64,000 nucleotides of DNA from Selenomonas ruminantium AC2024 (lineage in GTDB: Bacteria; Bacillota; Negativicutes; Selenomonadales; Selenomonadaceae). Under the pieces are notes generated by a model. It had not been told where the DNA came from, searched no databases, and was given only the letters and a program-made list of their open reading frames with translations. Shown here one piece after another: positions 1 through 64,000 of this stretch (position 1 is the first letter of the stretch; every line of letters begins with the position of its first letter). The position numbers were made by a program, and so were the translations under genes. The stretch lies in NCBI RefSeq assembly GCF_000687995.1, contig NZ_JIAC01000001.1, positions 186,001-250,000 on the forward strand, in the 5' to 3' direction.

Positions 1-475
1 CAACGGCGCTGCTTTCAGCGTGCTTGCTTAGCAGTGTTCTAAATGGGGCCGGCCTTCACTGCGTTCAGGCAGTCGCTCCCTACAGAAAAATCACTCCCTC
101 GTTCGCCCCGAGATACGGCCTATGCTATTGCCACGAACTCGTTGCTCCTGTTACAAAAACATCGATGTACTTGTTGCTTGTCACCGCGAAAATATCGTTT
201 TATACGAACATCGCTTAGGGCGGAGGTGGTGATGCTTTTCGCCGTGGAACGACTGTCCGAACGCAGTGAGGACTGGCCCACAAACGTCATCAGCTAGGCA
301 TTGAGATGAACATACGCGCCGCCGGTCTTGCCCGGCGCAGGCAGCTAAAAGCCCATAAATTTACTTGTGGGTCATTTAGTGCAACGGCGAAAAGTATTAC
401 CATCTCCGCCCCACTGAGCTGTAACAACTAAAAGAAATCTCGCAATGACATCGATAAACTGCAATTTACACAAAA
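1..475. repeat. Composite palindromic repeat, left copy (elements G and F)
   Basis: This segment is the reverse complement of about 31075-31560, with many substitutions. It holds the right part of one palindromic element (G, cut by the window edge, to about 118) and a complete one (F, 218-411). The arms of F (218-245 and 384-411) pair with three mismatches. The apical 18-base motif lies at 253-270, and in reverse orientation at 55-72. No gene is seen in 1-566; short open frames here do not look like proteins. Confidence 0.8.
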
Positions 476-546
476 GCCCGGTGGCTGATAATACTTTCCC
501 TTCGCTTTAGGCAGAGGAAAATATTATCAGCCACCGGGCGTCTTTA
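476..546 (-). terminator. Long-stem terminator after the ABC transporter gene
   Basis: A stem of about 24 bp (476-499 with 516-539, one G-U type mismatch) is followed by a short T run on the minus strand. It lies about 20 bases after the stop of the transporter gene. Confidence 0.75.
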
Positions 547-566
547 TATATCGATGTAAACCGAAC

Positions 567-2270
567 TCAAATCGGCCGCAGCTCCCAATTCCCATCCCCA
601 GCCAGTTTCAACTCCTGCTGATGTTGGGCAAAGAGCGTAGACCTATGCCCCACGCTGACAACGCCCATCTTGGGCAGTTCCGCCTGCAGCATTTCATACA
701 TTTCCGCCTCTCGCGGTTCATCCAAGGCTGACGTAGCTTCATCCAGGAACACCCAGTCGGGCTTTTGCAGAAGAACTCTGGCGAAGGCCAGCCGCTGCTG
801 TTCCCCCAAAGAGAGGATGCGGCTCCAATCGTCAATTTCATCCAAACGCGTGGTGAATTTTTCCAGACCCACTTTCGTCAGTGCCGCCTGCAATTCACTG
901 TCGCTGCCAGAAGCTGTGCCGGGATAATGGAGCGCACGGCGCAGGCTCCCTAGCGGCAGATAGGGCCGCTGGGGCAGGAACAATAACCTGCTGCCCGCCG
1001 TCAATTTCAATTTGCCGGCTCCATAGGGCCAGATTCCTGCCAGACTGCGCAGAAGCGTGCTCTTGCCGCAGCCGGAAGCTCCTGTCACCAACAGGCGGCT
1101 GCCTGCGGGCAGATTCATGCTGCAGTTTTCGAGCAGCACACGGCTATCCGGCAGCTGCACCTTTAACTCCTCGACATCGAGAGCAGTGCCGCCCGCCTGC
1201 CGCTGAATGCCGGCTTCCACACCTTCTGCAGTGTCCATATGCTCCGTAAAGGTTGCCAGTCGTCTGACTACCGCCGCCAACTGTGCGATGGTATCGTAGG
1301 ACTCCACAAAGTAGGACAGGGCATCCTGCACCCGGCCGAAGGCAGATACCGTCTGCATCAGACCGCCCAGCGCAATGCCTCCGGCAAAATACTGCGGTGC
1401 CGCCAAGATAAGCGGCACGATAATAGCCAACTGGGCGTAACCGTTGACGTAGAAATTCAGCAGTTTCGTCTGCTTCATGAGCTGCCAGAAGTTGCTGATA
1501 ACCTTGGCAAAGCGCTCATGGAAGCCCTTGTTCTCCGCATTTTCCCCGCCATAGAAGGCAATGCTTTCGCTGTTTTCCCGCACGCGCATCATGTTGAAAC
1601 GGAAGTCGGCCTCAAAGCGCTGCTGCTCGAAGTTCAGACCGATAAGTTTCCGCCCGACCAGATGAGCGCAACCCGTACCAATGCCGGAATAGCAGAGCGA
1701 GAACCAGAACATATAGCCATAGATGATGATTTCCTGACCGCCCAGGTTCAGCGTAAAGGCCCCGGACAGATTCCAGAGCACCACGCCAAAGGCCGCCAGA
1801 GTCGTCATCTGTTTTAAGAAACCGATTAATAATTGCAAGGAAAGATTGACAAACTGATTGATGTCCTCGCTGATTCGCTGGTCCGGGTTATCCGTATCGC
1901 TGCCTAGTACCTGCAATCGGTAGTAAACCTGCTTGTCCAGCCAGCGGGAAAGATAGGCATCCGTAAGCCAGGTGCGCCATTTTATCTGCACCGCCTGCCG
2001 CAGGTAAATGGCATACACGGCGATGACGATGTAGAGCATGGCCAGCCCCGTAAATTCCCCCACGAGCGGCCAAAATTGGTCTGCCTGATACTGCTGCAGG
2101 GCATTGTAAAATTCATTGTACCAGCTGTTTAGCCGCACGAGCAGATACACGCCAAAGAAGTTCAGGCCGATAACAAAGGCCAACAGCCCTCTGGCTTTCC
2201 ACTTATGCTCGCTGTTCCAATATCCCCGAAACAGCTGCCAAAAAGCACGGAATGCTCCGCGTTTCCCCAT
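567..2270 (-). CDS. ABC transporter, fused permease/ATPase, SbmA/YddA-like
   Basis: This is an inner-membrane ABC exporter-type protein with membrane and ATPase domains in one chain of about 567 residues. The N-terminal half (to about residue 340) has several hydrophobic segments and the NPDQRI motif typical of the YddA/SbmA (ABC_membrane_2) group. The ATPase half has Walker A GASGCGKS near residue 400, the signature LSLGEQQR near 490 and Walker B VFLDEATSALD near 510. The start at 2270 is preferred because GGAG lies 8 bases upstream; in-frame GTG and ATG codons at 2279 and 2276 are too close to it. The substrate cannot be read from sequence; relatives move peptides or cobalamin. It appears to be monocistronic, with its own terminator. 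Confidence 0.85.
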   Translation of the reverse strand: MGKRGAFRAFWQLFRGYWNSEHKWKARGLLAFVIGLNFFGVYLLVRLNSWYNEFYNALQQYQADQFWPLVGEFTGLAMLYIVIAVYAIYLRQAVQIKWRTWLTDAYLSRWLDKQVYYRLQVLGSDTDNPDQRISEDINQFVNLSLQLLIGFLKQMTTLAAFGVVLWNLSGAFTLNLGGQEIIIYGYMFWFSLCYSGIGTGCAHLVGRKLIGLNFEQQRFEADFRFNMMRVRENSESIAFYGGENAENKGFHERFAKVISNFWQLMKQTKLLNFYVNGYAQLAIIVPLILAAPQYFAGGIALGGLMQTVSAFGRVQDALSYFVESYDTIAQLAAVVRRLATFTEHMDTAEGVEAGIQRQAGGTALDVEELKVQLPDSRVLLENCSMNLPAGSRLLVTGASGCGKSTLLRSLAGIWPYGAGKLKLTAGSRLLFLPQRPYLPLGSLRRALHYPGTASGSDSELQAALTKVGLEKFTTRLDEIDDWSRILSLGEQQRLAFARVLLQKPDWVFLDEATSALDEPREAEMYEMLQAELPKMGVVSVGHRSTLFAQHQQELKLAGDGNWELRPI

Positions 2271-2289
2271 ATCCATCACTCCAAAAAAA

Positions 2290-2324
2290 GAGATTGTTCC
2301 GCCGTAATGAAACGGAACAATCTC
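2290..2324 (-). terminator. Terminator downstream of hcp
   Basis: Two 12-base arms, 2290-2301 and 2313-2324, are perfectly complementary. A T run follows on the minus strand. Confidence 0.8.
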
Positions 2325-2381
2325 AGTATAGACCTTTCACTTGCCGGTGGCAATAATTATTTGGTGTTTAGGGATGTGGCT

Positions 2382-4016
2382 TCAGCCAATCATTTTCTTG
2401 ATATCTTCTTCCACCGTGGAAATCGTGCCAATGCCGAAGTTTTCGACCAGCACCTTTGCCACATTCGGGGAGAGGAAGGCCGGCAGCGTGGGGCCAAGAT
2501 GGATGTTCTTGACGCCCAAGTGCAGGAGGGCCAGCAGCACGATAACGGCCTTCTGCTCATACCAGGCAATGTTGTAGGCAATGGGCAGTTCATTGACATC
2601 ACTGAGGCCAAAGACTTCCTTGAGCTTCAGCGCAATCAGGGCCAGACTGTAGGAGTCGTTGCACTGGCCTGCATCCAGCACTCGGGGAATGCCGCCGATA
2701 TCGCCCAGATTCAGCTTGATGTACTTGTACTTAGCGCAGCCCGCGGTGAGAATCACCGTATCCTGGGGCAGTGCCTGAGCAAATTCTGCATAGTAGTCGC
2801 GGGACTTCATGCGGCCGTCGCAGCCGGCCATGACCACGAACTTCTTGATGGCACCACTCTTGACGGCCTCCACTACTTTATCGGCCACAGCAAAGACCTG
2901 CTCATGGGCAAAGCCGCCCACAATCTGCCCCTGCTCCAATTCCGTGGGCGCGGCGCATTTCTTGGCCAGTTCAATGATGGCCGAGAAATCCTTGGAACCA
3001 TCCGCCTTGGCTTCAATATGCTGACAGCCCGGCACACCGGTCGCGCCTGTGGTGAACAGGCGATTCTGATAGCTGGCCTTGGGCGGCACCACACAGTTGG
3101 TGGTCATGAGAATCGGGCCATTGAAGGAGGCAAATTCCTCCTTCTGCTTCCACCAGGCATTGCCGTAGTTACCGGCAAAGTTGCTGTACTTTTTGAACTT
3201 GGGATAATAATGAGCTGGCAGCATTTCCCCATGGGTGTAAACATCTACGCCCGTGCCCTGCGTCTGCTCCAATAGCATTTCCAAATCCTTTAGGTCGTGG
3301 CCGGAAATCAGAATGCCGGGGTTCTTGCGGACACCCAAATCCACCTTGGTCAGTTCCGGATTGCCATAGGTTTCCGTGTTGGCTTTGTCCAAGAGAGCCA
3401 TGCCATCCACGCCCCACTTGCCCGTTTCCAACGTCAGGGCCGTGAGTTCATCGCCTGTGAGGCTGTCGTCCAAAAGTTTAGCCAACGCCGACTGCACGAA
3501 AGCATCAATGGCTTCATTCTCATACCCCAGCACATTAGCATGCTTCTGATAAGCCGCCAGACCTTTGAGGCCATACGTGATGAGCTCCCGCAGGCTGCGG
3601 ATGTCCTCATTTTCCGTGGCCAGCACACCGACTTTGGCAGCTTGCGCGGCAAAGCCTTCAATATTTTCCTGCCAAAGGGCCGCTTCCGGCAGATTCTCCC
3701 GCTCCTGCAATTTGGCCAGAAGTTCCTGCTTCACCCGCAAGGTCTCGGCGATGCGCTCGACAATGACCTCCCGGTCAAAGTTGGCATTGGTGATGGTGAT
3801 GAAGAGATTGATGGTCACGAGATAATTGACCTGTGGCTCCACCTTCCGGCCCTCAGCCCGCAGGCGGGTGGTTACAGCCGACAGCCCCTTGGTCACATAA
3901 ATCAACAGGTCTTGCATCGCCGCCACTTCCGGGGTCTTGCCGCAGACGCCCATCATGGTGCAGCCCTTGCAGCCGGCAGTTTCCTGACACTGATAGCAGA
4001 ACATTTTCTTTTCCAT
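2382..4016 (-). CDS. hcp: Hybrid cluster protein (hydroxylamine/NO reductase)
   Basis: Cytoplasmic iron-sulfur enzyme of 544 residues that reduces hydroxylamine or nitric oxide in nitrosative-stress defence. The N-terminus shows Cys7-x2-Cys10-x7-Cys18-x5-Cys24, the cubane-cluster ligand pattern. Later Cys-rich motifs (for example [16 protein letters not shown] and DAGQCNDSY) match hybrid-cluster ligands of the family. The length is normal for the anaerobe type. The start has GAGGAG upstream. A 24-bp palindrome (4105-4128) lies about 100 bases upstream and may be the operator. No hcr reductase gene is adjacent, so its electron donor is not evident here. Confidence 0.96.
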
Positions 4017-4104
4017 AAAGCACGCTCCTCGTTATCTAATACACATGAAAATATACATCATCGTTTTTCATTTACAAGGCCATTATAACGAAGGAAAACG
4101 CTCT

Positions 4105-4128
4105 ATGCTGTAACAAGCGTTACAGCAT
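4105..4128. promoter_or_regulatory. Perfect palindrome upstream of hcp, possible operator
   Basis: Ten-base arms ATGCTGTAAC and GTTACAGCAT flank a 4-base spacer. The TGTAAC-N4-GTTACA core resembles binding sites of CRP/FNR-family regulators. A nitrosative-stress regulator such as HcpR is an inference from its place before hcp. Confidence 0.5.
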
Positions 4129-4134
4129 AAAAAG

Positions 4135-4162
4135 GCCGCAAGCAAAAGCTTGCGGCAAAAAA
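4135..4162 (-). terminator. Terminator after the 42-residue-repeat protein gene
   Basis: Nine-base arms at 4135-4143 and 4148-4156 form a stem with a T run on the minus strand. Confidence 0.75.
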
Positions 4163-4170
4163 ACTGTCTG

Positions 4171-4665
4171 TTAAGCGCCGATATCAATATTCCCACCAGG
4201 AGCAGGTTTAGGCTTGTAATTGCTAATCTGGGCATTAGCCTGCTGGAAGCGGCTATTACCGAGCTTCGTTTCTGTGCCGAACTGCGATACGCGCGTGACA
4301 TCGAGGGCTGCTTTCATGCCTTTCGCCGCAATCGCCTGACCTTGCTCAGAAATCGCCTTGACCTGCTGTTGGAATTTACTGGACCCCAGTTTCGTTTCAG
4401 TGCCAAAATTGGATACTTCATAGTAAGACTTGGCCTTATCCATGATTTGGGATGTTTTTTGCATTCCCTCATTCGTTGTTTTCACATTATCACGCTGAAA
4501 CTTACTGGAACCAATTTTTGTCTCTGTACCAAAATTCGATACTTTTGTGTAAGACGCTGCCTGTTCGCTACGCTCTTTAGTCGCCTGCATTCCCACAGAA
4601 TGAACCTCGCGATTTAATTGTGGGAAACTCGAAAGCGTCGTAGCACCCACCGCCGAGATACCCAT
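4171..4665 (-). CDS. Hypothetical protein with three 42-residue repeats
   Basis: I do not recognise a family for this 164-residue protein. It contains the motif FGTETKxGxSxFQ three times, beginning at residues 45, 87 and 129, so the spacing is exactly 42 residues. The sequence between the motifs is hydrophilic and Gln/Ala/Lys-rich and would suit helices. No signal peptide or membrane segment is evident; the C-terminus is short and Pro/Gly-rich. The start has GAGGG upstream, and the gene has its own terminator. It stands alone between hcp and the two-component genes. The regular repeat suggests a structural or binding role, but this is speculation. Confidence 0.75.
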   Translation of the reverse strand: MGISAVGATTLSSFPQLNREVHSVGMQATKERSEQAASYTKVSNFGTETKIGSSKFQRDNVKTTNEGMQKTSQIMDKAKSYYEVSNFGTETKLGSSKFQQQVKAISEQGQAIAAKGMKAALDVTRVSQFGTETKLGNSRFQQANAQISNYKPKPAPGGNIDIGA

Positions 4666-4797
4666 TGTCGATCCCTCACTTTCCCTGAGACATTCCTTAA
4701 TCCTTTACATAGGTATACAGCCCTACTTTAATTATATACACTTTGTATTTGTTTTTCAACCGCTTTGGCATTATTTATTATTATTGATTATTCCTAT

Positions 4798-5193
4798 TCA
4801 GCTGACCAGCCCCAAATCCTGCAGGACTTCCTTCACCTGGTCGATTTCGATGGGCTTGGAAGCGTAGGCATCACAGCCCTGCTCAAAGGCCTGATCCACG
4901 TATTCCATATCGGCAATAGCCGTCATCATGATGATTTTCACCTGCCGTGCGGCTTCTACTTTTTGCCGGGCTTCAAGCTCCCGAATCAGCTTGAGCACCA
5001 TCAGGCCATCCACCTTGGGCATCATGATATCCAGACACATCAAATCATAGGGCTCGCCGGCCTTGAATGCTTCCAGATATTTGTCAATGGTTTCCATGCC
5101 GTTATTGGCGGTATCACATGAGCCGTAATCCTGCAGGAATTCCAGCAGGAACGTGCGGCTGAGCACATCATCTTCCGCAATCAAAATCTTCAT
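4798..5193 (-). CDS. Stand-alone response regulator receiver domain
   Basis: A single REC domain of 131 residues with no output domain (CheY/Spo0F-like). The acidic pocket is at the N-terminus (IAEDD), the phospho-acceptor Asp lies in MCLDIMMPKVDG near residue 55, and the conserved Lys is in ASKPIE near residue 113. The gene overlaps the stop of the upstream kinase gene by 4 bases (ATGA), so the two are translationally coupled. The kinase is its likely phosphodonor. With no DNA-binding domain, it must signal by protein contact or phosphorelay. Confidence 0.92.
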   Translation of the reverse strand: MKILIAEDDVLSRTFLLEFLQDYGSCDTANNGMETIDKYLEAFKAGEPYDLMCLDIMMPKVDGLMVLKLIRELEARQKVEAARQVKIIMMTAIADMEYVDQAFEQGCDAYASKPIEIDQVKEVLQDLGLVS

Positions 5194-6566
5194 GAGGATT
5201 CCTCCCTGGGTGCCATTTCTTCATCCGCTGCGAGCTTCTGCATGCAGTAATGCATCAGATTTTCCGTGCGCGGGTCCGTGTCCGCCTGCTTGTCTGCGGG
5301 CTTTTTCCGCGGGCGCAGGAATATCCGCCGTTCCTGTCCGGCTGAATCAGCCTCCTGCAGCGGAATCCAAAAGGAGACACACGTTCCCCGGCCCAGTTCC
5401 GAATCCAGACTCATCGTGCCGCCCATCAGCTCCACCAGTTGCCGGGAAATCATCAGCCCCAGCCCCGTGCCTCCAAAGAGGCGGGTAGTGCTGCTGTCCG
5501 CCTGGGTAAAGGGGCTGAACAATTTGTTCTTCATGCGCGCATCCACGCCGATACCGGTATCTTCCACGCTGAATTCGAGGGTCGGCTGCTCATGGCGGAC
5601 ACTCTGGTAAACCGCCATAGTTATCCTGCCCGTCTCGGTAAACTTCAGCGCATTGGCCAGAATATTATGCAGCACCTGCCGCAGGCGCAGGGCATCCCCC
5701 CGAATAAACCGAGGCAACGTGGAAAAATCCGTCGTGACAAATTTCAGGCCCTTGGCCGCCACCAATGGCTGATAGAGTTCTCCAATGCGCTGCAGGCTCT
5801 CCAGCAAATCAAAATCCAGTTCCTCCAGCCGCAGCTTGTCATTTTCGAGCTTGGCGAAGTCCAAAATATCATTCAGAATATGCAGCAAATCGTCGGCACT
5901 GCGCTTGGCATTCTGCAGGCATTTCTGCTGTTTTTCGCTCAAGGGTTCCCGGCCTGCCAGTTCCATCATGCCGATAATGCCATTGAGGGGCGTGCGCAGT
6001 TCGTGGCTCATGATGGAGATGAACTGGGTCTTGCTGCGGTCCGCTTCCTCGGCCGCCCGCTTGGCCCGCTCCAGCTGCTGCTCGTAATGCTTGCGCACCG
6101 ATACATCTACAATGGTGACAATCAGCTGCTTGTCCCGGCCTTCCCCTGTCTGAGATACGCCAAGATTCAGCCAGAGACGGTCCCCGGTTTTGGCATTCTT
6201 CATCTGCACGGAAAACTCACTGGAAAACTCGTCATCAGCAAGAGCCGCTTCAATATTGCGGCGCACAGGACAGTGACGGCAGTTTTGGCCATGGCCGCAG
6301 CCCTTTTCCAGACTGTTCTCACAGCAGAAAGCGTCACCAAATTGACGGCCAACTACATTCTGCCCGTCTGTCTGCATCAAAATCCTGCCCATCTCATTTA
6401 CCGCCAGCACAGCCCCTTCGGCATCCAGCAGGCAAAGGCCCACCTTGGCCGCCGAAAAGACCGCCCGCATGTATTCCTGCCCAGCCTGTACCTGGGCCTC
6501 CAACTCCTCAATCTGGTTCATGACGCCAGCCAGCTGAGAGGGCAGATTTTTTTCTGTCATCTGCAT
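5190..6566 (-). CDS. PAS-domain sensor histidine kinase, soluble
   Basis: Histidine kinase of 458 residues without membrane segments, so probably a cytoplasmic sensor. Order: N-terminal coiled coil, a PAS domain (about 40-170) with a Cys-rich stretch (CCENSLEKGCGHGQNCRHC, residues about 100-120), a second coiled coil, an HisKA domain with the H-box SHELRTPLNGIIG near 190, and a HATPase domain with ILANALKFT, DTGIGV and GGTGLGL. A basic tail of about 50 residues follows. The Cys/His cluster inside the PAS domain might bind metal or heme; this is inference. It is the first gene of a two-gene operon with the REC protein. Confidence 0.92.
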   Translation of the reverse strand: MQMTEKNLPSQLAGVMNQIEELEAQVQAGQEYMRAVFSAAKVGLCLLDAEGAVLAVNEMGRILMQTDGQNVVGRQFGDAFCCENSLEKGCGHGQNCRHCPVRRNIEAALADDEFSSEFSVQMKNAKTGDRLWLNLGVSQTGEGRDKQLIVTIVDVSVRKHYEQQLERAKRAAEEADRSKTQFISIMSHELRTPLNGIIGMMELAGREPLSEKQQKCLQNAKRSADDLLHILNDILDFAKLENDKLRLEELDFDLLESLQRIGELYQPLVAAKGLKFVTTDFSTLPRFIRGDALRLRQVLHNILANALKFTETGRITMAVYQSVRHEQPTLEFSVEDTGIGVDARMKNKLFSPFTQADSSTTRLFGGTGLGLMISRQLVELMGGTMSLDSELGRGTCVSFWIPLQEADSAGQERRIFLRPRKKPADKQADTDPRTENLMHYCMQKLAADEEMAPREESS

Positions 6567-6734
6567 AACTCCGCCTCCTAATCATTAGCTTTTATATTGC
6601 ATCCTCACAATCATAAACGCTAACAATCAAAGAAGAACGCGAAACATTTCTAAATTAAGAATAACACAAAATCCCGCCCTTGTATAGATAGAACATTGAC
6701 ACCAAGGGTTCCGGGTGCTATCATTTTATTTAGT

Positions 6735-7011
6735 TATTCCAAACCGTTGAAGCGGGAGAAACATCCGTTATGCTTGCACAGAGAGTCCGGGTAGCTGGGA
6801 GCCGGGCGGAACACAGACGGGTATATGGGCCGCTGAGGGCGCACCGAAAGCATTTGACATTTGACTTTGTTAGTAGGCTGCGACGTGAGGACACGCGTTA
6901 GTGGTCAGAGGTATGTTAGTACCTCGTTAAGGGCATGGCACAGCCATGAAACAGGGTGGCACCGCGAAATTTTCGTCCCTGACAGAAACGATTTCTGTCA
7001 GGGATTTTTTA
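6735..7011 (+). promoter_or_regulatory. T-box leader (tRNA-Trp sensing) of trpS
   Basis: The conserved T-box sequence AGGGTGGCACCGCG lies at 6953-6966. It is followed by an intrinsic terminator (6977-6988 pairing with 6992-7003, then six T). The upstream stem I region includes AGAGAG near 6780. A TGG triplet at 6826-6828 is the best specifier candidate, fitting the trpS gene downstream. Uncharged tRNA-Trp should stabilise the antiterminator and switch trpS on. Confidence 0.9.
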
Positions 7012-7043
7012 GTTCCTGACAGGGCAAAAAAGGAGCTAATATT

Positions 7044-8057
7044 ATGGAAAACACCAACAACGAGAAAAAAATCATTCTCTCGGGCATTCAGCCCACCGGC
7101 GTCTTCACGCTGGGCAACTACCTCGGAGCCGTGAAGAACTGGCAGAAGATGCAGGAGGAGTACAACTGCTATTACTTCATCGCTGACCTGCACTCCCTGA
7201 CCGTCCACATTGACCCGACCAAGCGCAAACAGCAGACCCTGCAGGCATTTGCCCTGCTGCTCGCCTGCGGCATTGACCCGGAAAAGAGTCTGGTCTTCAT
7301 CCAGAGCCATGTCAGAAGTCATGCGGAAATGGGCTGGCTCATGAGCTGCTGCTCCCAGTTCGGCGAACTTAGCCGCATGACCCAGTTCAAGGATAAATCC
7401 AGCAAACATCCCGAAAACATCAACGCCGGCCTCTTCACCTATCCGGCTCTGATGGCCGGAGACATCCTGCTCTATCAGGCCGACTATGTGCCCGTAGGTG
7501 CTGACCAGACCCAGCATCTGGAATTCACGCGTGACATCGCGACCCGCTTCAACCATAACTACGGCGAAATCTTCAAGCTGCCGGAGGGTTACTTCCCCAA
7601 AGCCGGGGCAAGGGTTATGAGCCTGCAGGAACCCACCAGCAAGATGAGCAAGTCCGACACCAATCCCAAGGCCACGATTTCCATTCTCGACGAAGAAAAT
7701 GTCATCCTCAAGAAGTTCAAGAGCGCTGTCACCGATAGTGAAGCTGTGGTATGCTTCCGCGAGGATAAGCCGGGCGTCAGCAACCTGATGACCATCTACT
7801 CGGCCATCACCGGCAAGACCATGGCTGAAATCGAAGCCGAATTTGCAGGCAAAGGATATGGCGACTTCAAGGCCGTTGTCGGTCAGGCTGTAGCCGATGA
7901 ACTCAAACCCATCCGCGAAAAATACGCCGAACTCATGAAGGACCGCAAACACCTCGAAGCTCTGATGAAACAGGGGGCAGAACGGGCCGACTACATCGCC
8001 CGCAAGACCCTGACCAAAGCCAAGAAAAAAGTCGGTCTCCTTCCAGAAGTACGCTGA
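7044..8057 (+). CDS. trpS: Tryptophan--tRNA ligase
   Basis: Class I aminoacyl-tRNA synthetase of 337 residues that charges tRNA-Trp. The HIGH-like motif is in PTGVFTLGNYLG (about 14-25) and the KMSKS motif is in SKMSKSD near 200. Other family motifs include VPVGADQTQHLE and GIDPEKS. The length is normal. The start follows AAGGAG by 9 bases. Expression is controlled by the T-box leader immediately upstream. It is the only plus-strand housekeeping gene in this part of the window, and it ends at a bidirectional terminator shared with the chemotaxis receptor gene. Confidence 0.98.
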   Translation: MENTNNEKKIILSGIQPTGVFTLGNYLGAVKNWQKMQEEYNCYYFIADLHSLTVHIDPTKRKQQTLQAFALLLACGIDPEKSLVFIQSHVRSHAEMGWLMSCCSQFGELSRMTQFKDKSSKHPENINAGLFTYPALMAGDILLYQADYVPVGADQTQHLEFTRDIATRFNHNYGEIFKLPEGYFPKAGARVMSLQEPTSKMSKSDTNPKATISILDEENVILKKFKSAVTDSEAVVCFREDKPGVSNLMTIYSAITGKTMAEIEAEFAGKGYGDFKAVVGQAVADELKPIREKYAELMKDRKHLEALMKQGAERADYIARKTLTKAKKKVGLLPEVR

Positions 8058-8096
8058 ACCGACAAAACATCCACATAAAAGATAACGTAACATAAA

Positions 8097-8170
8097 GCCC
8101 GGGGGATGTATTCCTAAGCGATTTACGCGCTACGCGCGTACTAGCGCAGGAATATATCCCCCGGGCTTTT
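8097..8170. terminator. Bidirectional terminator between trpS and the chemotaxis receptor gene
   Basis: Nineteen-base arms (8097-8115 and 8148-8166), nearly perfect, enclose a GC-rich loop with its own small inverted repeat. T runs occur on both sides. Confidence 0.8.
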
Positions 8171-8199
8171 AGTCTATGTCATCTTGTAAGATTTTCATT

Positions 8200-10245
8200 T
8201 TACACTTTGAACTTCTGCACTTCTTTCTGCAAATCCATGGCCATTTTTGCTAACTCGTTGCTGGCATGGGCGATTTCCTGTACGGAAGCACTCTGTTCTT
8301 CCGTAGCTGCCGATACGGTTTCTGCTTCTTCCGCGGCACTGCGGCTGCTTTCGCCGATGGTGCGGATATGGCCCACGATTTCCTGACCGCTGACGGCCAT
8401 GCCGCTGATGGCGGTGGAAATCTCCTGTACCTGCCCCGATACATTTTCGACGATTTCGATAATCTTGCGGAAGGACTCGCCCATGGACATGATGTTTTCC
8501 GTGCCCACGCGGACTTCTTCGCTACCGGCCTGCATCCCGGCCACAGCATTGTCCGTATCCCGGCGGGTTTCCTCAATCAAAGCGGAAATGCGATGAGCTG
8601 CTTCCTGCGAGGATTCAGCAAGCTTGCGTACTTCGTCCGCTACTACGGCAAAGCCGCGGCCATGTTCACCGGCACGAGCCGCTTCAATAGCGGCGTTGAG
8701 GGCCAGCAGGTTGGTCTGCTCGGAAATGCTCGAAATGGTATCGACAATCTGGCCAATTTCGCTGGAACGCTCACCCAGAGCCGTAACTACCTTGGTGGAT
8801 TCCCGTGTGGATTCTTCAATGCGCTTAATCTGGCCAATAGCTTCGTTCAAGGTCTTGCCACCATCGCGGGCCACGGTCGATGCCTCGCGGCTGTTGCTGG
8901 CTGCTTCATCAGCTTTGCCGGCAATGTCCTGAATGGTGTCGTTGAGGTTTTCGATGGCTTCGGAGGTGGAGTTCACGGCATCGAGCTGCTCACTTGTGCC
9001 CTGCGCCACTCTGACGATGGAGTCGGCCACCTGATTGGAGGCCTGTGCTGACTGGTCACTGGTGGCATTGAGTTCTTCCGAAGCGGCTGACAGGCTTTCA
9101 GCGGAACTGCTGACATTGTGGAGCACCTTCTGCACACCATGACGCATATCCCGCACAGCCGTAGCCAGCATACCCAATTCATTATTCACCGTAATCTGGG
9201 CCGGACGGTCCTGGAAATCCCCGGCTGCGAGCAGGCGCATTTCATCCATCATCACAGCCAGCGGCTTCATGGAACGGTTGACCGTAAAGAGCACGCCCAG
9301 AGAAATCAGGATAATCAGCACGATGGAAATGCCTGCCATGATTTTCAGCACATTGCCCACCGGCGCAAAGAGCTCATCCTGATAGGCAATGGTAGCCATG
9401 CCCCAGCCCGTTGCCTTGATGGGATTGTAGAAAGCAATCATATCCTTGCCGTCTGCGCGGGTGAATTTATAGACGCCAGCCTCACCGGAAAGCATCTTTT
9501 CGCCCAACGTACGGACGGCCGGGTCATCCTCTTCCGAAATCTTTTTCTTCATAATGGCGGCTTCATCAGGATTTACAATATAAGTGCCTTCTTTGGAAAC
9601 CAGCAGGCTGTAGCCGCTTTCCCCAAGTTTCAAATCGCTGACCTTTTCCATCACGGCATCCACATAGATGGCTGCCAGTACCATGCCCACATTGGCACCG
9701 CTGCTGTCCTTGGCCAGCGCGATGCTGTTCACGATAATCTTGCCCGTAGCCTGCGAAACAACCGGCGAGGACATAAAGCTGTCCTGAGCGCCCGTCATCG
9801 TCTGTTTGTACCAGGCCTTGTCGGCATTGTGCATCTCTTTGAAGCCCGCCTTGGTCTGGCCATAGAGCACGCCAGACCCGTCAAAAGGCCCCCAGCTCAC
9901 GCTGTCGTAGATACCAGGATAAATCTTGTTCATGAGATTTAAGCGGTAGACATTGTTCTCATTCATCAGCTCCGGGGCGTTTTTCAGATTCTTTGCCGCC
10001 GGATGAGATGCCGCCGTCTGGGTTTCCAGCATGCGGCTGTCCAGCCAGGCCGATACTCCGCTGGCCACTTCCTGCGCGTTCTTCAACGAACTCGTGGTAA
10101 GCTGCTGCTCAAAGGTGGAACCCACATAGCGGAAGATAATCCCCGCCATCAGCACCAATCCCACTACCACAATAGGAATCACATAAATCAAAATCTCCGT
10201 CTTGACCGTTCTGGTCTTCTGGGTCAAGCTTTCCTGACCAGCCAT
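8200..10245 (-). CDS. Methyl-accepting chemotaxis protein
   Basis: Transmembrane chemoreceptor of 681 residues. A membrane segment at about 17-38 is followed by a large extracellular double-Cache-type sensor domain, a second membrane segment near 290, a HAMP domain (about 310-365) and a long cytoplasmic signalling coiled coil. The hairpin tip carries the conserved motif [20 protein letters not shown] (about 505-525). The C-terminus has no CheR-tethering pentapeptide. The ligand is unknown. The gene is monocistronic. Its presence, with the flagellin gene at 37-38 kb, indicates a motile organism. Confidence 0.95.
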
Positions 10246-10352
10246 CGTACTCCCTCCCCTTATACCTCTAATCGTTAAATAAATATTAGCTATATTCAGT
10301 TAATTGCAGCCATTCCCCGGCGCCCAAGGAAGGGCGCCTGCGGACGTACTCA

Positions 10353-11639
10353 TTATATATTCCAATGAATCATCGCCCGGATGGACATCTCTGCATCCCC
10401 ATCATCAAAAGCTTCCATTTCCGGCAGCCAGTCTTCGGCAAACAGCGGCAAATCCTCCACCAGTTTCTTGATGAACTTATTCACCACCTGCATGGCCACA
10501 TCATCCTGCGGGGAATTGAGGAACTGCCCCAAGACGCGCCCCACTTCCTCCATTTCCTCTGCCTGCAGATAGCGGGTGGCACTGTCGAGACTGGACAGGC
10601 GCAAAATGGAGTAATTGATGGTATCCTCTGCCGTCAGCAGCTGCTCGGCCTTGACCATCAGGCCGGCCGTCTTCAATTTTTCGGCCACCACACTGCCATT
10701 TGTACCCTCCGGCAGCTGCACCAGCACCAGATGATTTTCCGTAGGACTGCAAAGAAGCTTGCAGCCTGCCGAAAGCAAACCATTTTCCAAGCCGCGCGCA
10801 TTGTCCAAAACCTGCTGGGCATAGTCCTGATACTCCATGCAGTCCGCTTCCTTGAACACCAGTGCCAAAGAAGCCAGTACATTCTTCTTCAGCGAGCTAT
10901 GGCCCGTTTCAATCACCGTCTTATCCAGCAGCTCGGCAATCTTCTCCTTGCAAAGGATGATGCCGTTCTGCGGGCCATGCAGGGCATCGCTTGCCGCAAA
11001 GGTAGCCACATCAGCATAGGGCACCGGGGAAGGAATTTTGCCCGCCGCAATCAGCCCGGAATTCTGCCCCAAATCAATCCAAAGATATGCCCCGACTTCA
11101 TCGGCAATCTTTCGCAGACCCGCATAGTCAATATTGCGCGGATAGTTTACCGGCGAATAGATAATCATATCGGGACGGTGCTTATGCGCCAACGCCTGTA
11201 CCTTGGCAAAGTTCAGTTCCAAAGTATCCGGCTCCACCCCGAACTTCACGAAATTATACTGCAAATCGCCGGTGCAATGCTCCGACTTGCGCAGGTTGAA
11301 GGACAGCACCGTGTCCCCCTTCTTGAGCAATGCCAGCATTACCACGCGGGAGGCAATGGCAAGGCTCCCCGTACGCACAATGGCGTGTTCCGCATTGAAA
11401 AGTTCCTTGGCCCGGCTGATGGCCAGCTTTTCCAAACGGCTCTGACGATGCGCCTTGTGATGGTCGATGATTTCATCCCCCAGCGTGCTCCCCTTCAGGA
11501 ACGACGCAAAGGGCGAAGCCGCATTGGTTGTAGGAATCAGCGACAGGGTGGTACGCTGCTGCTTCAGCGCACTTCTAAGCTGCCCGCACAGTTCCGGGTC
11601 AAAATTCTCCAATTTTCGCAGGATTTTCTCGTTGGTCAT
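10353..11639 (-). CDS. Serine hydroxymethyltransferase-like protein lacking the PLP lysine
   Basis: A 428-residue homolog of GlyA-type SHMT (fold-type I PLP enzymes). The family region ISRAKELFNAEHAIV (about 75-89) and the segment GLIAAGKIPSPVPYADV (about 195-211) are plain. The active-site motif, normally T-H-K before LRGPRGG, reads ATFAASDALHGPQNG here: the PLP-binding Lys is Asp218 and its neighbouring His is Ser217. The DMAHIAG motif reads DLGQNSG (189-195), so the His that stacks on PLP is Gln192. The YAEGYPGKRYYGG substrate motif is absent. It therefore cannot make the normal Schiff base and is probably a pseudoenzyme or has a new role. The reading frame is intact. Confidence 0.8.
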   Translation of the reverse strand: MTNEKILRKLENFDPELCGQLRSALKQQRTTLSLIPTTNAASPFASFLKGSTLGDEIIDHHKAHRQSRLEKLAISRAKELFNAEHAIVRTGSLAIASRVVMLALLKKGDTVLSFNLRKSEHCTGDLQYNFVKFGVEPDTLELNFAKVQALAHKHRPDMIIYSPVNYPRNIDYAGLRKIADEVGAYLWIDLGQNSGLIAAGKIPSPVPYADVATFAASDALHGPQNGIILCKEKIAELLDKTVIETGHSSLKKNVLASLALVFKEADCMEYQDYAQQVLDNARGLENGLLSAGCKLLCSPTENHLVLVQLPEGTNGSVVAEKLKTAGLMVKAEQLLTAEDTINYSILRLSSLDSATRYLQAEEMEEVGRVLGQFLNSPQDDVAMQVVNKFIKKLVEDLPLFAEDWLPEMEAFDDGDAEMSIRAMIHWNI

Positions 11640-11779
11640 ATTCCAGGTCCTTTCTCATCTATTGCTATAATTCGTCCGTTACTGCTATCGCTATTCACTT
11701 CGACAAAAGTAGAAAAAATCCTGCCAATGCGCTTATCTGCAAGAATATTTGTCCCTCGTGCGTTTAGACGAAATTGAGT

Positions 11780-11974
11780 GGGGCGGTGGAGGGCTGACCG
11801 CTGGACGTTAAGAAAATATTTTTTGCGCAACCCAAAAGCGGCCTTAAAAGTCAACTGTCCGAGCACAGCGAGTTTTGACTTTTAAGACCGCTTAATAAAA
11901 AGCAAAAAATATTTTTAGGCTGGCGGATTAGCGAAGGTCAGTCCTCCACCGCCCCACGCCTTTTGCCGCGAACC
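11780..11974. repeat. Nested palindromic element A
   Basis: Three successive pairs of arms are seen: an outer pair near 11781-11799 and 11937-11956, a middle AAAATATTTTTTGC-type pair, and an inner pair enclosing the apical motif at 11855-11872. A flank of the form CGCCTT then CCGCGAACC follows. It lies about 50 bases after the flavodoxin stop. No gene is seen in 11640-12005. Confidence 0.8.
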
Positions 11975-12005
11975 AACGAAAATGGCTTACAAAATTGGTG
12001 AGATT

Positions 12006-12437
12006 TTACAACGCCTTTACAAATTCTTCTCCCAGCTTGCGGCAATCGGCAAGTTCCGCATCCCCGGGAGCATTTTCGACAATCAGCCCGTCGGAGAACA
12101 ACTTGGCACCGTCCCCTTTGGTGCGCTCAGCCCAGCTTTCCATCCAGGCACCGCCGCCCCAGCCATAAGAACCGAACAGCGCCACCGGCTTGCCGGACAG
12201 ATGCTTTTCCGCATCTGTGAACAAAGGCTCGAAAGAGCCTTCCTCCAACACTTCATCCCCCATGGCCGGGCAGCCAAAAATCAGCCCATCATAATCCGGT
12301 ACCGAAGAAGCCTTGAAGGACTCTACCTCAAAGAGGCTCACATCCCCGCCAGCCCCCTTGGCGCCTTCCTCAATGGCCTTCGCCATGGCCTCGGTATTGC
12401 CCGTGCCCGACCAGTAAACAATCGCAACTTTGCTCAC
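12006..12437 (-). CDS. Flavodoxin
   Basis: Short-chain flavodoxin of 143 residues, an FMN electron carrier that replaces ferredoxin under iron limitation. The phosphate-binding loop SGTGNTE is at residues 10-16. The FMN-stacking loops are near GCPAMGDE (about 55) and GSYGWGGG (about 88). It lies downstream of the DUF3793 gene in one minus-strand unit whose upstream region carries Fur-type boxes, so induction by iron starvation is likely. Confidence 0.95.
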   Translation of the reverse strand: MSKVAIVYWSGTGNTEAMAKAIEEGAKGAGGDVSLFEVESFKASSVPDYDGLIFGCPAMGDEVLEEGSFEPLFTDAEKHLSGKPVALFGSYGWGGGAWMESWAERTKGDGAKLFSDGLIVENAPGDAELADCRKLGEEFVKAL

Positions 12438-12465
12438 AAAAATTCCTCCTTATCATAGCCCCCTG

Positions 12466-13065
12466 TCATACGGCTTTGACCAAATCCGGCAGGCTTGCGC
12501 CGCCTTCCAGCCGCAGACAAAAATCATGGGTACAATCGGCATACAAATCAAAGAGCGCTCTGGTTTCCCGCTCATTGGCATAGACCTTCCAATAACCGCT
12601 ATAGGAAAAGTCCTGCCCTTTGTGGCGGATAAACCCTTCCACATCCTCCGGCGGATACCCCAGAAACAGCCCGACTTCATGCGGAAAGGATTTGCGCAGC
12701 TGCATGCGAAGTTTCAGATACTCCAACATCCCCATCAGCGTATCGTCCCCCCGATACCCAAGCCTAACGAGTATCTTCTTCGCCAACGGATGAGCCAAAT
12801 CCTTCATCAGCGCCCGCTGCCGATAAAAGAGCAGCAGCACATACTCCTCCCCTTCTGACAAGCGGAAGACCGATATGCCCTTGCAGTTAAAACACTGCAT
12901 ATAAGAAGCCAGCAGCCCCTCAAAATCCTCAAAACGGCTCTTTTGAAACGACAACAAGCTAGCCGACTTCAGCCCCATCAACATCGGCGCCGCATGAAAG
13001 CCCAGCAGCTGTTCAAATCCCTCACGTCCCAACAACATCACCTCACAAATGATAGAAATTATCAT
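12466..13065 (-). CDS. DUF3793 family protein
   Basis: Member of the DUF3793 family, about 190-199 residues, biochemical role unknown. Family features seen are HAAPMLMGLKSASL near 25, EVGLFLGYPPEDVEGFI near 130 and SGYWKVYANE near 160. The family often sits next to flavodoxin, as here. The ATG at 13065 overlaps a Fur-like box, so a TTG at 13032 with GAGGTG six bases upstream is an equally good or better start. It is the first gene of the flavodoxin operon and is likely iron-regulated through the boxes upstream. Confidence 0.85.
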   Translation of the reverse strand: MIISIICEVMLLGREGFEQLLGFHAAPMLMGLKSASLLSFQKSRFEDFEGLLASYMQCFNCKGISVFRLSEGEEYVLLLFYRQRALMKDLAHPLAKKILVRLGYRGDDTLMGMLEYLKLRMQLRKSFPHEVGLFLGYPPEDVEGFIRHKGQDFSYSGYWKVYANERETRALFDLYADCTHDFCLRLEGGASLPDLVKAV

Positions 13066-13066
13066 T
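13047..13066. promoter_or_regulatory. Fur-like box overlapping the upstream start of the DUF3793 gene
   Basis: An inverted repeat of TGATA/TATCA around GAAAT resembles a degenerate Fur site. It supports use of the downstream TTG start. Confidence 0.5.
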
Positions 13067-13090
13067 AACTTAACAACCTCATTATATTAT

Positions 13091-13105
13091 AAATGATAAT
13101 CATTT
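13091..13105. promoter_or_regulatory. Fur box
   Basis: AAATGATAATCATTT is a perfect 7-1-7 inverted repeat of the Fur consensus type. It lies about 30-70 bases upstream of the DUF3793-flavodoxin operon. Confidence 0.8.
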
Positions 13106-13231
13106 GCAAGTCATATTTAGAAACTCCTCCCTAAGACAGGAGAACCCTAGCAACTAAAATTGACAAACCAGAGCGAACGTACAGGATATATTCCCAAGCA
13201 TAAAGGAAGCTGACAACATAGACGGCAAAAA

Positions 13232-13442
13232 GCGGAGCAGTGGAGGACTGCCCGTAGCGTTAGCCGCTGGACGTTAAGAAAATATTTTTTTGCTATACCA
13301 AAAAAGCGGCCTTAAAAGTCAACTGTCTGAGCTGAGCGAGTTTTGACTTTTAAGACCGCCTGATAAAAAGCAAAAAATATTTTTAGTCCAGCGGATTAAC
13401 AAAGGGCAGTCCTCCACTGCTCCGCGCCTTACACCACGAACC
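13232..13442. repeat. Nested palindromic element B
   Basis: The outer arms 13232-13253 and 13404-13425 are a perfect 22-bp inverted repeat. Middle (TATTTTTTTGCT type) and inner arms lie inside, and the apical motif is at 13323-13340. The flank CGCCTT then CCACGAACC follows. It begins 18 bases after the GH3 stop codon. Apart from this and the Fur boxes, nothing is seen in 13066-13442. Confidence 0.85.
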
Positions 13443-14561
13443 TTAAGACTTATGTAACAGCTTCATTTTGACAATCCGCTTCACCGACTGATTAATCCTT
13501 TCCTCACTGATAACGCCTTTTTCCGCCGCCTCCAAAATTCCCAGATAAACGGCCGTCTGCCGCGGATATTCATGGCAGACGAGGGCAATATCAGCACCGG
13601 CCTGAATGGCCTGCACGCCGAGCTCACGGAAGTCGCCGTACTTCGACACGGCCCCCATCTCCAAAGAATCGGTGATGATGATGCCGTTAAAGCCGAACTC
13701 CTGCCGCAGAAGTTTTGTCTGCACCGCTGACGACAGGCTGGCTGTATGATCTTTATCGAGCGCCGGATAGACAAGATGCGATACCATCACCATGAAGTTT
13801 TCCGGGCTGTGATTGGCGATGATTTCCTTAAACGGCAGTAAATCCTGCGCCATGAGTTCATCCTTCGTGGCGGGAATTTCCGAACGGTCAATATGGGAAT
13901 CCACCTGCCCGCGCCCAATGCCGGGGAAATGCTTCAAGGCATAGATGACATGCGCAGACTCATAGCCCTGCGCGGCTGCGGCCACAAACTTGGCCGCCGT
14001 CTGGCCGTCCGCCGAATACTCGCGGGGATTGTTGCCCACATCCGCTACGGGCGCAAAATTCACATTGATACCCAATTCCTTGAGGCGATTGCCCGTCTTC
14101 TGTGCCCAGGCTTCGGCCTGCGTATTGTCGCCGCTCTGGCCAATGCTCTGTGCCGCTGGCGGCGGTTCAATAAAGCCCTTGCCCCGGGCCACGGGGCCGC
14201 CTTCTTCGTCAATGGCAATAAACAGAGGGACTTTTGCAGCCTGCGCCTGCAAATCCGCCGTGAGTTTTTTCGTCTGCTCGGCCGACTGCAGATTGCGGTC
14301 AAAGAAAATCACGCCGCCGATATGGTACTGATTGAGCATAAAGCGGCTGTCGTCATTGATTTCCGTGCCATGGACGCCAATCATCACCATCTGCCCTACC
14401 TTTTCCGGCAGGGTCATCCCAGCCACGATGGCATCCACCTGGTCATCAAGCGTCTGCGGCTTCTTCGCATTTTCATCAGCCTCTGCGCCCTTGCCGCAGC
14501 CAGACAGCAGCATGAGCAGCATCACCAGTGTCAAAGCAAAAAACCTTCTGCAAATCCCCAT
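13443..14561 (-). CDS. GH3 beta-N-acetylhexosaminidase-like lipoprotein
   Basis: Glycoside hydrolase family 3 protein of about 372 residues, NagZ-like, expected to remove N-acetylglucosamine from cell-wall muropeptides. An N-terminal lipoprotein signal ends in LLSGC, so it should be membrane-anchored outside the cytoplasm. Family motifs are FIAIDEEGGPVARG (about 120-133), KHFPGIGRGQVDSH (the catalytic His loop, about 210-224) and IITDSLEMGAV (with the nucleophile Asp). A TTG at 14579 overlapping the rsmI stop opens the frame, but ATG at 14561 has AAGGGGG 6 bases upstream and is the better start. It follows rsmI in the same direction. Confidence 0.9.
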   Translation of the reverse strand: MGICRRFFALTLVMLLMLLSGCGKGAEADENAKKPQTLDDQVDAIVAGMTLPEKVGQMVMIGVHGTEINDDSRFMLNQYHIGGVIFFDRNLQSAEQTKKLTADLQAQAAKVPLFIAIDEEGGPVARGKGFIEPPPAAQSIGQSGDNTQAEAWAQKTGNRLKELGINVNFAPVADVGNNPREYSADGQTAAKFVAAAAQGYESAHVIYALKHFPGIGRGQVDSHIDRSEIPATKDELMAQDLLPFKEIIANHSPENFMVMVSHLVYPALDKDHTASLSSAVQTKLLRQEFGFNGIIITDSLEMGAVSKYGDFRELGVQAIQAGADIALVCHEYPRQTAVYLGILEAAEKGVISEERINQSVKRIVKMKLLHKS

Positions 14562-14575
14562 GATTATCCCCCTTG

Positions 14576-15433
14576 TCAATCCTCCAGCATGGCCTGATAA
14601 ACATCCCGGCGGGAAATGCCCAACGCCTTGGCGGCCTCCCGCATAGCGGCTTTCTTGTCCAGTCCCTGGGCCATAAAATGCTCACAGCATGCTTTGGGGT
14701 CAGCAGGCAGTTCATTTTCCTCTGCCGCCACTTCCCCGTCAAAGCCGGCCACAACGATGACATATTCCCCGCGCGGGTCGTTTTCCTCGTAATGGGCCAT
14801 GATTTCCGTAAGGCTGCCGCGCTGAAACTCCTCGAATTTCTTGGTAAGCTCGCGGCCCAAAGCCACCTGCCGGTCGCCTAATACCCCATACAGGGCTTTG
14901 AGCGTAGCCTTCAGATGGTGCGGCGCCTCATAAAAAATCAACGTTTCCGGATATTTCTGCACACTCGTCAAAATTTCCTGCTGTTTTTTCGCCGTCTTGG
15001 GCAAAAAGCCGATAAAGGTAAAGCGGGTGGTATCAAGGCCCGAACAAATAAGCGCCGACAGCCCCGCATTAGCACCGGGCAGGGGCGTTACCTTAAAACC
15101 GGCTTCAATAGCCAGCCCTGCCAGATGGCTGCCGGGGTCGCAGATACCGGGCAGGCCTGCGTCACTGACGCAGATTAAGTCATGACCTTCCTGCATGTAT
15201 GCGATAAGCTCCGGCCCTTTGTTGAGCTTGTTGTGCTCATGGTAGCTGGTCAGCTTCGTATGAATATCAAAATGAGTCAAAAGCTGCCGGGTATGGCGGG
15301 TATCTTCAGCGGCGATAAGCTCTGCTTCGCCGAGCATCCGCACAGCCCGGTAGGTCATATCCTCCAGATTGCCAATCGGCGTGGCACAGAGGTAGAGGGT
15401 TGGGATTTTTTCATTCATTTTCTTACATTCCAT
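14576..15433 (-). CDS. rsmI: 16S rRNA (cytidine1402-2'-O)-methyltransferase
   Basis: SAM-dependent methyltransferase of 280-285 residues that modifies C1402 of 16S rRNA. The family signature LYLCATPIGNLEDMTYRA is at the N-terminus; AAEDTRHTRQLL, SDAGLPGICDPG and PLPGANAGLSALICSG follow. The C-terminal extension is normal. The frame opens at 15433 inside the end of trmN6. The ATG at 15418, just after the trmN6 stop, is also possible. Either way the gene is translationally coupled to trmN6. It belongs to the conserved Firmicute cluster yaaR-holB-ricT-trmN6-rsmI. Confidence 0.96.
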   Translation of the reverse strand: MECKKMNEKIPTLYLCATPIGNLEDMTYRAVRMLGEAELIAAEDTRHTRQLLTHFDIHTKLTSYHEHNKLNKGPELIAYMQEGHDLICVSDAGLPGICDPGSHLAGLAIEAGFKVTPLPGANAGLSALICSGLDTTRFTFIGFLPKTAKKQQEILTSVQKYPETLIFYEAPHHLKATLKALYGVLGDRQVALGRELTKKFEEFQRGSLTEIMAHYEENDPRGEYVIVVAGFDGEVAAEENELPADPKACCEHFMAQGLDKKAAMREAAKALGISRRDVYQAMLED

Positions 15434-16160
15434 ATATCTGTAAAATTTCGTCGGTATAGGAGCCGTCGTCTTGGTGGACGATTAATGGCGGCAGAACTTT
15501 TAGGCCGCCGGGACTTGCTCCTACCACGGCTTCTATCAGCATCATATTGGGCGCTTTGCCCGCCTTGGGCTGCACCATCTGCAGGCGTTTGACCTCCATC
15601 TGCTTTTCATGGAGGGCCACAATGATTTCGCCCAGCCGCTCCGGCAGGTGTACCATGCCGAAGTGACCGCCAAAGCGCAGGCCGTAGCGTGCCGCCGCCA
15701 CGACATCCTGCAGGGTGGCCGTAAACTCGTGGCGAGCCCGTGCCACGCCAGAGAGTTTATTGGCCTGCCCCTCTCCCACCGGACGATAGGGGGGATTGGC
15801 GAGCACCACATCAAAGGATTCGGGCTTATAAAGCTCCCGAATGGCACGATAGTCGCCCTCGCGCACGAAAATCTTTTCCTCCAGCTCGTTGAGCCAGACA
15901 TTACGGGAGGCGAGTTCAGCCATAACGGGATTTAGCTCCACGGCGTCCACACGGGCTACCTCATCGGCGATAATCAACGGGATTACGCCTGTACCCGTGC
16001 CCAGTTCCAATACCTTTTGGCGGGACTTTAACGACAAAAAATGAGCCAGCAGCACGGCATCCAGTGAAAAGCAGAATTCCTGCGTATTCTGGATGATATG
16101 CCGCCCGCTCTTCATCAAGTCGTCCAGCCGTTCATATTCGCCTAAACGTACTTCCCGCAT
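15423..16160 (-). CDS. trmN6: tRNA1(Val) (adenine37-N6)-methyltransferase family
   Basis: SAM-dependent N6-adenine methyltransferase of 245 residues (YabB/YfiC group). The SAM loop VLELGTGTGVIPL is near residue 48, and the catalytic NPPY motif is in VVLANPPYRPVG near 124. The start overlaps the ricT stop (TGATG) and the end overlaps rsmI, which points to a tightly coupled operon. The precise tRNA target is inferred from the family. Confidence 0.92.
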   Translation of the reverse strand: MREVRLGEYERLDDLMKSGRHIIQNTQEFCFSLDAVLLAHFLSLKSRQKVLELGTGTGVIPLIIADEVARVDAVELNPVMAELASRNVWLNELEEKIFVREGDYRAIRELYKPESFDVVLANPPYRPVGEGQANKLSGVARARHEFTATLQDVVAAARYGLRFGGHFGMVHLPERLGEIIVALHEKQMEVKRLQMVQPKAGKAPNMMLIEAVVGASPGGLKVLPPLIVHQDDGSYTDEILQIYGM

Positions 16161-17290
16161 CAGTGGCGCTCCCGATTATCCCGGCTCCGCTTGTCCCCGC
16201 GCTTGTTGTTCTTGGGGCGGTTGTCCCGGTTCCCCCGGCGGTGGCCTGCGTCCCGGCTGCGGTTATGGCTGTTATGAGAACGATGGCCGCCCTCACGGCG
16301 GTTATCCCGATTCTCCCGATTTTCACGGGGACGGCGCTCCCGCCGCTCGCCGCGGTCGGAATGTTTATTTTCTGCACCTTCGCCAAAGTCCTCAGCCAAA
16401 ATCTCTGCGGCCTCAGACTCCTGTTCCTCGTAAGCCGCCATCATGGAAGCGGCCATGCTGGTATCGTCCTCATCCTTTTCGATGACATCTTCCCAGGCCG
16501 CCACAATCGTACGGCCGGAATCGAGCAGGATGGTGGCCGAGCGGCGCTGCTGGTTCAGCGAGATGACCTTGCCCTCGCCTTCCACGGACACCACACGGGA
16601 GCCCTGGGAGGGCGGCATGATTTTTTTCTGCTGATGGGGGCAGTTATCCCCGCAATAGCAGTCGTTTTCGTATTTCAGGCAACACATAAGGCGGCCGCAG
16701 ATACCGGAAATCTTGGTAGGATTGAGCGAGAGATTCTGGTCCTTGGCCATGCGGATGGACACGGGCTCAAAGTCGCCTAAGAACGTCGCACAGCAAAGCG
16801 GCCGCCCGCAGCAGCCAATCCCGCCCATAAACTTGGCCTCATCACGGACACCAATCTGGCGCAGTTCAATGCGGGTGCGGAACACAGCCGCCAAATCCTT
16901 AACGAGCTCGCGGAAGTCGATACGGCCGTCAGCGGTGAAGTAGAAGATAATCTTGTTCATGTCGAAGGTGTATTCCACCTCCACCAGATTCATGGGCAGG
17001 CCATGGGCTGCGATTTTTTCCTCGCAGATGCCAAAGGCTTCCTTTTCCTTCTCCTTGTTCTCCGCGATGCGGCGGATGTCGGATTCATTGGCAATGCGGT
17101 GCACGACCTTGAGCGGCGGAACAATCTTGTCCTCCGACTCCTCCCGCGGGCCGATTACAGTCTCGCCGCATTCCATGCCCCGGGCCGTCTCCACAATAAC
17201 CTTATCACCGAGCTTGATGTCCAGATTGCCCGGCGCAAAATAATAAATCTTGCCCGCCTTCTTGAAGCGGACACCGATAATCGTCTGCAT
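16160..17290 (-). CDS. ricT: PSP1/RicT (YaaT) family regulatory protein
   Basis: RicT homolog, part of the Y-complex (RicA-RicF-RicT) that guides RNase Y-mediated mRNA maturation in Bacillus. The PSP1 domain covers about residues 1-260 and carries the conserved Cys set GGIGCCGRPLCC, MCCLKYENDCYCGDNC for Fe-S clusters. Unusually, the C-terminal about 65 residues are a low-complexity Arg/Asn/Asp/His-rich tail, which could bind RNA. Relatives are usually about 275 residues, against 376 here. It lies between holB and trmN6 in the conserved operon. Confidence 0.93.
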   Translation of the reverse strand: MQTIIGVRFKKAGKIYYFAPGNLDIKLGDKVIVETARGMECGETVIGPREESEDKIVPPLKVVHRIANESDIRRIAENKEKEKEAFGICEEKIAAHGLPMNLVEVEYTFDMNKIIFYFTADGRIDFRELVKDLAAVFRTRIELRQIGVRDEAKFMGGIGCCGRPLCCATFLGDFEPVSIRMAKDQNLSLNPTKISGICGRLMCCLKYENDCYCGDNCPHQQKKIMPPSQGSRVVSVEGEGKVISLNQQRRSATILLDSGRTIVAAWEDVIEKDEDDTSMAASMMAAYEEQESEAAEILAEDFGEGAENKHSDRGERRERRPRENRENRDNRREGGHRSHNSHNRSRDAGHRRGNRDNRPKNNKRGDKRSRDNRERH

Positions 17291-17321
17291 AAAAATCTCC
17301 TACATTTATATATAATCTGCC

Positions 17322-18329
17322 CTAGCGGCAGTCCATTAAGCGAATAAAATAACCTTCCATCTGCAGGCGCAAATTCACATTGGCCTGCAGGCGGTGCAGC
17401 AGTTCGCGGGTCTCCCGAAGCATGGCAAAGAGCTTTCCCTTGGAAAACTGCGGCAAAAGTTCTGCCAGCCGCCCCCGCAAATCGCCGTTATAAAGCAGGG
17501 CTGTGCCACCGTCGTCGTAGAGCAGCAGCATATCCCGCAGCAACATATGAAAGTAGCCCACCCATTCGGCCAGACTCTCTCTATCCATTTCCCCTTTGGC
17601 CGCCGCTTCCTCCCATAATTTTGACAGGTTAAGGGAGGGCAAAGCCACCAGGAACGCAAGCGCATTATCCCGCAGTTCCAGCCCGCCATGCTGGGAAAGC
17701 TTCAGAGCCTGCCCTAAGCTGCCATCGGCCAGAAAAGCCAGTTTTTCCGCTTCGTCTGCGGGCAGCTGCCGTTTCAGCAACTCGCCCCGAACTTCCTCAT
17801 GGGAAAGAGGCCCGAAGGCCAGCGGCATACAACGGGACACAATGGTATCCAAAAGGCTGCTTCTGTCACGCGCTATGAGAATAAAGGTTACCTGCCCTTC
17901 CGGTTCCTCCAGCGTCTTTAAGAGGCTGTTGGCCGCAGGCTCGTTCATGGTATCCGCATCATCAATGAGCACCACCCGGCGCCCGGCGCGCACCGCGGAG
18001 CGGGACACCACCGTCTGCATCTCCCGGATTTCCTCAATGCGTATGATGCGGGTGGACTTGCCCCGCACCTCCGGCACCAGCTCATAGTAATCGGGGTGAG
18101 TGCCTGCCGCCATAGCCCGGCAGTTGTCGCAAAGTCCGCAGGGAGCATGGTCATGGCCACAGAGAATAGCGGCCGCAAGAATCTGGGCACAGAGTTTCTT
18201 GCCAATCCCCGCCGCCCCGGTAAAGAGCAGGGCATGGGGAAGGCGCCCCTCCTGCAGGAGAGCCGTCAGCTCCTGAACCTGTGCCCTATGACCTGTCAAA
18301 CTGTCCCAACGAATTTCCACAATTTCCAC
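17322..18329 (-). CDS. holB: DNA polymerase III subunit delta'
   Basis: Clamp-loader subunit of 335 residues. The N-terminal AAA+ domain has GAAGIGKK (about 38-45), a zinc-binding Cys set CGHDHAPCGLCDNC (about 57-70), VVLIDDADTMNEPAANSLLKTLEEP (about 118-142) and the SRC motif in TIVSRCMPL. The C-terminal domain is helical. The start appears to be GTG with a weak ribosome site. It is followed by ricT and preceded by yaaR, the usual Firmicute order. Confidence 0.95.
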   Translation of the reverse strand: MEIVEIRWDSLTGHRAQVQELTALLQEGRLPHALLFTGAAGIGKKLCAQILAAAILCGHDHAPCGLCDNCRAMAAGTHPDYYELVPEVRGKSTRIIRIEEIREMQTVVSRSAVRAGRRVVLIDDADTMNEPAANSLLKTLEEPEGQVTFILIARDRSSLLDTIVSRCMPLAFGPLSHEEVRGELLKRQLPADEAEKLAFLADGSLGQALKLSQHGGLELRDNALAFLVALPSLNLSKLWEEAAAKGEMDRESLAEWVGYFHMLLRDMLLLYDDGGTALLYNGDLRGRLAELLPQFSKGKLFAMLRETRELLHRLQANVNLRLQMEGYFIRLMDCR

Positions 18330-18339
18330 TCACTTAATT

Positions 18340-18801
18340 TCACATATACAAATCCACCAGCATCCCACGGATGGCATCATGGCTGGCCACGATGTCGAGC
18401 TGGTCAGACTGTCCCAAACGGATTTTCTCCGCCATTTCTTCCAGCTTCTTGTCGATTTTCCGCACAGTCGTATAGACCTTCTGCCGCCCCATTCTATCCC
18501 AGCCGGCCTGGCTATGGAGCTCGTACATGCGGTTCACCGCTTCTCCCACGAAGTTCTTGATTAATGTGCGGTAGGATTTCAGCTCATCATAAGTAGGGGT
18601 CTTGGAAAGCCTTGCCCCTTGCTCGTCAATCTGCTTCAAGAGTTTGTCCAGCTGCTCCGTTGAGAGGCTGTCCTCCTGCTCTAAAAGCTCCATGGAAAAT
18701 TCCGTATCCCCGCTTTCCACCCGCTCTTCCCGGCCCATTACCCGGGTAAAAGCTGTCTCCTGGGTGGCACGGCTGTCAACTTTCAGTGGCATAATCATCA
18801 C
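18340..18801 (-). CDS. yaaR: YaaR family protein (DUF327)
   Basis: Small cytoplasmic protein of 153 residues, YaaR/DUF327 family, function unknown. The family region LSKTPTYDELKSYRTLIKNFV lies at about 83-103, and the helical C-terminus reads VRKIDKKLEEMAEKI. It is followed within 11 bases by holB, as in Bacillus, and is probably the first gene of the operon here. Confidence 0.9.
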   Translation of the reverse strand: MMIMPLKVDSRATQETAFTRVMGREERVESGDTEFSMELLEQEDSLSTEQLDKLLKQIDEQGARLSKTPTYDELKSYRTLIKNFVGEAVNRMYELHSQAGWDRMGRQKVYTTVRKIDKKLEEMAEKIRLGQSDQLDIVASHDAIRGMLVDLYM

Positions 18802-18875
18802 CCGCTTCGCCTAGGATTTGTTATACTTAGCTATAATAAATTATAGCGGTTTAATGGGTATTATGCAATAGAAAA

Positions 18876-18895
18876 ACCGCCCCCGCAGGGACGGT
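18876..18895 (-). terminator. Terminator after the small His-rich secreted protein gene
   Basis: A compact GC stem ACCG(C)CCC/GGGACGGT is followed by a T run on the minus strand. Confidence 0.7.
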
Positions 18896-18914
18896 CATTC
18901 GTGGAAAACAGGAA

Positions 18915-19247
18915 TCAATGATGATGTCTGTTCTGACGCTCATAGTCCGCCTTAATCTGCTTGACGGCCTCATCATGACGATTCTGTTCATGCTTCATTT
19001 TCTTGTCAAATTCCTGCTGCGTAATCTTGCCATGTCTGAGCTCATAACGCAAGGACAGGATGTTCTGTCTGTGCACACGTTCCTCTTTCTGCATGCGGTG
19101 GCTGTACTCATTGTGGGTGCCATCTTCGTAAGCAGCCTCATGGTGAGCAGCTTCCGTAACAGAAGTCATGGACATGCCGGCAATGCCGAAGCTCATTACG
19201 CCAGCCAAAGCCAATGCGGCGATTTTCTTATGATTTACCTTAAACAT
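18915..19247 (-). CDS. Small secreted His-rich protein
   Basis: A 110-residue protein with an N-terminal signal peptide (basic start, hydrophobic 9-31, cleavage near TEAAHH). The mature part is short, charged and His-rich at both ends (the C-terminus is RHHH-type). It contains LRHGKITQQEFDKKMKHE, which resembles the short helical SHOCT-type module. I do not recognise a function; metal or nucleic-acid binding is possible. It has its own terminator and stands alone. Confidence 0.75.
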   Translation of the reverse strand: MFKVNHKKIAALALAGVMSFGIAGMSMTSVTEAAHHEAAYEDGTHNEYSHRMQKEERVHRQNILSLRYELRHGKITQQEFDKKMKHEQNRHDEAVKQIKADYERQNRHHH

Positions 19248-19353
19248 TGTATCGACTCCCTAACTCGATGGATTTATTATCATACCATCCTTACTATACA
19301 TTGTTTTCAGATTCTTTTCATTAGGAACGGATTAAATTTCCATTAATTTTTGA

Positions 19354-20001
19354 TTAGGTTTCTTCAATGATGATGATTTCCAAATCCCGCCGTCCGAAAG
19401 CCAGGGCTTCTTCGTGACTGTCAAAGGCCACGTCGATGCGGTGTCCCTTGATGGAGCCGCCGATATCTTCGGCCACGGCCTCACCGTAACCGGGAATGAA
19501 CACGCGGGTGCCCAAGGGAATCATGTTGGGGTCCACGGCAATGACACCATGACGCACGAGGGTGCCGCTGGCAGTATGTTTGCTGTTGCCCGGGTCGTAG
19601 GCACTGTAACCCGAAGCCGACACATACATGGCATGGCCGGTGGGAATGGAATCTCCCTCGTGATGAACCGCATGGGCCTTGGTACGCGTCTTTGCCGGAG
19701 TTTCCTTTCTTTCGTAGGTCTTGCCGCCGGAAAGATAATAATAGGTGCCATCACCGCAGATACCGTCCACGGTCAGACCACGGGCTTTCTGGAATTTTTT
19801 GATGGCTGCCACCGTCAGCGGGCCGCAATCGCCATCCGCCGCACTTTCGAGGAAGCCCTGCTCAATCAAAAGTTCCTGTACGTGGCGCACAGCCTCGCCT
19901 GTGGAACCTTGCTTTACCAATATCGAGGCAGCCGCAGGGACTGCCGTACAACACATGAATACCAGGGTAAATAAGACTAACCGAAATGTTTGCTTACGCA
20001 A
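19354..20001 (-). CDS. Secreted peptidoglycan-binding and 3D-domain protein
   Basis: Exported cell-wall protein of about 215 residues. A signal peptide is followed by a peptidoglycan-binding repeat (about residues 40-95: GSTGEAVRHVQELLIEQGF, DGDCGPLTVAAIKKFQ) and a C-terminal 3D domain with its three aspartates in VIAVDPNMIPLGT, VAEDIGGSIKGHRIDV and DVAFDS. 3D domains have an MltA-like lytic transglycosylase fold. The TTG at 20001 is the preferred start because GAGGTGG lies 5 bases upstream and a clean signal peptide then begins the protein. The frame stays open to 20037. Confidence 0.92.
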   Translation of the reverse strand: MRKQTFRLVLFTLVFMCCTAVPAAASILVKQGSTGEAVRHVQELLIEQGFLESAADGDCGPLTVAAIKKFQKARGLTVDGICGDGTYYYLSGGKTYERKETPAKTRTKAHAVHHEGDSIPTGHAMYVSASGYSAYDPGNSKHTASGTLVRHGVIAVDPNMIPLGTRVFIPGYGEAVAEDIGGSIKGHRIDVAFDSHEEALAFGRRDLEIIIIEET

Positions 20002-20122
20002 TAAAACCACCTCACTAGCTTCTCTATCCATTTTCACTTATGCAATACCAAGGATATTTTAGCAAAAACCGTCAGTTTCCGTCAAACGAAGGCCAAGTCT
20101 TTCGTTTCCTGCAAATAACAGA

Positions 20123-20145
20123 AAAAGCGCCGCTTTCGCGACGCT
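20123..20145 (-). terminator. Terminator of the tRNA operon
   Basis: The stem GCGTCGC/GCGGCGC with a GAAA loop is followed by a T run on the minus strand, just after tRNA-Tyr. Confidence 0.75.
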
Positions 20146-20158
20146 ATGCCTTTTCAAG

Positions 20159-20244
20159 TGGTGGGCAGGGATGGATTCGAACCATCGTAATCCGAAGATG
20201 ACAGATTTACAGTCTGTTGCCTTTAACCACTCGGCCACCTACCC
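20159..20244 (-). tRNA. tRNA-Tyr(GTA)
   Basis: A full class II cloverleaf of 86 bases with anticodon GTA, a long variable arm and an encoded CCA. It is the last gene of the five-tRNA operon. Confidence 0.97.
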
Positions 20245-20251
20245 ATAAAAA

Positions 20252-20329
20252 TGGTGACCCAGGAGGGACTCGAACCCCCGACCCTTTGATTCGTAGTCAA
20301 ATACTCTAATCCAACTGAGCTACTGAGTC
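20252..20329 (-). tRNA. tRNA-Arg(ACG)
   Basis: Acceptor stem GACTCAG/CTGGGTC, anticodon loop with ACG (read as ICG), encoded CCA. Confidence 0.96.
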
Positions 20330-20356
20330 ATTGTATATATTGAAGTTTTTTGTAAT

Positions 20357-20433
20357 TGGTGGGCCCACTTGGACTCGAACCAAGGACCGACCGGTTATGA
20401 GCCGGTTGCTCTAACCAACTGAGCTATAGGCCC
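20357..20433 (-). tRNA. tRNA-Met(CAT)
   Basis: A 77-base cloverleaf with anticodon CAT and encoded CCA. A paired first acceptor base pair suggests an elongator; the Ile2 type, which also has CAT, is not excluded. Confidence 0.93.
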
Positions 20434-20460
20434 AAGTTTACATCAAACTTACAAACAATA

Positions 20461-20536
20461 TGGAGCGGAAAACGAGACTCGAACTCGCGACCCCCACCTT
20501 GGCAAGGTGATGCTCTACCAACTGAGCTATTTCCGC
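20461..20536 (-). tRNA. tRNA-Gly(GCC), copy 2
   Basis: Standard 76-base cloverleaf with anticodon GCC and encoded CCA. It is identical to the next copy. Confidence 0.97.
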
Positions 20537-20542
20537 ATTTTA

Positions 20543-20618
20543 TGGAGCGGAAAACGAGACTCGAACTCGCGACCCCCACCTTGGCAAGGTGATGCTCTAC
20601 CAACTGAGCTATTTCCGC
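20543..20618 (-). tRNA. tRNA-Gly(GCC), copy 1
   Basis: First gene of the tRNA operon and a tandem duplicate of the next tRNA, with a spacer of only 6 bases. Confidence 0.97.
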
Positions 20619-20676
20619 ATTTTGTCTGACGCTTGACTTCAGAAGTTTTTCTGTGTCTCGCTGACTGACAAAAACT

Positions 20677-20705
20677 ATTATATCCATACCTGCACCATAT
20701 GTCAA
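20677..20705 (-). promoter_or_regulatory. Sigma-70-type promoter of the tRNA operon
   Basis: The minus strand has TTGACA (20705-20700), a 17-base spacer and TATAAT (20682-20677), both consensus-perfect. It lies about 60 bases upstream of tRNA-Gly. Confidence 0.88.
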
Positions 20706-20789
20706 CACCTTTTTTCAATTTTTTTCAAAGTTTTTTTCGCAGAGAGGTTTCACGAATGATTTCGAGGCTGGATTCGAGGCGGAAAGGGC

Positions 20790-20987
20790 GCGGAGGACGG
20801 GGGACTATCGGCCATCCGCAAAGCCACGGAACTAAAAATATTTTTTATCCTTAACGCACTGACTGGAAAAGCCAAAACTCGCTGCGCTCAAACAGTAGAC
20901 TTTTCCAGTCCATACAGCTGAATGATAAAAAATATTTTCTTAACGTTCCGTGCCTACGCTCCTGTCCAATAGTCCCCCGTCCTCCGC
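20790..20987. repeat. Nested palindromic element C
   Basis: The outer arms 20790-20806 and 20971-20987 are perfectly complementary (17 bp). The middle pair contains AAAATATTTTTT on both sides, and the inner pair is GACTGGAAAAG/CTTTTCCAGTC. The apical motif is in reverse orientation at 20878-20895. It sits between the tRNA promoter and the IS3 element. Confidence 0.82.
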
Positions 20988-21120
20988 TCGCTGTCGCTTT
21001 GCTGGGTAATGAGGTACGATATATTCCGGGACTGCTGCAATAAAAAACAGCCTCTGTACACAATCTATGTAGAGACCCCCATAAGTTAGACCAAGGAATC
21101 TAACTTATGGGGGTCTTTTT

Positions 21121-21678
21121 ATGGCAAAATATAGTGCAGAATTTAAATGTAAAGTAGTCCAAGAGTATTTGAACGGGGATATAGGTTATACTGCCTTAAC
21201 AAAAAAATATGAAATCCCTGCCAAAAGACTCATTCAAGAGTGGGTAGGGAAATATCGAGCAATGGGGAAAGATGGCCTTCAACGTTCAAGGAAAAAAGAA
21301 ATCTATTCTTTCCAATTCAAGGTAAATGCTGTAGAGTTATATTTAAGTACAGAGAGTTCTTACCAAGAATTGGCACTTCGACTAAATTTGAAATCTGCGG
21401 GCCTTTTAGCTAACTGGGTTCGACGCTATCGTGCTGTTGGTATAGAAGGTCTCAAACCGCAACGGAAAGGCAGGCGGCCAAAGGTGCCAGATAAAGCCAG
21501 TATTACACCAGAATGCAATATAAATCAAGATGAGAAGCTTAAACAGCTGGAAGAAGAAAATCTCAAGCTTCGTATTGAGGTGGCTTATTTAAAAGAACTG
21601 AGGAGATTGCGCCTGGAGCAAGAGGCGCAGAAGCGAAAGCAAGGATCGCCCACAGTCTCCGAGGATCATTCAAATTAA
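21121..21678 (+). CDS. IS3-family OrfA (helix-turn-helix)
   Basis: The 185-residue DNA-binding half of the transposase. Two helix-turn-helix units are seen (about 10-50 and 65-105, with repeated IQEWVGKYRAMGKDGL / LANWVRRYRAVGIEGL motifs). A Glu/Leu/Lys-rich coiled coil for dimerisation follows at about 135-165. The heptamer T TTA AAA at 21588-21594 sits in this frame and would allow a -1 shift into OrfB, giving the fused transposase. Confidence 0.93.
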   Translation: MAKYSAEFKCKVVQEYLNGDIGYTALTKKYEIPAKRLIQEWVGKYRAMGKDGLQRSRKKEIYSFQFKVNAVELYLSTESSYQELALRLNLKSAGLLANWVRRYRAVGIEGLKPQRKGRRPKVPDKASITPECNINQDEKLKQLEEENLKLRIEVAYLKELRRLRLEQEAQKRKQGSPTVSEDHSN

Positions 21679-21719
21679 AAGACATCCTTGCAGTTATAAA
21701 ACTCCCTAAAGCCACTTAC

Positions 21720-22520
21720 ATGTATTGGCAACAGCGATTCGACCGCCAAAATCCGGATGCTGAGTTAGAATCAAAAATCAAAGCTATTCGGCAAAACAAC
21801 AAGGACTTTGGTTATCGTCGAATCTGGGGTAAGCTCCGCAAAGAGGGCCTTTTAGTCAATCGCAAGAAGGTTCAGCGACTTGTCCAGAAATTAGGGCTAC
21901 AGGTAAAAGCTTTCTCTCACAAGAGCCGCAAGTACAGTTCCTACAAAGGTACTGTTGGGCGTATTGCACCCAATCGGCTGCGTCGCCGCTTCGATACATG
22001 TATCCCACATCAAAAAATCACCACAGATACCACTGAATTTAAGTATTATGAAATGGACACCAACGGGAATATTCTTACACGCAAGGCATATCTAGACCCG
22101 TTCCTTGACCTTTATAATCGTGAAATCATTAGCTTTAGTATCACCAAACGGCCATCATCACAAGGCATTATGTCTGCTTTGGATAAGGCAATTGCCATTA
22201 CCTGCGACTGCCCTTATCGTCGAACGTTCCATTCCGACCAGGGATGGGCTTACCAAATGGGCAGCTATGTAGGCCGATTAAAGGAAGAACGAATTTTTCA
22301 AAGTATGTCTCGCAAAGGCACCTGTCTGGATAATAGCGTGATGGAAAATTTCTTTGGCCTGCTAAAACAGGAAATCTATTATGGGCATACCTATCACAGC
22401 TTCGAAGAACTTGAACGAGCTATACGGCATTACATCACATACTACAATAAGCACAGAATCAAAGCTAAGCTGGGGTGGCTCAGCCCAGTAGATTACCGAT
22501 TACGTCATGCCGCAGCGTAA
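21720..22520 (+). CDS. IS3-family OrfB transposase (DDE catalytic domain)
   Basis: Integrase-type catalytic domain, 266 residues from the first ATG. The frame is open further upstream and is entered by a -1 shift from OrfA. An HTH_21-type region (NKDFGYRRIWGKLRKEGLLVNRKKV) is followed by the DDE core: Asp in ITTDTTEF, Asp in FHSDQGWAY, and Glu after NSVMENFFGLLKQE. It is apparently intact, so the element may be active. Confidence 0.94.
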   Translation: MYWQQRFDRQNPDAELESKIKAIRQNNKDFGYRRIWGKLRKEGLLVNRKKVQRLVQKLGLQVKAFSHKSRKYSSYKGTVGRIAPNRLRRRFDTCIPHQKITTDTTEFKYYEMDTNGNILTRKAYLDPFLDLYNREIISFSITKRPSSQGIMSALDKAIAITCDCPYRRTFHSDQGWAYQMGSYVGRLKEERIFQSMSRKGTCLDNSVMENFFGLLKQEIYYGHTYHSFEELERAIRHYITYYNKHRIKAKLGWLSPVDYRLRHAAA

Positions 22521-22670
22521 AAAAAACGGTAGCAGCAAATAATTGCTACTACCGGTAAGGTCTAACTTTATGGGGTCACTACACTATGTACAAGAGACTG
22601 GATTTTTGTTATACTGCCTTTAAGGTGCTGTTTAGCGGTTAATATTTGCCCTCAAAAGGGGGCTCGCCTT

Positions 22671-22733
22671 ATGAATGAGATAATCATAATTTTAGTCTTG
22701 TTACTTCTCATCCTGATAGAGATAAAAAAATAA
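22671..22733 (+). CDS. Hydrophobic toxin-like micropeptide (20 aa)
   Basis: A 20-residue frame reading M-N-E, then a run of Ile/Leu/Val, then IEIKK. It is a single membrane segment with a charged tail, like type I toxin peptides. A terminator hairpin follows directly, and then a GC-rich stretch (22790-22820) that resembles the one after the other toxin-like peptide at 35.7 kb. No standard ribosome site is obvious. The toxin function is inference. Confidence 0.5.
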   Translation: MNEIIIILVLLLLILIEIKK

Positions 22734-22770
22734 ACCGCCCCATGCGACCAAACTTGTGGCGGTTTACTTT
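22732..22770 (+). terminator. Terminator after the 22.67-kb micropeptide
   Basis: Arms AAACCGCC (22732-22739) and GGCGGTTT (22758-22765) form a hairpin right after the micropeptide stop. Confidence 0.65.
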
Positions 22771-22772
22771 CA

Positions 22773-23084
22773 TTAAAACGGTAAACTAACGAGGGCGACC
22801 GCTGGGCGGCACCTCTTCTTGTGTTCATTATAGCATTTGCCTAAGTCATTGGCAAATGCTATTTTTTTACAAATTAAGCCGTTAAGCTCATCTTGGCGCA
22901 GTGCTTGCTTTTTGGCCACAGCCCGCTGCCGCAGGCTGGCCCCTAAAAGAAAAATGCTAAACACCAAGCTGAAAGCCGCGACGTGGTAACCGGAGCGGGT
23001 AACTAGGTCAACGGCATGAGCGAGGGAGCCATTTAGGGCGAAGGCCAAAAGCAAGCACCTGCGCCAGTACGCATTAAGAACCAC
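22773..23084 (-). CDS. Hypothetical small membrane protein
   Basis: A 103-residue frame starting with GTG that has AGGAG five bases upstream and begins 8 bases after the helicase stop. It probably forms an operon with the helicase. Two hydrophobic segments (about 8-27 and 34-52) are followed by a basic Lys/Arg/Gln tail. I do not recognise a family. Its 3' end runs into the antisense side of the micropeptide locus, so the last residues may be fortuitous. Confidence 0.5.
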   Translation of the reverse strand: MVLNAYWRRCLLLAFALNGSLAHAVDLVTRSGYHVAAFSLVFSIFLLGASLRQRAVAKKQALRQDELNGLICKKIAFANDLGKCYNEHKKRCRPAVALVSLPF

Positions 23085-23091
23085 AGCGCTC

Positions 23092-26000
23092 CTATGCGTC
23101 TATTTCCTCTTTATGCCACTCCCCAAGCAGCTGTTCCGCCCGCTGCCGCACCCAAAGGGCCTGCTGCTGGCGCTCTGCGGCGGAATTTTCTGCGGGCGTA
23201 GTTTCTCCCGGCACAATCCCGAGGTCTGCCAGCTGGGCTTTTAGTTTTTCCAGCGCGGCTTCGGGATTCAGGTACCAACTGCTGCCCCGCACGCGGAGGA
23301 AATGCCAGCCCAGGCGTTCCAAGACCGCCTGACTGTAGCGCTGGCTGGCGGCTTCTTTGATGCTGTCCACCCAGTGCTCGCCGTCGCAGGCAACGATAAC
23401 CCGGCTGTTGCCGCTGACTGCGGCCACAGGCACGCGCAAACTGCCCACCGCCATATCCTGCAGAATCTGATAGCCTTCGGCCTGCAAGCTGCGGGTGACG
23501 GTAAGTTCCAAAGATGTAGGCTGCTGAGGTTCTCTGTCCCCCAAGCCTGCGTCCGGATTTTCTGCATATTCGATAAGCCCCCGGCGCAAATCGCCCTCTT
23601 TGAGGGCCGCCGCAGCCATGGAATGAATGACCCAAAGCTGGTCGCGCGCACGGCTGGCGGCGACATTGTAGCGCTTGAGGGTACTACCGGCATGGCCGTC
23701 CCCCACAAGGCGCAAGGGGGTATCTTCGGCAGGGCTGTCCACGAGCGACAGGAAGATAACATCCCGCTCGTCGCCCTGAAAATCTGCGGGACTTCCGCAG
23801 AGGAAATCGCAGGCTTCCAAGGCGCCAATGCCAATGCGTTCTGCCGCCAGTTCCCGGATGAGTTTTCCCTGCTCGTCGCCTAACAGGGAGATGGCACCGA
23901 AGCTCTTGCCCTGATAGGCAGGTTCCTCCAGGCAGGCCGCCAGCACTGCCACAATGTACTCGGCTTCGGCCAGATTTTTCTTGCCGTCCCGCTGGCCCTC
24001 AACCTGCACAGGCACCAAGGGCTGCAGACTGCTTCCTCCAGACTCCCGCAAGGGGCGGATACGACCGTCATAAGCCAGCTGATTGGAATAGCCGATGATT
24101 TCCGGCACGCAGCGGAAATGTTCCGTCAGCATCCGGGCGGCAAAATTCATCTGGGCAATATCGTAGAGGGAAGAATCCATTGTATAGAGAGAAGCGTGTT
24201 TGATTACGCCGTCGATGGTCGTGCCCTGCAGATGGGTGATTTCGGCCGCTGTCACGCCGACGGCTGCAGGGCTCACCTGCTTGTCATCCCCCACGATGAT
24301 GATTTTCCTGCCGAAGTAGAGCAAGGGCAGAGCCGTAATATCCGCCTGACTGGCTTCGTCAATCAGGATGATGTCAAATTTGGGGCTTGCGGGATTAAGG
24401 TTCTGCCAGACACGGGACAGGGGCATAATCCAGGCGGGCACCGCACGCTGCGCTTCCAGCATGCAGTCCCTTGCCTCCCGAATATGGCGGGCCGCATAGC
24501 GCCCCTTGCCCTTGCCGAGCTTCTGTACCGCTTTGCTCCAGCCCACCAGACTGGCCTGCAGGCCGGTGCCGGACACATTTTCCAGTAAGTGCTGCCAGGC
24601 GCGGGTTTCCGCCAGTTCCGCCGTCACCTGACGCAGACGGCTCGTAAGTTCTTCAATCTCCCCAGCCAGTGCCTGAGCATCAGCCTTGGGCAGCTCGCCA
24701 AGTTCCCGCTTGAATTGGGCGTAAAGCCAGGCATCGCCGATATTTTCCGGCACCTGTGCCTCTCCGTCACGGCCATCCTGCCCTGCAATCCGCGCCGCCC
24801 ACTGCGGCGCAAGTTCTGCCAGCCGTTCCAGATATTCCTGCCTTTTTTCGAACAAGGGCAGGAGTTTTTCGTAGGCTGCCAGTTTTTCATAAGCGGCGGC
24901 ATAGGCCGCGCTGTCGCCGTCAGCCAGAGCCGCACCGAACTGCCGTGCCAAAATGCCGTCAGCTTCGGCAATGGCCGCCCGCGTCTCCCGCAGGCTGTCT
25001 GCCGAGTGCTGCCGTCCGGCCTGCATCAGCAAAAGCTGCTGCCAGCGAGGGAAATCCTCCCGCAGCCAGCGCAGCTGGTCCGCTAGTTCCCCATGAGGGG
25101 TGGCAAAATTGGCAGGGCGATAGACAAGATTCATATTCACGCCGGCCTGACGCCAGAGCAGCAGCAAATCCTGCCAGACATTTTCCTGCCAGGAAAGGTA
25201 GCCCTGAATTTCCCGCCAGCGGGCGCTTAACAAATCGTCGCAGTCGTCCCCGGAGGCGGCCAGTTCCTCATAGGAAACCATACCGTATGGTTCCAACAGC
25301 TGGCGCCACTTGACCCGCACTTCGCTGCGGGCCTGCTGCAGGGCCACATACTGCATGGCCAGCTGGCAGTCCCGCCGACTTTCGAGTCCGTGGCCGTCGA
25401 TGACAAATTCCCGCTGCACCGCCTTCCAGCCGCTGTGGCAAAGCTTGCGCCACCAGGACAGGCCGCCGTTATCAAAGGTCTCGGACATTTCCGCCAGGGT
25501 CTGAATCAGCTCCTGGTTGAGCTCCCGCTTGCCCTGATAGGCAAACTCCACCCCAAAGAACTGGGTCAGGTTCTGCTGTTTCAGCTGCTGTACCCGGGCA
25601 ATGGAGCGGCCCAGCATCTGCCACATCTCCAGATGAGCCCCCTTGAGCTTGCCGGCCAACATGGCCTCCTGAGCCCATTTTTCCTCCAGCCGGGCAAAGT
25701 CAATCTGATCATAGAGCTCCCCGGCCTCCCGCAGCCTGTCCAGGGAAAGCTCCCCGGCCACCTGCTGTCCCTTGCGGCACAAACAGCCCACTTCGTCCAG
25801 CGTGACATCCTGCAGGCCCGCCAGGAGCTCCTGCCGCTTATCCTGTTCCGAGGCGGCCAGCTCAATCAGCCGTCCCGCTTCCTCCGGGGACAGCATGCGC
25901 CCTCTGTCCGGCAAATCCTCCGCGATTTCCCGCAGGCTTTCCGCCGTAAATACGCCGTTGCTCCGATAGAGGTCGGCAAGTTCATCCTGGCTCAGAGGCA

Positions 26001-27576
26001 GCACGCCTTCGGCCACAGGGCCCTGCACCACCTCTGCCAGCTCCTGATGGTCATGGATAAAAGCCGCCATGCGGGAGGGAGACCATGCCTTGCCCCCCAG
26101 CACAAAATAATCCCGCTTGGCCTCATAGCGCTGCATATCCGCCAGCACCGTGCGCTTTTCCCGCAGGGCATGGAGCAGGGACTGGCGCTCTTCTGCCAAA
26201 CGCGTGCCCCGCTGGGCAAGCTCCGCCCCATCGCTATGGGCCAGCCGCTCGCAGATGCCGGACACCGACCGCTCCATATCCCCCTTGGCATCATCAATCA
26301 GGGACACGCACAAATCCTGAATCCCTGCCGGCAGTTTTTCCTTCAATACCGACAGTGCCTTGTTGGTGGCACTGGTCACCAGCACATGCTGGCCCTGGGC
26401 CAGAAAATGGCCCAGCAGATTGGCAATGGTATGGGTCTTGCCCGTGCCGGGAGGCCCCTGCACCACCACCGCCGGTGAGGCGGCAATCTTCCGGGCAATG
26501 CCCAGCTGCTCCGCGTTGGCGGCTTTGGTCAGCAGAATATCCTCAGCCTCACCCCGGATGTCATCGAGATTCAGGGTTTCCGGCTCCGCCTTTTCCTGAG
26601 GAGCGTCCGGGTCCACAATCCGCAACAGAGCCTCGGGCACATCCCCCTCCTGCTCAATGCGGGCCATGATGGCGCCGATGGAACGCTCCGTCCCCGGCTG
26701 CACCTTCCGCAAGAACAGCACCTGCCTATCATAGGTCAGATACCAGTCCGTGGGCAGCACATCAAAACGGTTGGCCGCATAACGGCAGTTGGGCGTGAGA
26801 GCTCCGGCATTCTCCGCCAGAAAGGCCTCCATATTCTCCGCCCAGGGATGCAAATCCGCCTCATCCAATGCCTCGGCAAAGGCCCGAATCCCCTCGGCCT
26901 CCACCCCCGGCATTTCCTGAAACATATCCACATAAAGTTCCGTGGGATATTCCGCAGACAAAAGCTGCATCTTGCCCTTGTTATCGTAATGCAGGCGCAC
27001 CCGCTTCAAAATAATCGGATGATTGATGGCCGAATCCAAACCGCTCAAAAAAAAGCCATTGCCCGCCACAAGTTCCAGCCTATCCGGGTCTTTGCGCAAT
27101 TTGTCGTAAAGCTCATAGAGCTGCATAAAGAGTTCCTGCGTGCGGCTCTTGACCATTTCCCCGGCCCGCCAGAGCGTGCGCTGCCGCTTCCATTTTTCCA
27201 AAGCCGCCAGACGCACCCCGGAATCCACAAACCGCTCCGTCACATCACCGAGCCGTTCGTCATGGCGCAGGCGTTCTTCCCGCACCTCGATATCCGTCAC
27301 GGCAAAATCCCGCCAGTTGGGCGTTCGAATCCAGCCCAAGAGGTCAAAGGGCAGTTCCGGGCAGGGAATAAACTCCGGCTTTTCCACTTCCAGCAGAACA
27401 TCCTCGCTGACGCCTTCCGCCTGCGGCAGCACGCGAATCCGCTTAGGGTCCACGGGCAACTCGTCCAGGAACAGCGACCACTCCTCCTCTTTGATACTGC
27501 GCACCAATTTTTGCCGCAGGGAAGCCACCTTGCGGATATAATCCAATAACTTTAAGACCTTTTTCTGGTTATCCAT
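23092..27576 (-). CDS. Large SF1 helicase with C-terminal nuclease-like domain
   Basis: Protein of about 1494 residues. It has Walker A QGPPGTGKTHT near 375, Walker B IILIDEASQAD near 1072, a motif III-like GDDKQVSP, and late SF1 motifs DFQGDERDVIFLSLVDS and NVAASRARDQLWV near 1306. This is the AAA_11/AAA_12 Upf1-like arrangement with a very long helical insert. The last 100 residues (ACDGEHW, LERLGWHFLRVRGSSWYLNP) match DUF559/Vsr-like endonuclease domains. ATG at 27576 is preferred (GAGGT 5-9 bases upstream). The frame opens at 27630, but that stretch encodes the DnaA-box palindrome. Relatives occur among defence genes; the role here is not known. Confidence 0.85.
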   Translation of the reverse strand: MDNQKKVLKLLDYIRKVASLRQKLVRSIKEEEWSLFLDELPVDPKRIRVLPQAEGVSEDVLLEVEKPEFIPCPELPFDLLGWIRTPNWRDFAVTDIEVREERLRHDERLGDVTERFVDSGVRLAALEKWKRQRTLWRAGEMVKSRTQELFMQLYELYDKLRKDPDRLELVAGNGFFLSGLDSAINHPIILKRVRLHYDNKGKMQLLSAEYPTELYVDMFQEMPGVEAEGIRAFAEALDEADLHPWAENMEAFLAENAGALTPNCRYAANRFDVLPTDWYLTYDRQVLFLRKVQPGTERSIGAIMARIEQEGDVPEALLRIVDPDAPQEKAEPETLNLDDIRGEAEDILLTKAANAEQLGIARKIAASPAVVVQGPPGTGKTHTIANLLGHFLAQGQHVLVTSATNKALSVLKEKLPAGIQDLCVSLIDDAKGDMERSVSGICERLAHSDGAELAQRGTRLAEERQSLLHALREKRTVLADMQRYEAKRDYFVLGGKAWSPSRMAAFIHDHQELAEVVQGPVAEGVLPLSQDELADLYRSNGVFTAESLREIAEDLPDRGRMLSPEEAGRLIELAASEQDKRQELLAGLQDVTLDEVGCLCRKGQQVAGELSLDRLREAGELYDQIDFARLEEKWAQEAMLAGKLKGAHLEMWQMLGRSIARVQQLKQQNLTQFFGVEFAYQGKRELNQELIQTLAEMSETFDNGGLSWWRKLCHSGWKAVQREFVIDGHGLESRRDCQLAMQYVALQQARSEVRVKWRQLLEPYGMVSYEELAASGDDCDDLLSARWREIQGYLSWQENVWQDLLLLWRQAGVNMNLVYRPANFATPHGELADQLRWLREDFPRWQQLLLMQAGRQHSADSLRETRAAIAEADGILARQFGAALADGDSAAYAAAYEKLAAYEKLLPLFEKRQEYLERLAELAPQWAARIAGQDGRDGEAQVPENIGDAWLYAQFKRELGELPKADAQALAGEIEELTSRLRQVTAELAETRAWQHLLENVSGTGLQASLVGWSKAVQKLGKGKGRYAARHIREARDCMLEAQRAVPAWIMPLSRVWQNLNPASPKFDIILIDEASQADITALPLLYFGRKIIIVGDDKQVSPAAVGVTAAEITHLQGTTIDGVIKHASLYTMDSSLYDIAQMNFAARMLTEHFRCVPEIIGYSNQLAYDGRIRPLRESGGSSLQPLVPVQVEGQRDGKKNLAEAEYIVAVLAACLEEPAYQGKSFGAISLLGDEQGKLIRELAAERIGIGALEACDFLCGSPADFQGDERDVIFLSLVDSPAEDTPLRLVGDGHAGSTLKRYNVAASRARDQLWVIHSMAAAALKEGDLRRGLIEYAENPDAGLGDREPQQPTSLELTVTRSLQAEGYQILQDMAVGSLRVPVAAVSGNSRVIVACDGEHWVDSIKEAASQRYSQAVLERLGWHFLRVRGSSWYLNPEAALEKLKAQLADLGIVPGETTPAENSAAERQQQALWVRQRAEQLLGEWHKEEIDA

Positions 27577-27609
27577 ATAAACCTCAGAACCATTCACATT
27601 TTCACCAGG

Positions 27610-27665
27610 GTTATCCACAGATTTATCCACTAATCCACAATTTTGGGGATAAATCTGTGGATAAC
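27610..27665. promoter_or_regulatory. Palindromic cluster of DnaA-box sequences
   Basis: TTATCCACA occurs at 27611-27619 and its complement TGTGGATAA at 27656-27664, both perfect DnaA boxes. Near matches lie at 27623-27631, 27631-27639 and 27644-27652. Together they form an inverted repeat with 21-base arms (one mismatch) and a loop of about 14 bases, between the helicase gene and the divergent exported-protein gene. Confidence 0.7.
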
Positions 27666-27745
27666 TTCCTTTTGCTCGTACACCTTTTTAAGATATTCGA
27701 CTGATTTCGGCCAGTTCCTGCTAAAATTTCTAATGGCATTTTAAT

Positions 27746-27774
27746 TTGACGCAAGCAACCACTCGGTATATACT
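27746..27774 (+). promoter_or_regulatory. Promoter of the exported DUF4367-like gene
   Basis: TTGACG (27746-27751), a 17-base spacer and TATACT (27769-27774) lie 37 bases before the start codon. Confidence 0.7.
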
Positions 27775-27811
27775 GACCTTAATGAGGGACTCTGCTAAGG
27801 AGGTTTGCTTT

Positions 27812-28363
27812 ATGAATAAAAAATCCTTTGCCCTGCTGGCGGCGCTGACCGCAGGAAGCTGCTGTCTGAGTACAGTCATTACAGGCGGTACAGCCAGTGC
27901 TGCGCCGCTGGGCAGCGTGGGCATGCCCAATCCCATGAAGGCCTATGACAGCGTGGCGGAAGCCAAAGCCGCAGCCGGTTTCCAGCCTCTCTACCTGCCG
28001 TCCATGACGGGCTATCATGTGAGCCATGTCTGGGTGATTGCTGGCGATACCATCGATATCGAATACACCGCTGATGGGAAAATCGCCACAAAATTCCGCC
28101 TGCGCACCGCCCGCTGCACAGAATTGACCAACGACAATATCAGCGGCATTTACGGCGCAAAATGGGAAAAGCAGACCATCGGCGGCCTGCCTGTGTCCGT
28201 GGCGCAGGTTCCCGCCGAACGCAAAACCTACCCCGAGGGCTACGCCGCCCACTGGACGTACAACAACATGCTCTTTGCCGTCAGCGCGGAAAACATCGGC
28301 AATCCGGAGTTCATGCACCTGCTGACAGACGGCCTGGTGGAAATGAGCAAGAACTATTTCTAA
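27812..28363 (+). CDS. Exported protein, DUF4367-like
   Basis: About 183 residues with a signal peptide (MNKKSFALLAALTAGSCC, cleavage near ASAAP). The mature part has SVAEAKAAAGFQPLYLPSMTGYHV, GDTIDIEYTADGK and a C-terminal segment that resembles DUF4367-type domains found in outer-surface or anti-sigma-associated proteins. AAGGAGG lies 8 bases before ATG 27812, so upstream in-frame starts are rejected. A hairpin terminator follows at once. The function is unknown. Confidence 0.8.
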   Translation: MNKKSFALLAALTAGSCCLSTVITGGTASAAPLGSVGMPNPMKAYDSVAEAKAAAGFQPLYLPSMTGYHVSHVWVIAGDTIDIEYTADGKIATKFRLRTARCTELTNDNISGIYGAKWEKQTIGGLPVSVAQVPAERKTYPEGYAAHWTYNNMLFAVSAENIGNPEFMHLLTDGLVEMSKNYF

Positions 28364-28375
28364 ATACGCCTATAG

Positions 28376-28404
28376 GAAAAGCCGCCCGAAAGGACGGCTT
28401 TTCT
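28376..28404 (+). terminator. Terminator after the DUF4367-like gene
   Basis: The stem GAAAAGCCG/CGGCTTTTC has a short loop, lies 12 bases after the stop and works in both directions. Confidence 0.8.
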
Positions 28405-28429
28405 CATGCATAAAGTGTGGATTATAAGC

Positions 28430-28918
28430 TCAGGCAGGGATGCTGGAAGATTCTTCTGCTGGGGGAAGCTGGTCTTTTTCCTTCATAAAACAGGGAATGG
28501 CACAGAACACAAGATAGAGCCAGCCGCCAAGAATTGCGCAGACAGGCAGCAGGATAACGGCCGCCACCTGCAGGATTATGCCATACTTCAGCATTTTAGC
28601 CCGCTGCATCACCGTGCCCAACATGACCACGAAGATGCCCAACGCCAAAGCAATCAGCAGCACCACCAGAATCATCACCGGCCCAAGCAGACTAACCCCC
28701 ATGACATGGCGTATCCCCTTCAGCCAATAAATTATCGCAGCAAGCCCCAGCACGGCAATCATCCCCAAAGCAAAATACAGCAGACGCCGCTTGTAGGTTT
28801 CCTTGTCAATGCTGCGCTTCAGGCTGACCCAGCTCCAGTCCAGCCGGGTTCCCAGGAACAGGAAAAAGAATATCAGGGCAAAAACAAATCCCCAGCCCAT
28901 AACAACAAAAAAAGTCAT
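28430..28918 (-). CDS. Hypothetical four-helix membrane protein
   Basis: A 162-residue membrane protein with hydrophobic segments at about 3-24, 48-66, 77-103 and 115-140. A cationic loop lies after the first segment (LKRSIDKETYKRR), and the tail is acidic and cytoplasmic-looking. No family recognised. It stands alone, convergent with the DUF4367-like gene. Confidence 0.7.
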   Translation of the reverse strand: MTFFVVMGWGFVFALIFFFLFLGTRLDWSWVSLKRSIDKETYKRRLLYFALGMIAVLGLAAIIYWLKGIRHVMGVSLLGPVMILVVLLIALALGIFVVMLGTVMQRAKMLKYGIILQVAAVILLPVCAILGGWLYLVFCAIPCFMKEKDQLPPAEESSSIPA

Positions 28919-29216
28919 CTAATCATCCCTTCTATGAAATAAATCAGTTGTATGGTAACACATCTTGGTTAGAACAGGATTAGAATGGTTAGAATAGTTA
29001 CCACGATGGGATTCGAGGTGAAAGGCGCGGCAGGCCATAACTATAGCTATTTTCATGAATCCTTACTGCCATAACACTATCGAATTGGCTGGCGCATCTT
29101 CTCTCTTGTGGAGAGAAGCGGAGTTGCTGTTGGCAGAGATTGTTTCTTTTGCTTGAACGAAAGCCCTTTTGTCCAGTATGGCATTACATGTAATAGTATG
29201 CAGAAGAACTGACTTG

Positions 29217-29414
29217 GCGGGGCGGCTGGGAGCTACTTCTGGCGAAGCGTATGGGCATTGGCGTGAAGAAAATTATTTTTGCCTACATACGAAAAAACTC
29301 CAAGCACTTTTGTCTGAACGCAGTGAGTTTAAGTGCTTGGAGTTTTATAAAAGGCAAAAATAAATTTTAGCCAAGGCTCATAGCGCAGCGGAAGCAGCTC
29401 CCAGCCGCCCCGCC
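29217..29414. repeat. Nested palindromic element D
   Basis: Perfect 19-bp outer arms at 29217-29235 and 29396-29414. The middle arms are AT-rich (AAAATTATTTTTGCC type), the inner arms are AAAACTCCAAGCACTT with its complement, and the apical motif is at 29310-29327. It ends 24 bases before the pgi stop. I see nothing else in 28919-29437. Confidence 0.85.
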
Positions 29415-29437
29415 AATACGCATGACCTTAGAAAGAT

Positions 29438-30898
29438 TTATTTCTGGTTAGCAGCCTTTACTTCAGCCAGCTTCGGTCCCATAATGCGCTTGTAGGACTC
29501 TACGCCCGGCTGGTTGAAGGCATCCACGTTGGAGAGTTCGCCTTCGTAAGCTACGGACATAGCCAGCATGTAGAGGAGCTCGCCGAGGTGGTAAGCGTTG
29601 AGCTTCGGCAGAGTGAAGCAAGCGTTGTAGCGCTTGTTGGATGCCAGAGCGTCAGCGTTGGACTGACGGGCAACTTCGAGAGCCTGGCCCATGGTTACGC
29701 CGGAGATATCGGACAGTTTCTTCACATCCGGGAAGATATCGGGAATCGTGAGGTCCTTTTCCCAATCAGCCAGACGGATGAACTGAACGACTTTGTTGAG
29801 CTTGCCTTCCTGATGCTGCTGCGTCTGGGAATGCATGTCCGTGGTGCCGACAGCAACGAGCGGCGTACGGCCGTAGCAAACTTCCTTGCCGTCCTTGTTG
29901 TACTGCTTGCCGAGGGATTCAGCCAGCAGCTGGATGTACCATTCGGAAACGGACTTCATGTAATCGCCATAAGGCATCATAACTTCGATATCGCGACCAT
30001 GCTTTTCGGATGCAGCAAACTTCAGAGCAGCATTGAGCATTGCCGGGTTCTGCCAGAGGTCATCATTCTGGCAGGCCTTATCCATGTCACGGGCGCCTTT
30101 GAGGAAGGACTCAATGTCAAAGCCCACGCAGGCAGCCAGCGTCAGGCCGACTTCGCAGAAGATGGAGAAACGGCCGCCCACCCCATCGGGTACAGCGTAC
30201 TGCGGCCAGCCTTTTTCGATAGCCAGCTTCTTGAGGAGGGTCTGCTTTTCCATGTTCGGGTCGGTAACAGCAACCACTTCCACATCGATATCGCCGAGCT
30301 TCTGCAGGGCATCATAGATGACCATGAAGTTGCTCATGGTATCGAGCGTGCCGCCGGATTTGGAGATAACGAGCAGCAGCACTTTGAGGTTGCGCTTTTC
30401 ATGGGATTTGGTGACTTTGGCGCTGTTTTCGAGATAGTGGATGATGTCACCCGTGCGGCGCGGGTCGATGTTCTGGCCGCTGAAGATGATTTTCGGGAAG
30501 CCGTTGCGTTCTGCCTTCGGCAGTTCGTTCCAGAATTCACCGCAATGCACATCAAAGATAACCTTGTCGCCCAGGAAGGAGCCGCCGATACCCAGAGATA
30601 CAACGAAATCCACGTTGTCCTTTACATGGTCGGTCAGTTCCTGCAGGTGCTTCAGGGAAGACGGGCTATTGAGATGGCCTTCTTCAATGTAGGGCAGCTG
30701 GGAGAACAGCACCTTTTCCGGCTCGCCGTCCTTGGACAGATGCGCACGGATAAAGCCTTTCTCACGCATAACCTTCATGGCTTCGTGAGCTTTCTTCAAA
30801 TCTTCTTCATAGCTTTTCAGGTCAGCTTCCGTAACCTTACCTTCGCCGTACAGGTTTTCGTAATCAAACTCAAAACCGGATGCAAGCTTCAAACTCAT
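29438..30898 (-). CDS. pgi: Glucose-6-phosphate isomerase
   Basis: Glycolytic enzyme of 486 residues interconverting glucose-6-phosphate and fructose-6-phosphate. SIS-fold motifs seen are SLGIGGSFLGDKV (about 99-111), ISKSGGTLDT (phosphate-binding, about 180-189), VGGRFSIFCEVGL (about 238-250), the catalytic Glu/His regions around HSQTQQHQEGKLNKVVQFI, and the C-terminal Lys in NQPGVESYKRIMG. The length is intermediate, as in other anaerobes. It is monocistronic, with a palindromic element directly downstream. Its substrate links to the phosphoglucomutase gene 0.8 kb away. Confidence 0.96.
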   Translation of the reverse strand: MSLKLASGFEFDYENLYGEGKVTEADLKSYEEDLKKAHEAMKVMREKGFIRAHLSKDGEPEKVLFSQLPYIEEGHLNSPSSLKHLQELTDHVKDNVDFVVSLGIGGSFLGDKVIFDVHCGEFWNELPKAERNGFPKIIFSGQNIDPRRTGDIIHYLENSAKVTKSHEKRNLKVLLLVISKSGGTLDTMSNFMVIYDALQKLGDIDVEVVAVTDPNMEKQTLLKKLAIEKGWPQYAVPDGVGGRFSIFCEVGLTLAACVGFDIESFLKGARDMDKACQNDDLWQNPAMLNAALKFAASEKHGRDIEVMMPYGDYMKSVSEWYIQLLAESLGKQYNKDGKEVCYGRTPLVAVGTTDMHSQTQQHQEGKLNKVVQFIRLADWEKDLTIPDIFPDVKKLSDISGVTMGQALEVARQSNADALASNKRYNACFTLPKLNAYHLGELLYMLAMSVAYEGELSNVDAFNQPGVESYKRIMGPKLAEVKAANQK

Positions 30899-31074
30899 TG
30901 TCTACACTCCTCTAGTTCATTCATTCCATATTGGTATCATTACATACATATTGATTATAACGCAGTTGTTCAAATTTTGCCATAGGCAAAATTACTTATT
31001 CGCGTTTCGTCGATACGACATAACGCAGTTATTCCGATTTTGCCATAGGAAATTATGTGACAATAGAAAAAAGG

Positions 31075-31660
31075 AAATGTGAACTTGCAGTTTGTCAATG
31101 TTACTGCGAGATTACTTTTATTTGTTACAGCTCAGTTTGGGCGGAGGTGGTAATACTTTTCGCCGTTGCACTGAATGACCCACAAGTAAATGTATGGATT
31201 TTTTAGCGACCTGCGCCGGGCAAGACCGGCGGCGCGTATGTTCAGCCCAGTGTTTAGTTTATGCCGTTTGTGGGCCAGTCCTCACTGCGTTCGGACAGTC
31301 GTTCCACGGCGAAAAGCATTACCACCTCCGCCCCTAAGCGCTGTTCGTAGCAATCACTATTTTCGTGGTGACAAGGAGCAAGTACATCGATGTTCTTGTT
31401 ACGGGAACAGCAAGTTCTCGCCGCTTGCCTAATCCGTAACCTGGGGCGGACGGGGAGTGATTTTTCTGTCAGGAGCGACTGCCTGAACGCAGTGAAGGCC
31501 GGCCCCAGCAAGAAAATGCTAAAAAAATACGCTGAAAGAAGCGCCGTTGGCCTGCCCGGCGCAGGTAACTGGACATCGCTATTTAACGAGGGGGTCGTTT
31601 AGCGGAAAACAGAAAAATTACTCCCCGTTCGCCCCTTGACTGCGTATAAGCGGGATACCA
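31075..31660. repeat. Composite palindromic repeat, right copy (elements F' and G')
   Basis: An inverted, diverged copy of 1-475, extending beyond the window-edge limit of the other copy. It contains element F' (31139-31335) and element G' (31443-31635). The arms of G' start with GGGGCGGACGGGGAGT and pair with 31607-31635 with two mismatches. Apical motifs lie at 31281-31298 (reverse) and 31479-31496 (forward). It fills the gap between pgi and the phosphoglucomutase gene; I see no gene in 30899-31737. Confidence 0.8.
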
Positions 31661-31737
31661 TAAGCACGAACTAACGCAGAAAGTGCGTTGACCAAATTCT
31701 ACGTCAACGCACTTTTGGTTAATGATATTGAATTATT

Positions 31738-33420
31738 TTAGGACAGATAAGGTTTAACGGCCTCAGCCATCTTATCTTTGGCAGCCTGTGCTTCGGCGAG
31801 GTCTTTGCCCTTCGTCGTGTAGTAAGCCTTGATTTTCGGCTCGGTGCCGGACGGACGGATGATGACGGAAGAACCGTCTTCAAGTTCGTACGTCAGCACG
31901 TTGGCTTTGGGCAGGCCCGTAGCAGCGGTGTCGAGGTAGTCGATAACCTTGACGACCTTCTTGCCGGCCAGTTCCTGAATCGGGTCTTTGCGCAGATTTT
32001 CCATCATGCCCTTCATCTTGTCCATGCCCGAAAGGCCCGGGAACTCGAAGCTGTCCACCTTGTTGAGGTAACGGCCATACTGGCTGTAAATTTCTTCGAG
32101 GCGCTGTTTGATGGACGAACCCTTACTGCGATAGTAAGCGGCCATTTCGCAAATCAGCATGGAAGCGACCACAGCATCCTTATCGCGGACATAGGGGCCG
32201 GCGAGATAGCCGTAGCTTTCCTCGAAACCAAAGATGAAGCGATCTTCTTCGCCTTTTTTCTCCAAACCGAGAATCTGGTCGCCAATCCACTTGAAGCCCG
32301 TGAGCGTGTGGCGCAGTTCTACGCCATAATGCTTAGCCACGGCATCCGCCAGCGGCGTGGACACGATGGATTTTACAGCCACAGGCTCTTTGGGCATGGT
32401 GCCCTTTTCCTGACGGCCGGCGCAGATGTAGTCGAGGAGCAGGACGCCCATCTCGTTGCCGGAAACCAGCTCATAGGAGCCATCCGGGCACTTCATGGCG
32501 ATACCCACGCGGTCAGCATCCGGGTCGGTGGCAAGCATGAGGTCAGCATCCGTTTTCTTCGCCAGTTCCACGCCTTTTTCCATAGCGGCAAGGATTTCCG
32601 GGTTCGGATAGGAGCAGGTCGTGAAATAGCCGTTGGGGTATTCCTGTTCCGGCACAATCGTCACATCATCAATGCCGATGTCGCGCAGTACGCGGGTAAC
32701 GGGTACAAGACCGGTACCGTTTAAGGGGCTATAAACGAGCTTCAGGCCAGCCGTCTTGCAGAGGCCGGGACGAACCTGGCAGGCCTCGATATTTTTATAC
32801 AGGCCTTCCTTGCAGTCTTCCCCGACAAACTTAATCAGACCTTTTTCCACACCTTCGGCAAAGGACATATACTTTGCGCCTGTGAGCACATCGGTTTTCT
32901 GAATGGCGTTGTAAACGACGTCAGCGGCATCATCCGTCATCTGACAGCCGTCCGGGCCGTAGGCTTTGTAGCCGTTGTACTTGGCCGGGTTGTGGCTGGC
33001 CGTCACCATGATGCCGGCATTGGCTTTATAGAAACGGGTGGCAAAAGAAAGGGCGGGTACCGGCATGGGCTCGTCGTAAATGCGCACGTTAATGCCATTG
33101 GCGGCCAAAACACCTGCAGCTTCTTTGGCAAAAGTCCAGCCTTTGAGGCGGGTATCGTAGCTGATGGCAACCGTCTGCGTGCCGCCTTCACCTTTTACCC
33201 AGTCGGCAACACCCTGCGTTGCCTGACGGACAACCCAGATGTTCATGCGGTTCGTGCCAGCACCTAACGTGCCGCGCAGACCAGCCGTACCAAACTGCAG
33301 AGCAGCCGCAAAGTGCTCCTTGATGGCTTCATCATCACCTGCAATGTCCCGCAACTCTTTCCCCAGGTCGCAGTCAATCAGGTCAGCTCCCAGCCAGCGT
33401 TTGTATTCATCTTGATACAT
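31738..33420 (-). CDS. Phosphoglucomutase/phosphomannomutase family (PgcA-like)
   Basis: An alpha-D-phosphohexomutase of 560 residues that interconverts hexose 1- and 6-phosphates and feeds nucleotide-sugar and wall synthesis. The phosphoserine loop is GIMVTASHNPAKYNGYK (about 137-153), the Mg-binding loop DPDADRVG is near 300, the sugar loop GFEESYG is near 400, and the phosphate-binding loop RPSGTEPKIK is near 510. The frame is open to 33714, but that part is not protein-like; ATG at 33420 has a GGGTGG ribosome site and the family N-terminus. The length suits the long PgcA type. Confidence 0.95.
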   Translation of the reverse strand: MYQDEYKRWLGADLIDCDLGKELRDIAGDDEAIKEHFAAALQFGTAGLRGTLGAGTNRMNIWVVRQATQGVADWVKGEGGTQTVAISYDTRLKGWTFAKEAAGVLAANGINVRIYDEPMPVPALSFATRFYKANAGIMVTASHNPAKYNGYKAYGPDGCQMTDDAADVVYNAIQKTDVLTGAKYMSFAEGVEKGLIKFVGEDCKEGLYKNIEACQVRPGLCKTAGLKLVYSPLNGTGLVPVTRVLRDIGIDDVTIVPEQEYPNGYFTTCSYPNPEILAAMEKGVELAKKTDADLMLATDPDADRVGIAMKCPDGSYELVSGNEMGVLLLDYICAGRQEKGTMPKEPVAVKSIVSTPLADAVAKHYGVELRHTLTGFKWIGDQILGLEKKGEEDRFIFGFEESYGYLAGPYVRDKDAVVASMLICEMAAYYRSKGSSIKQRLEEIYSQYGRYLNKVDSFEFPGLSGMDKMKGMMENLRKDPIQELAGKKVVKVIDYLDTAATGLPKANVLTYELEDGSSVIIRPSGTEPKIKAYYTTKGKDLAEAQAAKDKMAEAVKPYLS

Positions 33421-33517
33421 AAATAATCCACCCTTCTTGATAAAACTTGAGTCAATATATATTATATATACAACAAGGCAGGAGAAATCTCCTGCCTGAA
33501 ATGTAAACCTTTGTAAA

Positions 33518-34855
33518 TTATTTATGATTTTTCCGAAACGTCCTTCTCGTCCAGAAGAACGCAATGGCAAGCGGGATGCACGAGCCTGCCCAGGCCATGG
33601 GGTTGGCGACGCAGGCGCCGAAGTAGCCCCAGATTTCGCAGAGGAAAATCGCGGCGCCGGCGCGCATGAGTAGTTCCATAACGCCTGCAATGGTGGGCAC
33701 GACGCTCTGGCCAAGGCCCTGCAGGGTATAGCGGAAGATAAAGAGTAACGCGAGTATCCAGTAGTTCACGCCGTTGACAATAAGGTACATATGCCCCATG
33801 TCCACAACTTCCTGCTGGCCCTCACCGACAAAGAGCTCCATGATGAACGGCCCGGAGGTAATCAGCACCACAGCCGCGAGAATACTGAAGCCCACGGACA
33901 TATAACTGCATTTTTTCACGCCCTCGGCGATGCGGTCGTATTTCTGCGCGCCGTAGTTCTGCGCGGTATAAGCCGCCATAGCAAGGCCGAAGGACATCAT
34001 GGGCATCAGCGCGATGGAATCGACTTTCTGCGCCGCCGCATAGGCCGCAACAGCCGTCGGGCCGAGGTTGTTCAGCGCCACCTGCAGGATAACCGCGCCG
34101 ATGGCAATAATCGAGGACTGAAAGCCCATGGGCAGGCCGAGTTTCAAATGCGCCTTTAAGACCTGTCCGTTCATCTGCCAGTCCGCGCGATGTGTGCGGA
34201 GCACCGGCACTTTTTTGCAAATGTAAATGTAGCAAATCACATTGCCCAAAAACTGCGCCACGATGGTCGCAAGCGCCGCACCGGGAATGCCCCAGCCCAA
34301 GACGAGAATGGCCACTGGCTCCAAAATGATGTTGATGATGAGAGCGGTCGCCAGAATCACCGTCGGCATACGGCTGTCACCGAGCGCCCGCAACAGGTTT
34401 GTCTGGGTCTGCAGGCAGACGAACATCACAATCCCGCCGAACACGATGCTGATGAAGGAGTACGCCCCCTCCAAAATCTCCGGCGGCGTCTGCATCCAGA
34501 TTAAGAGCTGGCGGCACAGCGACACCCCCACAACCGTCAGCACCACGGCCTCCAAAAAGGAGAGCACGGCACAGGTTGCCGCACTCTGCCGCACTCCGGC
34601 GTAATCTTTGGCGCCGTATCGCTGGCCCGTGTAAATGGTAATCCCCGTAGAAAAACCAATCACAAAGCCGAGCATGAGGAACATCAAACTGCCCGTACAG
34701 CCCACGGCCGCCAGCGCCTCAACGCCCAAAAAGCGGCCCACAATCAAGGTGTCCACAAAGGCATAGAGCTGCTGAAAGATGTTCCCCGCAATCAGCGGCA
34801 GGGTAAACATCAGAATCAGCCTTGCCGGACTTCCTTCTGTTAAGTTTTTTGTCAT
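33518..34855 (-). CDS. MATE family efflux transporter
   Basis: A cation-coupled multidrug or metabolite exporter of 445 residues with twelve predicted membrane segments. The N-terminal family start is LTEGSPARLILMFTLPLIAGNIFQQLYAFVDTLIVGRFLG, seen at residues 5-45. GSLMFLMLGFVIGFSTG and a repeat of the fold in the second half (LGLPMGFQSSIIAIG, near 240) also match. Its start overlaps the ydcF-like gene by 4 bases (ATGA), so the two are co-translated. The substrate is unknown. Confidence 0.93.
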   Translation of the reverse strand: MTKNLTEGSPARLILMFTLPLIAGNIFQQLYAFVDTLIVGRFLGVEALAAVGCTGSLMFLMLGFVIGFSTGITIYTGQRYGAKDYAGVRQSAATCAVLSFLEAVVLTVVGVSLCRQLLIWMQTPPEILEGAYSFISIVFGGIVMFVCLQTQTNLLRALGDSRMPTVILATALIINIILEPVAILVLGWGIPGAALATIVAQFLGNVICYIYICKKVPVLRTHRADWQMNGQVLKAHLKLGLPMGFQSSIIAIGAVILQVALNNLGPTAVAAYAAAQKVDSIALMPMMSFGLAMAAYTAQNYGAQKYDRIAEGVKKCSYMSVGFSILAAVVLITSGPFIMELFVGEGQQEVVDMGHMYLIVNGVNYWILALLFIFRYTLQGLGQSVVPTIAGVMELLMRAGAAIFLCEIWGYFGACVANPMAWAGSCIPLAIAFFWTRRTFRKNHK

Positions 34856-35607
34856 TCAAGATACCTCGTAACCAAAGCCCGCAGAACCTCCTGCATCACC
34901 GTCACATTGTCATCCAGTGCACCGATGCTGGGCTTCAATTTATTATAATGGAAATCATGGCGCGGATTTACACGGTAATCGGCCGGATAAGCCACCACCT
35001 CCACGCCGTTTTTCGCAAAGTTCAGCACGGAACGGCGCATATGGAAGGCCGACGTCACGAGAATCGGCTTCGTAAGCCCCCGCTCCTTCATAAGCTCCGT
35101 GGAAAATTTCGCGTTCTGTGTGGTGTTGACGCTCTTTCCCTCCACAATGATTTTGTCTTCAGGCACGCCCAAATCCATGAGAATACGCTTGGCAATGACA
35201 GCCTCCGGGCCGCTGTCGCTATAGACCTGCCCGCCCGAGAGAATGATGGGCACGTCAAGTTTCCGCTGCAGGCGCACCGCCGTCAGCAGACGGTTGGCCG
35301 GAGCAGAGCACAGGGTTCCCGCCCCGCTCACATCCGGCGTATCGGGGAAGGCCCCGCCCCCGAGCATAATCACGCAGTCCCCCTGTGGATTTTCCGGCGG
35401 CGGATAGGCCGACTCCAACGCCCCCATGACCCGCTCGGATACCAGATTGGTACACAGAAGGTAAAACACAAACACCAAAGCCGCAAGCATACCCGCCAGC
35501 CTCTTTTCCTGTTTCTTGTACAACCGCCAGGCGACAAACCACAACGCAAGAAAGAAAATCCCCGGCGGCAGCACCCACGCGGCACCGAATTTTAATAAGT
35601 AGACCAT
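34852..35607 (-). CDS. YdcF family protein (DUF218)
   Basis: Membrane-associated DUF218/YdcF protein of 251 residues. Two N-terminal hydrophobic segments (about 8-27 and 38-58) precede the DUF218 domain, with CVIMLGGGAF near 78, PIILSGGQVYSD near 117, the Glu-rich ENSKNTTQNA-like region at about 155-165 (here VEGKSVNTTQNAKFS) and ILVTSAFHMRRS near 187. Related proteins (ElyC, SanA) act in envelope assembly. The ribosome site is weak. It is first in a two-gene unit with MATE. Confidence 0.88.
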   Translation of the reverse strand: MVYLLKFGAAWVLPPGIFFLALWFVAWRLYKKQEKRLAGMLAALVFVFYLLCTNLVSERVMGALESAYPPPENPQGDCVIMLGGGAFPDTPDVSGAGTLCSAPANRLLTAVRLQRKLDVPIILSGGQVYSDSGPEAVIAKRILMDLGVPEDKIIVEGKSVNTTQNAKFSTELMKERGLTKPILVTSAFHMRRSVLNFAKNGVEVVAYPADYRVNPRHDFHYNKLKPSIGALDDNVTVMQEVLRALVTRYLE

Positions 35608-35686
35608 TTTCTTAATTTATCCTTCATGATATAATGATTACAGACAGTTGATGAGCCGGCTTTCCCCGTTCGGGGAGGTGAGAGCC

Positions 35687-35764
35687 ATGACGCTATATGA
35701 AAAGCTTTCGTTGTTCATTGCATTTCTGACGCTGATTGTCTCAACCCTTGGATTGTTAAAGTAA
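35687..35764 (+). CDS. Holin-like type I toxin micropeptide (25 aa)
   Basis: Begins MTLYEKLSLFIAFLTLIV and ends LGLLK. This is the pattern of the small holin-like (Hol-Tox) peptides of type I toxin-antitoxin loci: short N-terminus with YE-LSL, one membrane helix, C-terminal Lys. GGGGAGGTGAGAG lies directly upstream. The GC-rich inverted repeats GCCGCCCATGCGGC and CGGCGACC that follow (35778-35805) are typical of the downstream region where an antisense RNA would act. Confidence 0.75.
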   Translation: MTLYEKLSLFIAFLTLIVSTLGLLK

Positions 35765-35903
35765 TTTAGCATGAAAAAAGCCGCCCATGCGGCACACGGC
35801 GACCTTTCTCCAAACAAACTATTCAATAAAGCAGGGAGAGTCGACGTTACCACACATCAACTGTCCTTTTTGTTATTTCCAATTATACATCATTACTTTT
35901 TTT

Positions 35904-37220
35904 TTAGCAAGTTTTCCCCGCGCTCAAAAGCGAATTAATATACTGCTGAGCCGCCCGCCCGGACAGGCCGGAATGGCTCATTTCCCACTTGACGGCACCC
36001 GCCCGCAGTTCTTCGGTGGAAAGTGTTATCTCGGGGTGGCGGGCCGCCAGTTTTTCCACAATCGTGAAGTATTCCTTCTGATTGGGCTTGAAGTAACCGA
36101 TGGACAGGCCGAAGCGGTCAGCCAACGAGAGTTTTTCCTGCACGGTATCGTTCTGATGCAAATCCGGGTCGATGAAGTCAGGGCGGTCATCCACCCGTTC
36201 CTTAATCAGATGGCGGCGGTTGCTCGTGGCATAAATCAGGATGTTGTCGGGCTTGACCTCAAGCCCGCCCTCGATAACGGCCTTGAGGTATTTGTACTCG
36301 ATTTCAAATTCCTCGAAGGACAAATCATCCATATAGATGATGAATTTGTAATTGCGGTTCTTGATGCGGGCGATAATGCGCTGCAGGTACTTGAACTCAT
36401 GCTTGTAGACCTCAATCATGCGCAGGCCCTGGTCGTAGTATTCGTTGAGAATCGCCTTGATGCTCGTGCTTTTCCCCGTACCCGCATCCCCGTAGAGCAG
36501 GACATTATTGGCCTTGCGCCCCTGCACAAAAGCCTCGGTGTTGGCGGCCAGCCGCGCCTTCTGGCTCTCATAGCCCACGATATCGGTCAGTCGGATGTCC
36601 CCCGTGGTCGTAATGGGTTCCAGCAAATTTCCCGTCTCCTCGATTTCCGGCGACACGCGGAAGGCCTTGTTGAGGCCGAGCATGCCCACGCCGTACTTGG
36701 CATAAAAATCCGTTACGTTCTTGTACATGGCGGCGGCATCTTTGGCCCCGTCAATGGCGGCGGTGAGCTCGCGCACCTTATCGCTGACGCTCTTGTTGTA
36801 AATCTGCGCGGGCTTGGCCACGGCCCGGTAATTGCTCAGGATGGAGAAGCACCGCACCCCCAGCGCCTTTTCCCAGGGAGCGAAGTCATAATCCCAGAGG
36901 GCCTTGAAAATGGCCATATCATTTTCCGCAAAAACCTGCACACTGCCTGCACTGCTGCCGCGCTTTTCGCAGACCAAGGTAAAGGGCGCCTCTACAGTCG
37001 CGAGCAGAAAGGCCAGATAGGAATGCCAAAGGTTGCCGTCAAAGCCATAGCGGGTGGCGATGTCCAGCAGGCGGTTGACCTCCCCGAGCACGCCATTTAC
37101 CAGCGCCGTCTTATCCCCTTCGTCTCCGTCTTTTATGCGCCGTCCGAGTTCTGCCAGCCGTACCAGAATGCTCTCCTGGGGCTGGCGGTAAATAATCAGT
37201 CCTGCAGTCAATTTATCCAT
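35904..37220 (-). CDS. DUF815 family P-loop ATPase
   Basis: Predicted AAA-type ATPase of 438 residues (DUF815). An N-terminal helical domain is followed by Walker [10 protein letters not shown] near 215, Walker [16 protein letters not shown] near 270, sensor-like TSNRRHLI near 308 and the arginine region [17 protein letters not shown] near 320-345. It is probably cytoplasmic. The role in the cell is not established for the family. GGAGG lies 6 bases before the start. It is monocistronic. Confidence 0.88.
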
Positions 37221-37310
37221 AGAACTTCCTCCCCAAAGCCGCCATCACTGTAAATTATGTCCTTCTCATTTTAACACAGGTACACTGCAATGCAAAGAGG
37301 GCAGAAAAAA

Positions 37311-37334
37311 ACCGCTGCATATTCATGCAACGGT
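37311..37334 (-). terminator. Terminator after flagellin
   Basis: Stem ACCGCTGCAT/ATGCAACGGT with a small bulge, followed by a T run on the minus strand. Confidence 0.75.
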
Positions 37335-37350
37335 AAAAATCGCCTTTGGC

Positions 37351-38220
37351 TTAGGACAGCATGTTGAATGCTGCACCGCGGCTGTGATTGTTGATTGCCC
37401 CCAGCATCTGCTGGCTGAGGTTTTGCATGCCCTGTTTCACCGCCCACAGAGCCGCCTGGCTCTGGGTCTTAGCACTGGCATTGGTCACGGATTCTGCGGC
37501 AATATCCGCATCATCGCTGACCGACAGGGAGGCCTGAAGGTTTTCCTCCATCGTGGTATAGTTGGCGGACTGATACTCCATCCCCTGCTGAGCCGCACCG
37601 ATGGTAGTGGCTTCGTCGAGCGCCTTGTTGAGCGCCGCATCCACCGTGTCGAGAGCCTGCGAGAGGCCGGACACGGAACCATTGGCTTCCTGCAGGTTAA
37701 TCGTGCTGTTGCCCTGGCTGTCCGTCAGGCCGAGGCCCTTCGTACTCATGTCGCCGAGAGAAACATTTTCATAACCGTCGATACCTGCCACCGTCACCGT
37801 CTGGCTGCCATCCAGCAAATTCATGCCGTTGTAGGTCACCTGTGCGTTGGAATTAATCTGGGACAGGGTCTGGTTGACGCTTTCCTGCAGAGCAGCCACA
37901 TCAGTCTTCCCATTGGTACCATTTGCGGCATTAATCAGCGTTTCCCGTAAAGATGACAGGGAGCTTATCGTATTGCTCACTGCGCCCCCAGCGACGTTAA
38001 GCATGGAGTTGGCCGTCTGGGTGTTGGCATTGGACTGGCGTACGCCGCCCAAGTTGTACTGCATCTTTTGCGCGATGGCATAATCGGAGGCACCATTGGC
38101 CGCACTAGGCCGCTTGGAACCCGTGGCAATCCGCTGAATGCTCTGGGACTGCACGGAATGGGCACGATTCAGCTGATTCAAAGAACTGTTCAGCCCGTTC
38201 ATCACACTGCCGATACTCAT
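37351..38220 (-). CDS. Flagellin
   Basis: Filament protein of about 289 residues. The N-terminal D0/D1 helices (SLNQLNRAHSVQSQSIQRIATGSKRPSAANGASDYAIA region, first 45 residues) and the C-terminal helix (SQAALWAVKQGMQNLSQQMLG) are both present. The central domain is short, so this is a small or minor flagellin. ATG at 38220 is preferred (AGGAG 8 bases upstream); an ATG at 38226 is too close to it. No other flagellar gene is adjacent, so it is probably an extra flagellin locus. Confidence 0.92.
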   Translation of the reverse strand: MSIGSVMNGLNSSLNQLNRAHSVQSQSIQRIATGSKRPSAANGASDYAIAQKMQYNLGGVRQSNANTQTANSMLNVAGGAVSNTISSLSSLRETLINAANGTNGKTDVAALQESVNQTLSQINSNAQVTYNGMNLLDGSQTVTVAGIDGYENVSLGDMSTKGLGLTDSQGNSTINLQEANGSVSGLSQALDTVDAALNKALDEATTIGAAQQGMEYQSANYTTMEENLQASLSVSDDADIAAESVTNASAKTQSQAALWAVKQGMQNLSQQMLGAINNHSRGAAFNMLS

Positions 38221-38443
38221 AAACATCTCTCCTTTCCTGTAAATTTTTTAGGATTTTGAGGAAAAATCCCGTTTCCTTACTGCGATTCGTTCATCTTAAA
38301 AACAGATACACTACTATAATTCTATTATACCCCCGATAATCATTGGACGCAATAAAAAAAACAGAAAAGCCAAGGGCAGGATATCCCTCTGTCCTTGGCG
38401 AAGATATGCAACATTATCAAGTTTTTTCGTCTGAGGTGACCTT

Positions 38444-39598
38444 ATGAAAAAAACAACCTATTGGGCCAAGAATGATTTATCCTTGTTATTCCTGCTGTCC
38501 ATCTTCATGAACGGCTTTGAAACGGGTGGGTATCAGGCCTGCCTTTTATACGTGGGACAGGAGTATGACCTGTCCATTGGCCAGCAGGGCATGCTGGCTG
38601 CCGTCCAGCTTTTTGCCACCATGATTGCGCCCCTGCTCTTGGGCGCTTTGGCCGACAAAATCGGCAAGAAAATCATGCTGGTCATCTTCACGGCCTGCCG
38701 GGCCTTGTCGGCAGGTCTCATCCTGCTGGCCACAAGTTCCCTGATTTTTGCCGCCGGGATTTTCGTACTGGGCTTTGCCTGCAGCATCGTGCAGTATGTG
38801 GCCATCGCGGGCATGCAGGACGCCTATCCCTTGACCCGCAACCGCCGCATGGGCTACATCACGGCCATGTTTGCACTGGGCGCCGTCATTGCACCGCTGG
38901 TGGTAGGACTGACGCTGACGACACCATGGGGCTGGCGCTCCTTCTTCGTGCTCAGCGCCCTCATCTTCCTCGTCCTGACCTTCTGTCTGGTTAAGACCGA
39001 CTTTGCCCCGCGCGAGGAATCCTCCCCCAGCGAACTTGCCCAGGTCGAAGGTGGCATGTATCTCAAAGGCGTGGCGCTCCTCTGCACCATCATGTTTATC
39101 TATGTGGGCGTGGAAAACGGCTTCTGCTTCTTCCTGAACAGCTTTATGGCGGACACGCTGAATTCCTCCCGCGGCTATCTGGCCTTGTCCCTGTTCTGGC
39201 TGGCCATGATTCCCTCAAGATTTCTCTGCGGCCTCTTTGCCCAGCACCGCAGCCGCCTTATCTACATCGCCCCGCTGGGGGCAGCCTTGATGCTGGCTCT
39301 GCTGACTTCCCTGACACAGGAAATCCTCGTCTTTGCCGCCGTATTCGTCTTTGGCTTCTTCTGCGGTGGCGTCTATCCCAATGTGCTGACCTACGTGGCG
39401 GATTTCGCCGGTGGCCGCACCGCCACCGTTACCGCCGCCATCACCGTAGCCACAGGTATCGGCGCGACCGTAATCTCCGCCTCCTTCGGCTTCCTCCACG
39501 AACAGTTCGGCTTTAACGGCGCCTTCCTCGTGCTGGCCGCTCTGCTGGGGGTGGATATCTTAATCGCCGCTATGGTGCCACGGCTGCAGCGGCATTAA
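38444..39598 (+). CDS. MFS transporter
   Basis: Major facilitator of 384 residues with about twelve membrane segments. The cytoplasmic loop between helices 2 and 3 carries ALADKIGKKIML (about 65-76), the MFS signature. A long hydrophilic central loop (about 180-205) and the second half start with GVALLCTIMFIYVGVENG. GAGGTG lies upstream of ATG. The substrate is unknown. It is convergent with the S41 peptidase gene and shares a bidirectional terminator with it. Confidence 0.92.
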   Translation: MKKTTYWAKNDLSLLFLLSIFMNGFETGGYQACLLYVGQEYDLSIGQQGMLAAVQLFATMIAPLLLGALADKIGKKIMLVIFTACRALSAGLILLATSSLIFAAGIFVLGFACSIVQYVAIAGMQDAYPLTRNRRMGYITAMFALGAVIAPLVVGLTLTTPWGWRSFFVLSALIFLVLTFCLVKTDFAPREESSPSELAQVEGGMYLKGVALLCTIMFIYVGVENGFCFFLNSFMADTLNSSRGYLALSLFWLAMIPSRFLCGLFAQHRSRLIYIAPLGAALMLALLTSLTQEILVFAAVFVFGFFCGGVYPNVLTYVADFAGGRTATVTAAITVATGIGATVISASFGFLHEQFGFNGAFLVLAALLGVDILIAAMVPRLQRH

Positions 39599-39602
39599 CC
39601 CC

Positions 39603-39680
39603 ATAATGAAAGCAAACGCCCGGAACAGCTGGTGATTTTTCACAACAAAACCAGCCGCCCCGGGCTTTTTGCTTCATTAT
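39603..39680. terminator. Bidirectional terminator between MFS and S41 peptidase genes
   Basis: ATAATGAAGC-type outer arms and CCCGG/CCGGG inner pairs with T runs on both strands. It separates the convergent genes. Confidence 0.8.
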
Positions 39681-39681
39681 G

Positions 39682-41709
39682 TTATTGCTTGCTCAGCCAT
39701 TCGGCAATGGCTTTATAGTTGAAATACAATTTGTCCGCCATATCCCCGAACGGATGATTTACCTTCACCGCATGTTCATCGCTGATGAATTTGCCGTTCG
39801 TCATCCGGCCGAGCTTGTTCCAACCGGACATTCTGGCCACATGGCCGTAAGCATCCAGGAACGGCGCTACAGCACAGTCGCCGCCGCCCGGCTGCTCGCC
39901 GATAATCTTGGCCAGACCATCCACCTGCGCAAAGAACGGCAGGGCGTTGCCGCAGGAATAGGAAAAGCCGCTGGTCAGAATGTAGAAATCATACTGGCCG
40001 CCGAAGCCGTCACGGGCATCGAATTTGCCATCCAGATTCGTATCCACATGATACCACTCGGAGCAGTAATTCTGATTCAATGTGTGCTTATAGGTCAGGT
40101 TCACTTCCCCATCCGGAGACAGGAAGCCGAGCACCGCCGTCAGCGCCCCTACTGCGCCGCCACCATTGTTGGACAGGTCGATGACCACCTTTTTCACCTT
40201 GGGCGCCTTCTTTATCTTGGCAAAGGCATCATAGAACAGGCCGAAAGTGCTGTAATTATACACGTTCTCATTGGGCAGACGGTAATAGTAGGACGCCTCC
40301 TTATAGCTTTCCGCAAAGCTCTCAAAGTAAATAAAGGCCGTATCCCCGATGATTTCCACCCGGGAGTTGCCGAAATCCGCCGGCTTGAGCGATTCTATCC
40401 GTTCTTTCGTGGTAAACAGACGATTTGTGTCCTCGCTCTGCCGCCTTTCCACAGTTCTGTCCAGCTTGATGTTCTCCTCTTTCGTGCCTCTGACCTTCAT
40501 ATAGCCCTGTGCCTGTTCCAGCCATTTTTTGTAAGGCTTGCCGCTGTCATCCCGGAAAATATAGGTCAAAATGACGGGATTGAGCTTCAGCTCCTTGCAG
40601 ACCGCTTCATACTGCTTATAAGTGCCCGTTTCCCCATTTAGGAATTTCACGCCCTTATCGGCCAGCTTGTAGGTGATTTTCTGCAAAGCCTTCATGGTCG
40701 GCTCCATGCCGCCGTATTCGGTGATGACCTTGGCGGTATTGATGTAAGAGCCGGTATCGAAAACGCTGTGCCCCAGCATCACGACATCATGGCCGCTGTC
40801 AAAGAGCTTGTAGACCACCTTGGTAAACGCCTCTGAATTGCGCTCGGCATCCGTGGACAAGAGTTCCTCCTTCAATCCGTTCTGCGCAAAGTATTTGTCA
40901 AAGCTCTCAATCCCCTTTTCCTGTTTATGACCGTAGTAGAGGTCAAACAGCAGGCAGGTCGTCCCATAAGCATAGTGGGCATAAGCAGGCGGAATCTCCT
41001 TTTCCTTGGCGAATTTCCCGGAATAATAAGCGGTAGAATAAGGATTCAGCTTGATGTTGGGATTCATGTTATGCCCATAAATATGGCCGATGGGCTCGTC
41101 GATATCGTAAAAATGATTCCCATTAAAGGAAAAACGGGCCGCACCGCAGGGCATGGCAAAGACATTCTGCAATACCGCAAAAGGCAGCAGCATCTGCCCA
41201 TTATAGGAAGTCATGGCCAGGCCATAGTTTTTAAGGTTGACCGTAAAGCCAACATCTTTCGTTTCGCTGGAAGGATTTTTCCTGGATACGGCCTGCGCAT
41301 TGAATTCATCCGGCATCAGAATGCCGTTAGGCAGGGCCCGCTCCCCATAGGAGCCAAAGAACGCATCCCAACTGTCACTGTCGATGGTTCCCTGCGTCGC
41401 ATCAAACTTCACGCTGGCACCATTGCGCACAACCTTGAGCACCTGTCCGCCGTCCTCCATTTGAAACTCTGCTTTGCCACCGTATAACAGCGATAAATAC
41501 TGCTGGGCAGAAACATAGGGCACCGAGTCTTCCCCTTCCACATTGTAAACCCGCATCGTCCAATATTTGTCCAGCCGGGATTCGTATATCCGGGAGTCAA
41601 AAGACCCGGTTACCGCTGCTGCCTCGCCCAAAGCCGGCGCCCCGGACATGAGCAGCCAGCCTGTCAGCAGACCGCAGAGCATTTTTTTCGGCAGTTTTTT
41701 CCTGTACAT
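39682..41709 (-). CDS. S41 family peptidase, exported
   Basis: About 675 residues. A signal peptide (MYRKKLPKKMLCGLLTGWLL) is cleaved near LGEAAA. A large N-terminal region resembling copper-amine-oxidase-type or novel adaptor domains follows, then a tail-specific protease domain at about 440-660. The catalytic Ser appears to be in TSGFSYSCGNALP (about 595) after KVKKVVIDLSNNGGGA (about 530). The partner Lys position (IGEQPGGGD) carries Gln/Pro rather than an obvious Lys, so activity is uncertain. ATG 41709 has GGGAGG 9 bases upstream; the longer open frame is rejected. Confidence 0.85.
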   Translation of the reverse strand: MYRKKLPKKMLCGLLTGWLLMSGAPALGEAAAVTGSFDSRIYESRLDKYWTMRVYNVEGEDSVPYVSAQQYLSLLYGGKAEFQMEDGGQVLKVVRNGASVKFDATQGTIDSDSWDAFFGSYGERALPNGILMPDEFNAQAVSRKNPSSETKDVGFTVNLKNYGLAMTSYNGQMLLPFAVLQNVFAMPCGAARFSFNGNHFYDIDEPIGHIYGHNMNPNIKLNPYSTAYYSGKFAKEKEIPPAYAHYAYGTTCLLFDLYYGHKQEKGIESFDKYFAQNGLKEELLSTDAERNSEAFTKVVYKLFDSGHDVVMLGHSVFDTGSYINTAKVITEYGGMEPTMKALQKITYKLADKGVKFLNGETGTYKQYEAVCKELKLNPVILTYIFRDDSGKPYKKWLEQAQGYMKVRGTKEENIKLDRTVERRQSEDTNRLFTTKERIESLKPADFGNSRVEIIGDTAFIYFESFAESYKEASYYYRLPNENVYNYSTFGLFYDAFAKIKKAPKVKKVVIDLSNNGGGAVGALTAVLGFLSPDGEVNLTYKHTLNQNYCSEWYHVDTNLDGKFDARDGFGGQYDFYILTSGFSYSCGNALPFFAQVDGLAKIIGEQPGGGDCAVAPFLDAYGHVARMSGWNKLGRMTNGKFISDEHAVKVNHPFGDMADKLYFNYKAIAEWLSKQ

Positions 41710-41761
41710 CGTTCCGTCCTCCCATATTCCATAATCACATCGCAAGAATCTGCAAAAAATT

Positions 41762-41797
41762 ATCCCCACGGGAAAATTTCTTCTTCCGTGGGGATTT
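41762..41797. terminator. Hairpin upstream of the S41 peptidase gene
   Basis: Perfect 10-base arms ATCCCCACGG and CCGTGGGGAT with T runs. It could end read-through from the tRNA-Gln side. Confidence 0.7.
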
Positions 41798-41839
41798 TCC
41801 TGCTAAACTACCGAAAATACAGGATTCGGGGAACAAAAA

Positions 41840-41865
41840 AGCACTGCCGAAGCAGTGCTGTATCT
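41840..41865 (-). terminator. Terminator of tRNA-Gln
   Basis: Arms AGCACTGC/GCAGTGCT with a short TTCG-type loop, and six T on the minus strand. Confidence 0.75.
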
Positions 41866-41870
41866 TCATA

Positions 41871-41946
41871 TGGCAGGGGTAGCTGGACTCGAACCAACGC
41901 ATGCGGGATTCAGAGACCCGTGCCTTACCAACTTGGCGATACCCCT
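41871..41946 (-). tRNA. tRNA-Gln(CTG)
   Basis: Acceptor AGGGGTA/TACCCCT, anticodon loop CTCTGAA giving anticodon CTG, encoded CCA. The last base pair of the anticodon stem is a T-T mismatch; otherwise it is normal. Confidence 0.93.
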
Positions 41947-42029
41947 GTGTTTTCACGCTCTCGCGCTATCAACAATAAATATTATAGCGGGTGAGTTACT
42001 CACTGTCAAGAACTTTTTTAACTTTTTTA

Positions 42030-42215
42030 TCAGCGGACAGAAATCGCCCCTACAGGGCAGTCCTCGGCCACCTGCAGGGCATCATCCAATGCCGCTTCCG
42101 GCAGTTCCTGATAACCTTCCGCCAATCCGTCAGCCCCCATGCAGAAGCCTTCCGGACAAGCCCCTGCGCACATGCCGCAGGCCACACATAAATCTTTATC
42201 CACATAGCCTTTCAT
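42030..42215 (-). CDS. 4Fe-4S ferredoxin
   Basis: A 61-residue single-cluster ferredoxin. The four cluster ligands are in CVACGMCAGACP (about 10-21, Cys-x2-Cys-x2-Cys-x3-Cys type) together with the distant Cys in EDCPVGAI near 53. The start has GGGAGG upstream and lies 18 bases after the preceding gene, in the same direction, so co-transcription is likely. It serves as an electron carrier; the partner is unknown. Confidence 0.93.
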   Translation of the reverse strand: MKGYVDKDLCVACGMCAGACPEGFCMGADGLAEGYQELPEAALDDALQVAEDCPVGAISVR

Positions 42216-42233
42216 GGAAAACTTCCTCCCATC

Positions 42234-43148
42234 TCAAATCCGCACCTCAAAGCGCTGTTCTTCCTCTTTGAGTTTGGGCCGTGGCTTCAAGGGAGGTTTG
42301 GGCTTGGCTTTTTCCTTGGGCAAGTCTGCGGTAACCTGCTGACGGTAGGATTTGGCTGCCTGCGGCGGAGGGCTCGTGTTCACGGGAATGCGGCCTGCCT
42401 TCTGTAAGCGCTCTTTTGCTTCGGCCCTTGCCTGCCGCATCTCCGCCCGCAGGGCCGCGTCCTCGTCATGGGCGATTTTGGCCAGCACTTCATCCGGTGT
42501 AAGCCCCCTCAGGTCGGCAAACGTTTCCACCGCCTCACGATTGCGGGGAGCTTTGGCATTTTTCGCAGTCTTGCCGCCCTGCCCCGGCAAAGGCACAGGC
42601 GCCGCCGCGCCGTCAATATCCGCCAGACTCAACGTGCCAGGCTTCCCCTCCTTGCGGGCCAGAAGCGCGCGAATGCCGAACCAGACCACCACCGCCATAA
42701 AGACGAGCACCGCTCCCCAAAAGACGGCCCCGTGGGAGGCGAACTGACTCCAGCCGCTGCCCGGCGCATCCGCCTGCGTGCTCTGGGATGTCTGCGCCGC
42801 CTTGGCATCAGCCAAAGCCTGCTGACTGGGATTTTCCTGATTCAGACCATTCTGGGCGGGAATAACCTGCACCGAGCTTGCCTGATTCTCCTGCGAAGCG
42901 CCCCCGCTGGCATCCACAGGCTTGGCACTTTGGGCCGGCTTTTCCGGCTTGGACTGCGTAGTTTTGGAAAGAGCACCATTGCCCTGCGCCACCGACTGCC
43001 GCGCCTGGTCTTCGAGCTGCTCCTCCCCGGTCTGGTGCTTATCACGGGGCACATTCGTCTCCTGCGCCGTGCCCCCATCCTTCAACGTCACCCCCGGCAC
43101 AGACGGCGGCGTAGGCGGCACTGGTGCCGTCGGCGCTTTCACAGCCAT
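42234..43148 (-). CDS. Hypothetical proline-rich single-pass membrane protein
   Basis: A 304-residue protein. The N-terminal half (about 1-128) is Pro/Gln/Ser-rich and low complexity (APTAPVPPTPPSVPG). One membrane helix lies at about 135-160 (AVFWGAVLVFMAVVVWFGI), and then a basic, helical cytoplasmic half (RQARAEAKERLQKAG) ends in KPKPPLKPRPKLKEEEQRF. The layout is FliO-like, but no specific match is clear and no flagellar gene adjoins. It shares an operon with the ferredoxin gene. Confidence 0.65.
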   Translation of the reverse strand: MAVKAPTAPVPPTPPSVPGVTLKDGGTAQETNVPRDKHQTGEEQLEDQARQSVAQGNGALSKTTQSKPEKPAQSAKPVDASGGASQENQASSVQVIPAQNGLNQENPSQQALADAKAAQTSQSTQADAPGSGWSQFASHGAVFWGAVLVFMAVVVWFGIRALLARKEGKPGTLSLADIDGAAAPVPLPGQGGKTAKNAKAPRNREAVETFADLRGLTPDEVLAKIAHDEDAALRAEMRQARAEAKERLQKAGRIPVNTSPPPQAAKSYRQQVTADLPKEKAKPKPPLKPRPKLKEEEQRFEVRI

Positions 43149-43296
43149 AGATTCCCCTCCCCTCTGCTAAGTTTCTTTCTATATTATAGCTTATTTTGAG
43201 GTGGGGTGACACTAGATTTTTATTGATAGTGCGTACTTGGCGGCGAGGCTGGGGGAACTGCACGGTCAGCTATACCTTCGGGCTGAAAGACACGGC

Positions 43297-43505
43297 CGCA
43301 AGGCGTGATGCTGTTGGTGTTCTAAGCGATGCGTTTGACCGTAGGCGTAAAAAAACAGCTTGATTTGCGGCGGCTGAAAAATCTACTGCCTGAGCGAAGC
43401 GAGTTTAGATTTTTCAGCCGCGAAAAGCAAACCAAGCTGTTTTTAGCCGCAGGTCAAAGCAAAGCGTGAACACCAACAGCATCACGCCGCCTTGCGCCAC
43501 GAACC
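43297..43505. repeat. Nested palindromic element E
   Basis: Outer arms CGCAAGGCGTGATGCTGTTG and complement run about 43298-43320 and 43468-43496. The middle arms contain AAACAGCTTG/CAAGCTGTTT, the inner arms CGGCTGAAAAATCT/AGATTTTTCAGCCG. The apical motif is at 43386-43403, and the flank CGCCTTGCGCCACGAACC follows. It is 29 bases after the ddh stop. Nothing else is seen in 43149-43524. Confidence 0.85.
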
Positions 43506-43524
43506 AGCCAACGCTAATCGCTAA

Positions 43525-44511
43525 TTACAGCAGATGCGCGCGCAATTCCTCACCGGATTTTGCCGACAGATAGCTCGGCGCAATATCGAGCACCGTCTTG
43601 CACCCCGTCACGCCCTCTTTGGCCAGACGATAAGCAGCGCGTGCATAGCAAACGAGCACGCTGGTCGTGAATTCCGGGTTGGAATCGAGGTCGAGCTTGA
43701 ACTCAATCACATGCTTGTTTTCCCCGTTATGCCCCGTAACACCACTGCGAATCACACTGCCACCATGCGGCAGCCCCTTGTGATTTTTGTCCAGTTCTTC
43801 CTGACTGATGAAATGCACCGTCGTATCGTAATCGGCAAAATAATTCGGCATGGTCTTGATTTCCTGCTCAACCTTAGCGGCATCCGCACCATCTTCCAGC
43901 ACCACATAGCATTCACGCGTATGCTTTTCCCGCGTGGAAAGTTCCGGATTTTCACCAGCACGCACAGCAGCCAAAGCCTTTTCCACCGGCACCGTATACT
44001 GACGGGCATCGGCTACCCCTTCAATACGGCGGATTGCATCAGAATGCCCCTGCGAAACGCCGCGGCCCCAGAACGTATAGTCCTTGCCGTTCGGCAAAAT
44101 CGCATTGCTGTACACGCGGGCCAAAGAGAACAGACCCGGGTCCCAGCCCACAGAAATAATACCCACATGGCCATTTTCCTTGGCGGCCTTGTCCACATTT
44201 GCAAAATGCTCAGGAATCCGCGCATGGGTATCAAAGCTGTCCACCACGTTGAACATTTTGGCATAATGCGGCGTCTGTACCGGCAAATCCGTAGCACTGC
44301 CACCGCAGAGAATCATGACATCAATCTTATCTTCCCATTCTTCCACATCACTGACATTGACCACTGGCACACCAGGAGTCTTGATGGAAAGCAGCGCCGG
44401 GTCACGGCGGGTAAACACCGCCACCAGTTCCAAATCATCATTGGCCTTTACCGCGCATTCCACGCCCCGGCCCAAATTGCCATAACCTAAAATACCGATA
44501 CGGATACTCAT
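43525..44511 (-). CDS. ddh: meso-Diaminopimelate dehydrogenase
   Basis: NADP-dependent enzyme of 328 residues that forms meso-diaminopimelate in one step from tetrahydrodipicolinate, for lysine and peptidoglycan. The Rossmann motif GILGYGNLGRGVE is at residues 6-18; FTRRD (NADP phosphate contact) is near 36; SVGWDPGLFSLARVYSNAILP and FWGRGVSQGHSDAIRRIEGV at about 120-165 are diagnostic of the family. The length is normal. Monocistronic, with a palindromic element downstream. Confidence 0.97.
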   Translation of the reverse strand: MSIRIGILGYGNLGRGVECAVKANDDLELVAVFTRRDPALLSIKTPGVPVVNVSDVEEWEDKIDVMILCGGSATDLPVQTPHYAKMFNVVDSFDTHARIPEHFANVDKAAKENGHVGIISVGWDPGLFSLARVYSNAILPNGKDYTFWGRGVSQGHSDAIRRIEGVADARQYTVPVEKALAAVRAGENPELSTREKHTRECYVVLEDGADAAKVEQEIKTMPNYFADYDTTVHFISQEELDKNHKGLPHGGSVIRSGVTGHNGENKHVIEFKLDLDSNPEFTTSVLVCYARAAYRLAKEGVTGCKTVLDIAPSYLSAKSGEELRAHLL

Positions 44512-44632
44512 AGCTATTACCCCTTCTTCTATAACAAATTCGTAATACTAACTTCCCTTACTATACCACAAGTCCGTATAATTGAAAACGATTTTCGCAA
44601 AAATATTTCCAGCTTATAAAGGCGTCAAACCC

Positions 44633-44662
44633 TTTACACCGCCCGCCCCCTTATGTTATAAT
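44633..44662 (+). promoter_or_regulatory. Promoter of tRNA-Ser
   Basis: TTTACA (44633-44638), an 18-base spacer and TATAAT (44657-44662), ending 26 bases before the tRNA. Confidence 0.75.
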
Positions 44663-44688
44663 GATTGTTGTTCAACCATGAACAGCAT

Positions 44689-44777
44689 GGAGAGGTGTCC
44701 GAGTGGTCGAAGGTGCTTGACTCGAAATCAAGTGTGGTTAATAGCCACCGTGGGTTCGAATCCCACCCTCTCTGCCA
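44689..44777 (+). tRNA. tRNA-Ser(CGA), host of the island
   Basis: An 89-base class II tRNA with anticodon CGA, a long variable arm and encoded CCA. Its 3' half is repeated at 54183-54251, which marks it as the integration target. The intact tRNA is at the integrase end. Confidence 0.97.
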
Positions 44778-44786
44778 TTGAGATTA
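44718..44786 (+). repeat. attL: 69-bp direct repeat
   Basis: Covers the anticodon-to-CCA part of tRNA-Ser and 9 further bases. It is identical to 54183-54251, and the sequence differs immediately outside on both sides. Confidence 0.93.
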
Positions 44787-44996
44787 GAAAAGGCTTCTAT
44801 CTATTTAGATAGGGGTCTTTTTTTACGTGTACCACGTTTGACTTATTGCCATAGGCACAAAAAGGGATGTTAAGCATTCCCCGTTTTTGCAGGTTTTGAG
44901 GGGGTAGGCCGTTAGACTTGTAAAAGACATTAAAAAAACATAATAAAAACATAAGTCAACAATGGTAGTTACTCAATGGACAAAGGAGAATGTACA

Positions 44997-45911
44997 ATGA
45001 AACTAGGACGCAGTTTAGAACTATTTTTGACCGCCAAGCGAGGGGAACTCGTATCGGAGAAAACAGTAGCCTACTATGAATATTGGACAAAAGACTTTTT
45101 CCGATATGCAGTTACCGTTCAAGGCGCGTACGATTGGGACTCCATACGAGCTGAACACATACAATCCTATTTAGCTATGCTAGGGACAGAACGCAAAGTG
45201 CGGTCGGCCACCGTGCATGATGCTTACCGGGCTGTCAAGGCATTAAACAGATGGTTGTTCAAACAAAGTTATATCCCCTCCTGCGTTATCGACAAGGTAC
45301 AAGCCCCCAAACAGGAAAAGATTATCCCGCGAACCTTCACGATAAAGGAAATACAAGCCATGTACGGGGCATGCAGCAAAACTTCCTTCGCCGGGGTACG
45401 CGATAAGACAATGCTTACTCTGCTCCTTAGCAGCGGAATCCGTAAGAGCGAATTGGCTGGCATCTTATCGGAGGACGTTGACTTAGAACAAGGACACATT
45501 AAGGTATACGGCAAAGGGAATAAGCAACGCCTGCTCCCCCTAGCCCACAAAGCCAAAAAAGCCTTGGAAGAATACAACCGCCTAAAAGCCTGCAAAATAT
45601 TCCCCATACGGAGCAAATATTATTTCGTCAACAACAAAGGCGCAAAACTAAACAACAGTTCCATGGACAGCATCTTCAAGCGCATAAAAGAACGGTCGGG
45701 AATTCAAGGGGCAAAAGTTTCCTGTCATACATGGAGGCATACCTTCGCAAAATCCTACCTGCTAAACGGCGGTGACGTATTCAGCTTACAACGCTTGCTC
45801 GGTCATTCCGATTTGTCCACCACCAAACGCTACTTGAATTTGAATACCAAAGAAATACAGACGCAGTACGACAAGTTCAATCCCTTAGACAATATGGACT
45901 GGGTATTTTAA
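44997..45911 (+). CDS. Tyrosine recombinase (integrase)
   Basis: Site-specific recombinase of 304 residues, 220 bases from the tRNA-Ser 3' end. The N-terminal SAM-like DNA-binding domain covers about 1-100. The catalytic set is complete: Arg in SSGIRKSEL (about 147), Lys in KVYGKGNKQR, His-x-x-Arg in CHTWRHTFAKSY (about 244), His in LLGHSDLSTT, and the nucleophile Tyr in KRYLNL (about 279). AAGGAG lies 11 bases before ATG 44997; an upstream in-frame ATG is less likely. It should integrate and excise the island at the 69-bp repeats. Confidence 0.95.
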   Translation: MKLGRSLELFLTAKRGELVSEKTVAYYEYWTKDFFRYAVTVQGAYDWDSIRAEHIQSYLAMLGTERKVRSATVHDAYRAVKALNRWLFKQSYIPSCVIDKVQAPKQEKIIPRTFTIKEIQAMYGACSKTSFAGVRDKTMLTLLLSSGIRKSELAGILSEDVDLEQGHIKVYGKGNKQRLLPLAHKAKKALEEYNRLKACKIFPIRSKYYFVNNKGAKLNNSSMDSIFKRIKERSGIQGAKVSCHTWRHTFAKSYLLNGGDVFSLQRLLGHSDLSTTKRYLNLNTKEIQTQYDKFNPLDNMDWVF

Positions 45912-45932
45912 TCGGCACATCGGAGGATAATT

Positions 45933-46238
45933 ATGCAAAAAGTAGATACCACTGTAGGAAATTACACTGTACAAATGCCAGCCTATCTATGGGACTTCCT
46001 AAATGAACGGGCGCAAAAGTTGAATTATATGACTGGTACATATCTAAGTTCAATCATTTTCCAGGAATTGCAGAACCCTTCAACGCCTAGAGAGGTTTTT
46101 CATTTAGTGTTAAGGGAGCGCCTTTATCCTCTATACGAAGAAAAAAGCATACAGCATATAATAGACGTTATCGATGATGAGACCCAGCAGATAGTCGATT
46201 TACTGCCTGACGAAGATGACGATGATACGCCTCAATAA
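45933..46238 (+). CDS. Small acidic hypothetical protein of the island
   Basis: A 101-residue protein, 21 bases after the integrase stop, with GGAGG upstream. The N-terminal part (VQMPAYLWDFLNERAQKLNYMTGTYLSSIIFQEL) resembles a ribbon-helix-helix DNA-binding fold. The C-terminus is very acidic. It could be an excision factor or regulator for the integrase; that is inference from position. Confidence 0.65.
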   Translation: MQKVDTTVGNYTVQMPAYLWDFLNERAQKLNYMTGTYLSSIIFQELQNPSTPREVFHLVLRERLYPLYEEKSIQHIIDVIDDETQQIVDLLPDEDDDDTPQ

Positions 46239-46261
46239 TGATATAACATCTTGTAAACAAA

Positions 46262-46290
46262 AAGCCCACGGTTATGCCGTGGGTTTTTAG
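46262..46290. terminator. Bidirectional terminator between the integrase unit and hsdS
   Basis: Arms AAGCCCACGG/CCGTGGGTTT with T runs on both strands. Confidence 0.8.
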
Positions 46291-46305
46291 GTGCTTATGG
46301 ATTTG

Positions 46306-47817
46306 TTACTTTATCAATCGTTCACAAAAAGGGAGAAGTTCTTCTATCTTAGCTACGATGCGATGTTGTTCGTTTAATGGTGGAAGGGGGATAAGTAATT
46401 TTTGAAGAGTAAGTGGCTTTAGTTCTTTTTGGTTGGTTGAGCCTTCTCCTTGTTTTTCAAGATATGCTTGATTATGTTTTAATACAGCATATATATATTT
46501 ATGGCTGATTGAATTAGACGGACGTATAATTGTAACATGAGAATCAGGTACTATTGGTAAATTCTTTGGATTATCAGTGCTTCTGTATAGACCAACGCGT
46601 CCCATTGTCCCAGTTCCGGTAGAGTTTACGATAATATCTTCATTTAGCATAAATTCATTAGCTGGGTACTTGATAAGTTTCGCTTCATCCAAACATTTAG
46701 CTAATTCAAGATTTATAGAACCTTCTTTGGTGTTGCATTTTTGTGCAAAAACAAGGGTGTTGCTTTTGTTTATGTAAGAAGGAGCTTTCCCACGTTTTAT
46801 GTCTTTGACGACAATATCATCTAGTCGTATCCATTTCCACGTATCGGGAATATCAAAGGGAATCTCATCCTCTGTTATTGGTGGCAGTGGCTTTGTTTCC
46901 TTTAGCTTTTTTTCTTCGATAAGCTGTTTTTTCTCGGCCTGAATTTGTTGCAATAACTCATCGGCAGTACCTTCTTCTTTGCGCTGTTCGACCAGTTTGC
47001 CCTCTATGGCATATTGAAGTATGCTTTTTTTCATCATTTCGGGGAAACGCTTGTTAAAGGCAGTTAGCTTAGTATGTGCTTTATCGTATTGGTCGATAAG
47101 GGGCAGTAGTTCTTCGATTTTTTCCATTATACGTTGTTGCTCTGCAAGTGGCGGAAGAGGGACAAGATAACTTTTCAACTCGGCAAATGGTGGTATGTTT
47201 TTTAAGGCACTTCCTTTGCTGCTTTTTCTAGCTGTATTTTTCAAAATTGAATCGAAATATAGCAAAAAAAAGGGAACATATACGCTTGGCATTAACTTCA
47301 TTCGCATCAATGCTTGATTGATTATACCCGTTTCACAACCATCAGGAAGGATGTAGGTTTCACCTATGGTTCCTGCACAACTGACTATGATGTCACCAGA
47401 TTTGACTTCAAAGCCAGTCATTTTTTCTTCAAAATATTTTCGTGATATATAATAGTTACCCAGCGTCGCATCTTTTTGAATCGCATTTTTCTGTTCATAA
47501 ACTTTTATTGTATCAATTCCTTTAGGAACGAACATCGATTTTGTCAATGCACTTCCAAATGGCCCCTTTTTATACACTCCAAATTCATCAAATCTTACCC
47601 ATTCCCAACTGTCAGGAATGTCAAAAGGCTTTTCATCATCACTTATCGGAGGTAGTGGTTTTGATTTTTTTATTTTCTTTTCCGCAATAAGCCGATTCTT
47701 TTCTTCTTGTATCTTTTCAAGCAGTTCTTTAGCAGAACCTTCTTCCGGCCTCTGTGGCACTAAACGACCTTCTATTGCCCGTTGGAGTATACTATTTTTT
47801 AACTGTTGTGCATTCAT
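46306..47817 (-). CDS. hsdS: Type I restriction-modification specificity subunit
   Basis: Specificity subunit of 503 residues. Two repeated halves each begin with the conserved helix (KNSILQRAIEGRLVPQR and KKSILQYAIEGKLVEQR, about residues 8 and 253) followed by the FDIPDSWEWVR/FDIPDTWKWIR linker and a target-recognition domain. The halves end in PLPPLAEQQRI and PLPPLNEQHRI. The target bases cannot be read from sequence. The start overlaps the hsdM stop by 4 bases. It is much more AT-rich than neighbouring chromosomal genes. Confidence 0.95.
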   Translation of the reverse strand: MNAQQLKNSILQRAIEGRLVPQRPEEGSAKELLEKIQEEKNRLIAEKKIKKSKPLPPISDDEKPFDIPDSWEWVRFDEFGVYKKGPFGSALTKSMFVPKGIDTIKVYEQKNAIQKDATLGNYYISRKYFEEKMTGFEVKSGDIIVSCAGTIGETYILPDGCETGIINQALMRMKLMPSVYVPFFLLYFDSILKNTARKSSKGSALKNIPPFAELKSYLVPLPPLAEQQRIMEKIEELLPLIDQYDKAHTKLTAFNKRFPEMMKKSILQYAIEGKLVEQRKEEGTADELLQQIQAEKKQLIEEKKLKETKPLPPITEDEIPFDIPDTWKWIRLDDIVVKDIKRGKAPSYINKSNTLVFAQKCNTKEGSINLELAKCLDEAKLIKYPANEFMLNEDIIVNSTGTGTMGRVGLYRSTDNPKNLPIVPDSHVTIIRPSNSISHKYIYAVLKHNQAYLEKQGEGSTNQKELKPLTLQKLLIPLPPLNEQHRIVAKIEELLPFCERLIK

Positions 47818-49283
47818 TTAGCATCCTCCATAATCGCCATTATCTTATCGAGGATATGGTCTATTTCCGCATTAAGTGACGCTCGTTTTTCTTGGTACTG
47901 ATTGATTAAATCCATCGGAGGAATAATTTCCTCTTCTTCATGGGGGAATCCGCACAAGTCGATATTATAGTCATTTTCGGCAATTTCCTGTACCGTGTAC
48001 TTCTTAGCTTTAGCCCAGCCATCTTCTTCAACTTCCTGCCGATTGTTCCACCATTCCATAACAGGGGTGAAATGTTCCATCTTCATGGGCTTGGTCTTGG
48101 AGAAATGTTTATACCCTTCGGGCATATCTAAGCGGTAGAACCACGTTTCCTCGGTTGGCTTTGTATTATCGAAGAATAAAAGATTGGTTGTAATGCTGGT
48201 GTAGGGGGAGAATACACTGCCCGGTAAACGAATAACCGTATGCAGATTAAACTCACTGAACAGCTTTTTCTTAATATTAACCTTCGTATTATCCGTTCCG
48301 AACAGGAACCCATCGGGGAGAACCACTGCAGCTCGTCCATTCTTCTTCAAACGATACATGATAACGCTCATAAAGAGATCAGCTGTTTCCGAATCGGCCA
48401 AATCATCGGGGAAATAGTTTTGTACGCTTTTATCCTCACGACCACCGTAAGGAGGGTTCATTAAGATAACATCAAATTTATCCCTGTCCGTATAGTCGAG
48501 AACTTTCTTCAGTAGGGAATTATCATGGTAAACCTTCGGCACATCAATATCATGTAAAAGCATGTTGGTAATACACAAGAGATACGGGAATGGCTTTTTT
48601 TCTATGCCGTAAATGGACTCTCCGAATAGTTCCTGGTCTTCCGTGGTCTTAACTTGTTTGCTGAGTTCCTTTATCCAGCTCGTCAAGAAACCGCCTGTTC
48701 CGCAGGCAAAGTCAGCCATTTTTTCTCCTAATCGGGGCTGAATCATGTGCGCCATAAAATCGGTCACGGCACGCGGGGTATAAAATTCACCAGAACTACC
48801 TGCTGATTGCAATTCCTTCAGGATTTCTTCGTAAATATCCCCAAAGGCATGGGACTCCTTTACATCCTCGAAGTCAATTTCATTTACCGTGTCGATAACC
48901 TGCCGTAAGTAAACGCCATTTTTCATGTATTGGTTGGCATCTTCAAAGGTAGACTTGACGATAGCTTTCTTTATAGGCGTATCGGAGGAAACATTTAATT
49001 CCTTCAAGGTAGGAAATAGCGTGTTGTTTACAAAGTCTAAGAGTTCATCGCCTGTAAGGGCGTGGCCGTTCTCGTCTGGTTCTGCCCAATTACGCCAGCG
49101 ACATTCCTCGGGGATAATGGACTGGTAATCGTCATCGTCAAATTCCCAATCTGCCTCTTTTACATCATAAACCCGCAGGAATAGAAGCCATACTAATTGC
49201 TCGATACGCTGGGCATCACCATTGATACCCGCATCCATGCGCATGATATCGCGGATTTTCTTTACAAAACCAGTTGTTGCCAT
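47814..49283 (-). CDS. hsdM: Type I restriction-modification DNA methyltransferase
   Basis: N6-adenine methyltransferase subunit of 489 residues. The N-terminal HsdM domain (VKKIRDIMRMDAGINGDAQRIEQLVWLLFLRVYD) is followed by the SAM motif DFACGTGGFLTSW near 193 and the catalytic NPPYGG near 276. The start follows the hsdR stop directly (TAAATG). With HsdS it methylates host DNA; with HsdR it restricts. Confidence 0.97.
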   Translation of the reverse strand: MATTGFVKKIRDIMRMDAGINGDAQRIEQLVWLLFLRVYDVKEADWEFDDDDYQSIIPEECRWRNWAEPDENGHALTGDELLDFVNNTLFPTLKELNVSSDTPIKKAIVKSTFEDANQYMKNGVYLRQVIDTVNEIDFEDVKESHAFGDIYEEILKELQSAGSSGEFYTPRAVTDFMAHMIQPRLGEKMADFACGTGGFLTSWIKELSKQVKTTEDQELFGESIYGIEKKPFPYLLCITNMLLHDIDVPKVYHDNSLLKKVLDYTDRDKFDVILMNPPYGGREDKSVQNYFPDDLADSETADLFMSVIMYRLKKNGRAAVVLPDGFLFGTDNTKVNIKKKLFSEFNLHTVIRLPGSVFSPYTSITTNLLFFDNTKPTEETWFYRLDMPEGYKHFSKTKPMKMEHFTPVMEWWNNRQEVEEDGWAKAKKYTVQEIAENDYNIDLCGFPHEEEEIIPPMDLINQYQEKRASLNAEIDHILDKIMAIMEDAK

Positions 49284-51668
49284 TTATACTACCTCATTTT
49301 CATAGATTTCTTTTTCTAGTTCCTGCAATGCCATTTCATAACCCTGTTTGCCTCCGAATAGTTTCGCTATGCGGGAGGGTTTGCCAAATTTTGCGAAGTC
49401 GGCCAGCTTGAAGATTTCGGTCTTTTCGATTTCATAGATACCCTCATTCATATACTTATCGAGGAGGATTTCTAGCACAGCCCGCGCATCTCCGCTATAC
49501 TTGCTGAAGAAGTCACGTTTCTTTATATTATCAGCCCGTTCTTTCCGTGTCAAAGGCTTAGCACCAAAGGCCACATAGCAGATAAAGTCAAAATCGTCTA
49601 CATCGCCCATATCCTGGGATTCTTTAAGCGCCTTTAGGTCTATGCCCAAATCGCGAAAGGATTCTTCAATGACTTTCTTTTTCTTCTCGGAGTTCCAACG
49701 CCGAATGAAGTTTTGCAGGGACGCAAACTCGCCAACAATATTATGCTTAGTGTAGTCAATAATATCTTCCTGTTTCAGCAATTTGCCGTCAGTGTCGTAT
49801 ACAGATACGGTTTTATTGATAATCTTGACGGTACAGCCGTTCTTGTCCACAATGGGCTTTATCTTGGGCTCGCCTGTGCCACCGCCGTTACCATCATCAC
49901 CGCCTGGTTCGTCCCCTCCGTTATCATTACCGCCGTTACCACCTCTCGGTTTGCCTTGGCCTGGTTTGAAGCCATCATCCTGTTCTACTTCACCGTCCCA
50001 TTCGGGGTCGTTAAAGAGGCGTGCTACATTGCGGAAGTCCATTACTACGAAATAGGTCTTGCCATCCGCTTCGCGGATTCGTGTTCCACGACCAATGATT
50101 TGCTTGAAGGTTGTCATGGAAGTAATGTTCTTATCGAGGACTATCAGCTTTGTCATTTTGCAATCTGCGCCAGTAGACAATAGCTCCGATGTGGTTGCAA
50201 TAACAGGGTAGGGGGAAGATACCGAAATGAAATAGTCCAGCTTGCTCTTGCCGTAAACGTCCGACCCTGTAATTCTAACGCAATAGTCGGGATTTTCCTT
50301 TACCATATCGGCGTTAAGGTTATTCAGGGCTATCCGCATCCGCTCTGCAGCATCTTCCGTGGCACAGAACACAATGGTCTTTTGCATCCGTCCCGTCTGC
50401 TTTAGGTATTCGGTTATTTCATTAGCTACTTGGTCAATCCTGTCCTGAATGATAATGTTGTAATCATAATCCACGTTGTTGTATATGCGGTCTTCGATTT
50501 CGTTGCCGTATATATCCAACTGCCCTTTACGCGGCCTCCAACCGTCACCGATATTGGTAGTCACGTTGATAACGCGGAAGGGGGCTAAGAACCCGTCCTC
50601 AATGCCTCGTTTTAGGCTGTACTCATAGATAGGCTTGCCAAAATAATCAATATTTGAGACTGTGTTGGTTTCCTTGGGGGTAGCCGTCATGCCGATTTGG
50701 GTAGCACTGGAGAAGTATTCCAATATTTTACGCCAACGGCTTTCTTCCTTTGCAGAACCGCGATGACATTCATCTACAATTATCAAATCGAAGAAGTCAG
50801 GCTTGAAACACTGGCTAAAGTTTTCCGATTCGCCTTCGGCCTCTTCATCAGCCTTGCCTGTCTGTTGGTATAAAGCAAAGTATACTTCATAAGCGTTAAT
50901 AGTGCTCTTATCATCCTTGGCAAAGTTTATCTTGTGAATGGTCTTTCCCAACGGCGCAAAGTCCTGCTCTATGGATTGGTCTACCAAAATATTGCGGTCG
51001 GCCAGGTACAGAATCTTTTTCTTGACCCCAGCTTTCAATAAACGATAGACGATCTGAAAGGCTGTATAGGTTTTACCCGTTCCAGTTGCCATAACTAGCA
51101 GAATACGCTCCTGCCCACGGGCTACCGCATCGAGGGTACGGTTCACGGCAATGCGTTGGTAGTACCGAGGCTCATGGGTTGTCTGGCTTGAATAATACGG
51201 TTGTTTAATCAGCTTGATTTCGGCATCATTAAAGCCCTCGCCGTTATTGACTTCCTGCATTAACCTTGCCTTTAGTTCTTCCATAGTAGGGAACTCATCG
51301 AGAGAAAGCTCCCGTTCCTTTCCCGTCAAGAAGTCATGCTCATAGAACCCGTCACCGTTAGAACTATACGCAAATTTCAAATCTAACTTCCGGGCATAGT
51401 CCATCGCCTGCTGCAAACCGAAGGAAACAGAGTGGGCGTTGTCCTTGGCTTCTACAACAGCAATGGGATAATTGGCATTTAGATATAGCAGGTAGTCTAC
51501 CTTTTTAGGCTTGCCACGGGAAACCATATTGCCCCGCAGATTTATCTTCCCATCCGTGATACGGGTCTCCATAGTTATATGGTCTTTCCACTTCGCCTGG
51601 ATAGCGGGAGTTATGTAGTTAAGTTTGATGTCCTCTTCCGTCATCTGTTTCTTGTCTATGATAGGCAT
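49284..51668 (-). CDS. hsdR: Type I restriction endonuclease subunit
   Basis: ATP-dependent translocase/nuclease of 794 residues. The N-terminal nuclease region has VVEAKDNAHSVSFGLQQAMDYA (about 95-116). The helicase part has Walker A MATGTGKTYTA near 195, DECHRGS near 298, GMTATPKET and a late QIIGRGTRIRE motif. A Gly/Asp/Asn-rich flexible linker (about 555-590) separates the helicase from the C-terminal HsdM-contacting domain. ATG 51668 has AGGAGG 8 bases upstream; a longer open frame to 51869 is rejected. First gene of hsdRMS. Confidence 0.95.
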   Translation of the reverse strand: MPIIDKKQMTEEDIKLNYITPAIQAKWKDHITMETRITDGKINLRGNMVSRGKPKKVDYLLYLNANYPIAVVEAKDNAHSVSFGLQQAMDYARKLDLKFAYSSNGDGFYEHDFLTGKERELSLDEFPTMEELKARLMQEVNNGEGFNDAEIKLIKQPYYSSQTTHEPRYYQRIAVNRTLDAVARGQERILLVMATGTGKTYTAFQIVYRLLKAGVKKKILYLADRNILVDQSIEQDFAPLGKTIHKINFAKDDKSTINAYEVYFALYQQTGKADEEAEGESENFSQCFKPDFFDLIIVDECHRGSAKEESRWRKILEYFSSATQIGMTATPKETNTVSNIDYFGKPIYEYSLKRGIEDGFLAPFRVINVTTNIGDGWRPRKGQLDIYGNEIEDRIYNNVDYDYNIIIQDRIDQVANEITEYLKQTGRMQKTIVFCATEDAAERMRIALNNLNADMVKENPDYCVRITGSDVYGKSKLDYFISVSSPYPVIATTSELLSTGADCKMTKLIVLDKNITSMTTFKQIIGRGTRIREADGKTYFVVMDFRNVARLFNDPEWDGEVEQDDGFKPGQGKPRGGNGGNDNGGDEPGGDDGNGGGTGEPKIKPIVDKNGCTVKIINKTVSVYDTDGKLLKQEDIIDYTKHNIVGEFASLQNFIRRWNSEKKKKVIEESFRDLGIDLKALKESQDMGDVDDFDFICYVAFGAKPLTRKERADNIKKRDFFSKYSGDARAVLEILLDKYMNEGIYEIEKTEIFKLADFAKFGKPSRIAKLFGGKQGYEMALQELEKEIYENEVV

Positions 51669-51918
51669 AAGGAACGCCTCCTGCTCTGTTGCGGGTTGTG
51701 ACTTACATAATATGTATATATTCTTTATTATAGCATAGTTGACCTTCTTGCTTTGTAAACGAATCGAAAAAAGGGATTGACATGTCAAAAGATGAAAGAT
51801 ACAATATATAGCGTTACGGCACATGATAACCACAATATAATGTAGGGGGCACATAATTAGTAAAAACAATCAAACTCGTGATAGCGTAAAAGCTAAAAAG
51901 AAGGTCAAAAGTAAACAC

Positions 51919-52368
51919 TTGCGGATGTCAAAAGACATTTTTTATGGTTGGATTAAGTGCTTTTATATCCCTTGCGACTTGTCAAGAGGTGAGCAGGCCG
52001 TATTTTCTTACGTAGCGCAACATAGACGGCTTAGGGAATTTGACAACGCTATAATAGATAAGGACGGCGAACCAATGGAAGTTAAAAACCTATTGGAACG
52101 GCTTACAATGAAGTACGATAGTAACGGACGGGGGCTTATTGCTGGATTAAAGAAAAAGGGAATCATAGCGAAGTCTAAAGGCATCTTGTATTTGAATCCA
52201 TACATAGCACACAAAGGGGGCGTAATGGCAAAAAGTACGCTAAAGTTGTTTGAATACTTCAAGTTTGGGGAAGAAGAAGCCGAGGACTTAAAGGATATGC
52301 TCCCATTTGACGAAGAAGCACCAACAACACCGCTGGAAGAAATACCAATGGAAGACCTACCTTTTTAA
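51919..52368 (+). CDS. RepL-like winged-helix protein (putative replication initiator)
   Basis: A 149-residue protein of the island, divergent from hsdR. The central region (EVKNLLERLTMKYDSNGRGLIAGLKKKGIIAKSKGILYLNPYIAHKGG) resembles the winged helix of RepL-type plasmid initiators; a regulatory role is equally possible. The tail is acidic and Pro-rich. The start is unclear: TTG 51919 or ATG 51925, neither with a strong ribosome site. An in-frame basic stretch upstream lacks a normal start codon. Confidence 0.55.
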   Translation: MRMSKDIFYGWIKCFYIPCDLSRGEQAVFSYVAQHRRLREFDNAIIDKDGEPMEVKNLLERLTMKYDSNGRGLIAGLKKKGIIAKSKGILYLNPYIAHKGGVMAKSTLKLFEYFKFGEEEAEDLKDMLPFDEEAPTTPLEEIPMEDLPF

Positions 52369-53900
52369 TGTCTTATATCAGTGTACGTTTGTTTTGGGCT
52401 ATACTTTTCTAAAATGGCGTGTTTGAAAAAAGTGCGTTTTGTCTGTGAAATATGTAATTTTTTTATTATACGTATGGGAATATATGACAAAATAAAAATA
52501 GGCAAATTGCGGGAAGCCTTGCGGGACAAGGGCTGACGGCCATCTAAGAATTCAATCGTATATATAATATAAGGGGACTTATAGGGGTAAGTTCTCTTTT
52601 TTCTTTCTAGTGCGGTCATCGTTGATAGATACTCATTTTCCTACGCGTGTATCACGCTACGGATAAGTTGCAAGCAACTTACTTCTTTTTGTGCTTATGC
52701 ACCAGTTCCCTGCCGGGGGCTCTTACGAATCGGAAAAGCTTTCGGGGTTAGGGGCGTGGCAACTTATGAAGGTATAACGTAGATAACCTAGTGGTGGCGG
52801 TAAAAGGGAATAAGTTCTTCCGATGTGGTAAGTGATAGCGAAGTGGTAACGTAGCAACAGAAACAGTATACTAAAAAAAAGAAAACCGTGAACACGAAAC
52901 ACCGTGAAGTCGTGAACGTTGGAAAGGCGGTAGACTTGACAATCCAATACTTTATTTACACAGAGGCATTATTTGGAGGCAGTATACTTGCGTAAGAGGG
53001 CAGGACGGCTTATCAAGTAGGGGGCGTGAGGATTACAAAGGGGGCACTAGGGAAGTAGTAAAACAGGAGCGCTGCTTCCGATGTGATAATTAAAGAATAG
53101 TGTAGCGGTAGAGAAATGATAAAAGTAACTGACATGAAAAAGTATACATGAACATGAGGGAACACAAGGCGATTATAGGAACGTGGATGCATGACGACAG
53201 CAAGGGGGGGCGTTGACGATGAGGGGATTGACAAAATGCAACATACAGAACTGACAACTGCAAATAGGAATCTACAACAATATGCGGAAAATAATGCACT
53301 TACATGATTATGGTACGTTGTAACATAATTGATAACAACAATCATTTACGGTTCATAACATCTGTAGTAGCTGATAGCTATTATCAAATGTGTTACGGAA
53401 AGCTGTTACATTGCGAGAGGTAACAAAAAACAAGCACAGAAAACGAAGCGGGAACGCCGATACCAACAAGGGTGCAAGGGGGCTTTGTATAAGGTGTTAC
53501 GGAAAAGGGCTGTATAGCGTTAACGGTGTTACATTATTTAAGGGAAAATAGCAACACGAAAAGAGCAAGGGGTATAGTTATATAGGGGCATCAAAACAAG
53601 GTACGAAAAACGCACAAAAAATAGGAGATTCTTCCGGGGCTGGCCGTTTCTTCCGATATGTAAAACAAAGATGATTGCATCAATATATGTATCATAAACA
53701 GAAGTGATGAAACAGATAATTGATAATAAATCTAACTGATGGTAATTACGGTTAACCACAGTTAGGAACAGTTCTCAATCATAACACATCAAAAAAACCC
53801 CTATTTATGTATGGGGGGCAATTTTTTCTAAACCTAAGGCGCTGTATATAATCGGCTTCGTCCCCTTTGAGTGGTTCAAGCATCGTATAGGTAAATTTGA
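52369..53900. other. Gene-poor, repeat-bearing stretch of the island
   Basis: I find no credible gene in about 1.5 kb; all frames are broken often. The plus strand is purine-rich, with G5-G7 runs. Degenerate repeats are present: CTTCCGATGTG(G/A)TAA near 52814 and 53073 and CTTCCGATATG near 53643; TGTTACGGAAA twice and TGTTACATT twice (53390-53540); and CGTGAA three times near 52890-52915. It may be an origin, a transfer site or regulatory DNA. Confidence 0.5.
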
Positions 53901-53912
53901 AACTTCAATAAC

Positions 53913-54152
53913 TTGTCCGATAAGACAACCAGGACAGTCATTATAGACCAAAAGCCCCCGTCATGCTTACGCACGAGCGAGGGCCCGGAGGTCTTTCTAT
54001 GCAGTGAATATTTTAACAAATTTAGTAGACTATTTCAAGAACATGTTTCCGATAGGAGAAAAGACTACTTGACTGAATTGGATATACGAGCTATGATGGG
54101 CTGGAAAAAAAGATATTTTATTTATTTAGATAGGGGTTATTTAGGTTTTTAA
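53913..54152 (+). other. Open frame of doubtful coding value at the island end
   Basis: A 79-codon frame with no recognised domain and no clear ribosome site; its first part overlaps a hairpin-rich stretch (53950-53995). It may be noncoding. I cannot support a product. Confidence 0.2.
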
Positions 54153-54182
54153 TTGTCCGAGTGGCGTCCCCCATCGGGGCTC

Positions 54183-54251
54183 TGACTCGAAATCAAGTGT
54201 GGTTAATAGCCACCGTGGGTTCGAATCCCACCCTCTCTGCCATTGAGATTA
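54183..54251 (+). repeat. attR: 69-bp direct repeat (3' half of tRNA-Ser)
   Basis: Identical to 44718-44786. It is not a working tRNA, because the 5' half is missing, although the bases just before it (GTCCGAGTGGCG, 54155-54166) resemble the tRNA-Ser D-arm region. A terminator-like GGCTCGCGCGATTTTGTGCGGGTC with T6 follows and is probably the original tRNA-Ser terminator. Confidence 0.93.
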
Positions 54252-54392
54252 AAGGGCTCGCGCGATTTTGTGCGGGTCTTTTTTGCTGTCCGTTTTTTGC
54301 GTTCAGCGGGTAACACAAAGGTATTTTTCCAACCGTTACGAGCCGTTTCGGGACTTTTTTCCGTCAGATAGTTGGGGACGAACAAACAGATT

Positions 54393-54617
54393 TTTCCGCT
54401 CTGGTCGTCCCCCTTTGACGCAGGCTACAAAGACCGCGGCGTAAAAGCCCATCCCTCCTTCTGCGTCCTGCGCCAAACCGCCATGCCTGCCGTGCTGGTG
54501 GAAACCGGCTTTATCGACAGCGAGGACGTAAACCTCCTCACCCGCCACGGCGACGACATAGCAAGAGCCCTTGCCCGGGGCGTGACGGATTACGCAAATT
54601 TTCTTGCCAGTGCGTAG
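54393..54617 (+). pseudogene. N-acetylmuramoyl-L-alanine amidase remnant (C-terminal part)
   Basis: About 70 residues match the end of Amidase_3 enzymes: GYKDRGVKAHPSFCVLRQTAMPAVLVETGFIDS and LARGVTDY, including the catalytic Glu in VLVETGF. The zinc-binding N-terminal two thirds are absent, and no suitable start codon precedes the homologous part. It lies 140 bases beyond attR. The gene was probably truncated by an earlier event at this integration hot spot. Confidence 0.8.
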
Positions 54618-54632
54618 GTGAGGTGGTATAAT
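54604..54632 (+). promoter_or_regulatory. Promoter of a candidate small RNA
   Basis: TTGCCA (54604-54609), exactly 17 bases, then TATAAT (54627-54632). The -35 lies in the 3' end of the amidase remnant. Confidence 0.65.
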
Positions 54633-54638
54633 AAAGCT

Positions 54639-54722
54639 ACAAATGAAGTAATGATGGTAGCCCACTGGGTTCACCGATAAAAGAGTCTGCAGCTTGGTAA
54701 CCTGCGAGACTCTTTTATTTTG
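54639..54722 (+). ncRNA. Candidate small RNA (about 80 nt)
   Basis: A strong promoter is followed by a short noncoding stretch with a GCTAC...GTAGC hairpin (54635-54660). It ends in a strong terminator stem, AAAAGAGTCTGCAG with CTGCGAGACTCTTTT (54679-54717). No frame of useful length occurs. The family is not recognised. Confidence 0.5.
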
Positions 54723-54736
54723 CCTGAATAGAGAAA

Positions 54737-54777
54737 AGGTGCTGTGATGAAATGCGAAATCATTTTATCCACGCACC
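54737..54777. repeat. Hairpin repeat, copy 1
   Basis: GGTGCTGTGATGAAATGCG and the following complementary arm (CATTTTATCCACGCACC) are nearly the same as 57645-57685. The rest of 54723-55261 shows no gene. Confidence 0.65.
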
Positions 54778-55261
54778 AACTCTTACTTTATATGAAATGC
54801 TGTCTAATCCTTGAATGTCACACTGATGCCTTATTCAGCGATTGGACACAGATTTTTCGCTTTCTGCCGAAATTTACTCAATCTGACAAACATCTTGCTT
54901 TGCCACCTCCTTTTCGATAAACTATATTGAGAACATCTATCAGGAGGAACTTATGATTATACTCATCTTTCCCACCACGAAAATGGAGCCGCTCCCTTGA
55001 TAATACTGGGGCATCGCGTAAGATATAAAGCCTCTCTTGACAAAAAAGCAATCTGCTGTTTATCCTGTCTATAGACAATGACAACTTCACAATACACTGT
55101 CAGAGGATGAGAGTATTCGCCAGTGACGATACCAAGGAACCGCATTATACTATGTTTCATTACAACTGTTTTGGGGAGGCCTATGCAATTATTATATGTT
55201 TTTATCGGGTTCTTTATTAGCTCATCTGTATTGAAGTAAACACGAAACAAGGAGCATCTTT

Positions 55262-56137
55262 ATGACACTGCGTCATTTCCAAATTTTTCTCTATGTCCAC
55301 GATGAAGGCGGCATGACCCGAGCCGCCGAAAAACTGCATATTTCCCAGCCCTCGGTGAGTCAGGCCATTCGAGAGATGGAAGAGCATTATGGAACGAAGC
55401 TCTTTGAACGGCTGGGCAAGAAGCTTTTTTTGACCGTAGCTGGGGAAGAACTCTTGCAGTATGCCCGTCACATCGCCGGCCTTGTTAACCAGTCAGAATC
55501 TGCTATGCAGGATTTTGCTGACGGCTCGCCCTTGCGAATTGGTGCCACACTGTCTGTGGGAGAAAGCATATTTATCCCATTGCTGGACAGATTCCGCAAA
55601 ATCTGTAGGCAGCGGGTATACTCGTACATTCACAATACTGCTACTTTGGAAAAAGCCCTGCTGAATGATGAATTGGATTTGGCCCTGGTAGAGGGAAACA
55701 TACATTCTCCCTATCTGAAGGAACATCCCTTTATGGCCGATGAACTGGTATTCCTGGCTGCTCCCCATAATCCTATCCCTCGTACTATTTCCGACCTGTC
55801 CCAAATGCCTTTCATTACCCGTGAAGTAGGCAGCGGCACTCGGGAACTCTTTACGCGTATTATGACGGAACAGGGTATAAAACCTAAGATAATCGGCACC
55901 TACAATAATTCCGAAAGCATAAAGCAGGCGGTCATGGCAGGTTTTGGTATAGCTGTGCTGTCAGAACGGGTTGCCAACCATGAACTTGCTGCAGGCAAAC
56001 TGAGCAAGTTTGACATTCCAGGCATTTCCTTTACACGGACTTTTCGGATTGTCTGCCATGTCAATAAATATCAGACGCCAGCCCTGGAGAATTTCATTGA
56101 CCTTTGCGGCAATTTTGATGATTATCATAGGTTATAA
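55262..56137 (+). CDS. LysR-family transcriptional regulator
   Basis: A 291-residue regulator. The N-terminal winged HTH (MTLRHFQIFLYVHDEGGMTRAAEKLHISQPSVSQAIREME begins it) is followed by a periplasmic-binding-like effector domain. It is followed by yeiH, the same pairing as E. coli yeiE-yeiH, so it probably controls the exporter. The stop codon lies inside a 36-bp perfect palindrome (56117-56152), a possible operator or terminator for yeiH. Confidence 0.93.
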   Translation: MTLRHFQIFLYVHDEGGMTRAAEKLHISQPSVSQAIREMEEHYGTKLFERLGKKLFLTVAGEELLQYARHIAGLVNQSESAMQDFADGSPLRIGATLSVGESIFIPLLDRFRKICRQRVYSYIHNTATLEKALLNDELDLALVEGNIHSPYLKEHPFMADELVFLAAPHNPIPRTISDLSQMPFITREVGSGTRELFTRIMTEQGIKPKIIGTYNNSESIKQAVMAGFGIAVLSERVANHELAAGKLSKFDIPGISFTRTFRIVCHVNKYQTPALENFIDLCGNFDDYHRL

Positions 56138-56152
56138 CCTATGATAATCATC
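56117..56152. promoter_or_regulatory. 36-bp perfect palindrome across the lysR stop codon
   Basis: GATGATTATCATAGGTTA is followed directly by its own reverse complement. The first half encodes the last residues of the LysR protein. No T run follows, so an operator is as likely as a terminator. Confidence 0.7.
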
Positions 56153-56229
56153 AAATCATAGTATTTTACAATTTCCCCAGCAAATGTTAGGATGTTTCCA
56201 TAATGATATTCAAGGAGGCATCTTAACAA

Positions 56230-57213
56230 ATGAAAAAAGAACACATACGCGGTATTTTGCTGGCGTTGGTCATTGCCATACCAGCCTGGCTTTTGGGCAA
56301 GCAGTTTCCTATTATCGGCGGGCCGGTATTTGGCATCCTGCTGGGCATGCTGCTGGCTGGAATAAAGCGCCCCACGGCCTTAGAGCCTGGCATCGCCTTT
56401 ACAGGCAAAAAGATACTTCAATACGCCATTATCCTGTTGGGTTTTGAGATGAACCTCTTTCATGTGCTAGACATTGGCAGCCAGTCCTTTTCCGTCATGA
56501 TATTTACCCTGCTAACAGCATTTATGGTAGCCTTGGTGGTAGGCAAAATGCTGCATCTTGACCGCAATACCACCACCCTTATTGGCGCAGGTACGGCCAT
56601 CTGCGGCGGCTCAGCTATTGCAGCGGTTGCTCCCGTTATTGGTGCCAAGGACAAGGACATCGCCTTTTCCATCTCCACCATTTTTCTCTTCAACGTTCTG
56701 GCTGTATTTATTTTCCCCTTTTTGGGCCATCTGATGAATATGTCTGACCTGGGCTTTGGCATGTGGGCCGGGACAGCGGTAAACGATACTTCCTCCGTGG
56801 TAGCTGCGGGGTATTCTTATAGCGAAGCAGCTGGTGGCCTTGCCACCATTGTAAAACTCACCCGAGCTCTGATGATTGTTCCGGTCTGCCTGATTTTTGC
56901 CCTGCTGATGGCACGGGAAAAATCAAGCAGTGGTGCTGGCTTTAACTTCAAAAAGATTTTTCCCTGGTTTATCCTGTGGTTTGTAGTGGCTTCCATTGTC
57001 AACACCACCGGCATTCTGCCGGAAGCACTCTCGCAAGCACTGGGCACCTGGGGCAGATTCGCCATTGTCATGGCCATGACGGCCATTGGCCTGAACACCC
57101 GGCTCGGGGAACTGGTAAAGCATGGCTTAAAGCCCATTTTCCTGGGGCTTTGCTGCTGGGCAGCGGTGGCCTGCATGTCCCTGCTGATACAGTATCTGAT
57201 TGGTATTGTATAA
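56230..57213 (+). CDS. yeiH: YeiH family putative sulfate/sulfite exporter
   Basis: Integral membrane protein of 327 residues (UPF0324), about ten hydrophobic segments. Family motifs are [15 protein letters not shown] (about 37-51), [23 protein letters not shown] (about 118-140), [16 protein letters not shown] (about 178-193) and [21 protein letters not shown] near 290-310. GGAGG lies upstream of the start. The transport role is proposed for the family but not well proven. It is the likely target gene of the LysR regulator. Confidence 0.93.
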
Positions 57214-57302
57214 GAGCAAATACTTATGCTGGTAAGTTTAATAATAAACTTAGTATACAGTTTTCAAGAAGCCGTCAGGTTTTTGCATGTGGGAAGTTTG
57301 AG

Positions 57303-57629
57303 ATTATACTGAAATCCCTAGCTTATTTCTTAATTGCCGGCCTTTTTGAAATCGGTGGCGGCTATCTAATATGGTTGTGGCTCCGAGAAGGAAAAAGCAT
57401 CTATTTTGCTCTTATGGGCGCTATCATACTTATCCTTTACGGCGTGATACCCACATTTCAACCTGAAGGAAATTTTGGCCGCATATACGCTGCATATGGA
57501 GGAATTTTCATTGTCATGTCTCTCCTATGGGGCTGGGGCATAGACCATATAACCCCAGACCGCTTTGACATCATTGGTGGTCTTATTGCCATGATTGGTG
57601 TCTTTGTCATTATGTACTGGCCTCGTTAA
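57303..57629 (+). CDS. ynfA: YnfA family small membrane protein (UPF0060)
   Basis: About 108 residues with four membrane segments. The sequence [27 protein letters not shown], the [20 protein letters not shown] motif and the ending [16 protein letters not shown] are typical of YnfA. The start is a problem: no ATG, GTG or TTG occurs in frame near the homologous N-terminus; ATT 57303 or CTG 57309 would be needed. Either a rare start is used or the 5' end has suffered a small indel. Confidence 0.8.
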
Positions 57630-57644
57630 TTTTATCAATAAAAG

Positions 57645-57685
57645 GCGCTGTGATGAAATGCGAAAGCATTTTATCCACAGCGCCT
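57645..57685. repeat. Hairpin repeat, copy 2
   Basis: GGCGCTGTGATGAAATGCG with a complementary right arm (GCATTTTATCCACAGCGCC) gives a long stem. It is the perfect-arm version of the 54737 copy. It also serves as a terminator between ynfA and the convergent DUF1016 gene. Confidence 0.7.
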
Positions 57686-57688
57686 CAT

Positions 57689-58699
57689 TTATTTGTTAAA
57701 ATCCGCCCCCGTAGGAAGCTGTGTTTTTAAGTCTTCCGGCAGTTCCCGTGTCAGGCGGTACTCACTGACGCCCATAGGCTTACTCATATCTCGCAGGGAG
57801 TATTCCGCCACCACGTTGTTTTTGTTTTTGCAGAGAATCAGTCCGATGGAAGGATTGTCCCACTCGTGACGAAGCTGGCTGTCCACCGCTGACAGGTAGA
57901 AATTCAATTGACCGGCATACTCCGGCTTGAAGTCACCAGTTTTCAGCTCAATGACAAAATAGCACCGCAGATTCAGGTTATAGAACAAAAGGTCAATAAA
58001 GAAATCATCGCCACCCACATTCAGATGGTACTGCTGCCCCACAAATGCAAACCCCTTACCCAGTTCCAGCATGGTCTTGGTCACATCCTTGACCAATGCA
58101 TCCTCTATATCCCGCTCCAGCATATCCTCCCGCATTTCGATAAAATCGAAAATATACGGATCTTTCATGGTATCCCGAGCCAGTTCACTCTGGGGCTTTG
58201 ACAAAAGCTGGGAGAAATTGCTTATCTTCGGCGCCGTCTCCTGCCGCTCATAAAGCCGGCCCTCAATCTGATGCGTCAAAACATTTTTGGACCAACCATT
58301 TTCAATGGCCTTACGGGCATACCACAAACGCGGTTCCATATCCTTGACCTTTTCCATCAGAACAATATTATGCGACCATGGTAATTCTGCAGACACTGTC
58401 TGCAGAATCTCTTTGTCCGTCATCGCAGCAAATTTCTTCATATACCAAAGGTTACGCACAGAAAAGCCCTTCATCCGTGGAAAATCGCTTCTTATTTCAG
58501 CGGCCAGCCTTTCTACAAAAGAGTTTCCATAGGCAGCATTTTCATTCAGCAGCGTACCAATCTGCCAATAAAGCAAGATAAGCTGACTGTTGACCTGCAG
58601 AATGGTCTGGTACTGGGCCTGACGGATTTGAGCCTTTATGGTATTTATAAGCTGTAATTGCTCAGTGCTTGATACAACACTATCTGTTTTCATATGCAA
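57689..58699 (-). CDS. DUF1016/YhcG-type PDDEXK nuclease domain protein
   Basis: A 336-residue member of the YhcG family. The N-terminal DUF1016_N domain (QVNSQLILLYWQIGTLLNE, FPRMKGFSVRNLWYMKKFA) precedes the PD-(D/E)xK nuclease domain at about 175-320, with YHLNVGGDDFFIDLLFYNLNLRCYFVIELKTGDFKPEYAGQ, in which D, E-L-K are the catalytic residues. A TTG start at 58699 has AAGGAG 8 bases upstream. Such proteins occur with defence and restriction loci; the biological role is unknown. Confidence 0.9.
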   Translation of the reverse strand: MHMKTDSVVSSTEQLQLINTIKAQIRQAQYQTILQVNSQLILLYWQIGTLLNENAAYGNSFVERLAAEIRSDFPRMKGFSVRNLWYMKKFAAMTDKEILQTVSAELPWSHNIVLMEKVKDMEPRLWYARKAIENGWSKNVLTHQIEGRLYERQETAPKISNFSQLLSKPQSELARDTMKDPYIFDFIEMREDMLERDIEDALVKDVTKTMLELGKGFAFVGQQYHLNVGGDDFFIDLLFYNLNLRCYFVIELKTGDFKPEYAGQLNFYLSAVDSQLRHEWDNPSIGLILCKNKNNVVAEYSLRDMSKPMGVSEYRLTRELPEDLKTQLPTGADFNK

Positions 58700-58747
58700 T
58701 ATTCAATCTCCTTATTATGATGGATACAGGCCCGCAAGAGCATATTA

Positions 58748-59071
58748 TCAATAAATCAGCCCCCCCATACTCTCCCGATAGCGTTTCTTGAACTGCATCA
58801 GATTGATGATTTCTGCCTGATCCATAGCCGGCAGTTCCGCAAACTCCCGAGCGAACCGGGCCGTCTTTCCCTCTGCCGGTGCCCTTCCATGCACAAGCTC
58901 ATCCATAGAGGTACCATACAGTTCTGCAAAAGCAGCTAACTCGCTGGCGCTGACTTCTCGCTTCCCCGCCTCAATGGCCACAATTGTCGTCCGTGCCATC
59001 CCCATCTGGTTGGCCACAAACTCCTGCGTCAAATGCAGCGCCTTTCTAGCCGCCTTTAATCTCTCGTGCAT
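58748..59071 (-). CDS. XRE-family transcriptional regulator
   Basis: A 107-residue protein with an HTH_XRE domain at about 5-58 (LKAARKALHLTQEFVANQMGMARTTIVAIEAGKREVS starts it) and a C-terminal oligomerisation helix. It lies 49 bases upstream of, and in the same direction as, the DUF1016 gene, so it may control it. Confidence 0.9.
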   Translation of the reverse strand: MHERLKAARKALHLTQEFVANQMGMARTTIVAIEAGKREVSASELAAFAELYGTSMDELVHGRAPAEGKTARFAREFAELPAMDQAEIINLMQFKKRYRESMGGLIY

Positions 59072-59880
59072 GATTTCACACCACCTTTATAACCAGTTTA
59101 CTTGAGCATGTCAGCCTTGTCAATGTAAAATGTCGTAAAATCCGACATTAATTAAGAATCCAATACCGCCATCGTACACAGACAGCTGACATTGACCAGC
59201 CAGCCGCCCACTGTTACTTTTGTCTTCAAACTTGAGGTTCCAATCTGACACCTCAAGTTTATTTCCATCCATCAACTGCTTGCAGGACGTGCTGCGCGCC
59301 TCCCGCGCGTTACAATCCGGCATCCGCAGGCCGTGCCCTTGTCGGTAATTCATGGCAACAAGGCAGGTGGCACAGAGGGCAGGGAGCCGTCTCTGCACAT
59401 GGACGCATCCGCGTCCATTCTCCGCCCCCTTTCCCCCTACGGCTCCGATGAACGGAGCCTACCCTCTTTCCCCGATTGCCCGCCCTGCGGTGCTGTGGCT
59501 CCTCAGGCGAACAGGGGAATAATGTGCCACGGGATAGGGGGACAGGGGGCTCGGCAGCCCTTCGGGACGACTACGGCGGCCTGCGAGCAAGGAGTGGGAT
59601 AACTCGCGCCGCCGTACCCCCTGCCCTCAGTGCCTCGATATAAACAACAGGGCTAGTTGCAGCCTGCTCGTCATTCATGCGTATTCGGTTTGTGTCCGTC
59701 TGCTCGGGTGGACAGGCCTGCCCCCTCGGAATGCCACTGGCATTCCTCGACGCATCCGACACAAAATACGATAACAAAGTTTTCTGCTTGGCTTCAAAAT
59801 ATAAGGGATATCTTCATATAGCGATAATAGCCTTCATAATGTATACTATAAGTAATATAGCCAATAGCTAGTTATGGGAA
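59072..59880. other. Noncoding GC-rich block, possible mobile-element remnant
   Basis: No convincing gene is seen in 800 bases. The part 59240-59760 is clearly richer in G and C than its neighbours, with G5-G6 and C5 runs and inverted repeats. Its composition resembles regulatory or transfer regions of conjugative elements; that origin is a guess from memory. Confidence 0.4.
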
Positions 59881-59893
59881 TGGGGGAATTGAT

Positions 59894-60277
59894 ATGCGAA
59901 AGATTATGGCCATAACCATGTTATTAGTTACCCTTTTGGCATCCACTTGTTTTGCCGCTGATTGGTATTGGCTTGTGTCAACAGATACTGCCAGTTTCTA
60001 CGTTGACAAGAACAGCGGACAATGGAACGGCCTGCATCTTAACTGTTCGGAAAAAATTATCTTCGATGATGGTAATTACGCCTTGTATGATATTACCTAT
60101 GATTATAGCGACTCTCATCGCATAAAAAGACGCCAAAACTTTATTTGGGTTTATAATGCAGATGGCTCATATATCGGTAGTGACCGCGGTTATGAATGGA
60201 CAATCATCCCACCTGAATCTGTAGGCGAAGAAATTGCCCATAAGGTATTCTTTTTATTTAAGAGCAGAATAAAGTAA
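59894..60277 (+). CDS. Small exported protein
   Basis: A 127-residue secreted protein. The signal peptide (MRKIMAITMLLVTLLASTCFA) is cleaved before ADWYWL. The mature part is aromatic-rich (WYWLVSTDTASFYVDKNS, YDITYDYSD) and looks like a small beta-rich domain of the surface-adhesin/protein-E-like type. GGGGG lies upstream. Function unknown. Confidence 0.75.
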   Translation: MRKIMAITMLLVTLLASTCFAADWYWLVSTDTASFYVDKNSGQWNGLHLNCSEKIIFDDGNYALYDITYDYSDSHRIKRRQNFIWVYNADGSYIGSDRGYEWTIIPPESVGEEIAHKVFFLFKSRIK

Positions 60278-60343
60278 TCTGTTTCTTTCATTTACCACTT
60301 CTGACAGGTCAACTAATCCCAATAATAATGACGGAGGTTCTAC

Positions 60344-60684
60344 ATGGAAAATGTCAATGTAGGCTATTATATAAAGTTACGGCGCAAGGAACTGGGGATG
60401 ACTCAATCCCAGCTTGCACAAAAGGTGGGAAAGTCAGCTCAGGTAATTTCCAACTGGGAGTGGGGCTACAGTCCCAGTATGAAGATGGAGGAACTGGCCA
60501 AGGTGGCCACCTTCCTGCAGGTTAATGTGGGCTATTTTTTCCCGGCCGAGGAAAAACAACGGACAACTGACCCCCCGTAGTGGACAAACAACTGCGGGCT
60601 ATTATTGACATTTATCCTTCCCTCAGCGATTACACCAAAGATATTATTGACGCCATCATTAAAGTGGCCAGAACACATAAATAA
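60344..60684 (+). pseudogene. XRE-family regulator, frameshifted at a C6 run
   Basis: The first frame (60344-60580) encodes an HTH_XRE domain: KLRRKELGMTQSQLAQKVGK and VISNWEWGYSPSMKMEELAKVA. It stops just after the C6 run at 60571-60576. The -1 frame continues through VVDKQLRAIIDIYPSLSDY and TKDIIDAIIKVART to 60684. One extra C would join them into about 113 residues. It may be a pseudogene, a phase-variable gene or a sequencing error; a separate GTG-started frame (60580) is also possible. Confidence 0.65.
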
Positions 60685-60698
60685 GCACGCATATCAAG

Positions 60699-60728
60699 GA
60701 GGCTGTGATGTAGCCTCCCTTTTTATGT
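60699..60728 (+). terminator. Terminator after the regulator
   Basis: GGAGGCT/AGCCTCC stem with five T following. Confidence 0.75.
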
Positions 60729-60782
60729 CCACACCATGTCAGTCCGAGATTTATATTTAATTATGAATGCTTTCTGCAGCCA

Positions 60783-60817
60783 CAATAAAAGAGAGCACAT
60801 CGGATGATATGCCCTCT
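60783..60817 (-). terminator. Terminator of GG-leader peptide gene 1
   Basis: AGAGGGCATATCAT/GATGTGCTCTCT stem, T run on the minus strand. It is nearly identical to 61966-61998. Confidence 0.7.
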
Positions 60818-60842
60818 GGCTATGTCTTAGCCTATATCGCTA

Positions 60843-61082
60843 TTATTTACCAACACAAGCGCTGGCGTTTTGTGTTTCAAATACATTTGCTGCCATAGTA
60901 ATTTTATGACCACCACCGATAGGGAGTTTCATTTGTGTTTCATCTACATTTGCTGCCATAGAATTTGCATTACTGTCATGGAAGCTAGGACGGGGACGTT
61001 TCTTGCTCCCACCGGGATTGCATCGTCCACCAGCTACCATATCCAGTTCCATAACATCAATCTTATTCATGAGCTTTTCCAT
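60843..61082 (-). CDS. Double-glycine-leader peptide 1
   Basis: A 79-residue precursor. The leader MEKLMNKIDVMELDMVAGG ends in the Gly-Gly site cut by ABC-transporter peptidases of the C39 type. The core is basic and His/Asn-rich; it has SMAANVDETQ and TMAANVFETQ repeats around PIGGGHKI and ends SACVGK. ATG 61082 follows GGAGGA by 6 bases. It is a paralog of the peptide at 62045-62245. A bacteriocin or signalling role is inferred from the leader; no transporter gene is in the window. Confidence 0.7.
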   Translation of the reverse strand: MEKLMNKIDVMELDMVAGGRCNPGGSKKRPRPSFHDSNANSMAANVDETQMKLPIGGGHKITMAANVFETQNASACVGK

Positions 61083-61165
61083 TTTATTTTCCTCCTCCAC
61101 ATCTTAGGGTGTTGTTATCTTGCTTTCTGTTCTTTATATCCCCGAATGCAAAAAGTGTGTAGGGT
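61083..61165 (-). promoter_or_regulatory. Conserved promoter/leader of GG-peptide 1
   Basis: The block ACACACTTTTTGC, CGGGGATATAAAGAACAGAA, GCAAGATAACAACACCCTAA, then the ribosome site, is shared with 61648-61735 and 62246-62335. Confidence 0.6.
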
Positions 61166-61262
61166 AATAGAAAAAAATTTTGTAATGCTTGACCTTATCA
61201 ATCGTAAGTATAGACAAAGGTAAACAAAGTCAACTAAGTACAACAGAAAGGGGATATCAAAA

Positions 61263-61415
61263 ATGATGGACAAGAAAGAACTTAACATGATGGAGATGGA
61301 CATGGTGGCTGGTGGTAGTTGGTTGGACGATTTGATTGATTTCGGTCAGGATGCAGTTAAAGAAATAGCCCCGTATATAGAGGAATATCAAGAGTATCTG
61401 CCCTTACCAAGATAA
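61263..61415 (+). CDS. Double-glycine-leader peptide 2 (acidic core)
   Basis: A 50-residue precursor, opposite in orientation to its neighbours. The leader (MMDKKELNMMEMDMVAGG) resembles that of peptides 1, 3 and 4. The core SWLDDLIDFGQDAVKEIAPY onwards is acidic and looks amphipathic. It has a GGGG ribosome site 9 bases upstream. Its core is unrelated to the other three. Confidence 0.7.
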   Translation: MMDKKELNMMEMDMVAGGSWLDDLIDFGQDAVKEIAPYIEEYQEYLPLPR

Positions 61416-61446
61416 TCGCCTTTCTCCATCCAAGGGGGCGCAAAAA

Positions 61447-61479
61447 AGCTACTGTACAAACTCGACATGTGCAGTAGCT
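61447..61479. terminator. Hairpin between GG-peptides 2 and 3
   Basis: AGCTACTGTACA and TGTGCAGTAGCT form an almost perfect stem and could end both convergent units. Confidence 0.7.
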
Positions 61480-61497
61480 TCTCTTTGTATCCAGTTT

Positions 61498-61647
61498 TTA
61501 TCTATACCTTATGACTTGTTTGCGTTCTACATGATACTCTTTAATCGAACGATTCGGACGACGATTATCAGGATAAACGTACCGCTTGCCTCCAGTCACC
61601 TTATCCAGTTCCATATCGTCCAGTTTGTTCATCATCAGCTTATCCAT
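61498..61647 (-). CDS. Double-glycine-leader peptide 3 (basic core)
   Basis: A 49-residue precursor: leader MDKLMMNKLDDMELDKVTGG, then a very basic core KRYVYPDNRRPNRSIKEYHV and onward to RYR. GAGGA lies 6-9 bases upstream. It has the same promoter/leader as peptides 1 and 4, but a core unlike theirs. Confidence 0.7.
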   Translation of the reverse strand: MDKLMMNKLDDMELDKVTGGKRYVYPDNRRPNRSIKEYHVERKQVIRYR

Positions 61648-61735
61648 TTTATTTTCCTCCTCACAGGCTTGAGTGTTGTTTTTGCTTTCTGTTCTTTATA
61701 TCCCCGAAAGCGAAAAGTGTGTAGGGTAATAGAAA
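61648..61735 (-). promoter_or_regulatory. Conserved promoter/leader of GG-peptide 3
   Basis: Second copy of the shared upstream block, differing at few positions from the copies at 61083 and 62246. Confidence 0.6.
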
Positions 61736-61811
61736 AATTTTTTCGTACAGGCTGCGTAAGGGCTTTCTCCGATATGGGGAAGGCTCTTTTTTGTGGCAGA
61801 AAAACGGCGTA

Positions 61812-61883
61812 TTATTGCCAGTCATCAGTAGCCCAGGCGATGAAGAATAGCAGACCGAGCACACACAATGCGGTAAATCCCAT
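61812..61883 (-). CDS. Hydrophobic micropeptide (23 aa)
   Basis: A 23-residue frame: MGFTALCVLGLLFFIAWAT, then DDWQ. It is a single membrane helix with an acidic end. AAAAGGAG lies 9 bases before the ATG. It sits inside the GG-peptide cluster and may belong to it (immunity or helper peptide) or be an unrelated small membrane protein. Confidence 0.5.
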   Translation of the reverse strand: MGFTALCVLGLLFFIAWATDDWQ

Positions 61884-61965
61884 GATAATCAACTCCTTTT
61901 CGTGCAGGTTCGGCAGATTAGCAGGACAATCCTTTCTCCGATTCGAGGAAATTTCCTTGCACACA

Positions 61966-61998
61966 AAAAAAGAGAGCACATCTGATGATATGCCCTCT
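61966..61998 (-). terminator. Terminator of GG-leader peptide gene 4
   Basis: Same stem as at 60783-60817, with T run on the minus strand. Confidence 0.7.
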
Positions 61999-62044
61999 GT
62001 CTATGTCTTAGCCTATATCGCTATTAGCTGCCATAGAATTTGCA

Positions 62045-62245
62045 TTACACATTAATTTTATGACCACCAGCGACAGGGAGTTTCCCGATAGGGAGTTTCC
62101 CGATAGGGAGTTTCATTTGTGTTTCATCTACATTTGCTGCCATAGAATTTGCATCATGTTTGCGAGGACGAGGACGAAGTTTTATAGAACCCCCAGATAC
62201 CTTGTCCATTTCCATAACATCCATCTTGTTCATGAGCTTTTCCAT
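62045..62245 (-). CDS. Double-glycine-leader peptide 4 (KLPIG repeats)
   Basis: A 66-residue precursor. The leader MEKLMNKMDVMEMDKVSGG is close to that of peptide 1. The core SIKLRPRPRKHDANSMAANV continues to DETQM and then carries KLPIG, KLPIG, KLPVA, encoded by a 15-bp tandem repeat (62076-62116) that is single in peptide 1. GAGGA is the ribosome site. Repeat number may vary between strains. Confidence 0.7.
   Translation of the reverse strand: MEKLMNKMDVMEMDKVSGGSIKLRPRPRKHDANSMAANVDETQMKLPIGKLPIGKLPVAGGHKINV
62076..62116. repeat. 15-bp tandem repeat in GG-peptide 4
   Basis: GGGAGTTTCCCGATA occurs twice, then a partial third unit. It encodes the KLPIG repeats. Confidence 0.85.
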
Positions 62246-62335
62246 TTTATTTTCCTCCTCACATCTTAGCGTGTTGTTATCTTGCTTTCTGTTCTTTATA
62301 TCCCCGAAAGCAAAAAGTGTGTAGAAGAAAATAAA
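62246..62335 (-). promoter_or_regulatory. Conserved promoter/leader of GG-peptide 4
   Basis: Third copy of the shared block, with ACACACTTTTTGC, GGGGATATAAAGAACAGAA and GCAAGATAACAACACGCTAA. Confidence 0.6.
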
Positions 62336-62350
62336 ATTTTTTGCTTCCCC

Positions 62351-62698
62351 TCATAACTTTATCCGCCCGACCTTATTCTCCTTGTAGCTGTAAAAGAGGT
62401 TATCCCCCAGTATCACATGGTCTAATACTGGGATTTCCATAATGTCCCCGCAGAGCATTAAATGCTGCGTTACCTTTATATCCTCCTTGCTGGGCGCGGG
62501 CCTGCCGGACGGGTGGTTATGAGCCACGATAATCGCGGACGCTGAATAGCCCATTGCATCACGGAACACTTCCCGGGGATGTACCACCGCTCCCGACAAA
62601 CTCCCCACCGATACAACAGACGTTCCGATTAGGCGGTGATGGATGTTCAAGGCCAGCAGTTCCCCATGACTTTTCATAATTATGTCCCAATCTTTCAT
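62351..62698 (-). CDS. Short RadC-like JAB/MPN-domain protein
   Basis: A 115-residue protein covering only the JAB (MPN+) domain of RadC. The metal motif is intact: HNHPSGRPAPSKEDI (about 83-97), with an upstream Glu-type position in the NHHRLIG region less clear. The N-terminal helix-hairpin-helix of full RadC is absent. Short RadC proteins are common on mobile elements and plasmids. ATG 62698 has AAGGAG 8 bases upstream, better than the in-frame start at 62707. Confidence 0.88.
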   Translation of the reverse strand: MKDWDIIMKSHGELLALNIHHRLIGTSVVSVGSLSGAVVHPREVFRDAMGYSASAIIVAHNHPSGRPAPSKEDIKVTQHLMLCGDIMEIPVLDHVILGDNLFYSYKENKVGRIKL

Positions 62699-62787
62699 TG
62701 TGCCCACTCCTTTTTCACTGCAAAGGCATCCGCCTTTTTACACGAGCATTTCACTTGAAGAAGTCCATGGGGATATTTCAATGACAA

Positions 62788-62813
62788 AAGCCGTTATCCT
62801 TCGATAACGGCTT
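62788..62813 (-). terminator. Terminator after the 70-aa hypothetical gene
   Basis: Perfect 11-base arms AAGCCGTTATC and GATAACGGCTT with T run on the minus strand. Confidence 0.8.
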
Positions 62814-62831
62814 GTCACGATATGCAACTTT

Positions 62832-63044
62832 TTAATGGGGCAGGGCCTGTTCCAGTCCAAAGCTCACCCGCATGGCGGCCATCCGGGCATCTGCCAGCAC
62901 AGTCCGGTAGCCCTGTTCATACTGCTGCTTGGCGTAAGCGTCAACCAAGTGAATAATCTCCTCCAGCCGCCCTTGCGTCCACGGACTCATGGCATAGGCC
63001 TCCCCCAACTTGCCACGAACCAACGCTTGTAAATCCATTTCCAT
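62832..63044 (-). CDS. Small hypothetical protein
   Basis: A 70-residue, apparently helical protein (LQALVRGKLGEAYAMSPWTQGRLEEIIHLVDAYAKQQ at the start). No membrane segment or known domain. GGAGG lies 10 or so bases upstream. It follows the YolD-like gene in the same direction, so the two may form one unit. Confidence 0.6.
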   Translation of the reverse strand: MEMDLQALVRGKLGEAYAMSPWTQGRLEEIIHLVDAYAKQQYEQGYRTVLADARMAAMRVSFGLEQALPH

Positions 63045-63085
63045 TTCCTAACATCCTCCTATTTTTAGGCCACAACCAAAAGCAC

Positions 63086-63274
63086 TTAATACTCAATGCT
63101 TTCCTCATGTTCCCGTATTGTCCGTTCTATCATTTCATGGAACCCTGACAGGGCGGCAAAGGGTGCGAACTGTGCCGCCCGCTTTATCATGGGCATGCGC
63201 CGATGGTTTTTCGGTTCCGGACGGGGCATATTTACAATATCGGCATAATCTTCTTTTTCTCTGGTAACAAACAT
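63086..63274 (-). CDS. YolD-like small protein
   Basis: A 62-residue protein with MPRPEPKNHRRMPMIKRAAQFAPFAALSGFHEMIERT. This pattern matches small YolD-like proteins found next to Y-family polymerase genes on Firmicute mobile elements. The function is unknown, and no polymerase gene is present here, so it may be a leftover of a larger module. Confidence 0.7.
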   Translation of the reverse strand: MFVTREKEDYADIVNMPRPEPKNHRRMPMIKRAAQFAPFAALSGFHEMIERTIREHEESIEY

Positions 63275-63323
63275 ACTTTACGCCCTCTGTGCAATTCATC
63301 TACTCATAGTGTAATACAAAAAG

Positions 63324-63363
63324 AAGCGGTTGACAAGTCAAATTTTGACCGGTCAACCGCTTT
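63324..63363 (-). terminator. Hairpin between the YvrJ remnant and the YolD-like gene
   Basis: Arms AAGCGGTTGAC and GTCAACCGCTT enclose a short AT-rich loop. Confidence 0.75.
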
Positions 63364-63376
63364 GCTTATTGACTTG

Positions 63377-63526
63377 TCATTTTTCCAGCCGCCTTAGTTC
63401 CTGTATGAGTTCCCCCAGCTTGTCGGTGAATTTATCCATGGACTTCTAGAAGCTGGTCAATAGATAAAAGGTCACCACAATGGGAAAGCCCACAGCGGAA
63501 AAGGCGGTGAGTATGGTCTGCTCCAC
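63377..63526 (-). pseudogene. YvrJ-family gene with in-frame TAG
   Basis: The frame starts GTG 63526 with AAGGTGG upstream and reads VEQTILTAFSAVGFPIVVTF, then YLLTSF, a TAG (63446-63448), then KSMDKFTDKLGELIQELRR and LEK. Both parts fit the YvrJ family (membrane segment, then a short helical tail) in one frame. The TAG is therefore a likely nonsense mutation. Confidence 0.65.
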
Positions 63527-63538
63527 CTTTTCGCCACC

Positions 63539-63577
63539 TTATGGCAAGAGCTGTTCATCCACAATTCGCAGATACAT
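63539..63577 (-). CDS. 12-codon frame upstream of the YvrJ remnant
   Basis: MYLRIVDEQLLP with GGGGGCAGG upstream, ending 12 bases before the YvrJ start. It may be the end of a lost gene, a leader peptide or chance. I cannot assign a role. Confidence 0.3.
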   Translation of the reverse strand: MYLRIVDEQLLP

Positions 63578-63690
63578 GTACCTGCCCCCTTATCTCACAG
63601 CACATTATTCCCTATTCTGCAGAAAATAATGTACCACAAAAATCTTTTGACCATTATCCCCCTAGATGACAGAACAGCATTCATACACAA

Positions 63691-63729
63691 CAAAGAACCG
63701 GACGTACTGCTCATGCGTCCGGTTCTTTG
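63691..63729 (-). terminator. Terminator after the phosphatase gene
   Basis: Perfect 14-base arms CAAAGAACCGGACG and CGTCCGGTTCTTTG, T run on the minus strand. Confidence 0.85.
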
Positions 63730-63742
63730 TATTCAACGATCT

Positions 63743-64000
63743 TCAATAGTGCATTCCCATCAGCTCCGCGTCACTGGTAATGGCATCGGTGAGCCGCTGC
63801 TGGAAATCCTGCATGGTAATCAGCCCGTCGGGGTTGGGGTAGATATTCTGCAAATGCAGGGGCACGGCCTGCGGCGGGTTATCGGCATCGATAGGTGTTT
63901 TGCCGCACAGCTGGCTGGTCGAAGGATAGACCAGTTTCAGAGCCACATAGCTTTCGCCGTCCGCGTCCTGCCATTCTTCCACCACGAGCTTCGAGCCAAT
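63743..64000 (-). CDS. Histidine-type phosphatase, C-terminal end (partial)
   Basis: The C-terminal 85 residues of a protein that runs off the window edge. IGSKLVVEEWQDADGESYVA, LVYPSTSQLCGKTPID and NPPQAVPLHL match the C-terminal strands of histidine acid phosphatases of the AppA/glucose-1-phosphatase group (family pattern IGGELVFERW ... VFQTLQQMRDKTPL). These are exported enzymes that release phosphate from sugar phosphates or phytate. The catalytic RHG and HD motifs would be outside the window. Confidence 0.8.
   Translation of the reverse strand: MGSKLVVEEWQDADGESYVALKLVYPSTSQLCGKTPIDADNPPQAVPLHLQNIYPNPDGLITMQDFQQRLTDAITSDAELMGMHY

What the first reader, a model, noticed from the sequence alone, without database searches (positions are those of the whole stretch)
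27608..27668. DnaA boxes arranged as a 21-bp-arm palindrome between divergent genes
Two perfect DnaA boxes (27611, 27656) and three near matches fit in 55 bases, organised as one inverted repeat. They lie between the large helicase/nuclease gene and an exported-protein gene, far from dnaA in this window. It could be a DnaA-titrating or reactivating site, or place the helicase under replication-linked control.
Basis: partly seen in the sequence, partly recalled or inferred. Interest (0 to 1): 0.6.

Follow-up and report, generated by a model that had tools for sequence, protein, structure and literature searches.

The report
DnaA-box cluster controlling a helicase gene
In a Selenomonas-group rumen bacterium a tight cluster of binding sites for the replication-starting protein DnaA sits just behind the likely promoter of a large helicase gene and has been kept there in related species, so this helicase is probably switched by the replication machinery; it looks like a new case of a known kind of control.

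Summary
Window 27610-27665 holds two perfect and three one-mismatch DnaA boxes in 54 bp, arranged as an inverted repeat, 33 bp upstream of the start codon of an SF1 helicase/nuclease-like gene (ATG 27576, minus strand) in a Selenomonas ruminantium-group genome. The block is present in 19 of 19 same-genus genomes that have the orthologous helicase, although the gene on its other side mostly differs. It is absent from 5 of 5 more distant orthologs (52-54% identity). The boxes are conserved better than the hairpin. The first box lies 29-31 nt behind a conserved -10-like element in 19 of 19 genomes, which puts the block in the 5' leader if that promoter is real. It is one of seven groups of perfect DnaA boxes outside oriC in this chromosome, all within 410 kb of oriC; the other six lie in matching DNA in a second complete chromosome. 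Best explanation: DnaA binds here and tunes (most likely represses) helicase transcription, while the site also holds some DnaA, like the oriC-proximal clusters of Bacillus subtilis. I found no support for a DARS- or datA-like site, but could not test that. New member of a known kind; DnaA binding is untested.

The parts
27611..27619 (+). perfect DnaA box TTATCCACA (gene-proximal end of the block)
   Evidence: alignment
27623..27631 (+). DnaA box, one mismatch (TTATCCACT), 12 bp in tandem with the previous box
27631..27639 (+). DnaA box, one mismatch (TAATCCACA)
27644..27652 (-). DnaA box, one mismatch (TTATCCCCA), 12 bp in tandem with the next box
27656..27664 (-). perfect DnaA box; the promoter-proximal box of the block
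   Evidence: 29-31 nt from the -10-like element in 19 of 19 genomes
27610..27665 (.). whole block: inverted repeat, arms 27610-27633 and 27642-27665
27695..27700 (-). inferred -10 element of the helicase promoter (TCGAAT here and in G011, TAGAAT in the other 17 of 19 genomes)
   Evidence: no transcript data
27719..27724 (-). inferred -35-like element (TTAGCA, 18-bp spacer)
   Evidence: weak, inferred
27582..27585 (-). inferred ribosome-binding site GAGG of the helicase gene
   Evidence: GAGG invariant in the 19-genome alignment
23092..27576 (-). SF1 (UPF1/Dna2-like) helicase with C-terminal MTES_1575 endonuclease-like domain, 1494 aa; the gene the block goes with
   Evidence: Pfam AAA_11, AAA_12, MTES_1575; orthologs in 19 of 22 genus genomes
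27812..28363 (+). divergent exported-protein gene, not consistently next to the block
   Evidence: no Pfam or NCBIfam match; beside the helicase in 2 of 22 named loci; 'exported' is judged from the signal-like N-terminus, no tool run

Best explanation
The block is a conserved DnaA-binding cluster in the 5' leader of the helicase gene. DnaA binds the two tandem box pairs and the extra box cooperatively, some 25-80 bp behind the transcription start, and thereby tunes helicase transcription to the amount or ATP-state of free DnaA; repression by blocking RNA polymerase is the likeliest sign. Bound DnaA is at the same time withheld from oriC, so the site adds to seven oriC-proximal clusters that may buffer free DnaA. 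Shown here: the boxes, their conservation, their link to the helicase and to the -10-like element, the genome-wide set of clusters. Inferred: DnaA binding, the promoter and start, the sign of regulation, the buffering.
For: All 19 genus genomes with the ortholog (62-100% identity) carry at least 4 boxes with at most one mismatch, at least 2 of them perfect, in the same place. A pattern of the block hit 15 of 380 class genomes, all in this genus and 14 of them at this gene, with 0 hits of the reversed control. Box columns are 92% conserved, spacer columns inside the block 68%, the stretch between -10 and block 62%. From the -10-like element to the first box is 29-31 nt in 19 of 19, while first box to ATG is 85-97 (the listed 75 for L014 becomes 88 with the ATG used). 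The upstream neighbour is the same in only 2 of 22 named loci. Tandem boxes 12 bp apart recur before dnaA and in the cluster at 542 kb. Seven groups of perfect boxes outside oriC all lie within 410 kb of it, and the other six lie in matching DNA in G017. DnaA is an established activator or repressor of replication and repair genes (passages of PMC8203912), and removing six clusters outside oriC makes B. subtilis initiate early (passages of PMC5295017 and PMC13220808).
Against: No binding, expression or transcription-start data. The promoter is inferred from an alignment and is weak in the window's own genome (TCGAAT; TTAGCA). The fixed -10 to box distance spans only about 30 nt among related genomes, so it is modest evidence. 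The 7-genome clade has a changed layout, and in G005 the second box is degraded. The class-wide pattern was made from this genus, so it would miss other layouts elsewhere; it also missed 5 genus genomes that have the block. Three genus genomes have no helicase match (G008, G014, G015; G014 is 88% complete), and more distant orthologs do without the block. One review says the B. subtilis clusters play no significant role in replication initiation, which weakens the buffering part.
Confidence: 0.62

Rival explanations
1. Pure DnaA reservoir: the cluster only titrates DnaA as one of several oriC-proximal clusters, and its place before the helicase is incidental.
For: Seven groups of boxes outside oriC, all within 410 kb of it, some beside genes with no evident replication link, such as MFS / alpha-amylase-family, CYTH / MgtC and asparaginase genes. 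Spacing patterns of two of them recur in other genus genomes. B. subtilis clusters are thought to act on free DnaA.
Against: The block goes with the helicase gene while the other neighbour changes. It sits between the inferred promoter and the gene at a near-fixed distance from the -10-like element in 19 of 19 genomes.
Confidence: 0.22
2. RNA-level control: the inverted repeat acts as a hairpin in the leader mRNA, perhaps with DnaA on RNA as proposed for the E. coli his operon (passages of PMC10989985).
For: Strong predicted hairpin in the window's own genome (DNA z -8.4; RNA z -5.4) and in L012 (z -4.8); L019 also has a long stem (z -2.5). Weak covariation signal: 2 of 24 pairs changed on both sides; the score is reached by 8 of 500 shuffles.
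Against: 13 of 24 pairs never vary. The spacer pair at columns 19/50 is broken in 6 of 10 distinct rows. Of six leaders folded (of 19), L017 and the two from the 7-genome clade fold otherwise (z -3.1, -1.8, -3.0).
Confidence: 0.06
3. A datA- or DARS-like locus that converts the nucleotide state of DnaA.
For: Clustered boxes outside oriC.
Against: datA and DARS work with IHF and, for DARS2, Fis in E. coli (passages); B. subtilis is reported to lack IHF, datA and DARS. The block sits before a gene with which it is conserved. IHF/Fis sites or genes were not searched for here.
Confidence: 0.04
4. Another dimeric regulator recognises the inverted repeat and the match to DnaA boxes is secondary.
For: Symmetry of the repeat.
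Against: The conserved unit is the 9-mer box, which recurs at dnaA/oriC; symmetry between the arms is not fully kept.
Confidence: 0.06

Closest known systems
oriC-proximal DnaA-box clusters of Bacillus subtilis (Okumura et al. 2012; the paper was not held, seen only through passages of the reviews PMC5295017 and PMC13220808)
   Same: Several clusters of DnaA boxes outside oriC (six in B. subtilis; seven groups here); a bipartite oriC on both sides of dnaA.
   Different: Another bacterial class and other genes; here one cluster goes with a helicase gene and has a conserved layout. No deletion phenotype known.
DnaA-regulated promoters (review PMC8203912, passages: dnaA, dnaN, nrd, polA, uvrB, recN; in Caulobacter dnaB, itself a helicase gene)
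   Same: DnaA boxes before a DNA-metabolism gene.
   Different: Target is an SF1 helicase/nuclease-like protein distantly related to anti-phage proteins; boxes lie downstream of the inferred promoter; regulation not shown.
E. coli datA / DARS1 / DARS2
   Same: Non-origin DnaA-box loci.
   Different: No evidence here for nucleotide conversion or for IHF/Fis; position before a gene with which the block is conserved.
ProA and Hhe anti-phage proteins (NCBIfam NF058533, NF042953); PDC-S37 (PADLOC)
   Same: The helicase matches long stretches of these models.
   Different: Scores (196 and 137 bits) are far below the curated cut-offs (1500 and 2000), so it is not filed there; it is present in 19 of 22 genus genomes.

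Membership tests
Extra-origin DnaA-box cluster (B. subtilis type) | several DnaA boxes close together, beyond chance, outside oriC | tested here: met
   oriC located at dnaA-dnaN, 310 kb away
Extra-origin DnaA-box cluster (B. subtilis type) | lies in the origin-proximal part of the chromosome together with sister clusters | tested here: met
   seven of seven groups within 410 kb (group = perfect boxes within 120 bp); six others in matching DNA of G017
Extra-origin DnaA-box cluster (B. subtilis type) | bound by DnaA in the cell and affects initiation timing | not testable with these tools
   needs ChIP and replication assays
DnaA-regulated promoter | boxes at a promoter, conserved with the gene | tested here: met
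   19 of 19 orthologs in the genus; -10 to box 29-31 nt; the promoter itself is inferred
DnaA-regulated promoter | transcription changes with DnaA level or nucleotide state | not testable with these tools
   no expression data
DARS / datA | IHF/Fis-assisted nucleoprotein complex changing the nucleotide on DnaA | not testable with these tools
   no biochemical test possible; IHF/Fis genes and sites not searched for
Regulatory RNA hairpin | base pairing kept by compensatory change across relatives | tested here: inconclusive
   2 of 24 pairs with a change on both sides, 13 invariant, the spacer pair at columns 19/50 broken in 6 of 10 rows; 12 of the 19 genomes were in that alignment
ProA / Hhe anti-phage protein (the helicase) | curated NCBIfam cut-off | tested here: not met
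   196 against 1500 and 137 against 2000 bits

The most novel reading that the evidence does not exclude
Selenomonas uses DnaA to hold down a genome-defence-like or fork-processing SF1 helicase, so that loss of free DnaA (over-titration, replication arrest or phage takeover) releases it: a replication-state sensor wired to a Dna2/anti-phage-like helicase, within a conserved set of seven oriC-proximal clusters.
Probability: 0.25. Interest if true: 0.65.

Novelty: new member of a known kind. Interest (0 to 1): 0.42.

Why it matters
It adds a conserved, gene-linked DnaA-box cluster in the Negativicutes, where the searches made here of open-licence papers found nothing relevant, and names a concrete candidate DnaA target. 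If DnaA controls this helicase, it ties replication initiation to a DNA-processing or defence-like enzyme. The other six clusters give a ready set for testing whether oriC-proximal clusters buffer the initiator beyond Bacillus.

Tried and rejected
Hairpin reading: not the main explanation, because boxes are kept better than pairs; the weak covariation signal is reported.

GTG 27630 as the helicase start (inside the block): rejected, since orthologs agree on the ATG at 27576 and the distance from first box to ATG is 85, 88, 96 or 97.

Solitary boxes as a strand-biased signal: 64 perfect boxes outside the nine groups show strong strand bias (right arm 29 minus / 7 plus; left arm 5 minus / 23 plus; the 64 include three single boxes at or beside groups, at 523318, 526414 and 644711). 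Of 20 sampled, all from 1.08-2.24 Mb, 20 were inside a stop-free frame and 16 in the frame that reads Val-Asp-Lys/Asn, so I take this as coding bias; no gene calls were made there.

One search used a pattern with one N too many (my error) and found nothing, not even the window; one search is the corrected run. Searches probed two of the other six clusters: 14 of 22 genomes matched (13 without mismatch, one with 1) and 11 of 22 (9 without mismatch; G012 and G001 with 2-3 mismatches in unlike sequence, probably other places). Second hits with 3 mismatches in G011 (both calls) and G000 (at the 666.7-kb cluster) are other registers or another cluster. Flanks of these hits were not checked. (18-mer of the arm, up to 3 mismatches): 15 places in the genome against 0 for the reversed control.

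Paper searches that led nowhere: 0 papers each; 1, unrelated by its listing; 2, judged from the listing only; 60 papers, 10 listed, none used.

Full report
Observation. The sequence at 27600-27680 was read directly. Two perfect DnaA boxes and three with one mismatch lie between 27611 and 27664, as an inverted repeat with 24-nt arms, 92% complementary. The window shows 5 such boxes within 60 bp; none of 100 dinucleotide shuffles showed more than 2. Genome-wide, the perfect 9-mer occurs 90 times and its reversed control 9 times; an 18-mer of the arm, with up to 3 mismatches, 15 times against 0.

Setting. The window is 186001-250000 of a 2.83-Mb single contig. NCBI now calls the species Pseudoselenomonas ruminantium, class Negativicutes. 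oriC is bipartite: boxes at 523.3-523.5 kb before dnaA (523593) and at 525.0-525.2 kb between dnaA and dnaN (525296) (both genes above the NCBIfam cut-offs TIGR00362 and TIGR00663). The block is 310 kb from there.

The gene. The minus-strand gene 23092-27576 encodes 1494 aa with AAA_11 and AAA_12 motor parts and an MTES_1575 endonuclease-like domain, distant from anti-phage ProA, Hhe and PDC-S37 models and related by sequence to solved SEN1, UPF1 and DNA2 chains. Walker A and the DEAS motif are kept in the 10 aligned orthologs, apart from one Thr-to-Ala change in Walker A of L016.

Conservation. Of 22 genus genomes searched, 19 have the ortholog. All 19 carry the block: 12 with the layout of the window (boxes about -88 to -40 from the ATG) and 7 with a related layout (-97 to -30). 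In the first 12, G017, G013, G007 and G005 have 4 boxes, the others 5. Five more distant orthologs (L087, L088, L089, L094, L097; 52-54% identity) have no box within 400 bp upstream; L097 is the contig of G023, which belongs to another genus of the family, and the other four were not among the 22 genus genomes. Five still more distant homologs (L029-L033; 33-38%) have none within 600 bp. The corrected pattern hit 15 of 380 class genomes, all of this genus; 14 hits are at the helicase and one, in G015, which has no helicase match, lies between another gene and an array of five tRNA genes. Five genus genomes with the block were missed by this pattern because their second half differs, so the pattern is no proof of absence elsewhere.

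The block goes with the helicase. The window's exported-protein neighbour is found beside the helicase in only 2 of 22 named loci, while the block is present in 17 of those 22, all but the five distant ones. Box columns are 92% conserved, against 68% for spacers within the block and 62% between -10 and block (columns and genomes are not independent, and boxes were defined on the window's layout). A -10-like element (TAGAAT; TCGAAT in G000 and G011) stands 29-31 nt before the first box in 19 of 19. If that promoter is real, the block lies in the leader, between promoter and ribosome-binding site. Downstream of the block the word TGT about 24 nt before the ATG is also invariant; in the 7-genome clade it is part of a one-mismatch box.

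Boxes rather than hairpin. On the alignment of 12 of the 19 genomes (10 distinct rows), 13 of 24 pairs never vary, 2 have changes on both sides and the spacer pair at columns 19/50 fails in 6 of 10; the covariation score was reached by 8 of 500 shuffles. RNA folds of 6 of the 19 leaders gave z from -5.4 to -1.8; G000, L012 and L019 have a long stem, L017 and the two leaders of the other clade fold otherwise.

A family of clusters. Perfect boxes within 120 bp of each other form nine groups: two at oriC and seven elsewhere, at -310, -76, +18, +121, +143, +372 and +410 kb. If seven were placed at random, all falling within 410 kb either side of oriC has a chance of about 0.0002 (the limit was set after seeing the data). 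In G017, whose numbering starts at boxes with the spacing of the dnaA-upstream set (179, 11, 12 against 181, 11, 12 bp), the other six lie in matching DNA (77-82% identity). Box spacings agree at 542, 895 and 933 kb, within 1 bp at 447 kb, for the first pair only at 644 kb, and not for the perfect boxes at 666 kb; the 447-, 666- and 933-kb clusters lie inverted there. The helicase block lies 358 kb from oriC in G017, on the other arm. Spacing patterns of two clusters were found in 14 and 11 of 22 genus genomes, two of the 11 doubtful. Tandem boxes 12 bp apart occur once before dnaA, twice at 542 kb and twice in the helicase block. The flanking genes of five of the six other clusters were scanned; they have varied functions, one being nrdG.

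Mechanism. Shown: sequence, conservation, gene linkage, cluster family. Inferred: DnaA binds; it affects transcription, most likely by repression just downstream of the start; it also holds DnaA. DnaA as transcription factor for replication and repair genes, including the helicase gene dnaB in Caulobacter, and the early initiation of B. subtilis without its six clusters, are taken from passages of reviews (PMC8203912; PMC5295017; PMC13220808). PMC5295017 also says that the B. [quoted passage not shown] Of PMC4447404 and PMC10989985 I saw passages only.

Novelty. Clusters of this kind and DnaA-regulated promoters are known. In the open-licence library I found no paper with DnaA box(es) and Selenomonas (0 papers) and none relevant with Negativicutes (2 listed, judged from the listing; 0). 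The newer genus name was not searched. This is a new, well-conserved member of a known kind with an unusual target gene.

Noticed in passing
L042 (G000 541.8-542.06 kb) and L127 (G017 43.8-44.05 kb): A DnaA-box cluster 18 kb from oriC, between a CYTH gene and an MgtC-family gene. The G017 copy holds a 43-bp stretch 88% identical to the box set before dnaA of G000; in G000 the same + - - boxes stand 11 and 12 bp apart at both places.
   Followed up: partly
L045 895.1 kb, L040 447.3 kb, L043 644.4 kb, L044 666.7 kb, L046 933.1 kb of G000: Five more groups of DnaA boxes in DNA that is matched in a second complete chromosome; nearby genes are asparaginase, MFS / alpha-amylase-family, unassigned (644 kb), GGDEF / response regulator, and nrdG / MscS.
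   Followed up: partly
window 23227-23514 (helicase residues about 1355-1450): In the window and L010, L012, L016, L017 the acidic residues that three proteins of the other clade have in the endonuclease-like domain (IDMVV, AIDCDG) are replaced (VPVA, VIVACDG or VIIACDG); the nuclease may be inactive here (alignment; that these residues are catalytic is recalled).
   Followed up: no
L020-L026 upstream of the helicase (about -233/-218 from the ATG): All 7 genomes of the second clade have another box pair (TTATCCACA and an inverted one-mismatch box 15 bp on) upstream of the inferred promoter, which might let DnaA bridge the promoter.
   Followed up: no
L076 1500-1590 (G015): A genus genome without the helicase has a similar run of DnaA boxes between a gene and an array of five tRNA genes.
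   Followed up: partly
window 21720-22520: Transposase with rve and HTH_21 domains (IS3-like by recall) beyond the helicase's 3' end; no match among open frames of the 22 named loci, several of which end before that point.
   Followed up: no
G013 C27 (L018) and G006 C40 (L014): Helicase orthologs with one stop inside the match each; in L014 the frame also changes near the start, possibly an assembly error.
   Followed up: no
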